From a virus: 38,792 nt of DNA. How positions within the stretch are numbered: the first letter of the stretch is position 1; each line of letters starts with the position of its first letter. Positions 1-38,792 of this stretch are shown here, piece after piece. The position numbers and the translations under genes are program-made. The DNA is taken from positions 1 through 38,792 of the IMG/VR virus record IMGVR_UViG_3300008120_008631; one strand, given 5' to 3'. The notes below the pieces were generated by a model. It made no database searches. It was given only the letters and a program-made list of their open reading frames with translations, and was not told the DNA's origin.

Positions 1-257
1 TGGAAAGAAAATGAACGGTGTCGTAAAATTTGTCTAGCGATATCACGAGTCGTATTAATCTCCATAGTAACATGAGCCATCTCAAAAGGTGACCAATGTT
101 TATGTTTTACCAAATACTTAAGAAGACGATCTGATGTTTCTGTATTATGTTGATTTGATGGGTTAGAGACTCTTGCAACATATGCAATGAAATCACTAGG
201 ATTCATAGTATTGTTTTCGTCAGCAAGTTGGGTGTACGCTACTACTTTTACTGACAT
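1..257 (-). CDS. thyX: Flavin-dependent thymidylate synthase ThyX, N-terminal part (runs off left edge)
   Basis: The reverse strand reads from ATG at 257 to the window edge, giving about 85 residues. It ends with RHRSFSFQ at about residues 79-86, the ThyX signature RHRxxSxQ that binds FAD and dUMP. The stretch before it (HWSPFEMAHVTMEI) is also typical of the family. ThyX methylates dUMP to dTMP using methylenetetrahydrofolate, NADPH and FAD, and many phages carry it to supply thymidylate for replication. The C-terminal half is outside the window. The gene starts one base after the stop of the upstream reading frame, so the two are probably co-translated. Confidence 0.95.
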   Translation of the reverse strand, partial: MSVKVVAYTQLADENNTMNPSDFIAYVARVSNPSNQHNTETSDRLLKYLVKHKHWSPFEMAHVTMEINTTRDIARQILRHRSFSF

Positions 258-258
258 A

Positions 259-537
259 TCAGTCTCTCAAAAAGTCATAAGACTTAATCATGATAGATTC
301 TTTAACTGGATAAAAGTCATTACCATTCACACCCTGCATAATATAATCACCATAGTATGCCTTCATTGCACCCTCAAGAGTCATAATTAACACACAAGGT
401 TCATCATCACGATCGAGATGAGTAATAAATGCTTTATTATCAGACCATTTACGCAATTCCTCATCTGTTAGTTCAGGAGTAAATTGTATTGCTTTTTGAA
501 TAAATGGTTTCTTTTTTACAATATATTCATGAATCAT
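259..537 (-). CDS. PGDYG-like small phage protein
   Basis: A protein of about 92 residues starting MIHEYIVKKK. I chose ATG 537 over an in-frame start at 552 because it leaves a short overlap with the upstream gene. The C-terminal half has the pattern YYGDYIMQGVNGNDFYPVK, which resembles a small domain found in many phage and bacterial proteins (consensus roughly GDYxxxGxxGExYPxxxxxF). No catalytic residues or transmembrane segments are visible and the function is unknown. It lies between a FlbD-like gene and thyX and probably shares their transcript. Confidence 0.7.
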   Translation of the reverse strand: MIHEYIVKKKPFIQKAIQFTPELTDEELRKWSDNKAFITHLDRDDEPCVLIMTLEGAMKAYYGDYIMQGVNGNDFYPVKESIMIKSYDFLRD

Positions 538-748
538 TTTTAATACTCTCAATCATTTTAACTACATCTTTAGGAGATTGTTCTACTTCCCATTGAACAC
601 CAGTATATCCACCAAATACAAATGTCTTAAGACTACCACCTGGTTGAGGTGCTGCATCATAGACTGCTGTAATATGATCAACATTAATGTAGATTGGATT
701 ACCTTTGTGTGCTTCTACATCATTAGTCAATCTAATAAATTTTGCCAT
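527..748 (-). CDS. FlbD-like small protein
   Basis: A 73-residue protein, MAKFIRLTND..., with the layout of the FlbD family: an N-terminal beta strand, then a segment like PIYINVDHITAV, and a C-terminal helix (SPKDVVKMIESI). FlbD-like proteins are small and also occur in phages, where their role is not known. The start follows AAAGGA and lies 28 bases after the encoded CCA end of tRNA-Leu, so this mRNA probably begins at the processed tRNA end. It overlaps the next gene by about 11 bases. Confidence 0.7.
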   Translation of the reverse strand: MAKFIRLTNDVEAHKGNPIYINVDHITAVYDAAPQPGGSLKTFVFGGYTGVQWEVEQSPKDVVKMIESIKNDS

Positions 749-776
749 AATATATCCTTTGTTAATAAAATGGTAA

Positions 777-859
777 TGGTAGGCGCGGCCGGACTTGAAC
801 CGGCAAGCCGAAGCAACGAATTTTAAGTCCGTCGAGTTTACCTATTTCTCCACGCGCCC
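777..859 (-). tRNA. tRNA-Leu (TAA)
   Basis: The acceptor stem GGGCGCG/CGCGCCT pairs completely, with one G-U. The anticodon loop is CTTAAAA, giving TAA. A long variable arm, a TTCAAGT T-loop, discriminator A and encoded CCA (777-779) are all present. Confidence 0.95.
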
Positions 860-861
860 AT

Positions 862-938
862 TGGCGATCACGCCTGGACTCGAACCAGGACTCTGCCGCT
901 TAGAAGGCGGCTGCTTTGTCCAGTTAAGCTACGTGACC
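862..938 (-). tRNA. tRNA-Arg (TCT)
   Basis: The acceptor GGTCACG/CGTGATC pairs fully with one G-U. The anticodon loop CTTCTAA gives TCT, reading AGA/AGG, codons common in AT-rich phage genes. Discriminator G and encoded CCA. It lies 2 bases from tRNA-Leu and 3 bases after the stop of the upstream gene. Confidence 0.95.
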
Positions 939-941
939 ATC

Positions 942-1235
942 TCAATAAAGATTAATGTTTAATTTTTCACGAAAGTATTTTTTAAGTTCTTTTTCAAAGA
1001 ACTCTGGTGAAGTTGTCATATAAGTTGTATATAGTTTTGTAATATCGTCATCTTTATGATGAAGTTTACCGTATACAGTATAGCCTCGTTCTTGAACTAT
1101 ATCAATAAGATCTTGATCTTTTGTACCCGGTTCATAAACAACAAAGCCACGACTTTTAAGCTCATCTACTAGATCATAGTCATCAATATCATCTAAGTCA
1201 AAATCAACATCAACTGTTTGTGTAATAGTTGGCAT
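942..1235 (-). CDS. Acidic phage protein of unknown function
   Basis: A 97-residue protein with an acidic N-terminus (DVDFDLDDIDDYDLVDEL). A middle part, LVDELKSRGFVVYEP, followed by IDIVQERGYTVYG, looks like two copies of a helix-strand unit (xDxxxxRGYxVY). This unit is common in small phage proteins, but I cannot assign a function. It ends 3 bases before tRNA-Arg, so tRNA processing would cut right behind its stop codon. Confidence 0.7.
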   Translation of the reverse strand: MPTITQTVDVDFDLDDIDDYDLVDELKSRGFVVYEPGTKDQDLIDIVQERGYTVYGKLHHKDDDITKLYTTYMTTSPEFFEKELKKYFREKLNINLY

Positions 1236-1236
1236 A

Positions 1237-1365
1237 TCACTTGTACCTTTTGTTTATCTCATCAATCCTAATATTAAGATACTCTATAATGAAATCTTTT
1301 GCAACTGATTTTTCAAAGTATATCTTGGCATAGTTAAGTTCATCAACAAAGGCAGCTTTTTTCAT
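1237..1365 (-). CDS. Small unknown protein (42 aa)
   Basis: The reading frame is open up to 1482, but that part overlaps the end of the upstream gene. The likely start is ATG 1365 (MKKAAFVDELNYAKIYFEK). The product is a mostly helical, charged 42-residue protein without a recognised domain. No strong ribosome-binding site is seen, so the exact start is uncertain. The gene fits the gap between two real genes. Confidence 0.45.
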   Translation of the reverse strand: MKKAAFVDELNYAKIYFEKSVAKDFIIEYLNIRIDEINKRYK

Positions 1366-1393
1366 CTGATCTACTGAATAATTATAAGGCAGA

Positions 1394-1963
1394 TCAGTCC
1401 CAGAGTGCCTCAAAGTACTTGCCGAAAAGCCTAAATCCGTTTGATTTTCTTGCATTCCACTTCTCCCAGCCTTCTTTGTCAAACTTATGTGTATGATTAG
1501 GACCTTCTACCATTTCCCAATAATGTTCTTTCTTGGGTTTAGACTCTGGTGTTTCACCCATCTTATATAAAGTTTCGTCTAATACATTACCTTCAATATC
1601 CACTTTTCTCCAGAGTATATCTGTTTCACCTGTATGAAACTGATCATCTGCTCTATCATCAATCTTTTGTGCAAATGCCCAGATCATCTCATCAAGCACC
1701 CAATCCCAACGTTTATGAAAATTATCATCAGTATCATATTCGTTCTTTTTAGGAGGTGCAGATGAAGAACGAAGTTCTTCTGGGACATCCTCGTCATCGA
1801 CTAATGGTGCACCATGCTTTGTTGCTTGAAGCTGAACAAGTAAAGGGTGAATGATAATAGAAAGAGTATGATCCATTGACCATGTATCCCACTTATCAAT
1901 CTGAATTTTTATCTTACGTTCAGCACCAAATTTTCTAGGGTATTTTCCAAGTGATACTTTCAT
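1394..1963 (-). CDS. Conserved phage protein of unknown function
   Basis: A 189-residue protein with the N-terminal block KIQIDKWDTWSMDHTLS, followed by HPLLVQLQATKHGAP and a WDWVLDEMIWAF segment. I recognise this as a protein widespread in T4-like marine phages, always described as hypothetical. ATG 1963 shares one base with the TGA of the upstream glycosyltransferase gene (TGATG), so the two are translationally coupled. The alternative in-frame start at 1978 would overlap more and is less likely. Confidence 0.85.
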   Translation of the reverse strand: MKVSLGKYPRKFGAERKIKIQIDKWDTWSMDHTLSIIIHPLLVQLQATKHGAPLVDDEDVPEELRSSSAPPKKNEYDTDDNFHKRWDWVLDEMIWAFAQKIDDRADDQFHTGETDILWRKVDIEGNVLDETLYKMGETPESKPKKEHYWEMVEGPNHTHKFDKEGWEKWNARKSNGFRLFGKYFEALWD

Positions 1964-2742
1964 CAGAATACAATCCACCCGTTTTCTTCATCTATCATAT
2001 ACTTGTCGGTATTCTTCAACCCCTTGATAAAACCATTAGGAGGGATCATATTATATCTAGCAGTTTTATCATCTGGTTGTGTATGAGATTTCTTTTGTTC
2101 TACTGGTACAATAACTGGTGCAGGATCTACAACATACATCGGCATCCTAAAAAGATTACGAACACCCATAATATGATCGATAGAAAGACCTAAGATATGA
2201 TAACCTTGATTTTTTTGTTCATTATAATTTAAGAGAGTTTGTAGGCAGTTTCTTGCTGTATTAGGAGTTATTGCATAAGCATGCGTGCCTTCAAATTTTT
2301 CTATCTGTACTCTTGTAAATGGTTCATCGATACATTCATAGTCATCTCTATGATCAACTCTGTAACCTAAAAACAACCATTCATTATCTTGTACATCTGC
2401 ATCTAAAAAGTTACGCTTAACAATAGCATCGTGCTCAAATACTGCTACTGCTCCTGTATGTTCTGATGCAATCTTTTTCCATATAGAAAGGTGGCCTGTC
2501 AGACACAATTGTTCTTTAAACCATATATTAAGAACATCGTTTGTTGCTTCATGACCGTCAACTCGAGGATCTACTTTAAATCCCCAGTTGTCATATATTT
2601 CTTTTGTTGTGGTAGGAAGTTTCATACCTTTAAAAGGTGTAACAGGGATGCCATGCTCTTCACAAGATTTCTTACACTCCTCCATATACTTTATAGCATC
2701 AGGAGTATCAATGTATAAAATATAAGCATGCTCAATTTTCAT
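1963..2742 (-). CDS. Glycosyltransferase family 25-like protein
   Basis: A 259-residue protein resembling LPS-type GT25 glycosyltransferases. The N-terminus (IEHAYILYIDTPDAIKYM) forms the opening strand, the segment CLTGHLSIWKKI matches the family's 'SHlxxw' block, and AVAVFEHDAIVKRNF matches the 'ExDa' block that binds metal and sugar nucleotide. It would transfer a sugar to a lipid or protein acceptor in the cytoplasm; the acceptor cannot be read from sequence. It starts 18 bases after the CCA of the initiator-like tRNA, with AGGTGA as ribosome-binding site. Confidence 0.75.
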   Translation of the reverse strand: MKIEHAYILYIDTPDAIKYMEECKKSCEEHGIPVTPFKGMKLPTTTKEIYDNWGFKVDPRVDGHEATNDVLNIWFKEQLCLTGHLSIWKKIASEHTGAVAVFEHDAIVKRNFLDADVQDNEWLFLGYRVDHRDDYECIDEPFTRVQIEKFEGTHAYAITPNTARNCLQTLLNYNEQKNQGYHILGLSIDHIMGVRNLFRMPMYVVDPAPVIVPVEQKKSHTQPDDKTARYNMIPPNGFIKGLKNTDKYMIDEENGWIVF

Positions 2743-2760
2743 AGGTCACCTATTATAAAA

Positions 2761-2835
2761 TGGTTGCGGGGGATGGAGTTGAACCACCGACCTTCGGATT
2801 ATGAGTCCGACGCTCTTCCTCTGCGCTACCCCGCG
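2761..2835 (-). tRNA. Initiator-like tRNA-Met (CAT)
   Basis: The anticodon loop CTCATAA gives CAT. The first acceptor pair is a C1-A72 mismatch followed by six good pairs, the hallmark of bacterial initiator tRNA. However, the anticodon stem is TCGGA/TCCGA, with two rather than three of the conserved G-C pairs, and the D-stem has C11-G24 as in elongators. Discriminator A and encoded CCA. The 5' end directly touches the upstream stop codon at 2836. Confidence 0.85.
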
Positions 2836-3033
2836 TCAACTTTGTTTATGTGATCTCTTGTACCACTTACACCAGCCTTCAGGATCAATATCACCTGCTA
2901 CTGCTGTACACTTATTAGGTTCTCTCCACATTGTGCAATTTTTACAAATTTGCCCTTCATGTGGGTGTGCTTGATAACTAGCTTCTTGTTTAGATGCTTT
3001 TTCTTCGTTAAGAAATTCTGTAAAGCTTTTCAT
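2836..3033 (-). CDS. Small cysteine-rich (HiPIP-like) phage protein
   Basis: A 65-residue protein with four cysteines spaced as ICKNC...NKC...GWCKWY, similar to the cysteine pattern of high-potential iron-sulfur-like small proteins; a metal or FeS site is therefore possible but unproven. It opens with MKSFTEFLNEE, a leader that recurs in modified form in the 38071-38274 gene. The stop codon touches the first base of the initiator-like tRNA with no gap. The start overlaps the stop of the upstream gene. Confidence 0.7.
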   Translation of the reverse strand: MKSFTEFLNEEKASKQEASYQAHPHEGQICKNCTMWREPNKCTAVAGDIDPEGWCKWYKRSHKQS

Positions 3034-3395
3034 TAAGCATCTCTTGAAATATAATGCATACGAACTTTTTCTGGCTTAAAATATTTGTCTACTGTTTCAA
3101 TTACTGTATCATTATTAAACGGTTTACATGAAAAAACATCAATATAAAAATTACCGTTTGACTCAACAAAATGACCTGTAATGTTTGATGTCTCAATCAT
3201 CTGGCAAAAAGAAATACCTGACTTAGAAAGATCATGAGTAGCGAAACGTTCAATCCAAGGTTCACCGAAGGCAACCATATCGATAGCAACTACTAGTTCC
3301 TTAATAAACTTATAGACGTTATCTTTAGAACTAATTAGTTCTTTATCACCATTTGTACAATCAAGTAAAAGATGGTAGCCCCATGTATCTTTCAT
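3033..3395 (-). CDS. speD: S-adenosylmethionine decarboxylase-like protein
   Basis: A 120-residue protein of the small bacterial AdoMet decarboxylase (SpeH/SpeD) type. GYHLLLDC is the opening strand and ETSNITGHFVESNGNFYIDVFSC corresponds to the family block ESHxTIHSxPExGYxxIDVxTC, though that string is written here only for comparison. The pyruvoyl-forming serine would lie in ETSN, shifted by one residue, so activity is uncertain. The enzyme makes decarboxylated AdoMet for spermidine synthesis. ATG 3395 is preferred over 3428 because AGGAAA precedes it. The MTA by-product of the pathway could be handled by the nucleosidase at 14.5-15.0 kb. Confidence 0.7.
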   Translation of the reverse strand: MKDTWGYHLLLDCTNGDKELISSKDNVYKFIKELVVAIDMVAFGEPWIERFATHDLSKSGISFCQMIETSNITGHFVESNGNFYIDVFSCKPFNNDTVIETVDKYFKPEKVRMHYISRDA

Positions 3396-3434
3396 TCTGG
3401 TTTCCTTTTCTGGGTAAATGTAAAACATTATTTA

Positions 3435-3947
3435 TTACCCTGCTTTCTTAACAGGTCTACGAATATCAACTACTTGACTGGCTGGGTAAGAAGATATTTT
3501 AACTGAATCATCTTGATTACCACCTAATAATTGAATATACTTTTCACCATTCTCAACATGATAACCATAAAAGAATGCAACATGTCTACCACTACCACCT
3601 GTTCTTCTAAGAAGAACTATATCACCTGGTTGTGGTTCTTTTACCTTACTACCGTAGTTATGATAACTAGATGCTAACAAACTATTAGTAGAGTGATAAC
3701 CTGTTTGTTCTAATACAAAATTAATAAACCCAGCACACCAAGGCGTCTGCACCGGGTCTATCTCTAAAATTTCTTTTAGCTCTTTTCTATTCTTTCTAGC
3801 TTCGTAGCCATTGTATCCCATGGCTACCTTTAATATATCTGGCTGCTTAGCAAACATACCGTTGAAATCAACAGAGAATGTTAATTCAAATGCTAACGCC
3901 TTGACAGGTAACAGACATATGAGTAGAGTTGCTAGAAATTTTTTCAT
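3435..3947 (-). CDS. Exported cysteine amidase/peptidase (CHAP or NlpC/P60-like, TIGR02594 type)
   Basis: A 170-residue protein with a Sec signal peptide (MKKFLATLLICLLPVKALA). The catalytic core shows Cys71 in TPWCAGFINFVLEQTG and His122 in GSGRHVAFFYG, with PGDIVLLRR between them, the arrangement of small papain-fold peptidoglycan amidases. It probably cuts peptidoglycan peptides in the periplasm during lysis or envelope remodelling. Its start overlaps the stop of the transglycosylase gene by 4 bases (ATGA), so the two muralytic enzymes are made together. Confidence 0.8.
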   Translation of the reverse strand: MKKFLATLLICLLPVKALAFELTFSVDFNGMFAKQPDILKVAMGYNGYEARKNRKELKEILEIDPVQTPWCAGFINFVLEQTGYHSTNSLLASSYHNYGSKVKEPQPGDIVLLRRTGGSGRHVAFFYGYHVENGEKYIQLLGGNQDDSVKISSYPASQVVDIRRPVKKAG

Positions 3948-4393
3948 TGTAAATGGGTAAGCATTTTTCTGCAGTATGCGGTCTTATTCGATCTTGGAAC
4001 CTGACCACTGCTATAAAACGATGCTGCTTTGCAGATATCGTTGTTCGTTCTATCCAAAGCATAACGAAGATATGCCATGCTATACTCTAAGTTAACTTCA
4101 GGCTTGTAAAGTTCAGTACACTTACCCTTAAATCCCTCTGACTTCGCGGTACCACAGCGAATTTGACCAAGGCCAATTTCACCTAGTTTACCGGTAGCAT
4201 TGGGATCATAATTTGATTCCAGACTGACAATAGCATGCGCTAAGTCTTTTGGAACATTATGTCTTTCTGCGATTATATCTACTAGTAATTGTATATCCGA
4301 TTTATTAAACGATGTATTTTTCGATGTATTAGCGCCGTATGATGCAGAAGACATACTAACCCCTATTACGAGGGCTAATAGTACTTTCTTCAT
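3944..4393 (-). CDS. Exported lytic transglycosylase (SLT, GH23)
   Basis: A 149-residue protein with a signal peptide (MKKVLLALVIGVSMSSASYG). The SLT core follows: Glu59 in AIVSLESNYDPNATG is the expected catalytic acid, GEIGLGQI is the conserved 'GxxGlmQi' block, and SMAYLRYALDRTNND...AASFYSSG is the C-terminal helical part. It would cleave glycan strands in the periplasm. ATG 4393 is chosen over 4414 because it begins the signal peptide and follows AGGAAGAA. It is coupled to the amidase gene downstream. Confidence 0.88.
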   Translation of the reverse strand: MKKVLLALVIGVSMSSASYGANTSKNTSFNKSDIQLLVDIIAERHNVPKDLAHAIVSLESNYDPNATGKLGEIGLGQIRCGTAKSEGFKGKCTELYKPEVNLEYSMAYLRYALDRTNNDICKAASFYSSGQVPRSNKTAYCRKMLTHLQ

Positions 4394-4478
4394 TTTTCTT
4401 CCTTTGGTTGACACAAAGGCTTCTAACCTTGTGCTTCTCGTGCTAGAAGGAGCACGATTGAATATTTATTTTATTTGA
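4394..4478 (-). promoter_or_regulatory. Leader with hairpins before the muralytic pair
   Basis: An 85-base gap. The minus strand has AATAAATA at 4463-4470, one mismatch from the late motif TATAAATA, then a perfect hairpin CGTGCT-CCTTCT-AGCACG (about 4437-4454) and a second, bulged one (CACAAGG / CCTTTGTG). No T-run follows, so these look like mRNA leader or processing structures rather than a terminator. The promoter call is tentative. Confidence 0.4.
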
Positions 4479-5246
4479 TTATTGTAAAGACGGCCACTGT
4501 TTCTTATCTGGATCAGTATTTTCAAGTACTTTAAGATCACCAGGAATCAATGGACTGAAGTCAATTTTTGTTTCTTGTTCTACTTTCTGAACAGAAACTA
4601 CGTATTTTGGAAGATCTTTAACTTCCAACTTTTCATTAGGAAAGATAAACGCAATCATTTTTTTATTAGTAGGATCAATAATAACTTTAAAGAGTCTTGT
4701 AGGTACTGCTACTTTATTAGTACCAATAGTCTTATATCCGTTATCGTAAATAGAACCTTGAATAACATACAAGTCAGCACCTGACACAACCCAGTTACGT
4801 ACGAATACTTCTAGCTGTTTCCAGATACCTCTGTTGTTGCCTGGATTCTGAGGTACCATATTTGAAAGAAGAAACGATTCAGACATGGCTTGTTTGTTAG
4901 CACCGTTATTAGCAGCTGGACTCATATGGCCACGATCATATCCTGCACCATTATAGTCTTGTAATGTTGACTGATGTTCTGGTTTAATTTCAGGATCTGG
5001 TCTAAAGTCTTCTGTGCGAGGTTCTTCACCAATACGATCTTTAGATACGTGTTCGGCAACATAAAGAGGATTCTTATATACTGTACTATAAGCCACTGCA
5101 TAACTTGAACGACATAGATACTGAATATTTTCTTTTACTAATGGTTCAGGTGCACCCCATTTAACATGTTGTGGACACTTATCGTCAATGGGGTTAGCAA
5201 ATGCTAATGTTGGAAAAAATAGTAAAGCTAATAATAACTTTTTCAT
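4479..5246 (-). CDS. Exported DNA/RNA non-specific endonuclease (NUC/EndoA family)
   Basis: A 255-residue protein with signal peptide MKKLLLALLFFPTLAFA. The nuclease signature DRGHMSPAAN begins at residue 104, with His107 as general base; SFLLSNMVPQ and the following N...IWKQLE block supply the metal-binding Asn and Glu. The family degrades DNA and RNA with a Mg2+ ion. The signal peptide places it in the periplasm or outside the cell rather than on host cytoplasmic DNA. It stands directly upstream of the two muralytic genes. The phage cytoplasmic genome would be protected by the export. Confidence 0.88.
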   Translation of the reverse strand: MKKLLLALLFFPTLAFANPIDDKCPQHVKWGAPEPLVKENIQYLCRSSYAVAYSTVYKNPLYVAEHVSKDRIGEEPRTEDFRPDPEIKPEHQSTLQDYNGAGYDRGHMSPAANNGANKQAMSESFLLSNMVPQNPGNNRGIWKQLEVFVRNWVVSGADLYVIQGSIYDNGYKTIGTNKVAVPTRLFKVIIDPTNKKMIAFIFPNEKLEVKDLPKYVVSVQKVEQETKIDFSPLIPGDLKVLENTDPDKKQWPSLQ

Positions 5247-5256
5247 CCTGTATTCC

Positions 5257-6291
5257 TTATGTAATCAGCCAATCTGGTCGGCTTAGTGTCCAATCGACAA
5301 CTTGTTTAATTCGTTCAGTCAATTCAATCTTAGGTTCCCAACCCATTGCCTTCATTCTCTCGCCACTAAGAGCGTATCTGAGATCATGACCAGGACGAGA
5401 TGAATGAAAGTCGACCAATTCGTACTTCAATTCTTTACCCTGGCAATCAGCAATGATTTGAGCTAATTGTAGATTATTTATTTCTTGCTTTCCAACAATA
5501 TTGAACTTAGGACATTTAACACCACTTGTCGTAGTGTCATTAGGATCATTGTTTGTATCTGCATTATTAATTAAAAACATAATTGCATCTGCAACATCTA
5601 CCGCATGAATATAATGACGGCTTCCTGGAATTGTTTTTGATGCATCAGAATGTACAGTGATTGTTTCACCATCTCTGATCTTCTTAATGCATTTAGGAAT
5701 ATACTTTTCTGGATGTTGCCTTTCACCAAACACATTCATTGTATGAGTTACAATGATTGGTAATTTGTAAGTGTTATGATAAGCTACTGCAAGTTCTTCA
5801 CCACCAGCTTTTGTTGCTGAATATGGGTTAGTAGAATTGTAACGATCATACTCATCATAGTTTACACCTTTAGGTGCAGGACCAAACACTTCATCAGTCG
5901 AGAAGTAAATAAACTTTTCTAATGATCCATTACATCCTCTAGCATATTCTAAGATATTACATGTTGCCACAACATTATCAAGAACAAACTCCATGGGATA
6001 ATCAATAGACCTATCCACATGACTACCAGCGGCCAGATGAACAATAATGTCAACTGGGCCAATACGGGAAGCAGTGAGAGGAGTAATAGCTGCCTTGAGG
6101 TCATGATATACAACCTTAACTCTATGTTTGTGAGGGTTATCTTTTACTAGATCATGTAGACGATTTAAGTTACCTGAAAAATCTAGACGATCTAGAGTAA
6201 CTATATTCCAATCAGTATTATTTAAAAAATAATTTACAACATGATGAGCTACAAAACCAGCACCACCAGTAATTAAAACATTCTTACTCAT
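5257..6291 (-). CDS. dTDP-glucose 4,6-dehydratase-like SDR
   Basis: A 344-residue extended short-chain dehydrogenase. The NAD-binding motif GGAGFVAHH is at residues 9-17, the catalytic STDE at 131-134 (the T-D-E triad of 4,6-dehydratases), and Y157-S-A-T-K161 is the YxxxK pair. SGERMKAMGWEPK and LTERIKQVVDW match the C-terminal part of RmlB. It would make a 4-keto-6-deoxy sugar nucleotide. It is the last gene of the long glycan island and overlaps the upstream methyltransferase by 4 bases. Confidence 0.85.
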   Translation of the reverse strand: MSKNVLITGGAGFVAHHVVNYFLNNTDWNIVTLDRLDFSGNLNRLHDLVKDNPHKHRVKVVYHDLKAAITPLTASRIGPVDIIVHLAAGSHVDRSIDYPMEFVLDNVVATCNILEYARGCNGSLEKFIYFSTDEVFGPAPKGVNYDEYDRYNSTNPYSATKAGGEELAVAYHNTYKLPIIVTHTMNVFGERQHPEKYIPKCIKKIRDGETITVHSDASKTIPGSRHYIHAVDVADAIMFLINNADTNNDPNDTTTSGVKCPKFNIVGKQEINNLQLAQIIADCQGKELKYELVDFHSSRPGHDLRYALSGERMKAMGWEPKIELTERIKQVVDWTLSRPDWLIT

Positions 6292-6875
6292 AATTTTACC
6301 TCATATAACCAACTATCCCAACCAATATTATCATATACTTTAATATTATCTTTACCAAAAATTTCATTCACTGCTATGTATACACCATGATCAGGATGGT
6401 CAGGAGGTGATGCATAATCATGACCACCTATAAACCCACTCTTTTTAATTTTAGGTAACCATGCAAGCAAATCTTTTTTTACATTTTCATACTTATGAGA
6501 TGCATCTATAAAAACAAAATCAACTGAGTTGTCCTTAAACAATTTAGCTGCCTGCACACTATGTTTCTTGTATGTTGTAATATGATCTTTTATAGGTTTT
6601 ATATTGGAAAGATATTCTTCATATAATGTATTATCTTTTATTGAATTGTTTTCCATTATTTGTGGTTCACCTGGAGAACCTATAAAAGTATCAACAGCAT
6701 AAAATTTAATATTTTTATTTTTATTGATAGACTCGACTACTGCATAACTAATTGATTTTCCTTTCCAAACTCCTACTTCTACGAAAATAGAATTATCAGA
6801 AAGTTTTTCTATCATATCATCATACAATTTTTCAAAGTTAAAAAAACCTTGAATATTATGATAAATGTGTTCCAT
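6288..6875 (-). CDS. Class I SAM methyltransferase (Methyltransf_24-like)
   Basis: A 195-residue protein. FVEVGVWKGKSISYAV is the AdoMet-binding motif I and FVFIDASHKYENVKKDL is the acidic motif IV of sugar and cephalosporin-hydroxylase-like methyltransferases, followed by KSGFIGGHDY. In this setting it probably methylates a sugar or a glycan intermediate. It is relatively AT-rich and Lys/Asn-rich. It overlaps both neighbours by a few bases. Confidence 0.8.
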   Translation of the reverse strand: MEHIYHNIQGFFNFEKLYDDMIEKLSDNSIFVEVGVWKGKSISYAVVESINKNKNIKFYAVDTFIGSPGEPQIMENNSIKDNTLYEEYLSNIKPIKDHITTYKKHSVQAAKLFKDNSVDFVFIDASHKYENVKKDLLAWLPKIKKSGFIGGHDYASPPDHPDHGVYIAVNEIFGKDNIKVYDNIGWDSWLYEVKL

Positions 6876-7486
6876 TATTCTGCAACAATAAATGCATTGC
6901 CAAACTGATGAGTTTTTGTCCAGTTACCTTTAAGGTGTCCCATCTGATAGTCAAAGAACTTGATTTTGAAACCAGCTTCACCAAGAGCCTTCAACCAAAA
7001 CTCTTCAGGTTCTCTGATCACATGAGTGATGTCCATTTCGTATTGACGAATACGAAACTTTTTATTATCACCTAACGGTACAGCAACTAAAATATTTCTA
7101 CAACGGATGCGAAATGCTTTTAGGATACCTGGTAGCACATCATAAGGAACATGCTCTAGGACATCTTTAGCCATAATGAGATCATAGTTACCTTTAATAT
7201 CATCTACACTATTAATGATGCTAAGATAATCTTTTACTTCTGGCATACCTGCATTAACTGCGTATTCGGAAATATCTACACCGTAAGCTTCTTTGCCAAG
7301 AAGTCTCATGGCATAGACCATGAAGCCTTTTGCACAACCAAAGTCAAGCACTGTTTCAAAATTAACTTTTTCGATAATAGATGTAGCTTCACGAATTGTG
7401 CGCTCAGGCATCCAGCGATAGTTTTCATAACCACTAATGTGATTATTAATACCATCTTCATAATATTTTTCATCAAATATATTCAT
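6875..7486 (-). CDS. Class I SAM methyltransferase (Methyltransf_11/23-like)
   Basis: A 204-residue protein starting MNIFDEKYYEDG. I took ATG 7486, which follows AAGGA, rather than a TTG at 7504. VLDFGCAKGFMVYAM is AdoMet motif I and YDLIMAKDVLEHVPYDVLP is the post-motif with the 'leHv' signature. C-methyl or O-methyl transfer to a sugar is likely from context, but the substrate is not visible. Confidence 0.8.
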   Translation of the reverse strand: MNIFDEKYYEDGINNHISGYENYRWMPERTIREATSIIEKVNFETVLDFGCAKGFMVYAMRLLGKEAYGVDISEYAVNAGMPEVKDYLSIINSVDDIKGNYDLIMAKDVLEHVPYDVLPGILKAFRIRCRNILVAVPLGDNKKFRIRQYEMDITHVIREPEEFWLKALGEAGFKIKFFDYQMGHLKGNWTKTHQFGNAFIVAE

Positions 7487-7496
7487 ATTAAAATCC

Positions 7497-8585
7497 TTAA
7501 GCAAATTCGTTATGTCTTGTTTCCGTTACAATATCGTCGATAAGTTCGTTTTGTAGAGCATACTTACAGAATGAGCAAGCATGATGTCTACGCTTAGTAT
7601 TAATATCACCGTCAATCGAATTATAGTAATCTAAGATACCATCGATGTCAGCAATTTTAAACTCAGCATTAACATGATATCCGTTCTCGGGTGCAAGTTC
7701 TGCTGATGGGCAAACATAAACGTTACCATCTGTAAACACGCAAGGCTTAACCATATGCATGTAACAATTATCGTTACGACGAGTGCCTTTGAAGTTAAAG
7801 TCTGAAAGGAAAGCAAACTTCAATGGACCATTCTCTGCTTCGAAGTTATTAAGAATGCCTCGAATCTTTTCAATGTCCTTAGCAGTTTCCTTTGGATCCT
7901 TGATAGCATTAAATGCAATGCGGCAAGGTATCTTCTTCTCTTCTACCCACTTAAGCATACGAATAAAGTTTTCTTCCTTATAGGTATTCTTAGCAAGAAC
8001 TTTCTTACCTGCAAGTTCACTATTAGTCTCTGTCCACTGACCAGTAATGTTAGGGTTGGTAGAAGTTTCTAGTGCACCATCCCAAACATATGCAGCTGAG
8101 ATTTCAATATTAGTAAGACCTTCAAATACTGAAAGGTCATAATCATATCCTTCGTCAAACCCGTACATACCAAGACGTACCCAGGATACTTTATCCCAAT
8201 TCTTAATCTTCTTAAGACGCGAACCGTTTGTTACAATACCAATCTTAATTCCTTTTGCATGAATGTAATCAATCATGAAGTTAAGATCAGGATGAAGAGT
8301 AGGTTCGCCACCACCAGTAAATTCCATACCAAGAACACCAAGTTCAGCAAACTGATCTACGGCTTTAATCATCTGTTCCTTGGTAAGCATTTCCTTCAAG
8401 TTACGATTAGCAAAGCAGCAGAATGAACAAGTCAGATTGCAAGGATTGCAAGGTGACATATGGAACATTACAGGCTTTGGTCTTCCTCCTTTTTGGATAA
8501 TAGAAAGCCTATCCATATGCTTAAGAAGCTTAACATGATTACTTGTGTAGCTTCTACCTTGAACTTTTGTTTCCATCTCGTGCAT
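7497..8585 (-). CDS. Radical SAM enzyme with SPASM-like C-terminal cysteines
   Basis: A 362-residue protein. The radical SAM cluster motif is C49-NLT-C53-SF-C56 (CxxxCxxC), followed by the GGGEPTLHP block that contacts AdoMet. The C-terminal part holds further cysteines (CYMHMVKPC, VCPSAEL, ACSFC) suggesting an auxiliary FeS cluster. Such enzymes do difficult C-H chemistry on peptides or sugars. It sits between methyltransferases, so it may modify the same substrate; the alternative is peptide maturation, but no precursor peptide is evident beside it. AAGGAA precedes ATG 8585. Confidence 0.88.
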   Translation of the reverse strand: MHEMETKVQGRSYTSNHVKLLKHMDRLSIIQKGGRPKPVMFHMSPCNPCNLTCSFCCFANRNLKEMLTKEQMIKAVDQFAELGVLGMEFTGGGEPTLHPDLNFMIDYIHAKGIKIGIVTNGSRLKKIKNWDKVSWVRLGMYGFDEGYDYDLSVFEGLTNIEISAAYVWDGALETSTNPNITGQWTETNSELAGKKVLAKNTYKEENFIRMLKWVEEKKIPCRIAFNAIKDPKETAKDIEKIRGILNNFEAENGPLKFAFLSDFNFKGTRRNDNCYMHMVKPCVFTDGNVYVCPSAELAPENGYHVNAEFKIADIDGILDYYNSIDGDINTKRRHHACSFCKYALQNELIDDIVTETRHNEFA

Positions 8586-8596
8586 AATATTTTTCC

Positions 8597-9196
8597 TTAT
8601 TGTTTAATCCAGTACCAGACATTATCTGCACATGTTGCTATTGGAGGGTAGTCACCTTCAGATCTAAATTTATTTAGAGCAGCATTCACTCCAGGCAATC
8701 CATAATCATGCCCGGAAAAGATACCGCCTTTTCTTACTTTATTATAAAAGTTTTTACAATCTCTATAAACAGCTTCTTCTGAATGATCACCATCTATAAA
8801 AATATAATCTAGAGATTCATCAGAATAATCTTGTAAAATATTCTCACATTTATCTTTTACTATGATAATTCTACCTTCAAACTGTTCTGTGTTCTTAACA
8901 GCTGCTTGGTATTGAGCATCTAATATATCTTCTCCAATATACGAATTCCAATCTTGATAAGGAAGATATGGATCAACTCCTATAAGATGAAGGTTAGGTA
9001 TATTAGAAAGAAAATGATTAATGTTCCAACCGCTTGCTACCCCGATCTCCATACCTATTATAGGAGTATCTTCATCTATTGTAAGTTGTTTTACTACAGG
9101 TACTAGCCCAGAAGCAGAAATGTATTTTTTTTGCTCCCATTCATTTTTTTCTACAAGTTCAGATATTAACCATGGATATAAATTTGAGTTTGTCAT
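8597..9196 (-). CDS. Class I SAM methyltransferase (Methyltransf_24-like)
   Basis: A 199-residue protein with IIGMEIGVASGWNINHFL as AdoMet motif I and LDYIFIDGDHSEEAVYRDC as the acidic block, then KGGIFSGHDYGLPGVNAALNKF. It is similar in plan to the methyltransferase at 6288-6875 and probably a distant paralogue. ATG 9196 overlaps the preceding glycosyltransferase's stop (ATGA). Confidence 0.8.
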   Translation of the reverse strand: MTNSNLYPWLISELVEKNEWEQKKYISASGLVPVVKQLTIDEDTPIIGMEIGVASGWNINHFLSNIPNLHLIGVDPYLPYQDWNSYIGEDILDAQYQAAVKNTEQFEGRIIIVKDKCENILQDYSDESLDYIFIDGDHSEEAVYRDCKNFYNKVRKGGIFSGHDYGLPGVNAALNKFRSEGDYPPIATCADNVWYWIKQ

Positions 9197-9951
9197 TTTC
9201 TTTTCACTTCTTCGTAAATTGTATAATCTATACCAAATAATGGTGTAACATATTCATGATAATGCTGCATCATAAAATCTGGATAAACACTATTAAAAAT
9301 ATGATACATTTCTCTATTAGCTTCGTCTACCTTATAATATGAGGGTGTATACCCTTTAAATGATGCAGGAGGGTGATAAACTGAACTACTATGAACCACC
9401 ATAGCTTTTTCTTTTAATACTTTAGAAAGAATAACATCAAAACCGTAACCACTTTTAAAGTCATGCAATTTCCACAACTCAAGTAATGTTGGAATACAGG
9501 ATGTGTGCACAAAGTTACACATTCCTTCTACAAATCTTGTAATAGAATATTCTAGGTCTTCTCTTTGATGCAGAATATGATGTGAACTTTCAGAGCCTTT
9601 GTAGGTAGATAATTGAAATAATTTAATTCTATTATCATAAGCAAGCTTAATTGCTCTATTAATATTATCAATATCTGTTATTAAATCATCATCAAAAAAA
9701 CCGATATACTCATAATCAGTCCAGTCAAATTCTTGTAAAAATTTATGAGCGATTTGCCACTTAAACCCTTTGTTTTCCCAGCTAATATAATCATATGTAT
9801 TAGGTTCTATTTCAATATCATTATATCTATAGAGTACAGTTTCATACAAACGTTCTGGTTTAGTATATCTCCAGTGATTATCTGAATCGTAAGCTTCTGG
9901 ATAAAAATTAATAGGTATACCTACTGAACTAAAAATGAGACTTTTCTTCAT
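9193..9951 (-). CDS. Glycosyltransferase-like protein (DUF707-like)
   Basis: A 252-residue protein starting MKKSLIFSSVG at ATG 9951, which overlaps the upstream stop as ATGA. The key segment is WTDYEYIGFFDDDLITDIDNI, whose DDD works as the DxD metal/sugar-nucleotide motif. CNFVHTSCIPTLLELW and SGYGFDVILSK resemble the acceptor half of DUF707-type transferases. It probably adds one sugar in the glycan made by this island. Confidence 0.65.
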   Translation of the reverse strand: MKKSLIFSSVGIPINFYPEAYDSDNHWRYTKPERLYETVLYRYNDIEIEPNTYDYISWENKGFKWQIAHKFLQEFDWTDYEYIGFFDDDLITDIDNINRAIKLAYDNRIKLFQLSTYKGSESSHHILHQREDLEYSITRFVEGMCNFVHTSCIPTLLELWKLHDFKSGYGFDVILSKVLKEKAMVVHSSSVYHPPASFKGYTPSYYKVDEANREMYHIFNSVYPDFMMQHYHEYVTPLFGIDYTIYEEVKRK

Positions 9952-10802
9952 CTGTATTTTTCTTCTATAGATTGTTTCCACATCGAATTACGATTATATT
10001 GGTGAACTATAAAATAATCAATACCTGAAGAAGTTTTTACCATACCGTTTTCAAATTTAGGATTAGCTTCAATATTAACTCTCGAATAATCTTTATATGG
10101 GTCTGCAACTGTACCTACTTGACAAGCCCAGCCACTATCATGACTTACATAACGAGTAATTAGTTTATAAGGGATAGTTGAGAGTAGTACGTTATAAGCT
10201 GCTTGATCTGAACCACCACCACCAGGTACATGTTGTTGTTTTCCAGTACATAAAGAGTAGATCGAGAAGAAAAGATCACTCATAGCTTCAGTTTTACCAG
10301 CCATAACTCCAGCGTTGTATATTGAGATGTCTTTTAACTTCTCATACACTTCTTCACCAAATGCTAATTTCATATTATTAGCACCCCATACCTCATCTTT
10401 ATATCTTATATTTTCTGAAGAAGAAATAATATGTTTAGTTGATATACTATCTATTAAACTAAAATAAACGTATTTGCTGGGATCTTTCTGAAAGATCACA
10501 TCAGTAACATCCGTAGTAATAATAAAATCATATTTTTCTTTTCTATCTTGTAGTATTGCATAGTAAACATAAAATCTTACAACACAGACATGTTCATTAG
10601 GTTCTAATTTTCTCAGAGAAATTACTTCAAAATTATTTTGTTCAAATTTTTGTTCAAGTTCTTTATTGTCACCAAAAATAATAATAAGTTTATCCCCAGA
10701 ATAGCCGCTTTGATTAAGAGAATTAACCCAAAATTTACATTTATCCCAAGTAAGATCAGAGGTAATAGATCCTAGTACTAGACTACTCACAATTCGCCCC
10801 AT
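9948..10802 (-). CDS. Glycosyltransferase-like protein with DxD-type motif
   Basis: Up to 284 residues. FIITTDVTDVIFQKDPSKY carries a D-V-T-D type motif like those of GT-A glycosyltransferases, and SIYNAGVMAGKTEAM and GGGGSDQAAYNVLL match the donor and acceptor halves of such enzymes. The start is ambiguous: ATG 10802 has no ribosome-binding site, while GTG 10790 follows GGGGCG and overlaps the upstream TGA as GTGA, the junction also seen at 15.04 kb. I think GTG 10790 is the real start. Confidence 0.7.
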   Translation of the reverse strand: MGRIVSSLVLGSITSDLTWDKCKFWVNSLNQSGYSGDKLIIIFGDNKELEQKFEQNNFEVISLRKLEPNEHVCVVRFYVYYAILQDRKEKYDFIITTDVTDVIFQKDPSKYVYFSLIDSISTKHIISSSENIRYKDEVWGANNMKLAFGEEVYEKLKDISIYNAGVMAGKTEAMSDLFFSIYSLCTGKQQHVPGGGGSDQAAYNVLLSTIPYKLITRYVSHDSGWACQVGTVADPYKDYSRVNIEANPKFENGMVKTSSGIDYFIVHQYNRNSMWKQSIEEKYR

Positions 10803-11524
10803 ACTTTTAAATAATCACTTTGTTGAAAATTATTATTATTATTTACATCTTTAATTTTTTTTGCAGCAAATGCTATGTAGTGTGAGTTAGGTGATGTTTT
10901 AAATTCTTGTCTATCACCTTTTTTAGGTTCAGGTATATGATACATGTCAAACGATTCATCTGAAGTCAATTCATAAATGTCCAAACTAAGTTGTTCATAA
11001 CCTGCTTGTTCTGAAAAAACTGTTCTAAAAAATTCTGGGCTAAATTGATAAAAACCATGTCCTGCAAAATTATTACATGTGGTAATAATTGCTACTACCC
11101 CACCTACCTTTAGCATAATTTTGTAATTATCAATCACTGTTTTAATATCATAGATATGTTCAATAGTACCTGCGTCTAAAATATAATCGAAAGTATTATG
11201 GTATATCTCGTCGACTGGTTTATTCATATCATGAACTATAGAACAACCTTCATAAGGTGAATAATCTATTGTATCTACACTATCAGCACCTAGTAGTCTA
11301 AATAGTTTTTCTGTATGACCATCACCACCATTAACAGTATCTTCTGCTGTAAAATTAATGTCATGGTCTGATAAAATTTTATTACTAATTGCTGCTTTCC
11401 TGCCAGATCTATCTGCCCAGGAACCTGCATAGTGGAGACCTTGTCTTCCAATCTGCAGTGTTTTGCCTTTTACATATTGTTTATGATCAGCAATAAAGTT
11501 CAAACACGAAATATCAATACCCAT
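10787..11524 (-). CDS. SAM-dependent methyltransferase-like protein (Methyltransf_11)
   Basis: A 245-residue protein. The Rossmann core is recognisable by VDTIDYSPYEGCSIVHDMN and FDYILDAGTIEHIYDIKTV, the latter being the typical 'D.gtiEHi' block, followed by MLKVGGVVAIITT. The N-terminal glycine motif is weak. It starts after GAGG at ATG 11524, directly behind a terminator, so it may begin its own unit or depend on read-through. Confidence 0.7.
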   Translation of the reverse strand: MGIDISCLNFIADHKQYVKGKTLQIGRQGLHYAGSWADRSGRKAAISNKILSDHDINFTAEDTVNGGDGHTEKLFRLLGADSVDTIDYSPYEGCSIVHDMNKPVDEIYHNTFDYILDAGTIEHIYDIKTVIDNYKIMLKVGGVVAIITTCNNFAGHGFYQFSPEFFRTVFSEQAGYEQLSLDIYELTSDESFDMYHIPEPKKGDRQEFKTSPNSHYIAFAAKKIKDVNNNNNFQQSDYLKVWGEL

Positions 11525-11537
11525 AACAACCTCATAA

Positions 11538-11566
11538 TAAAGAAAAGGGGCGCAGAGTGCGCCCCT
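11538..11566 (-). terminator. Rho-independent terminator after yhhQ
   Basis: On the minus strand AGGGGCGCA-CTC-TGCGCCCCT forms a perfect 9-bp stem with a 3-base loop (11546-11566), followed by TTTTCTTT. It should end transcripts of the guaC-yhhQ unit. Confidence 0.9.
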
Positions 11567-11581
11567 GTGTAGTATTATTTA

Positions 11582-12163
11582 TTATTGTTCTTTCTTAATT
11601 TTATTCAAGAGATGGTTAAGAACAACACCGTAGATAGGAAGAATAATAACAAGACTTACAATAGTCTTGAATACAACATCGGCATTTGCAATTGCAAGCC
11701 AGTTAGCTGCCATATACTCGTTAGTGCTGTTATAGAATGCTGCACCAAAGAAAGCATATGTGTCAACAATGTTTGCAAAGATACCTGAAACTAATGGTGC
11801 AACCCACCAAGAAGAATACTTTTCTCTTACTTTCTGGAATACTGTTACGTCAAACAATTGACCAATAAGATATGCTACTGCTGACGCAACACCGATACGC
11901 CAATCAGAAAGAGCAGCACTAACTACTGCCGCAGGAATAAAAGCCATACCAACAACTACTCTTGATTGATGTTTATTGGTAAGACGTGTAGTCAAATCAG
12001 TTGCTACAAGAACTAATGGGAAGAGGAACATTGCCCATGTTACTTTAAGTCCAAAAATTTCTAATGGAAACTGAACAATATAATTTGCAAGTCCGATAAT
12101 GAATACATGGACAAGCATAAGTTTTAATGCTAGATTTTTATTTACTTCTGCAAAGTTAATCAT
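11582..12163 (-). CDS. yhhQ: Queuosine precursor (preQ0/preQ1) transporter, YhhQ/VUT family
   Basis: A 193-residue inner-membrane protein with about six hydrophobic segments. It shows the family's features: [19 protein letters not shown] near the N-terminus, [21 protein letters not shown] in the middle and a [21 protein letters not shown] block. YhhQ imports 7-deazaguanine precursors used for queuosine in tRNA; some phages use the same precursors to modify their DNA. No tgt/dpdA-type transferase is seen in this window. ATGA overlap couples it to guaC upstream, and a strong terminator follows. Confidence 0.9.
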
Positions 12164-13278
12164 ATAGTATTCCTTTCAAATACATTATTGTATTGCTGGG
12201 TTACTCTAACAAATGTAGTACACTTGCTGAGATACTTCAACTTTGAGGCTCCAACATAGGTGCATGCGGACCTCAAACCACCTAAAATATCTCGTACTGT
12301 ATCGGAAGCTTTTCCTTTATACGGTACGAGTACCTCTCTTCCTTCTGAAGATCGGTAATCCTTAAGACCACCAAAGTGTTTATCATTGGCAGCCTTGGAA
12401 CTCATTCCATAGAACTTTACGAATTTCTTTTCTTCTGTGATTGGTTTGTATGTATCCCAATCACGATCATATGACCACTCACCTGTACTGAGATACTTAG
12501 TAACAATATCACCACCACCTTCATCGTGGCCGGCAAGCATGCCACCAAGCATTACAAAGTCAGCACCAGCTGCAAATGCTTTAGCAACATCGCCAGGAGA
12601 AGTACAACCACCATCAGCTATGATATGCCCACCAAGTCCATGAGCAGCGTCAGCGCACTCGATAACAGCTGAGAGCTGCGGATAACCAACACCTGTTTTA
12701 ATGCGGGTAGTGCAAACAGAACCAGGACCAATGCCTACTTTAACGATATCAGCTCCAGCAAGGATCAACTCCTCTGTAATATCACCGGTAACAACATTAC
12801 CTGCAATGATTGTAAGTAAAGGATAATTATCTCTTACATGTTTAACTACATCAATAAAACGTTCTGTATATCCGTTTGCAACATCAATACAAACATATTT
12901 TAGTTTACTACTATGTCTATAAACATAGTGAAGTTTATTAAGATCATCTTCACCTATACCAATACTCATAGCGGTATGATCATTAACGTCATGATCAATT
13001 ATAGAAGCATCATGTAAAAACTCTACTACTTCTTCTGGAGAATAGTGTTTAACAAGACAGGTAAACATATTGAAGTTTGATAACTCGACTGCCATACGAC
13101 GAGTACCAACACCATCCATATTTGCAGCGATAATAGGAACTCCGCAATAGTTAAGTTGACTATTGCGGAAAGTATATTCACGTTCTAGTGATACTGTTTT
13201 TCTAGAAGTAAGTGTACTACGTTTAGGTCTTAGTAGTACATCTTTAAAGTCAAGTTTTTGATCATTATCGATACGCAT
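12160..13278 (-). CDS. guaC: GMP reductase
   Basis: A 372-residue IMPDH/GMPR-fold enzyme of GuaC type. The catalytic Cys189 lies in [20 protein letters not shown], and [54 protein letters not shown] and FYGMSS follow in the usual order. It lacks the CBS domains of IMP dehydrogenase. It converts GMP to IMP and ammonia with NADPH, shifting guanine nucleotides toward adenine. ATG 13278 overlaps the TAA of a small upstream gene (TAATG) and the gene is coupled to yhhQ. This is an unusual phage gene. Confidence 0.95.
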
Positions 13279-13367
13279 TAGTCTACTGTACCGATAATCT
13301 TAAATGAACGACCAATCCAAAATCCAACATACCACTTCTTTGTAAAGACATCATATCGCTTAACCAT
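13278..13367 (-). CDS. Very small protein (29 aa) coupled to guaC
   Basis: ATG 13367 after a perfect AAGGAG (spacing 6) encodes [19 protein letters not shown] and ten more residues, ending at TAA 13278-13280, which overlaps the guaC start as TAATG. The product is basic and aromatic. The ideal ribosome-binding site and coupling make real translation likely; the function is unknown, and it may serve mainly to deliver ribosomes to guaC. Confidence 0.65.
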
Positions 13368-13377
13368 TTTATTCTCC

Positions 13378-13668
13378 TTAGAGTGACCAACGAGTTTTCT
13401 GGGTGATCTTATCGCGTTTAACTGGTCTGTCATAGCACTCAACGAACCCCATTAAGATACGAATCTGATTTTCAATAGGATACGACCAGTCACCCCAGTC
13501 ATATACTGAATCTTCTTCTTTAGTGCACTTACGCAAATACTCTAAGTAACCATTAGTACATGCGTCTGCGTATTCTTTTTCATCAGAATCATTACGTACT
13601 GAAACGCGATGATATAGACGGTAAGCTAGCCAAAGACGTTTAATATGATATTCGAGTTTGTTTTCCAT
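13378..13668 (-). CDS. Unknown phage protein (96 aa)
   Basis: MENKLEYHIKRLWLAYRLYHRV begins a helical, Tyr/Trp-rich protein with a central acidic YDWGDWSYPIENQIRILMGF block. I recognise no domain. The stop codon overlaps the ribosome-binding site of the small gene before guaC, suggesting one operon. Confidence 0.65.
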   Translation of the reverse strand: MENKLEYHIKRLWLAYRLYHRVSVRNDSDEKEYADACTNGYLEYLRKCTKEEDSVYDWGDWSYPIENQIRILMGFVECYDRPVKRDKITQKTRWSL

Positions 13669-13690
13669 ATTATAATTATGGCTTATCTTA

Positions 13691-14404
13691 TTAAATAAAT
13701 CCAGTACGATGTTTGTTCTCTTCCTTAATCTTTGCTAAAAGACTAGGCATTTCCCTGTTGTAAACAATTGATTCTCTATTTAGAATCTCATTAGAATCTT
13801 TAATCGTAGAAGTTGTAACTGCAAATGGTGTATGGTAGAACGTATTAGTAATATGATAGTTTTGATTAAGTTTATAGAACATTGTGTCGTATATGAAATT
13901 ATCACCCCAGTACAAGTCTAGTCCTTCAATGATAGGGACGTATACGTCTTTATGGAAAAACATAAGTGTACCTAGACCGAAATGAAATCTATAGTCATAA
14001 GGTGTTGCACATTGTAAGAGAGTAATTTCACCAGTCGTAATAGGAATCTGATTGAAGTCTTTTACATTACCAGGACAAATACCACACAATCCTATATTAG
14101 GATTAAGGAACTGATCCATACGATGAAATAATTTAAGATCAACTATTACATCATCGTTAATAAGACATATCTTATCATATTTGGCAATCTGTGTTCCTAT
14201 GTTCCATGCTGGATTAACATAGATGTTCTTACCATATGATATACAGTTTACTTTAGAATGTGTAAATATGTTACTAGTAGGTGTTACAGCTGGATCATTA
14301 TCAATAATAATAATTTCACCAATGGAAGGTACTTCAACCATATCTTCTACAAATTTAAGAAATGGTGGATACTTCCACATTGTAGGCACAACAACTGTTA
14401 TCAT
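13691..14404 (-). CDS. GT-A fold glycosyltransferase (GT2-like)
   Basis: A 237-residue protein. MITVVVPTMWKYPPFLKFV is the opening strand of a nucleotide-sugar-binding domain, GEIIIIDNDPAV the second, and YDKICLINDDVIVDLKLFH holds the DD-type metal site. GIQTAKYD and the CGICPGNVK region fit the GT2 plan. It starts 18 bases after the CCA end of tRNA-Ser, with GAGG in the leader TTTATTATGAGGTAGTT. Confidence 0.8.
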   Translation of the reverse strand: MITVVVPTMWKYPPFLKFVEDMVEVPSIGEIIIIDNDPAVTPTSNIFTHSKVNCISYGKNIYVNPAWNIGTQIAKYDKICLINDDVIVDLKLFHRMDQFLNPNIGLCGICPGNVKDFNQIPITTGEITLLQCATPYDYRFHFGLGTLMFFHKDVYVPIIEGLDLYWGDNFIYDTMFYKLNQNYHITNTFYHTPFAVTTSTIKDSNEILNRESIVYNREMPSLLAKIKEENKHRTGFI

Positions 14405-14421
14405 AACTACCTCATAATAAA

Positions 14422-14512
14422 TGGCGGAGGGTATAGGATTCGAACCTATGGGACCGTGTTAGGGACCGACTCGTTAGCAATGAGCTGCTTTCGACCACTC
14501 AGCCAACCCTCC
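14422..14512 (-). tRNA. tRNA-Ser (GCT)
   Basis: Acceptor GGAGGGT/ACCCTCC, long class II variable arm, loop TTGCTAA giving GCT, T-loop TTCGAAT, discriminator G and encoded CCA. The anticodon stem has an A-C mismatch at 31-39. Confidence 0.93.
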
Positions 14513-14516
14513 AATT

Positions 14517-15038
14517 CTATATTACTTTTAAAAACTTTTCTATGCCTTTGTTAATATTTTCTTGCCAGTGATTTGCTGAGTTTTCATCTGCATAATCTGT
14601 TAAATATTTGTAACACGAAAAAGGTTTGTTCATTAAATTACAAACTTTTGCTATTGCATATGCTTCCATATCAACCGCATCTGTTTTTAATTCAGGTGAA
14701 GACATTACAAAATTATCACCTGTGCTTAAAGTATAATGTGAATTACTGATAGTAATTGATCCGCTGTTTTTTTCAAACGGGGTATGACCTAGTTCTGCTA
14801 ACGGTCTTGCATCCATATCTCTTTGATACAAAGTGCCAATCTCAATAAGCTGTCCTATAAGATCTTTGTTAAGAGCTCCTGCAGTACCATAATTAATAAT
14901 TCTAGTACATTTAGGATCTATACATGCTTCTACTGCAGCAATTGTAGCATTAATTTTACCTACCCCGGTATATTTAATATACAAATCTGTACTATTAAAT
15001 GGAAGCTCTTGCTCTAACGCTACTAGTATATAAATCAC
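14517..15038 (-). CDS. mtnN: 5'-methylthioadenosine/S-adenosylhomocysteine nucleosidase
   Basis: About 173 residues of the PNP/UDP phosphorylase superfamily. The order VALEQELPF (catalytic-type Glu), TGVGKINATIAAV, INYGTAGALN, VDMEAYAIAKVC (ribose-binding Glu) and LTDYADENS (catalytic Asp) matches MTAN. It hydrolyses MTA or SAH to adenine and a thioribose product. The likely start is GTG 15038, which overlaps the TGA of the upstream epimerase gene (GTGA) and gives the expected N-terminus; ATG 15068 would add ten unmatched residues. It may clear SAH from the island's methyltransferases and MTA from polyamine synthesis. Confidence 0.85.
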   Translation of the reverse strand: MIYILVALEQELPFNSTDLYIKYTGVGKINATIAAVEACIDPKCTRIINYGTAGALNKDLIGQLIEIGTLYQRDMDARPLAELGHTPFEKNSGSITISNSHYTLSTGDNFVMSSPELKTDAVDMEAYAIAKVCNLMNKPFSCYKYLTDYADENSANHWQENINKGIEKFLKVI

Positions 15039-15895
15039 TTCAATTCCATCTGATATGCACTCATACACATATCTTCTAAAGTGCGCTTACCGTAATACTT
15101 TACCGACTTATCTTCAGGCATAATAAGTTCTGCAGTATCACCAGATCTTCTCGGTCCTTCTATAACCTGGAAGTCAACATCCGAAACAATTTTCATTGCA
15201 TCTATAACTTCTCTAACAGTATGACCGATACCACTACCAATGCATTCATAATTTGAATTACTAGGATTTTCAATAGAGTTAACTATACAATCTGCAAGAT
15301 CAGAAACGTGAACATAGTCTCTAATACAAGTACCATCACGGGTATCCCAGTCAGTGCCATTTATAGTAATAAAAGGTCTTTTACCTGCTGCTGCTTCTGC
15401 TGCAATACGTATCAAATGAGTAGCATTACCAATTTGTCTAAACTCACCGTTATTACCAGCAACATTAAAGAATCTAAAAATGCTATAATTCTTACCGTAT
15501 GCTTTAATAATATTTTCTGCAAGTAATTTTGATTGTGCATATGGTGATATAGGATTAAACGCTGATGCTGTAGATGCAAAAATAAAATTATCTGAAGAAT
15601 ATTTTATAAGTGTATTAAATGTACCTTCAACATTTGTCTTAACGTACTTCCAAGGAACTCTTACTGACTCTTCAATATCAATAGCACCAGCAAGGTGGAC
15701 AATTGCATCATAATCACCACGGTGATCTTTACGAACTACATCATGTAGGTATGCTGGTTTGTTTAAATATTTTTCAATATCATTGGAAGACCTGCTGATG
15801 TCTAGACCTTCAACATGATAACCATGTTCAGCTAAAGCCTTAACTGTATGTGAACCAATATAACCATAAGCACCTGTTACTAAGATTTTTTTCAT
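15035..15895 (-). CDS. UDP-glucose 4-epimerase-like SDR
   Basis: A 286-residue extended SDR. VTGAYGYIGSHTVKAL is the GxxGxxG NAD motif, IVHLAGAIDIEESV and FIFASTASAF hold the catalytic Ser/Thr, and SPYAQSKLLAENI is YxxxK. FRFFNVAGN and GTCIRDYVHVSDLA are typical of GalE. It is about 50 residues shorter than E. coli GalE. It likely converts UDP-Glc to UDP-Gal or related sugars. Confidence 0.87.
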   Translation of the reverse strand: MKKILVTGAYGYIGSHTVKALAEHGYHVEGLDISRSSNDIEKYLNKPAYLHDVVRKDHRGDYDAIVHLAGAIDIEESVRVPWKYVKTNVEGTFNTLIKYSSDNFIFASTASAFNPISPYAQSKLLAENIIKAYGKNYSIFRFFNVAGNNGEFRQIGNATHLIRIAAEAAAGKRPFITINGTDWDTRDGTCIRDYVHVSDLADCIVNSIENPSNSNYECIGSGIGHTVREVIDAMKIVSDVDFQVIEGPRRSGDTAELIMPEDKSVKYYGKRTLEDMCMSAYQMELK

Positions 15896-16305
15896 TATGG
15901 TAACGCTGCTCTCTTTCTTAAATCTGTAGTTGAAAATCTATGTTTACGACTATTGTAAATAATTTCAATATTATTATCTAGGCAATACTCTTTACCGGTA
16001 AAATCTTTATTACGATATTCTTCTCCTACAAATCTTACATTGACTGGAAATATTGTAAGAATATCTAACAAGTCTTTTTCTGTTTCATAAACTATAATTT
16101 GATCGACATGCTTAACTGCTGCTAACTGTATTTGTCTTTCTACAATCGATTGTGCAGGTTTGTTTTTAGTATCTGGTCTATCTATAGTAGGATCGGTCTG
16201 TAACCCTACAATGAGATAATCACAGTATTGTTTTGTTTCTTCTAGCATTAAAATATGACCTGCATGAAGAAGATCGAATGTTGAAAATGTTACACCAATT
16301 TTCAT
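15895..16305 (-). CDS. Glycerol-3-phosphate cytidylyltransferase-like (TagD family)
   Basis: A 136-residue nucleotidyltransferase. GVTFSTFDLLHAGHILMLEE contains the HxGH motif at residues 14-17, and FVGEEYRNKDFTG plus a C-terminal FSTTDLRKR, equivalent to the ISSTxxR signature, complete the active site. It would activate a phosphorylated polyol or sugar with CTP. This is unusual for a phage and supports the making of a special surface or virion glycan. It abuts the epimerase gene. Confidence 0.88.
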   Translation of the reverse strand: MKIGVTFSTFDLLHAGHILMLEETKQYCDYLIVGLQTDPTIDRPDTKNKPAQSIVERQIQLAAVKHVDQIIVYETEKDLLDILTIFPVNVRFVGEEYRNKDFTGKEYCLDNNIEIIYNSRKHRFSTTDLRKRAALP

Positions 16306-16313
16306 AATACACC

Positions 16314-17039
16314 TTAATTAAATTTTCTAAGATAGTCTAAGCTAATTCTTCCAGATTCAAAATCATTATAACCTGATTTAAGTATTAAGTTAAAATCTCC
16401 TGCAAGTCCACACCTTCTACCATCCTGTAGCTTATTTAGATTAGGATTAGGAACTGTACCATGAGGTAAATTACCAGGCCACATTACTAATAGTCCTTCA
16501 CGGGGTGGAATAAAAAAACTATTATAGTTAGTAACGTTACGTTCTTTTAAAAATGTTTTATCTTGCTCAAATCTATCATCATCCATCATACCTGAAAATA
16601 ACTGATTTGGTCTATGAACATTTTTAAATGATAAACAATCTGCGTCTTCTGGAACTTCAAGATAATATACAAATGAAATATCTGAATTAGAATGAATATG
16701 ATAGTTCATATGATTGCCAGGTTTATCTAAAATAGACAACCATGTTTTAGTAATATAATATTCAAACACATCACTTTTAACACCTAACAAATCTACATAA
16801 GATTTTGCATGTATCGATATCTGTCTAAAAAAATCTTGGAAAAGAGAATTATGGTGTATATTGATTTTGCCAATATGTTCACCCGTCATTCTATAGATAT
16901 CGTTTTGTTCATCTAATGTTTCAAAGTTATAAGGTTCTATATTATCTAATATAACTTTATTATACTCTCTATAATTATTTAGTTGTGCTGTATAGATTAC
17001 TGTAGGGAATATAAGATGAGCTTCAGTTTCATCAAGCAT
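16314..17039 (-). CDS. 2OG-Fe(II) oxygenase-like protein (TIGR02466-like)
   Basis: A 241-residue protein. The jelly-roll core is seen in MNYHIHSNSDISFVYYLEVP, PPREGLLVMWPGNLPHGTVPNPN and RRCGLAGDFNLIL, which supply the iron-binding His/Asp pair, distal His and the 2-oxoglutarate Arg. Related proteins are frequent in marine phages. The substrate is unknown; hydroxylation of a sugar or protein is possible here. The start overlaps the end of the DUF465-like gene. Confidence 0.8.
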   Translation of the reverse strand: MLDETEAHLIFPTVIYTAQLNNYREYNKVILDNIEPYNFETLDEQNDIYRMTGEHIGKINIHHNSLFQDFFRQISIHAKSYVDLLGVKSDVFEYYITKTWLSILDKPGNHMNYHIHSNSDISFVYYLEVPEDADCLSFKNVHRPNQLFSGMMDDDRFEQDKTFLKERNVTNYNSFFIPPREGLLVMWPGNLPHGTVPNPNLNKLQDGRRCGLAGDFNLILKSGYNDFESGRISLDYLRKFN

Positions 17040-17217
17040 TATCTATTTCTTTTTCTAGCCACTCAATTTCTTTTTTAACTTGAAGTTTCTTTATTTTTAG
17101 ATCTTTTATTTTAAGATCTGGATCGTAATGAATATAAGATTCGTTAATCTGATTTTCTAAATCTTTATGCTTTTCTTTAAGACTTTTAATATGATGTTTA
17201 AGTTTTTCTATGTTCAT
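17032..17217 (-). CDS. Small coiled-coil protein (DUF465/YdcH-like)
   Basis: A 61-residue, highly charged helical protein from MNIEKLKHHIKSLKEKH to EIEWLEKEIDNA. The spacing of HxxLxxxI and the KKLQVKKEI end match the short YdcH/DUF465 family. ATG 17217 follows GGAG and is preferred over 17238. It is the first gene behind a sigma70-like promoter and may open the glycan operon. Confidence 0.75.
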   Translation of the reverse strand: MNIEKLKHHIKSLKEKHKDLENQINESYIHYDPDLKIKDLKIKKLQVKKEIEWLEKEIDNA

Positions 17218-17246
17218 ATAAGTCTCCATTTTACACATAATACCTA

Positions 17247-17275
17247 AATATATAGGAGTTGATTATTAACTTCAA
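17247..17275 (-). promoter_or_regulatory. Sigma70-like promoter for the glycan island
   Basis: Minus strand TTGAAG (17275-17270), 17 bases, then TATATT (17252-17247), about 30 bases before the DUF465-like gene. It overlaps the plus-strand promoter at 17259-17287. Confidence 0.65.
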
Positions 17276-17287
17276 CTGAATAATTAT
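17259..17287 (+). promoter_or_regulatory. Putative promoter for the autotransporter-like gene
   Basis: Plus strand TTGATT (17259-17264), 16 or 17 bases, then TAATTA or AATTAT (17281-17287). The -35 box lies inside the divergent minus promoter, so RNA polymerase can hardly sit on both at once. The leader to the ATG is about 100 bases and contains a possible small stem-loop region. Confidence 0.45.
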
Positions 17288-17392
17288 GTGCGCTTGAAAT
17301 AAATTATAAGATTCGCGCAATTTAATCATGTTTATATCATTATGAATGACTGATTGATTGAATTAAAATGTTCAACCAATGAGGGAATAAAC

Positions 17393-19759
17393 ATGTCTTT
17401 TTTACGTAAAATAGCTATAGCTTTTGTGGCAGTACTTTCTACATTGACTGTTGCTAAAGCTGATATTGCCGACGGGCAATTTAGTACAAATCAAATATTC
17501 GATGTGCAATATTATTGGTCAGGAACTACTCTTAACGCTTCTAACTTTATTGCTCCATATGATCAGAACTTTACTCATCCTACTGTAACTTCTGGTCAAT
17601 ACTTTCAATTCTTTAATAGTACTACTAATCCAGGGACTTATGGTCTAGGTCTTTATAACAGTGATGGTACTCTTGCACAAGTGCTGCATGATACTGGTAC
17701 ACTTCAAGCTATTGGTCCAGATGCATTGTTTTATATTGGTTCTGGCTTCTTTGGCACAGTAATCACAACATCAGCTGGTTATAATTATGGTGATAATGCA
17801 AGTTTTACTAACATGGACACTTCTGTATCTGGTACTGATACTACTAGTTATACATGGGCAAGTACAACTCCATTAGCTGCAGGTCAAACTGCAAGTTCTG
17901 GTTCTGGTAGTGGTTCAGGGAGCAGTGTTAGCAACCCAACTAATATGAATTTTGCAACTGGTGATCTAACTGGTTGGACTTCTGGTGGTGGCACTGGAAC
18001 ACAAACATCTTCTTATACAGGTACTGGTGTTGGTGTTGCTGTAGTCCAAGGAATGCAAAATTTTAATGCAGGTGGTACTCACTCATGGACTATTACACCA
18101 CCTACGGGTGACTACATGGTCAGTTTACAACCAACCGGAACACAACAAAGTGGAACTAATGATTTTCAAACAATGGCAACTGCATTAGGTCTTAGTGCTA
18201 CCAGTGTTACTGAAATTCAAAATGCAATGACAGCAACCGGCAACGGTCTTCCAACAAATGCTGCATGGTTATATCAGGATTTAGTATTGTCTAATGGAAC
18301 TACATTCAACGTTGCATGGCAATATGTTTCATCGGACTACGAACCATTTAATGATGGTAGCTTAACATCTCTTGTTAATACTACTGGTACTACAGTTGCA
18401 ACTGTAAATGGTGAAAATAAAGAATATGCTCTTCTTGGATTTACTAATGCAGGAACTGGTAACTATTCAGTAGGATCATATGGTGCTACTGGATGGCAAC
18501 TTGCAACTTATCTTGTTAATGAAAACGGAACATACAGATTAGGCTTTGGATCATTCAATCTTTCAGATACTGCTCTAAGTCCTATTCTTTTTGTAACTCA
18601 ATATCAAGGTACAACTCTTGATCACGGTGTTGCATTTGGTCCTATTGCTCCTAATCCAGGAAGTAATGCTCCTAACAATTCAGGAGGTGGTAGTGGTACA
18701 CCTACAATAGTAAGCACCGCACCAGGTGCTGATATCGTTACATCAACATCAACTGTTGGTGCAACTGTATCACAAGATACTGTAAATTATACTGCAGCAT
18801 CTTCTGGTGACACAAAGACTATCACACAAACTACTGTAACTGCTCACACAACACCAACAACTACTGTTACTATTACAACACCTACTACTGTAGATACTTA
18901 CAGTGATGGTTCTACAGTAACTACTAACGGTACACCTGTAACAACAACCACTACTGTAAGTACTGTTACTTTTGATACTGCTAATGTAGAAGAAACTGCT
19001 TATGTTGGTGGTGGAAATAGTGCATACAATAATGCAATAGTAAAACCATTCTTTGTCGATCCATTAGGTATTCCAGAAGGATCATGGGCTGATGTTTCAT
19101 TGTCTTCTGGTAATAATATTGGTAGTACTAATGTAAACTTTGGTTATCAAAAGACTGTCGAAAATGTTACTGCAGGTGTTGCAGGTTCAGCCGGTAAGGT
19201 CGCATCAAGCGGTCTTAACAATTCATCTGTAACTGGTGATACATATGCAGCAACTGCTTATGTGTTAAATAAGTCTGATGTTGTAGACGTAAAAGGATCA
19301 ATTGGTTTTGGAATTGGTAATTATATTGTTAATAATTCAATTGCAAACTTTGGTCTATCTAATCAAACTAAGTCACAACAAAAAACAGCATATGCTGATC
19401 TTGCATTTTATTCTCCAGAAAAGTATGCAGGATGGACACCATTTGCTGGTGTGACTGTTCTTAATAGTGATATTGGTAATGTTGAGGAAACTGGTTCATC
19501 ATTACTATCAAGTGGTACTGTTGCATCAAATAAGACATACACAATGCCTTATGTCGGTGTTAAGAACGAAGTATCACCTGGTGTAGTAGTTGAAGTAAAA
19601 GCAACTCAAACAGAACCATATGGTACTGTTGTATCAGGTAAAGTAACTGCTAAGAATAAAATCACAGACAATGTTTCTCTAAATCTTACTGTAGGTGCTG
19701 ACAAAGGTCAGAACTATGATAGTTTAGCAGTAATGTTAGGTCTTGTAGTTAACTTCTAA
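17393..19759 (+). CDS. Autotransporter-like outer-membrane protein
   Basis: A 788-residue protein. ATG 17393 after GAGGG is preferred over 17354 because it begins a signal peptide (MSFLRKIAIAFVAVLSTLTVAKA). A Gly/Ser linker (about 180-190) leads to NFATGDLTGWTSGGG, like the start of a carbohydrate-binding jelly-roll with later FNVAWQYVSSDYEPFND. A Thr-rich stretch follows, then from about 560 an amphipathic strand-rich barrel ending GLVVNF; the terminal Phe is the sign used for outer-membrane assembly. The C-terminal strands (WADVSL, TPFAGVTVL, MPYVGVKNEV) fit a 12-strand autotransporter domain. It stands alone on the plus strand with its own promoter and terminator. It could be displayed on the infected cell. 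Confidence 0.8.
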   Translation: MSFLRKIAIAFVAVLSTLTVAKADIADGQFSTNQIFDVQYYWSGTTLNASNFIAPYDQNFTHPTVTSGQYFQFFNSTTNPGTYGLGLYNSDGTLAQVLHDTGTLQAIGPDALFYIGSGFFGTVITTSAGYNYGDNASFTNMDTSVSGTDTTSYTWASTTPLAAGQTASSGSGSGSGSSVSNPTNMNFATGDLTGWTSGGGTGTQTSSYTGTGVGVAVVQGMQNFNAGGTHSWTITPPTGDYMVSLQPTGTQQSGTNDFQTMATALGLSATSVTEIQNAMTATGNGLPTNAAWLYQDLVLSNGTTFNVAWQYVSSDYEPFNDGSLTSLVNTTGTTVATVNGENKEYALLGFTNAGTGNYSVGSYGATGWQLATYLVNENGTYRLGFGSFNLSDTALSPILFVTQYQGTTLDHGVAFGPIAPNPGSNAPNNSGGGSGTPTIVSTAPGADIVTSTSTVGATVSQDTVNYTAASSGDTKTITQTTVTAHTTPTTTVTITTPTTVDTYSDGSTVTTNGTPVTTTTTVSTVTFDTANVEETAYVGGGNSAYNNAIVKPFFVDPLGIPEGSWADVSLSSGNNIGSTNVNFGYQKTVENVTAGVAGSAGKVASSGLNNSSVTGDTYAATAYVLNKSDVVDVKGSIGFGIGNYIVNNSIANFGLSNQTKSQQKTAYADLAFYSPEKYAGWTPFAGVTVLNSDIGNVEETGSSLLSSGTVASNKTYTMPYVGVKNEVSPGVVVEVKATQTEPYGTVVSGKVTAKNKITDNVSLNLTVGADKGQNYDSLAVMLGLVVNF

Positions 19760-19764
19760 TAGCT

Positions 19765-19800
19765 AAAAAAAAGAGCGGGAATAAAATCCCGCTCTTTCTA
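19765..19800. terminator. Bidirectional terminator
   Basis: The inverted repeat AGAGCGGGA / TCCCGCTCT (19772-19780 and 19787-19795) has an A-run on its left and T's on its right. It ends the autotransporter gene on the plus strand and, with eight T's in the minus strand, the RNase H-like/tRNA-Leu unit. The stop of the minus-strand CDS lies at its edge. Confidence 0.9.
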
Positions 19801-20334
19801 TGTTTGGTGCGCATGGAGGGACTTGAACCCCCAAAACCTAGTTTCTAAGACTAGTACGTATACCAATTCCGTCACACGCGCCATTAATTCTTTCAATCTG
19901 TCCGCTGCATATGATGCTGCAAAAGCATTAGGCTTGACCATAGGTACCACATTACACATACCACGAATATATCCGGTAGCTTCTGAAATAACACAAGAAG
20001 AACCATGATGCTCATCAGGATTGATATCAAGGTGTACTTCCACATGGCGATCCTCCAACACATCGGCCAACTTCATATACAATTCGGCAACCTTATAAAC
20101 TTCATTCATTAAACGCATACGAGGTTTATCTCGTTGCTGATCGAAGTCACGTTCACGTTGAACTTCTCCAAAGATCTTACATCCACGTTTACCATCAATA
20201 TGAACAACGACAGCAAGAGTATAATCAGCATGCCATACATTATTAATCATGAAACGCTCAGAGTCTGCACCAACATACACTTTTGTTTCTGGTGATTGTG
20301 CTAGAATATATTGTTTAACTTCTTCGATATTCAT
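19798..20334 (-). CDS. RNase H-like protein (YkuK/DUF458-like) running through tRNA-Leu
   Basis: A 178-residue protein starting MNIEEVKQYI. YVGADSERF holds the first acidic residue of an RNase H fold; VEVHLDINPDEHHGSSCVISEATGY and PNAFAASYAADRLKEL are conserved in phage relatives of YkuK. These are thought to be nucleases but their substrate is unknown. The open frame does not stop at the tRNA-Leu gene: residues about 152-178 are encoded by the whole tRNA, and the stop TAG is at 19798-19800 beside the terminator. No in-frame stop lies before the tRNA. The authentic C-terminus therefore depends on whether the RNA is cut first. Confidence 0.8.
   Translation of the reverse strand: MNIEEVKQYILAQSPETKVYVGADSERFMINNVWHADYTLAVVVHIDGKRGCKIFGEVQRERDFDQQRDKPRMRLMNEVYKVAELYMKLADVLEDRHVEVHLDINPDEHHGSSCVISEATGYIRGMCNVVPMVKPNAFAASYAADRLKELMARVTELVYVLVLETRFWGFKSLHAHQT
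19805..19881 (-). tRNA. tRNA-Leu (TAG), inside the 3' end of a CDS
   Basis: Acceptor GCGCGTG/CATGCGC (one G-U), loop CTTAGAA giving TAG, class II variable arm, TTCAAGT T-loop, discriminator A and encoded CCA. It lies entirely within the coding frame of 19798-20334 on the same strand. Confidence 0.93.
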
Positions 20335-20360
20335 TTCTTTACGTAACATGACCGCTCTCC

Positions 20361-20960
20361 TCAGTCTATATAAAATCCCTTCCTATTATAGTCAGGGGAT
20401 TCAACAAATCTTAAATTACCTGATACTGATATATGTTCATCTTTCCATACTGGTATTGCAATTGAATTACCATGTACAAAGTCAGGATTTTTTCTAAGAT
20501 GTATTTCTATTGGATTTCCATCGATATATTCTATATTAATATATTCGTATTTTTTAATCAACGGAAAAAATATGGAAGGTAGAGGTATAATATCATCTAC
20601 TTTTACCCATTTACTAAAACGCCAAAGTTCTTCTGAGTTTCTATGACCTTCGACTGTTAGTACTTGTCTACCTTCTTTGTAGTCAATACTTAAATGTCTA
20701 CCTTTGAATACCTCACACCAGAAGTATCCAAATGGTAAATGACTAGTATCATCTTTTATGTAATGAAATTCTGCACCACGACCCATACCTGGAATATTAA
20801 CACATGGTCTTACGATATAAGTATCAGGTCTAGGTACAACCATACCTACTGGGCCGCAATTGTATTTTAGCTTTCTTGCAACTATTAACTTATCGAATAT
20901 CCAAAGATCTTCATCTTTAGCATTCTTCCATGCAATAGCTTCTACTTCATAGTCTTCCAT
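20361..20960 (-). CDS. Conserved phage protein of unknown function
   Basis: A 199-residue protein with VEAIAWKNAKDEDLWIFDKLIVARKL, CGPVGMVVP, YIVRPCVNIPGMGRGAEF and PFGYFWCEVFKGRHLSIDY. I recognise the set of blocks from many T4-like marine phages, where it has no known role. It starts 17 bases after the CCA of tRNA-Gly. Confidence 0.8.
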   Translation of the reverse strand: MEDYEVEAIAWKNAKDEDLWIFDKLIVARKLKYNCGPVGMVVPRPDTYIVRPCVNIPGMGRGAEFHYIKDDTSHLPFGYFWCEVFKGRHLSIDYKEGRQVLTVEGHRNSEELWRFSKWVKVDDIIPLPSIFFPLIKKYEYINIEYIDGNPIEIHLRKNPDFVHGNSIAIPVWKDEHISVSGNLRFVESPDYNRKGFYID

Positions 20961-20976
20961 GGCATACTCAAAGAAA

Positions 20977-21051
20977 TGGAGCGGAGAATGGGATTCGAAC
21001 CCACGACCGTCTGCTTGGCAAGCAGAAGCTCTACCCCTGAGCTACCTCCGC
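20977..21051 (-). tRNA. tRNA-Gly (GCC)
   Basis: Acceptor GCGGAGG/TTCTCCGC type pairing, loop TTGCCAA giving GCC, T-loop TTCGAAT, discriminator T, encoded CCA (20977-20979). Confidence 0.95.
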
Positions 21052-21053
21052 AT

Positions 21054-21067
21054 TATAAATATTTATT
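21054..21067. promoter_or_regulatory. Palindromic late promoter pair
   Basis: The plus strand has an exact T4-type late box TATAAATA (21054-21061), 19 bases before the ATG of the secreted protein. The minus strand has AATAAATA (21067-21060), pointing to tRNA-Gly. Both share the central AAATATTT palindrome, so one site may serve both directions. Confidence 0.7.
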
Positions 21068-21080
21068 TGAGGGATACACT

Positions 21081-21377
21081 ATGAAAAAATTATTACTTGC
21101 AGTCCCATTTATGTTATTACCATTTAGTTCTTTTGCCGCTGAGCCATCTGGTCAAGTTGCTAAAAAACCCGTTCTATGTTTTGCATTAGACGAGATACTC
21201 AACCATCTTAAATCTGAATATGGTGAAATAGTATCAAGAAAATTTGGTAAAATTGATTTTTTTGAAACTGATGCAATGTTGTTAGAGAACACAGAAAAAG
21301 GTTCTTGGACTATTATTGAATATAAAGATAATGTAGGGTGTGTTATTGCATCTGGTAAAGGTGCAAATAAAGTCTAG
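21081..21377 (+). CDS. Small secreted protein
   Basis: A 98-residue protein; ATG 21081 follows GAGGG. It has a signal peptide (MKKLLLAVPFMLLPFSSFA) and two cysteines (VLCFALDEI, NVGCVIASGKG) that may form a disulfide in the periplasm. The layout, 'KPVLCFALDE...GSWTIIEY...GCVIASG', resembles short proteins common in marine Alphaproteobacteria and their phages, with no known role. Its stop shares CTAG with the stop of the convergent halogenase gene. Confidence 0.75.
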   Translation: MKKLLLAVPFMLLPFSSFAAEPSGQVAKKPVLCFALDEILNHLKSEYGEIVSRKFGKIDFFETDAMLLENTEKGSWTIIEYKDNVGCVIASGKGANKV

Positions 21378-22534
21378 TTTATATATTTTTGTAAAGTATT
21401 GCGTATACCTAATTGAGTAAGATTTTGATTAAAAGAAATTGGATTCCAAGTACCATATTCAAATTTTTCTTTTAAATAGCCAAATTTTATAGTATCACTT
21501 TGTAAAATCATATCTACTAATTTTGAATTCTTTATTGCCTGATCTATTTTCAATTTACCATTATTTTTTGCCATTGACCAAAATCTAGTATCAAACGAAG
21601 ATCCAGCATAATAATGCAGCATGATCATAGCTTCTACTTCGTTAATAGTATCAAAATAAAGATTATTAACCCTGTCTAGTGAAGCTTCACCTGTCCATAA
21701 ACTAAAAGCAGATCTTTGAATTAAGTCCATAGTAGAAATTGATGTTGCTTCTAATGGTTCTAAAAAGAATGATGCATTACCGTTATAAGATATTCTTTTA
21801 CTGTAATTTTCTTTTCTATAATAATTGCCAAAAGAAAATGTATTGGTAATTCCGCTAGGTACTAGATTAAACTCCTCAAAAATATTCTTTACATCTTCTT
21901 TTACTTCTTCTAATGTATTAATATTATTATTGTACAAGTAACCAATAGAACATCTGTTCTGTAGGGGTATACCAAATACCCAACCATATGGTCTAGCTAT
22001 AGTTAATGTATATTGAAATCTAGGATATTCCCACATACATTGATTGACGTGCACTGAATTAACTGGAATATAATTTGATTCTATAAAATTATCTTTATTA
22101 ATTTCCGGTTTACCAGAACAATCCATTATAAAGTCTGCATCTATTTGATCTGATAATACATTTTTTTCTATAAATTTAAAACGTTTATTATTTTGCACTA
22201 ATGAAAAAATATATTCTTGAAATTTAACTGCATTAAAATGTATACCAATATTAGGGGGAGAAAAATGATGATGAAATTCTTTTACGTTAGTTCCCCAGTT
22301 TTGTTTGTATATAGATTCTTTTACTGTACCGTCTAACTTTTTTAAATCTTGATAGGTAAACCCTATATTCTCATAAAGTGCTAGTGGAAAAACTAAATTA
22401 GACCCTTCACCAACTGCTTGTGGTTTAATATTATGGTCAAAATACCAATCAATATCCCAATCAGTCCAACGCATAAAATGAGTTGCTGAAAAAGCTCCTG
22501 CAGTACCTTTACCTATGATTGCTAATTTTTTCAT
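21374..22534 (-). CDS. Flavin-dependent (tryptophan) halogenase-like protein
   Basis: A 386-residue protein. The FAD-binding motif GKGTAGAFSATHFM starts at residue 8, PQAVGEGSNLVFPLALYENIG matches the conserved region after it, and RPYGWVFGIPLQNRCSIGY corresponds to the halogenase GWxWxIPL block with Phe replacing the second Trp. LEPLEATSIS is the C-terminal FAD loop. Such enzymes halogenate tryptophan or other aromatics with FADH2; relatives with unknown substrates occur in marine phages. ATG 22534 is chosen because the longer frame runs into the tRNA-Val. Activity is not guaranteed given the changed motif. Confidence 0.8.
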   Translation of the reverse strand: MKKLAIIGKGTAGAFSATHFMRWTDWDIDWYFDHNIKPQAVGEGSNLVFPLALYENIGFTYQDLKKLDGTVKESIYKQNWGTNVKEFHHHFSPPNIGIHFNAVKFQEYIFSLVQNNKRFKFIEKNVLSDQIDADFIMDCSGKPEINKDNFIESNYIPVNSVHVNQCMWEYPRFQYTLTIARPYGWVFGIPLQNRCSIGYLYNNNINTLEEVKEDVKNIFEEFNLVPSGITNTFSFGNYYRKENYSKRISYNGNASFFLEPLEATSISTMDLIQRSAFSLWTGEASLDRVNNLYFDTINEVEAMIMLHYYAGSSFDTRFWSMAKNNGKLKIDQAIKNSKLVDMILQSDTIKFGYLKEKFEYGTWNPISFNQNLTQLGIRNTLQKYIN

Positions 22535-22551
22535 TTTTTCTTTTTTGTAAT

Positions 22552-22626
22552 TGGTGGGTGATGAGAGGGTCGAACTCCCGACATTCTCGGTGTAAACGAG
22601 ACGCTCTACCACTGAGCTAATCACCC
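22552..22626 (-). tRNA. tRNA-Val (TAC)
   Basis: Acceptor GGGTGAT/ATCACCC, loop TTTACAC giving TAC, T-loop TTCGACC, discriminator A and encoded CCA. The next gene starts 18 bases behind it. Confidence 0.94.
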
Positions 22627-22633
22627 AAAATCA

Positions 22634-22741
22634 TTACATGCACAAGTCTTCATACTTAGTAGTGAACTGTCTATGTTTAGATTGCTCGCCATTAATATGA
22701 TTGTACCACATAAAGTATAAAAAGTCTACTATTTTTTTCAT
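22634..22741 (-). CDS. Small protein (35 aa) between two tRNAs
   Basis: ATG 22741 after AAAGGAAG encodes MKKIVDFLYFMWYNHINGEQ and 15 more residues to TAA 22634. The N-terminal half is hydrophobic and aromatic. It exactly fills the gap between tRNA-Trp and tRNA-Val. No family is recognised. Confidence 0.55.
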   Translation of the reverse strand: MKKIVDFLYFMWYNHINGEQSKHRQFTTKYEDLCM

Positions 22742-22757
22742 TTCATCTTCCTTTAAA

Positions 22758-22832
22758 TGGCACCAGGACCCAGCAACGATCTGGGAACTTCGGTTTTGGA
22801 GACCGACATTTTGCCAATTAAACTATCCCGGC
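22758..22832 (-). tRNA. tRNA-Trp (CCA)
   Basis: Acceptor GCCGGGA/TCCTGGT with two G-U pairs, loop CTCCAAA giving CCA, G73 as usual for Trp, encoded CCA end. The T-loop (ATCGTTG between CCCAG and CTGGG) is unusual. The first 10 bases overlap the end of the upstream gene, including its stop TAG. Confidence 0.85.
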
Positions 22833-23107
22833 TCTTTCTCTATTACGACACCGATATATTTCTTATTAACCAACACTCCTAAGAATGTTCCTAGAAACGC
22901 TCCAAGACCAGCAGGTATCAAAAGCATATTATTACCTACATAGCCAATAATTGCAACACTATGTACTAAGAAAATAAACACACTAGTACTTGCAGATGCT
23001 ATTGCACTATCATTCTGAATATGTCTAATATAGATAGCATTGATAAAATCAACAATAAACATAGATAGGAATGCAAGCACTGCATTCAATAACAAAGAAT
23101 CAAACAT
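22823..23107 (-). CDS. Small membrane protein (DUF5698/DUF2179-like)
   Basis: A 94-residue protein with three hydrophobic segments (about 3-20, 40-60, 62-82) and the motif MLLIPAGLGAFLGTFLGV near the end, also seen in many small phage and bacterial membrane proteins. The family's role is not known. Its stop codon TAG is formed inside the first bases of tRNA-Trp. Confidence 0.72.
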   Translation of the reverse strand: MFDSLLLNAVLAFLSMFIVDFINAIYIRHIQNDSAIASASTSVFIFLVHSVAIIGYVGNNMLLIPAGLGAFLGTFLGVLVNKKYIGVVIEKEPG

Positions 23108-23108
23108 G

Positions 23109-23756
23109 TTATCTCTTAATTAATTCATTAGTAAAATCTAAAAGAAGATCCCAATTAGAAGTCTTCTCTGGTTGCCATTTCTTCTTCATCCACGAATGAC
23201 AACTATACCAGTTCTCATCTGCTTCCGGGTGTGAGCCAATTAATCCTACGCGTCCCTGATAACCAGCCATAACATCGCCGTTAGGATAAGTAGCCACAAC
23301 ATCCATTCTACCGTTACCAACAATGCTACATCCATCATACCAATAAATCCTCTCTTCATTACCTAACCAACTAACTTCGAGATCTTTTGGATGTGGTCTT
23401 CTTGTTTTTGAACCAGGGCGCCCCATAAATTGGACACAATCACGACCTTTAACTAGGTCTAAGTATTTGCTTCCTGCCCAATAGGCACCCATACAAATAC
23501 CAAGATAATGACCGCCATTATTAATATATTCTCTAATAGTATCTTTATGATGTTTCATCACTTTATCAAAAGTGTCTACATCACCTACACCACCAGGAAC
23601 AGCAATAACATCTACATCGTCAAAAAAATTATCATAAGGTATTTTATGACGAGTAAAGATTTTAAATGTGTGCTGAGATTGTAATGCATTAATGATAGCA
23701 TTAACGCCATCAACTGAGCATCTAGGATGATCTAAGAACAGCGCAATCTTACCCAT
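23109..23756 (-). CDS. Glutamine amidotransferase-like protein (BPL_N type)
   Basis: A 215-residue class I glutamine amidotransferase-like fold. DVIAVPGGVGDVDTF opens the core, Cys88 lies in the nucleophile elbow YLGICMGAYWAG, and GLIGSHPEADENW near residue 180 supplies His and Glu. This matches the biotin-protein-ligase N-terminal-like subgroup, whose reaction is not established. ATG 23756 follows GAGG in the leader AATAATGAGGTTGTA. A near-late box lies upstream. Confidence 0.82.
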   Translation of the reverse strand: MGKIALFLDHPRCSVDGVNAIINALQSQHTFKIFTRHKIPYDNFFDDVDVIAVPGGVGDVDTFDKVMKHHKDTIREYINNGGHYLGICMGAYWAGSKYLDLVKGRDCVQFMGRPGSKTRRPHPKDLEVSWLGNEERIYWYDGCSIVGNGRMDVVATYPNGDVMAGYQGRVGLIGSHPEADENWYSCHSWMKKKWQPEKTSNWDLLLDFTNELIKR

Positions 23757-23778
23757 TACAACCTCATTATTATACAAC

Positions 23779-23786
23779 TATTTATC
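23779..23786 (-). promoter_or_regulatory. Near-consensus late promoter box
   Basis: Minus strand GATAAATA (one change from TATAAATA), 22 bases before the amidotransferase start. The spacing fits a short late leader. Confidence 0.45.
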
Positions 23787-24486
23787 GGAAGACATTACTT
23801 AATTTGTATAGGTAGCTTTTCAGTTTATAATGTTCTTTATCTGTTATTAATCTAAAAACGTGATCGTATTCTTCGTCTTTTACTGGAACTATTTTAACTA
23901 GAGGTGTCCCAGCTTTCAATATTTCTTTCTTACCTAATGCATGCCAATAAACTTGTACATTAATATTATTTGATAACTGAGTATCTAAGAGTCCTGGTAT
24001 TACACTAAATCTTGTTTCATTATCATACCATACTGGTAAGAATAAAACTTTATAACCTTTTGGTACATTAACATACCAAGGTGTACTAAATTTCAAGACA
24101 GTTTGAAGTGTATTAGGTCTTGGAAAATGTTCAAAAAATATTTTTTCGTTAAAAAAATCAATTTCTTTTTTTGTAACACCTTTGAAATTTAAATTTTTTA
24201 TAACATAATCATCAGCATTTAATGGTGCATTCCACTCAAACCATTCACCGGTATTGTTTGCTTCTATCGAAAAATCTTGCCAAGTTCTAATAATATAACC
24301 AGTTTTACTATAGTCTATTATACCTGGGCAGTTTTTAATATTAGCTTTAGCATCTGGAGATATTTTTACTTTCTTAAATGTTTCAATAAAGTTTGTTTTA
24401 CTTAATTGAGGAGGATAGTGTTCAAGAGCTACAGGTATATCTGTATAAAATTCTATAATAGGTTTAGTCTTAAACATATTAAACAT
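23782..24486 (-). CDS. Phage protein, paralogue A (DUF6065-like)
   Basis: A 234-residue protein. KPIIEFYTDIP, IKNCPGIIDYSKTGYIIRTWQD, VLFLPVWYDNETRFSVIPGLLD and ILKAGTPLVKIVPV are blocks shared with the gene at 24827-25552; the two are clearly tandem paralogues. The fold is probably an all-beta, cupin-like one. Function is unknown. It starts 16 bases after the CCA of tRNA-Asp with GGAG as ribosome-binding site. Confidence 0.8.
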   Translation of the reverse strand: MFNMFKTKPIIEFYTDIPVALEHYPPQLSKTNFIETFKKVKISPDAKANIKNCPGIIDYSKTGYIIRTWQDFSIEANNTGEWFEWNAPLNADDYVIKNLNFKGVTKKEIDFFNEKIFFEHFPRPNTLQTVLKFSTPWYVNVPKGYKVLFLPVWYDNETRFSVIPGLLDTQLSNNINVQVYWHALGKKEILKAGTPLVKIVPVKDEEYDHVFRLITDKEHYKLKSYLYKLSNVFR

Positions 24487-24501
24487 AACTACTCCACTAA
24501 A

Positions 24502-24578
24502 TGGCGACCGCTACCGGGCTCGAACCGGCGACCTCTAGCGTGACAGGCTAGCGCTCTGACCGACTGAGCTAAGCGGCC
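24502..24578 (-). tRNA. tRNA-Asp (GTC)
   Basis: Acceptor GGCCGCT/AGCGGTC, loop CTGTCAC giving GTC, T-loop TTCGAGC, G73 and encoded CCA. Confidence 0.96.
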
Positions 24579-24584
24579 TTGTAC

Positions 24585-24660
24585 TGGAGGGGAAGATGGG
24601 ACTCGAACCCACATAAAAAGGTTTTGCAGACCTCTGCCTAGCCATTCGACGCACTTCCCC
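24585..24660 (-). tRNA. tRNA-Cys (GCA)
   Basis: Acceptor GGGGAAG/CTTCCCC, loop CTGCAAA giving GCA, T73 as usual for Cys, encoded CCA. Confidence 0.93.
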
Positions 24661-24751
24661 AAATATAGAGACCGTTGACTCGCCGGATAGTCTCACTGGT
24701 TAATTCCAGGTGCCTGTTGCGCTTTTCTATAGAGGCGTGGCCGGTACATAA
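24661..24751 (-). ncRNA. Structured spacer between tRNA-Thr and tRNA-Cys
   Basis: A 91-base stretch with no open frame. On the minus strand it can form CTGG-AATTAA-CCAG, GAGAC...GTCTC and GCCT...AGGC stems. It is longer than the 1-6 bases usual between neighbouring tRNAs here. It may be a small stable RNA like T4 species C/D, or a decayed tRNA; no anticodon or T-loop is visible. Confidence 0.35.
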
Positions 24752-24827
24752 TGGTGCCCACAACAAGATTCGAACTCGTGACCTACTGATTACTAATCAG
24801 TTGCTCTACCAACTGAGCTATGTGGGC
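24752..24827 (-). tRNA. tRNA-Thr (AGT)
   Basis: Acceptor GCCCACA/TGTGGGC, loop TTAGTAA giving AGT; the body is close to bacterial tRNA-Thr(TGT). A34 in a bacterial Thr tRNA is rare. Discriminator A and encoded CCA. Its first base is also the last base of the TAG stop of the upstream gene. Confidence 0.9.
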
Positions 24828-25552
24828 TAAAAATGATTATTTTTTAATAAACTAAATTTCTTAAAAGTAGAAGCGTCTTCTTTTGTAACTTGCCTTACTG
24901 TAATATTATTTTTTTCCATCTTAAATGGTATAATTTTTACAATAGGAGTGCCAGCTTTAAGTACTTCTTCTGTACCTAATTTATTCCACTGAATAGCGAC
25001 ATTTATCTGTTGATCTGTACCAGCTGGAAGTAATCCTGGTATTACTGTAAATCTTTCTTCATTATCATACCAGACGGGTAAAAATAATGCACCATAATCT
25101 TTAGGAAGTTTTATACACCATCTTGTAGGTATCTGAAGAATAAACTTTAAAGTATTATCTCTATAAAAATAAGGTGAATACATCTCTTTTGGAAAATGAG
25201 ATATTTCATTATTAAAATATGTATTTTGTTTTAAATATTCTGATGCATATTTTTCAGTATTCGTAGCTGACTTCCATTCATAGTACTCACCATCTTCTGA
25301 TGTGCGAATATGAATATCTTGCCACAATCTTATTACATGTCCATATTTGTAATATTCGATAATAGCAGGGCAGTTTTTTAAATTTACTTCTGAAGTATAA
25401 TTAAGTTCTGGGTTTAGTTTTGATGGTTTAATATTCTTAAAGATATTTGCAATATCTTTTTTACCATTATCTGGTGGAAATGTTTCTAATAATTCTGGAA
25501 TGATAGGGTAGAATTCTATCTTTGGTTTATTAAAAAAACTAAACAATGTCAC
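24827..25552 (-). CDS. Phage protein, paralogue B (DUF6065-like)
   Basis: A 241-residue protein with the same blocks as its neighbour (KPKIEFYPIIP, LKNCPAIIEYYKYGHVIRLWQD, LFLPVWYDNEERFTVIPGLL, VLKAGTPIVKIIPF). The N- and C-termini have diverged most, and the two genes are separated by three tRNAs and a structured spacer. Function is unknown. Its stop codon shares a base with tRNA-Thr(AGT). Confidence 0.8.
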   Translation of the reverse strand: MTLFSFFNKPKIEFYPIIPELLETFPPDNGKKDIANIFKNIKPSKLNPELNYTSEVNLKNCPAIIEYYKYGHVIRLWQDIHIRTSEDGEYYEWKSATNTEKYASEYLKQNTYFNNEISHFPKEMYSPYFYRDNTLKFILQIPTRWCIKLPKDYGALFLPVWYDNEERFTVIPGLLPAGTDQQINVAIQWNKLGTEEVLKAGTPIVKIIPFKMEKNNITVRQVTKEDASTFKKFSLLKNNHF

Positions 25553-25562
25553 ACCTTTAAAC

Positions 25563-25623
25563 TGGGCGGGAGAAAAGGATTTAACCTTTTAATTGCAGCT
25601 GCTGTTTCCAAACAGCTCTCCCG
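25563..25623 (-). tRNA. 61-nt tRNA-like element, one arm missing
   Basis: A perfect seven-pair acceptor stem CGGGAGA/TCTCCCG is followed by C and an encoded CCA, and a T-arm-like hairpin AAAGG-TTAAAT-CCTTT lacks one loop base compared with TTCAAAT. Only one further hairpin exists, GCTG-TTTGGAAA-CAGC, which looks more like a D-arm (GG in the loop) than an anticodon arm. It is 15 bases shorter than a normal tRNA. It may be a decayed tRNA or a non-decoding tRNA mimic. Confidence 0.6.
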
Positions 25624-25626
25624 ATA

Positions 25627-25701
25627 TGGTGCCCAAAGAGAGGATTGAACTCCCGACCTATCGCTTACAAGGCGATTGCACTACCGCTGTGCTATTTGGG
25701 C
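25627..25701 (-). tRNA. tRNA-Thr (TGT)
   Basis: Acceptor GCCCAAA/TTTGGGC, loop CTTGTAA giving TGT, T-loop TTCAATC, discriminator A and encoded CCA. Confidence 0.95.
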
Positions 25702-25712
25702 AATCATTTTAT

Positions 25713-25741
25713 ATGATAGATTAAATTATAATATAATGCAA
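25713..25741 (-). promoter_or_regulatory. Sigma70-like early promoter
   Basis: Minus strand TTGCAT (25741-25736), 17 bases, TATCAT (25718-25713), just before tRNA-Thr(TGT). It should transcribe the tRNAs and paralogue genes to the left. Confidence 0.7.
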
Positions 25742-25746
25742 CTATT

Positions 25747-26664
25747 TTAAGACCAGGTAGCTTTAAATCCACCAGATGCACCTGCTGCACCATTACCTAA
25801 ATTACCTGCGGAACCTGCACCGCCTGACCCAACAGTATATCTAATAACTAATCCCGGGGTAATTTGCGCTCTGGTAAAAGTTAAAGACGCATAAGCACCA
25901 CTACCACCTGATCCACCAGCTGCTCTGTTAGGGTTTGCATTTTTACCTGATTGAAAGTCACTATAACCACCTGATCCGCCACCACCTCCTGGTGCTCTAC
26001 CAGGAGAACCGTTTTTACCATTTATATTATGCGCACCCCTTGTACCACCTGTACCACCGTTAGGAGCATTCCCACCATTAGCACCAGTACCACCACCTGC
26101 ATCACCATTACCACCTGAATTGCCGTTTGTTTTTACTATTGTACTAGTAGTGAAAGTACCTGTATTAGAAGCAGTGCCGCCGCCACCACCAGAACCATTC
26201 TGGTTACCATATCTATAACCACTAGTTCCACCTCCACCACCTGTTGCAGTAAGTGTAGAAGAATTTATTACTATAGAAGATGTACCACCACTCCCACCAG
26301 ATGCTTTAACTGAATCATGATCTGCAGCACCTGCTCCACCCCCTGCACCCCATATTTCAAATTTTATATTGTTTCTAAAAACCGGTATAGTAAAAGATTT
26401 GTTAGATCCAGCTGTGTTATCTGTAGAAGAACCTGGTGGAGCAGGATCAGAAGAAGTTTTATCGTAGAAGTCAGAAAAACTTATAGGAGCTGTTGTTGTA
26501 AACCTACCTTGATTAAAAGGATAGAGTGATCCGTAAAAGGTTACACCTTTGTAATCGTTAACATCTCTTGTTTTACCTAAAGGATCATTACCTGAACCAA
26601 AAACATTAAATATTTCCGATACTGATATAGATTGACCTGAGGTAGGTGTATTAGCTGATGGCAT
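25747..26664 (-). CDS. Glycine-rich tail-fibre adhesin (gp38-like)
   Basis: A 305-residue protein. The N-terminus (SGQSISVSEIFNVFG...ISFSDFYDK) has the form of phage attachment motifs. From about residue 100 it becomes FEIWGAGGGAGAA followed by many GGxGG runs (such as GGGGGTSGYRYGNQNGSGG), like the polyglycine sandwich of gp38-type tip adhesins that contact host outer-membrane receptors. It is the last gene of a late operon starting at a TATAAATA box. The loops between Gly runs are expected to vary between strains. Confidence 0.8.
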   Translation of the reverse strand: MPSANTPTSGQSISVSEIFNVFGSGNDPLGKTRDVNDYKGVTFYGSLYPFNQGRFTTTAPISFSDFYDKTSSDPAPPGSSTDNTAGSNKSFTIPVFRNNIKFEIWGAGGGAGAADHDSVKASGGSGGTSSIVINSSTLTATGGGGGTSGYRYGNQNGSGGGGGTASNTGTFTTSTIVKTNGNSGGNGDAGGGTGANGGNAPNGGTGGTRGAHNINGKNGSPGRAPGGGGGSGGYSDFQSGKNANPNRAAGGSGGSGAYASLTFTRAQITPGLVIRYTVGSGGAGSAGNLGNGAAGASGGFKATWS

Positions 26665-26672
26665 TTTTATTC

Positions 26673-27170
26673 TTACCTTTTAATATATAAAAGTTCTGAC
26701 CCTTCGGGTACTGTAATGTTTGCCACTTTACCATTAGGTATTCTTGCATAATTAAATTGCTTTAGTTGCTTATCATTAATTATTGCAGTACCTTTTACAC
26801 ATATTATATTTTGTTCTTCCTCTGTACCTTGTATGGATGTACTTTGTTTAATAAGTACCATATCAAAAAATTTATCTGCAGGTATAGGGTTAATGCATAT
26901 CCAAGTTGCACCTCTGTCACCTGCAACAAACTTATATGGTTTTTTATAAAAGTATCTAATATCCCAGGCATTAGATACATCTGATTTGTTATGATATGAA
27001 CCGTCACCGTTATATACTGTACCACTACCTTCTAGTAAATAGAATATTTGGCTAAATCTTGCATCTGAAGAGACATCTTCTTGAGTATACTCATAAAAGT
27101 CATTAGAGGTAATATGACCTCTACACATTGCAAAACCTTTACAAACTGAAAGTGTGCTTATAAGTTTCAT
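26673..27170 (-). CDS. Cupin-like protein of the fibre operon
   Basis: A 165-residue beta-rich protein. FYLLEGSGTVYNGDGSYHNK resembles the first cupin motif and ICVKGTAIINDKQLKQFNYARI plus NITVPEGSELLYIKR the second. Metal ligands are not obvious. As it sits between the fibre adhesin and another small gene, it may be a fibre accessory or chaperone; that is inferred from position only. Confidence 0.6.
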   Translation of the reverse strand: MKLISTLSVCKGFAMCRGHITSNDFYEYTQEDVSSDARFSQIFYLLEGSGTVYNGDGSYHNKSDVSNAWDIRYFYKKPYKFVAGDRGATWICINPIPADKFFDMVLIKQSTSIQGTEEEQNIICVKGTAIINDKQLKQFNYARIPNGKVANITVPEGSELLYIKR

Positions 27171-27511
27171 ATTTCAACTTCCAGTGAATCACCTAATTTT
27201 AATTCATCTGCAGTATGTATAGAATGAACAGGTCTAACATCCGACATATTTAAATTATATTCTTTATTAGAAATACTTTCAAAAAAATCATGTGATAATT
27301 TATCTGATTTAATTTTTTGATCAAGATAATCAGAACCAATAAGTGCTAATAGTTTTACTAACTCTTCTTCTGTATCAGCATTAAAATTTACTGAATTAAA
27401 CGAATATGGTGTAGTTTCATAATGTTTACCTTCATGTAAACAGCTAAAAGAAACTATAAGAGAATTACTCTCTCTATCATAATTTTCAATTTTTACTTTA
27501 ACTGATTCCAT
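27167..27511 (-). CDS. Unknown protein, first gene of the fibre operon
   Basis: A 114-residue acidic protein (MESVKVKIENYDRESNSLIVSF) with a C-terminal SIHTADELKLGDSLEVEI. No family is recognised. ATG 27511 follows AAAGGTG and lies 28 bases behind an exact late box; its stop overlaps the cupin-like gene by 4 bases. Confidence 0.65.
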   Translation of the reverse strand: MESVKVKIENYDRESNSLIVSFSCLHEGKHYETTPYSFNSVNFNADTEEELVKLLALIGSDYLDQKIKSDKLSHDFFESISNKEYNLNMSDVRPVHSIHTADELKLGDSLEVEI

Positions 27512-27539
27512 AACATATCACCTTTTTGTTAATATGTTA

Positions 27540-27551
27540 TATTTATAAATG
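27540..27551. promoter_or_regulatory. Late promoter for the fibre operon, overlapping inverted copy
   Basis: Minus strand TATAAATA (27547-27540), exact T4-type late box, 28 bases before the fibre operon. The plus strand shows TATAAATG (27544-27551) on the same palindrome, pointing to the holin-like gene about 90 bases away. Confidence 0.7.
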
Positions 27552-27641
27552 CAGGCTAACCGTGGCACTACGCGAGTCTATTAAGCGACCAACCTTAATA
27601 AATATTACTGGCTCAATGTTGAGCTGTATGGAGGATCCAAG
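27552..27641 (+). promoter_or_regulatory. Leader of the holin-like gene
   Basis: A 90-base gap with AATAAATA on the plus strand (27597-27604, one change from the late box), a hairpin GCTCAATGTTGAGC (about 27611-27624) and AGGAGG-like GGAGGA before the ATG. This supports independent late expression of the plus-strand gene. Confidence 0.45.
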
Positions 27642-27875
27642 ATGGATATTCTAAAAACTATTAAAACATGGGCAGGTGCTCTTGCTGATGTGGCAGTATC
27701 AGTTCTCGCACTTATGATTGTTGTAGGTGTATTATTTAAGGGTATTGCAATTCCATTTCTACCTAACGTAGATGTTATTGCTAATGTAACATCAATTGTT
27801 AAGTCACTAGGCTCAGAAGGACTTGTTGGTTTAGTCGCTATCTGGGTATTGCATAGTATATGGAAAAATAGATAA
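27642..27875 (+). CDS. Small membrane protein, holin candidate
   Basis: A 77-residue protein with two hydrophobic segments (about residues 15-38 and 52-72) and a basic end (HSIWKNR). Size and layout fit a class II holin. It begins after GGAGGA at ATG 27642. The muralytic enzymes of this window lie more than 20 kb away, so a holin role is inferred from size only. Other small membrane proteins would look the same. Confidence 0.6.
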   Translation: MDILKTIKTWAGALADVAVSVLALMIVVGVLFKGIAIPFLPNVDVIANVTSIVKSLGSEGLVGLVAIWVLHSIWKNR

Positions 27876-27900
27876 TAGTTTAATTGAAAGTTTTTATTAT

Positions 27901-27935
27901 TAAAGCTCTCATCGTAAGGTGAGAGCTTTTTTATT
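27901..27935 (+). terminator. Rho-independent terminator
   Basis: AAGCTCTCA-TCGTAAGG-TGAGAGCTT forms a 9-bp stem followed by TTTTTATT on the plus strand, right after the holin-like gene. The minus strand has an A-rich side, so it is mainly a plus-strand terminator. Confidence 0.88.
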
Positions 27936-28011
27936 TGGTGCGGTGTACGGGAATCGAACCCATCTCTGGACCTTGAAAGGGTCTTATCCTAAACCGATAG
28001 ACGAACACCGC
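27936..28011 (-). tRNA. tRNA-Glu (TTC)
   Basis: Acceptor GCGGTGT/ACACCGC, loop CTTTCAA giving TTC, T-loop TTCGATT, discriminator A and encoded CCA. Confidence 0.95.
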
Positions 28012-28012
28012 A

Positions 28013-28086
28013 TGGCTGGGGGACAGGGACTCGAACCCCGATAACAGGAATCAAAATCCTAGGTCCTACCATTAGACGATCCCCCA
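28013..28086 (-). tRNA. tRNA-Gln (TTG)
   Basis: U1-A72 and G73, as usual for Gln; loop TTTTGAT giving TTG; encoded CCA. One base separates it from tRNA-Glu. Confidence 0.92.
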
Positions 28087-28092
28087 AAAAAA

Positions 28093-28166
28093 TGGTCCTC
28101 CGACAAGGTATCGATCCTTGGTCTCTCGATTATCAGTCGAGTGCTCTACCTTTGAGCTATCAGAGG
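28093..28166 (-). tRNA. tRNA-Ile (GAT)
   Basis: Acceptor CCTCTGA/TCGGAGG with one G-U, loop CTGATAA giving GAT, discriminator A, encoded CCA. The T-loop is ATCGATA-like, slightly unusual. Confidence 0.88.
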
Positions 28167-28167
28167 A

Positions 28168-28242
28168 TGGTGCAAATAGTTGGAGTCGAACCAACCTTAA
28201 AAGCCTTATGAGGACTCCTCGACACCTTGCCGACCTACTTGC
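28168..28242 (-). tRNA. tRNA with CAT anticodon (Met elongator or Ile2)
   Basis: Acceptor GCAAGTA/TATTTGC with one G-U, D-stem TCGG/TCGA, loop CTCATAA giving CAT, T-stem GTTGG/CCAAC, discriminator A and encoded CCA. G1-C72 rules out an initiator. C34 could be modified to lysidine, which would make it Ile2; the sequence does not decide. Confidence 0.88.
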
Positions 28243-28243
28243 A

Positions 28244-28318
28244 TGGTACCGTCTCCCAGAATTGAACTGGATCTTTCAGAGCCACAATCTGACGTGACTA
28301 CCACTACACTAAGACGGC
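28244..28318 (-). tRNA. tRNA-His (GTG), A73 and no G-1
   Basis: Acceptor GCCGTCT/AGACGGT (G1-U72), loop TTGTGGC giving GTG, encoded CCA. The base before position 1 is T and the discriminator is A, so the usual G-1:C73 pair is absent. This form is known from many Alphaproteobacteria. Confidence 0.9.
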
Positions 28319-28319
28319 A

Positions 28320-28396
28320 TGGAGCTCCCAAGAGGACTCAAACCCCTAACCTCCACGTCCGTAGCGTGGCGCTCTATCCAGTTGAGCTATGGAAGC
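28320..28396 (-). tRNA. tRNA-Arg (ACG)
   Basis: Acceptor GCTTCCA/TGGGAGC with one G-U, loop CTACGGA giving ACG (A34 normally becomes inosine), T73, encoded CCA. It lies 1 base from tRNA-His and 3 bases from the next gene's stop. Confidence 0.92.
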
Positions 28397-28399
28397 TTA

Positions 28400-28741
28400 T
28401 TAATTGCAGATTGTATTGTAAATCATTTGATCAGCAGCAGTCTTAATAGAATGAAATCTATCTAACACGTTATAGTTAACTCTTGGAGGATCATCTCTAT
28501 AACTTTCTATAGCTACTAATGTTTTATACTGCTTGGTAATACAGTCCCACTCTACTTTGGCAAGTAACCATGTACGATCATATCGTAGGAGTTTTTGCCA
28601 GACTGTAACTCTATCTGCTAGTTTAATTGTAGGTTGTAATATTTTTATTTGATAATGTTTAGTAGTTTCAATCACTAACCATTCTTCTGCATAAGCAGGT
28701 AAATAAAATAACGAAAATAATATAACTAATATTTTTTTCAT
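28400..28741 (-). CDS. Secreted surface-adhesin E-like small protein
   Basis: A 113-residue protein with signal peptide MKKILVILFSLFYLPAYA. The mature part, with VTVWQKLLRYDR, a central WDCITKQYKTL and C-terminal MIYNTIC, follows the pattern of surface-adhesin protein E (two Cys, central W). These are small exported proteins of Proteobacteria. ATG 28741 lies only 17 bases after the CCA of tRNA-Pro and has no clear ribosome-binding site. The larger frame to 28807 is a shadow of the tRNA. Confidence 0.65.
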   Translation of the reverse strand: MKKILVILFSLFYLPAYAEEWLVIETTKHYQIKILQPTIKLADRVTVWQKLLRYDRTWLLAKVEWDCITKQYKTLVAIESYRDDPPRVNYNVLDRFHSIKTAADQMIYNTICN

Positions 28742-28758
28742 TAAATATTTATGTAAAT

Positions 28759-28835
28759 TGGTCTGCCTAGTAGGATTCGAACCTACGACCCCTTGACTCC
28801 AAATCAAGTGCGCTACCAGACTGCGCTACAGGCAG
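28759..28835 (-). tRNA. tRNA-Pro (TGG)
   Basis: C1-G72 as usual for Pro, acceptor CTGCCTG/TAGGCAG, loop TTTGGAG giving TGG, T-loop TTCGAAT, discriminator A, encoded CCA. Confidence 0.95.
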
Positions 28836-28838
28836 ATA

Positions 28839-29189
28839 TTAAATTAAATTCTGTGCTAATACCATACAGCTTATCCATACCCATATAGTATTAAACCCTA
28901 CAAGAGTAGGTAGTAGTTTTTTATTACTAGCCCATATTAACGTTAAACTAGTTGCTAAAGTAAAGAAATATAACCACCATATTTGTATATTAAAAATTAA
29001 ACCAGGAACAATAATGATTGCTTTTGCAAGCCAACTAGCAAACTCTACTTTGTTATAGTTAGTCCAATATTCTCTAGTAAACCACATCTTATAACAATTT
29101 TTAATATTATTAAAACCACTATGACTATATGTTATTGAAATACTAATAAACCATAAAATGGTAGCAATAATTATTTGTTGTTGTGTCAT
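28839..29189 (-). CDS. Small membrane protein
   Basis: A 116-residue protein with three or four hydrophobic segments (about 5-22, 53-70, 68-86, 92-112) and aromatic residues at the membrane edges. Unknown function. AAGGA precedes ATG 29189, 11 bases after the CCA of tRNA-Lys. It ends 3 bases before tRNA-Pro. Confidence 0.65.
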   Translation of the reverse strand: MTQQQIIIATILWFISISITYSHSGFNNIKNCYKMWFTREYWTNYNKVEFASWLAKAIIIVPGLIFNIQIWWLYFFTLATSLTLIWASNKKLLPTLVGFNTIWVWISCMVLAQNLI

Positions 29190-29200
29190 AATAAATCCTT

Positions 29201-29276
29201 TGGTAGATCCATCCGGACTCGAACCGGAAACCTTTCGGTTAAAAGCCGCTTGCTCTACCTATTGAGCTATGGATCC
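29201..29276 (-). tRNA. tRNA-Lys (TTT)
   Basis: Acceptor GGATCCA/TGGATCT (one G-U), loop CTTTTAA giving TTT, T-loop TTCGAGT, discriminator A and encoded CCA. Confidence 0.95.
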
Positions 29277-29278
29277 AA

Positions 29279-29313
29279 AAGAAAAAGGGGAGCACTAAGC
29301 CCCCCTTTATGAA
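29279..29313 (-). terminator. Terminator after the HTH gene
   Basis: Minus strand AAAGGGGGGC-TTAGT-GCTCCCCTTT forms a stem of about 9-10 bp with one mismatch, followed by TTCTTTT. It separates the HTH gene from tRNA-Lys. Confidence 0.8.
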
Positions 29314-29334
29314 CCCATAACGGTGACTTAGATA

Positions 29335-29589
29335 TTAAGCAAAAGCTTCTGCACCGAGAACTGCATAACCAGCAGCGACGACTCGACGTGAAGCCTTACC
29401 AAGACGGTACTTGTTGGTTACACGACCTTTAGTATCGGTGTGCTTGTTGAGGTAAATAGGGAAGCCTTCTGAACGAAGAGTATGGATAACTCCACGAGCA
29501 TTAGCAATTCCAAAGCGAGCAGAAATCTGCTTGCCAGTAAGTTCTTCACCAGACATAAGAGCTTCGAGGACACGATTAGTAGTAGTCAT
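29335..29589 (-). CDS. Winged-helix DNA-binding protein
   Basis: An 84-residue basic protein. ALMSGEELTGKQISARFGIANARGVIHTL is a helix-turn-helix and GRVTNKYRLGKASRRVV is the wing and a basic tail. It resembles small HTH regulators in many phages. ATG 29589 after GGAG is used rather than 29619. It lies behind a strong sigma70-like promoter and before a terminator, so it is a single-gene early unit and a candidate regulator. Confidence 0.78.
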   Translation of the reverse strand: MTTTNRVLEALMSGEELTGKQISARFGIANARGVIHTLRSEGFPIYLNKHTDTKGRVTNKYRLGKASRRVVAAGYAVLGAEAFA

Positions 29590-29642
29590 ATGTTTTCTCC
29601 ATAATATAGAAATGAGCACTGTGCTCTGTTATTAACATTAAT

Positions 29643-29671
29643 AATATACGATAGTTACATAATTAATGCAA
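29643..29671 (-). promoter_or_regulatory. Sigma70-like early promoter of the HTH gene
   Basis: Minus strand TTGCAT (29671-29666), exactly 17 bases, TATATT (29648-29643), then ATTAATG. It is one of a family of near-identical promoters at 30.55, 31.65 and 31.86 kb. Confidence 0.82.
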
Positions 29672-29876
29672 CAATAAATTAGCGATAGTCTTTTTTGTGT
29701 CAGGAAGACTATCAAACCCCGTATAGACAGCCCATCCCACGTTTCGTCTATAGCGGAAGCAGAGTATACCGAGCAGGAGGCCCGAGTGGGTCTGCTACTA
29801 AACCTCACGCTTTGGTCTAGTTTGTCTGAAATTAAACGACTACCCAGGTATGACTACCGTAGTATTCAGATCAAAA
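29672..29876 (-). ncRNA. Structured non-coding block D
   Basis: 205 bases with no convincing open frame after tRNA-Tyr. The minus strand can form TCTGAA...TTCAGA, TATAGAC...GTCTATA (29722-29728 with 29746-29752), AGCAG...CTGCT, and a 9-bp hairpin GATAGTCTT/AAGACTATC (29684-29713) at its end. The last hairpin may stop transcription or protect the 3' end. No known class is recognised. Confidence 0.5.
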
Positions 29877-29961
29877 TGGTGGGAGAGGAAGGACTCGAAC
29901 CTACGAAGTCATAGACAAGAGATTTACAGTCTCCCCCCTTTGCCGCTCGGGACACTCTCCC
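29877..29961 (-). tRNA. tRNA-Tyr (GTA)
   Basis: Acceptor GGGAGAG/CTCTCCC, loop CTGTAAA giving GTA, long class II variable arm, T-loop TTCGAGT, discriminator A and encoded CCA. Confidence 0.94.
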
Positions 29962-30133
29962 AAAAATTTAAAGCTGGGTTACTCATTCCCAGCAGTCGAT
30001 CTTCAAACGTGTCGACAGGTTCAGGACTTAAGACGTCTGTGCAGATGGAACCTCAGCCGTCCACTAGCTATATCCTCACTCAATTGCACAGCCATTAGTG
30101 AGGGATTAATAGGGATTCCAACCCCTACAATAT
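29962..30133 (-). ncRNA. Structured non-coding block C with a possible kissing loop
   Basis: 172 bases between tRNA-Ser and tRNA-Tyr, no reliable open frame. Hairpin 1 pairs 30074-30080 with 30097-30103 (7 bp) and hairpin 2 pairs 30017-30022 with 30048-30053 (6 bp). Their loops hold perfectly complementary 7-mers (30085-30091 and 30037-30043), which would form a kissing interaction. GTCGA/TCGAC and a 6-bp GCTGGG/CCCAGC hairpin (29973-29993) follow. The order suggests a folded RNA. Confidence 0.6.
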
Positions 30134-30223
30134 TGGCGGAAAGGGTGAGATTCGAACTCACGGTACCTTTGCAGGCACTTCGGTTTTCAAGACCGACGGA
30201 TTAAACCACTCTCCCACCTTTCC
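30134..30223 (-). tRNA. tRNA-Ser (TGA)
   Basis: Acceptor GGAAAGG/CCTTTCC, loop CTTGAAA giving TGA, long variable arm, T-loop TTCGAAT, G73 and encoded CCA. Confidence 0.95.
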
Positions 30224-30228
30224 AATAT

Positions 30229-30303
30229 TGGCTCCGTGGGTAGGATTCGAACCTACAACCGCTCGATTAACAGTCGAGAGCTCTACCATTGAGCTACCAC
30301 GAA
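30229..30303 (-). tRNA. tRNA-Asn (GTT)
   Basis: Acceptor TTCGTGG/CCACGGA (U1-A72, one U-G), loop CTGTTAA giving GTT, T-loop TTCGAAT, G73 and encoded CCA. Confidence 0.94.
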
Positions 30304-30545
30304 AAACTTCTTGTCTCTACAAGGATACATCAGCTATCTAACTTCCAATACCACTCGTTATTACAGCTGATTACCGATTCTGGGAAGCCTACCTCTACGT
30401 ATAGTAATGCGCGCACGCTTCGGGCTCTGATGTACCCATGAAGAGACAACTTACGTTGTCCTTCTGCCCTGCTGGAAACCACTTGTACGCTCATTCGAGT
30501 CCACGTACCAGTCAGGGGTTGTTCTTATACACTCGGAACAACATC
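30304..30545 (-). ncRNA. Structured non-coding block B
   Basis: About 240 bases from just behind a sigma70-like promoter to tRNA-Asn. In the minus RNA: hairpin GTTGTTC/GAACAAC (30542-30518), hairpin GACAAC-GTAA-GTTGTC with a GNRA loop (30460-30445), and an 11-bp long-range helix between 30437-30427 and 30333-30323, outside which TTGTCTCT and AGAGACAA can pair. A 7-bp alternative (ATCAGCT/AGCTGAT) competes with the long helix. No known class recognised; it might be part of a large RNA of the GOLLD or ROOL kind, which also lie near phage tRNAs. Confidence 0.6.
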
Positions 30546-30552
30546 GATTATT

Positions 30553-30581
30553 AATATAGTAAATTTGCAAATTATAATCAA
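30553..30581 (-). promoter_or_regulatory. Sigma70-like promoter of block B and the tRNAs
   Basis: Minus strand TTGATT (30581-30576), 17 bases, TATATT (30558-30553), then AATAAT as at the HTH promoter. Transcription would begin near 30545, right at the first hairpin of block B. Confidence 0.75.
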
Positions 30582-30595
30582 CTAAAAAAGGACCA

Positions 30596-30627
30596 TTAAA
30601 AAAGCGGCTCTAGTTTCCTAGGCCGCT
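30596..30627 (-). terminator. Terminator of RNA A
   Basis: Minus strand AGCGGC-CTAG-GAAA-CTAG-A-GCCGCT with TTTTTT after it (30627-30597). Its first arm shares AGCG (30627-30624) with the 9-bp stem upstream, so the two helices exclude each other. Confidence 0.85.
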
Positions 30628-30802
30628 CAACGTTTGTAAGACTATAACTATCTAACTTACGTTGAGCGCTCCATATCTTCTGACCATACGCCAGCATTCG
30701 GAGCAATCTGTCCGTTAAATGTTTGGCGATAGGTGTGTTTCAGACACGATAGAGTTAGCATTTAATGTTCCGTTTTGTAGTGACAAAATGGTATATTACC
30801 AT
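30596..30802 (-). ncRNA. Structured non-coding RNA A (late promoter to terminator)
   Basis: About 200 bases bounded by an exact late promoter and a terminator. Several perfect small hairpins are seen (ATGGTA-ATA-TACCAT, TTTTGT-CACT-ACAAAA), a TTAAATG/CATTTAA helix closing a GTGT/ACAC hairpin, GCTCC/GGAGC, and a 9-bp stem CGCTCAACG/CGTTGAGCG (30668-30660 with 30632-30624). A 15-codon frame near the 5' end has no ribosome-binding site. This looks like an independent RNA gene. Confidence 0.65.
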
Positions 30803-30808
30803 TAAATC

Positions 30809-30816
30809 TATTTATA
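30809..30816 (-). promoter_or_regulatory. Late promoter of RNA A
   Basis: Exact TATAAATA on the minus strand, about 7 bases before the first hairpin of RNA A. No protein gene lies directly downstream. Confidence 0.75.
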
Positions 30817-30841
30817 CGATTTTGACACTACACTCAGCAAA

Positions 30842-30893
30842 AAAAAATAATTTAATTGTAATGGGAGGGGAATGACCCCTCCCAATAATTACT
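30842..30893 (-). terminator. Terminator after the 135-aa gene
   Basis: Minus strand GGGAGGGG-TCATT-CCCCTCCC, an 8-bp G-C helix extended by weak A-T pairs, with a run of T's some 15 bases further. The G-C hairpin is certain; the delayed T-run makes the terminator call less so. Confidence 0.65.
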
Positions 30894-30895
30894 TA

Positions 30896-31303
30896 TTATT
30901 CAGCACCAGCGATGAACTTACGAACAGGGGCTGTAAGAGAATTTACATACTCTTGTGAATCATCAAGCATTTGATCAATGACCGGTTGAAGTTCGGCACG
31001 CTTAGCCAAACGAGCTTCCTCACGCTGAGATGAAGATACACGCTTCATAGTGTCAAGGTTCTTAGCCTTAATGCCAACATCCTTAAGCAGCTTTGAAACA
31101 GATACTTCCTTTGTCTTAACCTTAGCAGCCTTTACTGCCTTAGGAACATCTCCCTTTGCCAATTTCTTATTAGCATTATACAAATAGACCTGAGCGTTAG
31201 ACTTAGTAACGTTCAAAGTTTTCATGATCTTTGCGACCATATCTTCTTTGTTATAATCAGGTTCAACTTTGATGAAGTTGATAACAGTATTGATATTAGA
31301 CAT
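30896..31303 (-). CDS. Basic early phage protein, unknown
   Basis: A 135-residue protein. The N-terminal half (VEPDYNKEDMVAKIMKTLNVTKSNAQVYLYNANKKL) looks like a helix-turn-helix with a SNAQVYLYN recognition helix, followed by a Lys-rich linker and a charged C-terminal helix. This suggests DNA or RNA binding, but the family is not known to me. GGAG precedes ATG 31303, and a sigma70-like promoter lies about 35 bases upstream. Confidence 0.72.
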   Translation of the reverse strand: MSNINTVINFIKVEPDYNKEDMVAKIMKTLNVTKSNAQVYLYNANKKLAKGDVPKAVKAAKVKTKEVSVSKLLKDVGIKAKNLDTMKRVSSSQREEARLAKRAELQPVIDQMLDDSQEYVNSLTAPVRKFIAGAE

Positions 31304-31334
31304 TCACATTCTCCATTTTGATGTCACATATATG

Positions 31335-31362
31335 ATTATAGTTCATTTCGAAAATAAGGCAA
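31335..31362 (-). promoter_or_regulatory. Sigma70-like early promoter
   Basis: Minus strand TTGCCT (31362-31357), 16 bases, TATAAT (31340-31335), before the 135-residue protein gene. Confidence 0.75.
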
Positions 31363-31370
31363 CTGATATT

Positions 31371-31580
31371 TCAGCAGTTACCCAGAATTTCTCTAGCAGC
31401 CGGGTAATCGATAAGTTCGGCCAGATCATCCAAGATACCGTCCCAAGAGAAGTAGCCGTTTCCAGCATGATTCTTCTGGACGATCTTAAGAGTATCCATA
31501 GCTGAAAGTTTCAAAGTCGTATCATTCTTAAGAATGTTACCAGCAAATTCCAGTACAAAATCTTCGTCTGAATAATTCAT
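31371..31580 (-). CDS. Small early protein, unknown
   Basis: A 69-residue acidic protein, MNYSDEDFVLEFAGNIL to AAREILGNC. The frame is open to 31637; ATG 31580 follows AAGGG and so is favoured, while 31613 is an alternative with a weak site. Starts further out lie too close to the promoter. No domain recognised. Confidence 0.58.
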   Translation of the reverse strand: MNYSDEDFVLEFAGNILKNDTTLKLSAMDTLKIVQKNHAGNGYFSWDGILDDLAELIDYPAAREILGNC

Positions 31581-31643
31581 GCGAGTTCCCTTCTTCATAA
31601 ACGTATCGCTCATTTCGTTACTCTCTGTTCTCATCATATTATT

Positions 31644-31672
31644 AATATAGCGGTATTTGGAAATTAATGCAA
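31644..31672 (-). promoter_or_regulatory. Sigma70-like early promoter
   Basis: Minus strand TTGCAT (31672-31667), 17 bases, TATATT (31649-31644), then AATAATATGATG. Nearly identical to the promoter at 29.65 kb. Confidence 0.82.
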
Positions 31673-31673
31673 C

Positions 31674-31820
31674 TTATTTTTTAATGTATTCTAAGAGAAT
31701 TTTGAAGAAATTAGTTTTATATTTGTAAACCATTGATTCACAAGTAGAATCCATGTAAAAAAGATGGAATTTTGGTGTAAATTTATAGAGAATATTATGG
31801 ATAAAATTTGGCATATGCAT
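31674..31820 (-). CDS. Small early protein, unknown
   Basis: A 48-residue basic protein (MHMPNFIHNILYKFTPKFHL...) rich in Phe, Tyr and Lys. The frame extends to 31880, but the promoter's start point near 31845 excludes the outer starts; ATG 31820 follows GGAG. ATG 31838 is a leaderless alternative. Function unknown. Confidence 0.5.
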   Translation of the reverse strand: MHMPNFIHNILYKFTPKFHLFYMDSTCESMVYKYKTNFFKILLEYIKK

Positions 31821-31851
31821 TTTAAGGTTCTCCATCATTCTTTCTATTATA

Positions 31852-31880
31852 ATAATAGTATTTTTAGGAAAATAATGCAA
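31852..31880 (-). promoter_or_regulatory. Sigma70-like early promoter
   Basis: Minus strand TTGCAT (31880-31875), 17 bases, TATTAT (31857-31852). Confidence 0.75.
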
Positions 31881-31888
31881 CTGTTATT

Positions 31889-31965
31889 TTCACAAAAAAA
31901 CCCAATAAAATCAAGGAGTTACAAAAAAAGTTAACTCATTGAAATCATTGGGTTTTTTAGGATTA
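31889..31965 (-). terminator. Long terminator hairpin after the replication operon
   Basis: CCCAAT...ATTGGG with inner pairs TCAA/TTGA and GAGTTA/TAACTC builds a hairpin of about 70 bases, flanked by A's on one side and T's on the other. It separates the helicase operon from the small early genes; the flanks would allow it to work in both directions. Confidence 0.78.
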
Positions 31966-31991
31966 CGGATTCTTATGGATTATTACGTATT

Positions 31992-32240
31992 TTAATGCAG
32001 TTTTTTACGATATTTTGTGAAATCTACAACGTTTTCATTAGAAATTTCTAATATAGGATCACCAGTATATTCTTTAAGTCTAAACATTCTATTCTCTTGA
32101 CCTTCAGGTAGTTCCTGTCCGAGAAGCTGCCATATCTCAGATTCGTAAATTACTGATCGACCTGATTGCAATTGAGATGCAAAATAGGATAGAATAACAT
32201 CTGCTACCCATTCTGCATACTCCTCATCTTCATCCATCAT
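31992..32240 (-). CDS. Small acidic protein after the helicase, unknown
   Basis: An 82-residue protein; MMDEDEEYAEWVADVILSYF begins an acidic helix and NVVDFTKYRKKLH ends it. The two ATGs at 32240 and 32237 overlap the helicase TGA, so translation is coupled. No family recognised. The position, last gene of the replication operon, suggests a role in replication, but that is inference. Confidence 0.65.
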   Translation of the reverse strand: MMDEDEEYAEWVADVILSYFASQLQSGRSVIYESEIWQLLGQELPEGQENRMFRLKEYTGDPILEISNENVVDFTKYRKKLH

Positions 32241-33613
32241 ACTAGTAGCTCACTAAAACGAGATTTCTTTTCTTCACTAATAGCTGGTTTAGGATTATTA
32301 AAGACTTTTGTATCGTCGATAAGATTATCTTGTGCTGACTGTTCTGTGTTAAATAATCTCATCTTTGCTCTATCAATACCAACTACAAATTTCTTATACA
32401 ATGTAGGATCATTATAACGGTTCTTTAATTGCTTAACCATAATCTGACTAACAGCTTCTAACTCATCTGTACTAACTAATGCAAACATCAAATCTGCTGT
32501 AGCAGGTAGACCAAAGGACTCAGCAGTATCTGTAAGTTCAACGTCGGAATTGCCATAACCACCTCTGGTAGTCTGTGTAGCAGATACAATAGGCACATTA
32601 AACTCAACGGCAAGACCACGTAGTTCTTCAGCGATAGCTTTGATGTACGTGTATGAGTTAACATTAGAACCAGAACGAATTCTGCTACTACTACATATAT
32701 TAAGATAGTCAATATAGATGACATCGGGTATAAAATTGCGCTTAATTCTAAGTTCATTAATTAAATGCCTGAAATTAGCTGATCCTGCAGATGCTGTAGG
32801 ATACTCTTTAATAATTAGCTTACCAACAGTCTTCTCTTTTACTCTACCAATCTTCTTATCATAGACGTCTTTTGGCATAATAGTAAGTTCGTCTACTGTT
32901 ACATTAAGAAGATTAGCATCGATACGTTCTGCAATCTTCTCTTCTGACATTTCCATTGTAATGTAGAGAACGTTCCTGCCACTCACTAGATTGTGAGAAG
33001 CACAATGACACATAAACAAAGACTTACCAACACCAGTGCCGGCCAGAGCGATATTGAGAGTCTTGCGGACCAAGCCGCCTTTCGTAATCTTGTTAAAGAA
33101 TTCCAGGTCGAAGGGAATATGTTCTTCCCTGCGATGATAGAAATCATATCGATTATCGCTATTAAGAAAATAGTCATGACCCACGCTAACATCAAAAGAC
33201 ACCCCAAGAGCATCGCTGAGAAGAGTGGGTATGGAGCCAGTGCTTGAAGTTCCGGACTTATCATCGAGGATTTTAATCGATGCCATAATTGCATTGTAAA
33301 TAGCCTTATCCTGACAGAACTTTTCTGTACTATCTAATAACCATTGTATGTCCGTGTTATCTGTTTGTAGATCTTCGATTGTACGTTTAGAATCTTTAAA
33401 CGTTACTTCTGATAGACCTTCTTTATTATTCAACTCAAGAAACAACACTTCCTTAGTAGGAGTGTTGTTATACTTTTGTACATAATCGGAAATTAATTTA
33501 TAGACAACCTTATCTGGTTGGTTATGAAAATATTCATCCTTAAGAAAAGGTAGAACCTTTCTTGCAAATGCTTCGTTATAAATTAAATGCGAAAGTATCG
33601 TCTTTTCAATCAT
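32237..33613 (-). CDS. Replicative DNA helicase (gp41/DnaB-type)
   Basis: A 458-residue protein. The N-terminal domain (MIEKTILSHLIYNEAFARKV) is short as in T4 gp41. The RecA-like motor has Walker A ALAGTGVGKSLF at about 190-201, TMEMSEEKIAERID (motif H1a), PDVIYIDYLNIC (Walker B) and VSATQTTRGG (motif H3). It unwinds DNA 5'-3' at the fork, likely with a primase encoded elsewhere. ATG 33613 shares one base with the preceding TGA; the TTG at 33616 is not needed. Confidence 0.95.
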   Translation of the reverse strand: MIEKTILSHLIYNEAFARKVLPFLKDEYFHNQPDKVVYKLISDYVQKYNNTPTKEVLFLELNNKEGLSEVTFKDSKRTIEDLQTDNTDIQWLLDSTEKFCQDKAIYNAIMASIKILDDKSGTSSTGSIPTLLSDALGVSFDVSVGHDYFLNSDNRYDFYHRREEHIPFDLEFFNKITKGGLVRKTLNIALAGTGVGKSLFMCHCASHNLVSGRNVLYITMEMSEEKIAERIDANLLNVTVDELTIMPKDVYDKKIGRVKEKTVGKLIIKEYPTASAGSANFRHLINELRIKRNFIPDVIYIDYLNICSSSRIRSGSNVNSYTYIKAIAEELRGLAVEFNVPIVSATQTTRGGYGNSDVELTDTAESFGLPATADLMFALVSTDELEAVSQIMVKQLKNRYNDPTLYKKFVVGIDRAKMRLFNTEQSAQDNLIDDTKVFNNPKPAISEEKKSRFSELLV

Positions 33614-33864
33614 CAAAGATCTTTCTTTGTGCTCTGTTTAACAACTACTGGAATTAACAAATCACCCCAGTAGCCACCTTCTACATGGTGACGAGAGACA
33701 CGTTGTAATTCTACTGCAAGTCCTAACTCTACACAACGAATAACAGCATTATTAACACGGTGTAGATCATTACCAAGCTGACGAATAGCAGATGTTTGCT
33801 CATCATTCATAAATGATGTAAACTCTTCTGAGCGTTCCTTAACCTTAGGTTTATTATTCATCAT
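33613..33864 (-). CDS. Small protein between uvsX and helicase genes
   Basis: An 83-residue protein (MMNNKPKVKERSEEFTSFM). The helical middle (TSAIRQLGNDLHRVNNAVIRCVELG) resembles small helical phage proteins. In T4 the helicase loader gp59 and gene 40 lie near, but I see no specific similarity. It overlaps both neighbours. Confidence 0.65.
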   Translation of the reverse strand: MMNNKPKVKERSEEFTSFMNDEQTSAIRQLGNDLHRVNNAVIRCVELGLAVELQRVSRHHVEGGYWGDLLIPVVVKQSTKKDL

Positions 33865-34909
33865 CGTCATCCTGTTCTTCTTGTTGAATCAATGCACCAC
33901 CCACTAAAGTATATTTGTTTTTAATATAGTTTGCAAAGTCTGTCTTAGAGAAAATTTCTTTCCATACTGCTCCATTATCTTCAATATCAGCAGCTCTCAT
34001 TTTCTGACCAGATACTTCACCGGTAGTGCGATCAACAATCTGATACCATCCGTTAGATGGTTTAACGACATAACCACCCTCAATAGCCAAATCCAAGAGT
34101 CCGGACCACTTCTTGATCCCACCTTCATAGCTAACTGTGATTGGAATCTTAGACTTCTCTTTAACATAACGTGACTTTTCTACATTAATAATAAAATTAT
34201 AACCGGCAATCTCACCGCCGTCTTTTTCTTGTTGACGACCAAGAATCCAGATAGTATCTGCTGAGTAGTAAATACCTGTACCACCACCAACAATTGCCTT
34301 AGGGAACATTCCAATTTCCATATATGTATGGTTAACAACGATCAATGGAATGTCTTTAAGAGTAAGATGAGGTGTAACCATACGGAAGAGTGACTTAAGA
34401 GACTTTGCACGAGACATATCTGCAACAGACTTCTCGTTCATAGTATCTTCAACTTCTTTCTTGGAAGCCAAGTTACCAACAGAGTCTATGACAATAACGA
34501 CCTTATCATCACGTTTTACTTCTGCAAGCTGTTTCATAATATCAAACTTAAGTTGTTCGATATCAGTGATAGGTGTATGAAGCACTCTATCCATATCAAT
34601 ATTGAATGACTCAAAGTACCCCTTAGGAGTACCAAACTCTGAGTCATAGAATAAAAGAACACTATCTGGGTACTGCTTCATATAAGCCGATGCCATAAGG
34701 AGAGAAAAGGCAGACTTAAAATGTTTAGATGGTCCAGCTAGAACTGTAAGACCAGGTGTCAAGCCTCCATCTACACTACCTGATAGTGCTACGTTCACCA
34801 TAGGAACGTTAGTTTGAATCATATCTTTCTTACCGTAAATTTTAGAATCGGTAAGCACTGCTGTATCTTCTATAGTAGAATTTTTAATCAAACGGTTAAT
34901 AAGTGACAT
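33854..34909 (-). CDS. uvsX: UvsX-like recombinase
   Basis: A 351-residue RecA-fold protein. Walker A is AGPSKHFKSAF at about 58-68 (T4 UvsX has GPSKSFKSNF), Walker B VVIVIDSVGNL near 140, followed by the loop region VVNHTYMEIGMFPKAIVGGG. The acidic tail (EEQDDDDE) is also UvsX-like. It coats single-stranded DNA for strand exchange and recombination-dependent replication. Confidence 0.95.
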   Translation of the reverse strand: MSLINRLIKNSTIEDTAVLTDSKIYGKKDMIQTNVPMVNVALSGSVDGGLTPGLTVLAGPSKHFKSAFSLLMASAYMKQYPDSVLLFYDSEFGTPKGYFESFNIDMDRVLHTPITDIEQLKFDIMKQLAEVKRDDKVVIVIDSVGNLASKKEVEDTMNEKSVADMSRAKSLKSLFRMVTPHLTLKDIPLIVVNHTYMEIGMFPKAIVGGGTGIYYSADTIWILGRQQEKDGGEIAGYNFIINVEKSRYVKEKSKIPITVSYEGGIKKWSGLLDLAIEGGYVVKPSNGWYQIVDRTTGEVSGQKMRAADIEDNGAVWKEIFSKTDFANYIKNKYTLVGGALIQQEEQDDDDE

Positions 34910-34928
34910 AATATAGTTTCCTGTACAA

Positions 34929-35180
34929 TTAGCTCTTTAATACATTATCCAATTTTTTGATAAATTCATCAATCTTTTTCTCACGATCAGGCCAAACAAT
35001 ATTTGGCTTATCTGGATTTTTCTTAAGATTGTTAAGTAGTGGCATTATCATTTTATACATTGTCTCAGCTTTTGTCTGAGCTATAGCTGCTTGCTGTTCT
35101 TTCTCATTAACTGCATCAGTTAAGTCGTCACTGAAGTCAAAACCAAAATCGAAATCTAAATCTATTTCATTCTTTGCCAT
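34929..35180 (-). CDS. Small acidic protein between polymerase and uvsX
   Basis: An 83-residue protein starting MAKNEIDLDFDFGFDFSDDL, an acidic Phe/Asp repeat, then a helix with LLNNLKKNPDKPNIVWPDREKKIDEF. The second half resembles proteins conserved near polymerase and uvsX in marine T4-like phages. An acidic DF stretch might bind a DNA-binding protein such as SSB or the clamp; speculative. Confidence 0.75.
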   Translation of the reverse strand: MAKNEIDLDFDFGFDFSDDLTDAVNEKEQQAAIAQTKAETMYKMIMPLLNNLKKNPDKPNIVWPDREKKIDEFIKKLDNVLKS

Positions 35181-35191
35181 AAGTATATCCT

Positions 35192-37729
35192 TTATACAAA
35201 AAACTCTTCTAAGGAACTTTGTTTCTCAACATGCCATCCGATAGCATCGAGAATAGTCTTAATAGGTTCGACAAATGCCTTATCATACTGTGTATCATAA
35301 TCTATGTATTGATCCATACCAAGCTGTCTTGGTAGAGTACCTGGGCATGCAAAAACGTTTTCACGTATAGGGTTAGGCATTTTCATATAACAGAACTTAA
35401 TCTTATCACCGTCTTGAATAAGAGGAAATCTCTGATCAAGTTTCTTCTTCTTAAGAAGATCATTATAGAGTAGTGCTGCTCTTACGTGAATAGGTAGTGC
35501 TTTCTCACCTAGTTTGTATGGTATCTTACCCATACCACCATCATGAGTTAATTTACAACCACGGGGAAATGCAACATCTTCAAAAGGTAGAGTACTAAAC
35601 TCATTACGAAACTTCTGAATAAACTCTTGTGTAGCTTCTTCAGTTTCGTTCATAATAACATTAATACACTTTTTAATGTTAGCGCGACATGCAGCAGGGG
35701 TAGAAGAACGAACAGCTTCGATACCCATCATCTTTAGTTTAGGTTCTGAATACTGAACACCTTCGTTATTCCATACATTAAGAATATATCGCTTCTTAGC
35801 AGTCCAGATGCCTTTATTAGCGATAGCTTCTCGTTTCATTTTCATTTTCTGATCGTAGGCATTAACATATCCGCTAAGCTGTTCGTAACATGACTCAATA
35901 AAAGGTTCAATGCGATCTTCGCATGCACGGTCCAAGAATTTGACGATTGGTTCAACTGCATCGCCTTCATTAAAAAATTGACCGACCAAAGCGTCAAGCG
36001 TGATGTACATAGAATCCGTATCGCAAGCAATGACATAATCTTTATCCTTAGTCTTAAATAGTTTGTTTAGATACTTGTTCATCTCTCTTTCCATCCACTT
36101 AATAGAGAGCTGACCAGATAGTGTAATTGATTCGGCTAATTTATTATCAAACCATCTAAAGTATGCGTTAGATAATGCACCATATGCTGAGTTCAATTGA
36201 ATCTTTTTAGCAAGCTGCATGTTATGGTTTTGTGCAATTGCCTTCTCAGTTTCTGGTGTAGGATTTACTTCGTGTTCTTTCTTTGCCTCGATCATTCTCT
36301 TTTTGTAGATGACACGGTCATCATACATCTTCTGCATCAATCGGGGAAGAAAACCTTGATAATCTTTGTCAAACATACAGCCACTAGCAGCACAAGTAAG
36401 ATTGGAAGATAGAAGCTGATTACGAACAGAAGGCTCGTTAAGGTATCCATTTAATATTTTCTCCACACCATCTTCACCGTTAATGGCTGAAACGTGACCG
36501 ACATATGTCTCCGGTGAAATATTATATTGCATAATCAAGTGAGGATAGAGAGAGTTCAAGTCAAACGAGACAACCCACTTATGCATACCAACCTGAGGAT
36601 CCTTAACATAGGCACCGATAATCTGTCTTTCTTTCTCGGTTACCTTAAGTTGAGGAACAACTATGTTCTGACTGAGCAGGTAGTTATGGATGATAACATC
36701 CCACATTCTCACAGAGGTAAACGTATCTTGATAGTTCACCTTAGCATCATAAGCAATAGCAAATACCTGCTCAATCAGTTTCAGTTTATCGTCTAGACGA
36801 CCAACCAGATCAACGTCTCGAATGTTATACTCAATGAATAGCTGGTAGTTCTTTTTGTAAAGGTCAAAAAGACTTTCGTATTCAGAATAATCGAGTTTAC
36901 GTTCACCTAGTTCAATATTAGCAATATGGTCTAGACGATATGACTCTTGCATCGTAAAAGTAAATTTACGGTACATCTGCATATAGTCAAGAAGAGAAAT
37001 GCCTACAGGGACGTAGACTTGGTTATCACGTCCTGCAATAGTAACAGTTCTTTCTTCTAGAAGTTCCCATGGTGATAGTTTCTTTGCCATACTATCACCA
37101 AGGATACGCTTGATGCGGTTAACGATGTAGGGAATATCGAAGAACTCAATATTCCATCCAGTAACAATATCAGGTGAGAATTGTTTTGCACGCCATACAT
37201 CTAAGAATTTTAAGAGTAGTTCACTCTCATCTTTACACTTAAGATATTTTACTTTAGGGTCATCTGTAGTAAACTCACCACAACCAAGAACAACATACAT
37301 GTCATCTTTCTTCATTGTGATAGCAGTGATCTCTTTGTCAGCAGTCTGAATATCAGGAAAGCCTTGATCAGCCGCGACTTCGATATCGATATTAACTATA
37401 GATATAAGTCTAGGATCATAATCAATATCACCGGAATAATAGTCATTAATAAATGGATAAACGAAGTTAGTAAATCCATATGTAGTAAAGCCTTCAATAC
37501 CATCGTAACGTTTAATAAAGTCACGAGCAGCAGAAGGCGAATCAAATTCGACACGGTCAACTTGTTTACCTTTTAAATTACGGTATATAGAGGTGCCATT
37601 ATTATTCTTTGAGTGAATAAACAAATAAGGTTTACAAGGTATAGTATGCTGTACACGTTGACCATCTTCATAACCACGAAGAAGAATATTATTGCGGTTT
37701 AGTGCAACAGAAGTATAAAATTTACTCAA
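35192..37729 (-). CDS. DNA polymerase, family B (gp43-like)
   Basis: About 845 residues. Exonuclease motifs: DIE near 115, WNIEFFDIPYI near 195, YNIRDVDLV near 305. Polymerase motifs: SFDLNSLYPHL (A) near 390, KIQLNSAYG (B) near 515, DTDS (C) near 570, then KKRYIL. The order matches T4 gp43 with active proofreading. The frame is open to ATG 37786, but T4-like similarity begins at SKFYTSVALNRN, so TTG 37729, five bases before the upstream stop, is the more likely start. It has no intein or split. Confidence 0.95.
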   Translation of the reverse strand: MSKFYTSVALNRNNILLRGYEDGQRVQHTIPCKPYLFIHSKNNNGTSIYRNLKGKQVDRVEFDSPSAARDFIKRYDGIEGFTTYGFTNFVYPFINDYYSGDIDYDPRLISIVNIDIEVAADQGFPDIQTADKEITAITMKKDDMYVVLGCGEFTTDDPKVKYLKCKDESELLLKFLDVWRAKQFSPDIVTGWNIEFFDIPYIVNRIKRILGDSMAKKLSPWELLEERTVTIAGRDNQVYVPVGISLLDYMQMYRKFTFTMQESYRLDHIANIELGERKLDYSEYESLFDLYKKNYQLFIEYNIRDVDLVGRLDDKLKLIEQVFAIAYDAKVNYQDTFTSVRMWDVIIHNYLLSQNIVVPQLKVTEKERQIIGAYVKDPQVGMHKWVVSFDLNSLYPHLIMQYNISPETYVGHVSAINGEDGVEKILNGYLNEPSVRNQLLSSNLTCAASGCMFDKDYQGFLPRLMQKMYDDRVIYKKRMIEAKKEHEVNPTPETEKAIAQNHNMQLAKKIQLNSAYGALSNAYFRWFDNKLAESITLSGQLSIKWMEREMNKYLNKLFKTKDKDYVIACDTDSMYITLDALVGQFFNEGDAVEPIVKFLDRACEDRIEPFIESCYEQLSGYVNAYDQKMKMKREAIANKGIWTAKKRYILNVWNNEGVQYSEPKLKMMGIEAVRSSTPAACRANIKKCINVIMNETEEATQEFIQKFRNEFSTLPFEDVAFPRGCKLTHDGGMGKIPYKLGEKALPIHVRAALLYNDLLKKKKLDQRFPLIQDGDKIKFCYMKMPNPIRENVFACPGTLPRQLGMDQYIDYDTQYDKAFVEPIKTILDAIGWHVEKQSSLEEFFV

Positions 37730-38033
37730 AGAAAATATCCAATGTAGGAGAAGGAAGATCGTCTGGCTCAGGGGAGTATCGTTCACGTAATTGTTTCATT
37801 ATACTATACTCTTTAGCATTATCCAACGTAAACTTTAAAATATCTAAAGCATCCTGTAGTCGACAATCTCTTACGTCTTTAATAGGTTTACCAAACACAC
37901 CTTCAAGCACAGAATACATATGAGGTATTGCTCCTCTAACAGGATGAGAATCTAAAGGAGGCAATAGCGGTTGCATCTTAGGAGCGTACTCTAAGATTTG
38001 TTTACGTATTATGTCTCGGTTGTATTTGTTCAT
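37722..38033 (-). CDS. Unknown phage protein before the polymerase
   Basis: A 103-residue protein (MNKYNRDIIRKQILEYAPKM... to LDIFFE). I see a proline-rich centre (LLPPLDSHPVRGAIPHM) and a helical end. The end overlaps the start of the polymerase gene. Unknown family. Confidence 0.65.
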   Translation of the reverse strand: MNKYNRDIIRKQILEYAPKMQPLLPPLDSHPVRGAIPHMYSVLEGVFGKPIKDVRDCRLQDALDILKFTLDNAKEYSIMKQLRERYSPEPDDLPSPTLDIFFE

Positions 38034-38038
38034 TCTAT

Positions 38039-38067
38039 ATTTTAGAATGATATTTAAATAAATTCAA
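38039..38067 (-). promoter_or_regulatory. Sigma70-like early promoter of the polymerase operon
   Basis: Minus strand TTGAAT (38067-38062), 17 bases, TAAAAT (38044-38039), right before the 103-aa gene. Confidence 0.68.
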
Positions 38068-38070
38068 CTG

Positions 38071-38274
38071 TTACTTATTTTTAGCTCTGGCTTTACCAGC
38101 TTTCATGTTAGCTAGCCAGTGTGCTAATTGTCCTTTACGACCGCCTTGTTTAGCTATCTTACGTAAAGTAGAGACTGAAGCTTTTGTAGGAACCCCATGA
38201 CGTTTGCTATCCCCTTTATCTTGAGGATTCTTACCGTCCATAAAATTCTCTGTAAATTCTTTAAATGTTATCAT
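38071..38274 (-). CDS. Small basic protein conserved in T4-like marine phages
   Basis: A 67-residue basic protein, MITFKEFTENFMDGKNPQDK, with the conserved pieces GDSKRHGVP, KGQLAHWLANMKAGK. The family is common near replication or structural genes of marine T4-like phages, with no known role. A CATAAATA box (38287-38280) lies only 6 bases before the ATG, and no clear ribosome-binding site is seen. Confidence 0.78.
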   Translation of the reverse strand: MITFKEFTENFMDGKNPQDKGDSKRHGVPTKASVSTLRKIAKQGGRKGQLAHWLANMKAGKARAKNK

Positions 38275-38285
38275 ATATCTATTTA

Positions 38286-38311
38286 TGAAAAGAGGGGCCG
38301 TAGCCCCTCTA
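38286..38311 (-). terminator. Rho-independent terminator after the phasin-like gene
   Basis: Minus strand AGAGGGGC-TACG-GCCCCTCT, an 8-bp stem with a TACG loop (38310-38291), then TTTTCAT. Confidence 0.9.
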
Positions 38312-38312
38312 A

Positions 38313-38624
38313 TTACTTGTAAGATGGATTATAGTGTTTAAAGGCTTCTTTCCAGAAAGATGAATAGAGTTCATCACTCATCTTTGTCTGCATTGCCTTA
38401 AACGACTTACCATTCCAAAGCTGTTCTTGGATCTTAGCAAGTTCACTTGTGATTACACCAACTGCACTTACTGTTGCCTTTACTGCTTCCTTAGTGTATG
38501 CAGTCTGAGCATCTACAAACCCGTTAAGACTTTCAGCAATAACTGGATTAGTTACTACTGATTTTACTACAGCTTTCTTCGTACTTTGTACTGTATCAAT
38601 GAATGTGTTAAGTTCTTCCATCAT
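38313..38624 (-). CDS. Phasin-like protein
   Basis: A 103-residue helical protein starting MMEELNTFIDTV. The middle, GFVDAQTAYTKEAVKATVSAVGVITSEL, has the amphipathic alanine-rich helix of phasins, which coat polyhydroxyalkanoate granules. It is about the length of small alphaproteobacterial phasins. ATG 38624 overlaps the TGA of a 17-residue upstream gene. A non-PHA role for a small helical virion or internal protein is possible. Confidence 0.55.
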   Translation of the reverse strand: MMEELNTFIDTVQSTKKAVVKSVVTNPVIAESLNGFVDAQTAYTKEAVKATVSAVGVITSELAKIQEQLWNGKSFKAMQTKMSDELYSSFWKEAFKHYNPSYK

Positions 38625-38674
38625 TTTGCTCCTGTATTGATGAAGACTAATTCGTCTACTGTATATGGCCACAT
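38621..38674 (-). CDS. Very small protein (17 aa) coupled to the phasin-like gene
   Basis: ATG 38674 after AAGGAG encodes MWPYTVDELVFINTGAK and ends at TGA, which overlaps the next start as ATGA. A protein beginning MWPY is found at similar places in T4-like marine phages as far as I recall; this is memory, not a search. Very short, so moderate confidence. Confidence 0.5.
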   Translation of the reverse strand: MWPYTVDELVFINTGAK

Positions 38675-38684
38675 ATTGTTCTCC

Positions 38685-38750
38685 TTATGTATGTTTGAAA
38701 AACATGTGACCTATGACAGCTGTTACTAAAAGAGTTACAGCATCAATCAT
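38685..38750 (-). CDS. Very small hydrophobic protein (21 aa)
   Basis: ATG 38750 encodes MIDAVTLLVTAVIGHMFFKHT, one transmembrane-like helix, ending at TAA 38685. The stop overlaps the AAGGAG of the next gene. There is no clear ribosome-binding site, so it may be incidental. Confidence 0.35.
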   Translation of the reverse strand: MIDAVTLLVTAVIGHMFFKHT

Positions 38751-38792
38751 ATGCGTGATCTTACTACGTCATAGATATTAGTTCTATGAATA

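Follow-up and report, generated by a model that had tools for sequence, protein, structure and literature searches.

The locus

The window, by which we mean the whole 38,792-nucleotide stretch analyzed here, is an IMG/VR record (38.8 kb) from a T4-like phage with genes for UvsX, a DnaB-like helicase and a DNA polymerase. Its closest named DNA relatives in our phage collection are T4-like cyanophages. Its 23 tRNA genes all lie on the minus strand. As a separate observation, this T4-like phage also encodes a tryptophan halogenase-like protein (phrog_2928; 21374-22624, minus strand).

The RNA studied here, RNA A, lies on the minus strand between a gene of unknown function (135 aa) and a region designated block B, which is followed by genes for tRNA-Asn, tRNA-Ser and tRNA-Tyr (Table 1). 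Block B has no match in Rfam or in the phage collection. It is conserved in all relatives (contigs with L numbers below) and looks structured, and in L006 and L063 a portion of it varies or is duplicated. Several other features of this neighborhood were observed, all on the minus strand. A hairpin (GGGAGGGG/CCCCTCCC, 30838-30883) that is set apart from a T9 run lies 3' of the upstream gene, and similar hairpins lacking a U-tract lie 3' of the same gene in L018, L019, L021 and L063. Unannotated GC-richer blocks that resemble structured RNAs are found between tRNA-Ser and tRNA-Tyr (29962-30133) and after tRNA-Tyr (29690-29876).

Table 1. Features of RNA A and its surroundings, in the order of transcription (positions in the window).
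Feature	Position	Strand	Remarks
TATAAATA box, T4-late-promoter-like; tentative RNA A promoter	30809..30816	-	exact in window, L004, L018, L019, L063, L074
Hairpin near 5' end (AATGGTA/TACCATT)	30787..30803	-	same place, unrelated sequence in most relatives
P1, 5' strand (closing helix)	30761..30771	-	pairs with 30600-30590
5' GC corner	30758..30759	-	invariant; pairs with 30669-30668 in state A, 30605-30604 in state B
P2 arm and inner helices	30670..30755	-	30755-30748/30677-30670; 30733-30725/30692-30685; 30714-30711/30702-30699; five P2 pairs changed on both sides
P4 (antiterminator of the earlier note)	30624..30668	-	30668-30659 with 30633-30624; apical helix 30654-30650/30642-30638
P5 terminator hairpin, GAAA tetraloop	30603..30627	-	invariant in 11 close homologs
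U6 tract	30598..30603	-	invariant in 14/14 distinct sequences
P1, 3' strand	30590..30600	-	overlaps U-tract, extends ~14 nt past terminator stem; covaries with 5' strand
Sigma70-like promoter of block B and tRNAs, TTGATT-17-TATATT	30553..30581	-	place and 17-nt spacing kept in most relatives
Block B, ahead of tRNA-Asn	30305..30552	-	directly 3' of RNA A in every contig reaching so far

Relatives of RNA A

Protein-anchored scans and motif scans of viral contigs found RNA A in 15 IMG/VR contigs, which with the window comprise 11 distinct sequences (type 1). Using a covariance model and scans anchored on block B, we found a divergent type 2 in four contigs, with three sequences (L063, L072 and L074, the last identical to L075; E 1e-7 to 1e-9). 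There are 14 distinct sequences overall. Most of the 16-mer pattern matches (L009-L042) were rejected as chance matches, as were L043, L045, L046, L048, L049, L073 and L076, and none of 13 matches from a pattern scan of genome contigs was upheld by the covariance model.

RNA A is absent from S-SSM5 and AG-345-L05, two related phages whose records were scanned in full, and blastn against 50,697 phage records, with E up to 1, gave no match. Searches of Rfam 15, both at the gathering threshold and relaxed to E up to 5, reached no family cut-off for RNA A; only tRNAs passed, and the remainder were weak chance matches. No aptamer or other ligand-binding Rfam family matches RNA A, which counts against membership in a known riboswitch class. 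We read RNA A as a structured-RNA family that is new to Rfam and to the phage collection, and that holds an embedded, probably partial terminator.

A four-way junction supported by covariation

RNA A is about 180 nt long, and its predicted fold is more stable than expected (z -5.1). P1 closes a four-way junction from which P2, P4 and P5 branch off as the other three arms. An earlier note on this DNA had described the layout of an attenuator or riboswitch, with a terminator and an antiterminator that exclude each other; the competing element is indeed present, yet it is part of this larger junction, which the note had missed.

Covariation over the whole fold exceeds that of 500/500 shuffles and of every slid register, with 15-16 pairs showing double changes. 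A plain MAFFT alignment shifts P1 by one base in four relatives, and these were registered by hand and later refitted to the model. In P1, 112/117 cells are paired and three pairs show compensatory changes, one of which, about 11 nt past the terminator stem, is C-G, A-U or U-A among the relatives. Because P1 covaries at these positions, the RNA past the U-tract is under selection. P1 forms only weakly in L063, and in L047 it is shorter. We also considered whether the true terminator might be a second U-run located after P1, and rejected this as a general feature since that run is missing in L021 and L047.

Both P4 and P5 are kept in 10/10 close relatives, and are kept with altered sequence in the three divergent forms. 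In the upper part of P4, 100% of cells are paired, and two pairs show compensatory changes, in three sequences. These covarying pairs lie outside the bases shared with P5 and are compatible with the terminator. The P4 pairs that compete with P5 are invariant, have G-U variants or, in L019, a mismatch, and the corner bases are invariant among close homologs, so they provide no covariation for either state. In type 2 the P5 stem is rewritten as GCGCUC-A-GG-GAAA-CC-G-GAGCGC, by inspection. Given the invariance of U6 and this rebuilding of the stem with the GAAA loop and U6 kept, we regard the terminator as under selection. Compensatory changes uphold the upper part of P4, while P5 is invariant in type 1 and the shared bases do not covary. 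Covariation in favor of one helix only, which the earlier note had named as evidence against its proposal, was not observed, and neither helix is eliminated.

The terminator and its competing helix

The 9-bp stem that had been proposed from the sequence agrees with it: on the minus strand, 30668-30660 (CGCTCAACG) pairs with 30632-30624 (CGTTGAGCG), and a tenth pair, U30659-A30633, is possible. P5 has the form GCGGCCUAG-GAAA-CUAG-A-GCCGC (30626-30604), with an optional extra pair, A30627-U30603. The six T's said to follow it are present at 30603-30598, and the four bases said to be common to both helices are A30627, G30626, C30625 and G30624 (AGCG). The P5 hairpin, at -14.4 kcal/mol and with U6 after it, has the GC-rich stem and U-tract of an intrinsic terminator. 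Because of its bulge, a standard terminator scan misses the hairpin; a custom scan detects it, along with just two other strong hairpins that have a T-run, on the minus strand of the window. The 73-nt stretch containing both helices folds at -28.2 kcal/mol, compared to -13.6 +/- 3.0 for shuffles (z -4.9).

The claim that only one of the two helices can form does not hold in the window. There, the fold with full P4 has -28.2 kcal/mol, full P5 with a P4 of 6-7 bp has -27.0, and full P5 without P4 has -19.7, so that full P5 and a shortened P4 coexist at a cost of 1.2 kcal/mol. Energies in the other close homologs are similar, and across all close relatives this cost is about 0.4-1.2 kcal/mol. In view of these coexistence energies, P5 leaves P4 standing in the window and its close homologs, and merely swaps the partner of 3-4 bp. 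In type 2, the redundancy extends to 6 bp and is mutually exclusive (arms GAGCGC, GCGCUC and GAGCGC), which is the textbook arrangement of a 1:2 versus a 2:3 helix. In the L063 module, these two helices have -22.0 and -22.5 kcal/mol, respectively.

Two states and branch migration

We call the full terminator P5 with a long P2 state A, and the long P4 state B; state B also lengthens P1 in type 1 and in L072. In constrained folds of type 1, all 11 sequences behave alike: completing P5 extends P2, and completing P4 extends P1 through the 5' GC, which is invariant in these 11 close homologs and takes both of its pairings in each of them. All 14 sequences can adopt either state, with a gap of about 4 kcal/mol at most (-1.8 to +3.7), but these are nearest-neighbor estimates whose error is as large as the differences between A and B. 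When only the prefix up to U6 is folded, state A is favored in 13/14 sequences, the exception being the window, by 0.3 kcal/mol.

In state B of L072, the 5' arm of the long P2 pairs with arm 3, and the 1:2 helix, with a probability of 0.00 when the RNA stops at U6, reaches 0.82 when the full RNA can form the whole of P1. However, such a P1-driven shift is not universal, as the full-length RNAs of L023 and L007 still occupy the terminator state to about 98-99%. Natural sequences thus lean either way, L072 and the window to state B, and L007 and L023 to state A. On these models, RNA A may have "stop" and "read-on" forms, exchanged by trading base pairs between the stop-hairpin and a neighboring helix.

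Promoters and read-through

Upstream of RNA A, the late-promoter-like box is exact in several relatives (Table 1), is GATAAATA in L072, and is TATATATR or TATATAA in the remaining ones; in the window alone, TATAAATA is not enriched. In some relatives the 5' hairpin begins directly at the box. Judged by its sequence, this combination of box and hairpin ahead of RNA A, found in most relatives, is tentatively compatible with a T4-type late promoter.

A predicted sigma70-like promoter, of the general form TTGAYW-17-TATATT in most relatives, starts about 16 nt after U6; in L018, L019 and L021 it is as good as TTGACA-17-TATATT. It had been proposed that read-through of the terminator leads directly into block B and the tRNAs. 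Block B does adjoin RNA A, but the sigma70-like promoter, placed after the U-tract in most relatives, would offer a second route, so that neither block B nor the tRNAs need rely on read-through. Read-through may add to the transcription from this promoter. In L074 (7505-7519), the 3' strand of P1 (UGCCU) falls on the -35 box (TTGCCT) in the block B promoter, so RNA pairing and promoter use common bases there.

Interpretation

Our best explanation, which we consider to have about an even chance of being correct, is that RNA A is an RNA of a T4-like phage clade in which a four-way junction with two states encloses a partial terminator. RNA A, which folds into a junction of P1, P2, P4 and P5, would probably be transcribed from the late-type promoter just upstream, and P5 and then U6 would act as its intrinsic terminator. 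The complementary corner bases would allow the junction to migrate between states A and B; in state B, the last GC ahead of the U-tract would pair with the 5' GC in close relatives and L072. With the polymerase at the U-tract, the 3' strand of P1 would still be unmade and state A usually favored, so a fraction of transcripts should end there, giving the RNA its 3' end. Transcripts reading on would complete P1, and some of these RNAs would shift toward state B, a closed full-length form. Selection on U6 and P5 argues for termination, selection on P1 argues for read-through transcripts, and because both are found, a partial terminator in a two-state junction is the simplest account. To the observed conservation, helices, covariation and near-equal energies, this account adds promoter use, partial termination and a function for both forms, all of which we infer.

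A strong rival to the two-state reading is junction breathing in a static structured noncoding RNA, where P4 and P5 would be adjacent arms of the usual kind and P5-U6 would merely set the 3' end and shield the promoter that follows. We take this to be a serious possibility, albeit with a less than even chance. Abutting junction helices commonly share closing pairs, the cost of the swap is small, P5 resembles this phage's other strong terminators, and a fresh promoter follows it. However, a static RNA leaves unexplained why P1, with a 3' strand located past the terminator, covaries, and why arms 1 and 3 are redundant over 6 bp in type 2.

The earlier note had favored an attenuator or riboswitch. 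In a regulated element of this kind, a ligand, protein or tRNA would stabilize state B before P5 closes, allowing transcription to continue into block B and the tRNAs. The competing arms are conserved, with arms 1, 2 and 3 kept in both sequence types and true 6-bp exclusion in type 2; the two states are near in energy, and RNA A is directly ahead of block B in every contig reaching that far. Nonetheless, mutual exclusion is incomplete in the window, the terminator state is preferred at the decision point in 13/14 sequences, the P4 pairs that covary differ from those that compete, no ligand-binding Rfam family was matched, and block B has a conserved promoter of its own just past the U-tract. 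We therefore consider regulation of this kind unlikely, if still worth entertaining.

Somewhat more doubtful is the idea that the mobile, Holliday-like junction is itself a termination switch, in which branch migration would move pairs jointly between the terminator with P2 and P4 (with P1), such that binding at any arm would set the ratio of short terminated to long closed RNA. Candidate binders would be a tRNA, a tRNA-processing enzyme or a phage protein, given that the long RNA would continue into the tRNA array.

We think it quite improbable that P5-U6 is a non-working terminator, such that RNA A would be cut from a longer transcript and the U-tract would serve as a linker and as one part of P1. 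P1 does covary across the U-tract, and the invariance of the whole of P5 in close relatives suggests a role beyond termination, e.g., docking of the GAAA loop; however, P1 pairing involves only 2-3 of the six U's, whereas the full U6 is retained in 14/14 sequences, even in L063 with its degraded P1. Finally, an RNA-based antitermination element acting on the polymerase, like HK022 put, and standing first in a long tRNA unit that is not translated, could fit a structured RNA close to the start of a transcript heading into a tRNA array, but it is very hard to reconcile with RNA A, which holds its own terminator, is followed by a fresh promoter and is far larger than put.

Comparison with known systems

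GOLLD and ROOL are associated with phages and tRNAs; RNA A, at ~180 nt, is much smaller, and does not match their Rfam models. Both are large, ornate RNAs (PMC12286853).

HK022 put and RNA A are both structured phage RNAs, although an action in cis on termination is only possible for RNA A. Put suppresses pausing and termination and is not known to carry a terminator, whereas RNA A has one, and the two appear to differ in size and fold. The action of put on termination is in cis (PMC9378689).

RNA A also resembles RNA C and RNA D of T4 in being a structured non-tRNA RNA with no assigned function beside the tRNA cluster of a T4-like phage. RNA C and RNA D are the species 1 and 2 stable RNAs of the T4 tRNA cluster. 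The likeness does not extend to a blastn match of RNA A in the 50,697 phage records (E up to 1), a comparison that assumes that T4 is in the collection. RNA A enlarges the set of poorly explained non-tRNA RNAs in phage tRNA regions, and has the support of covariation.

With attenuators and terminator-type riboswitches, in which the antiterminator is 1:2 and the terminator 2:3, RNA A has in common three arms with arm 2 shared, an intrinsic terminator with a U-tract, and near-equal energies. Unlike them, RNA A in the window swaps only 3-4 bp without losing either helix, ties this exchange to P2 and P1 through the four-way junction, and has neither a known ligand nor a following ORF, but instead a new promoter right after the terminator. 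RNA A presents a clear, testable case of a terminator within a four-way junction that would branch-migrate, and its natural variants incline to one state or the other.
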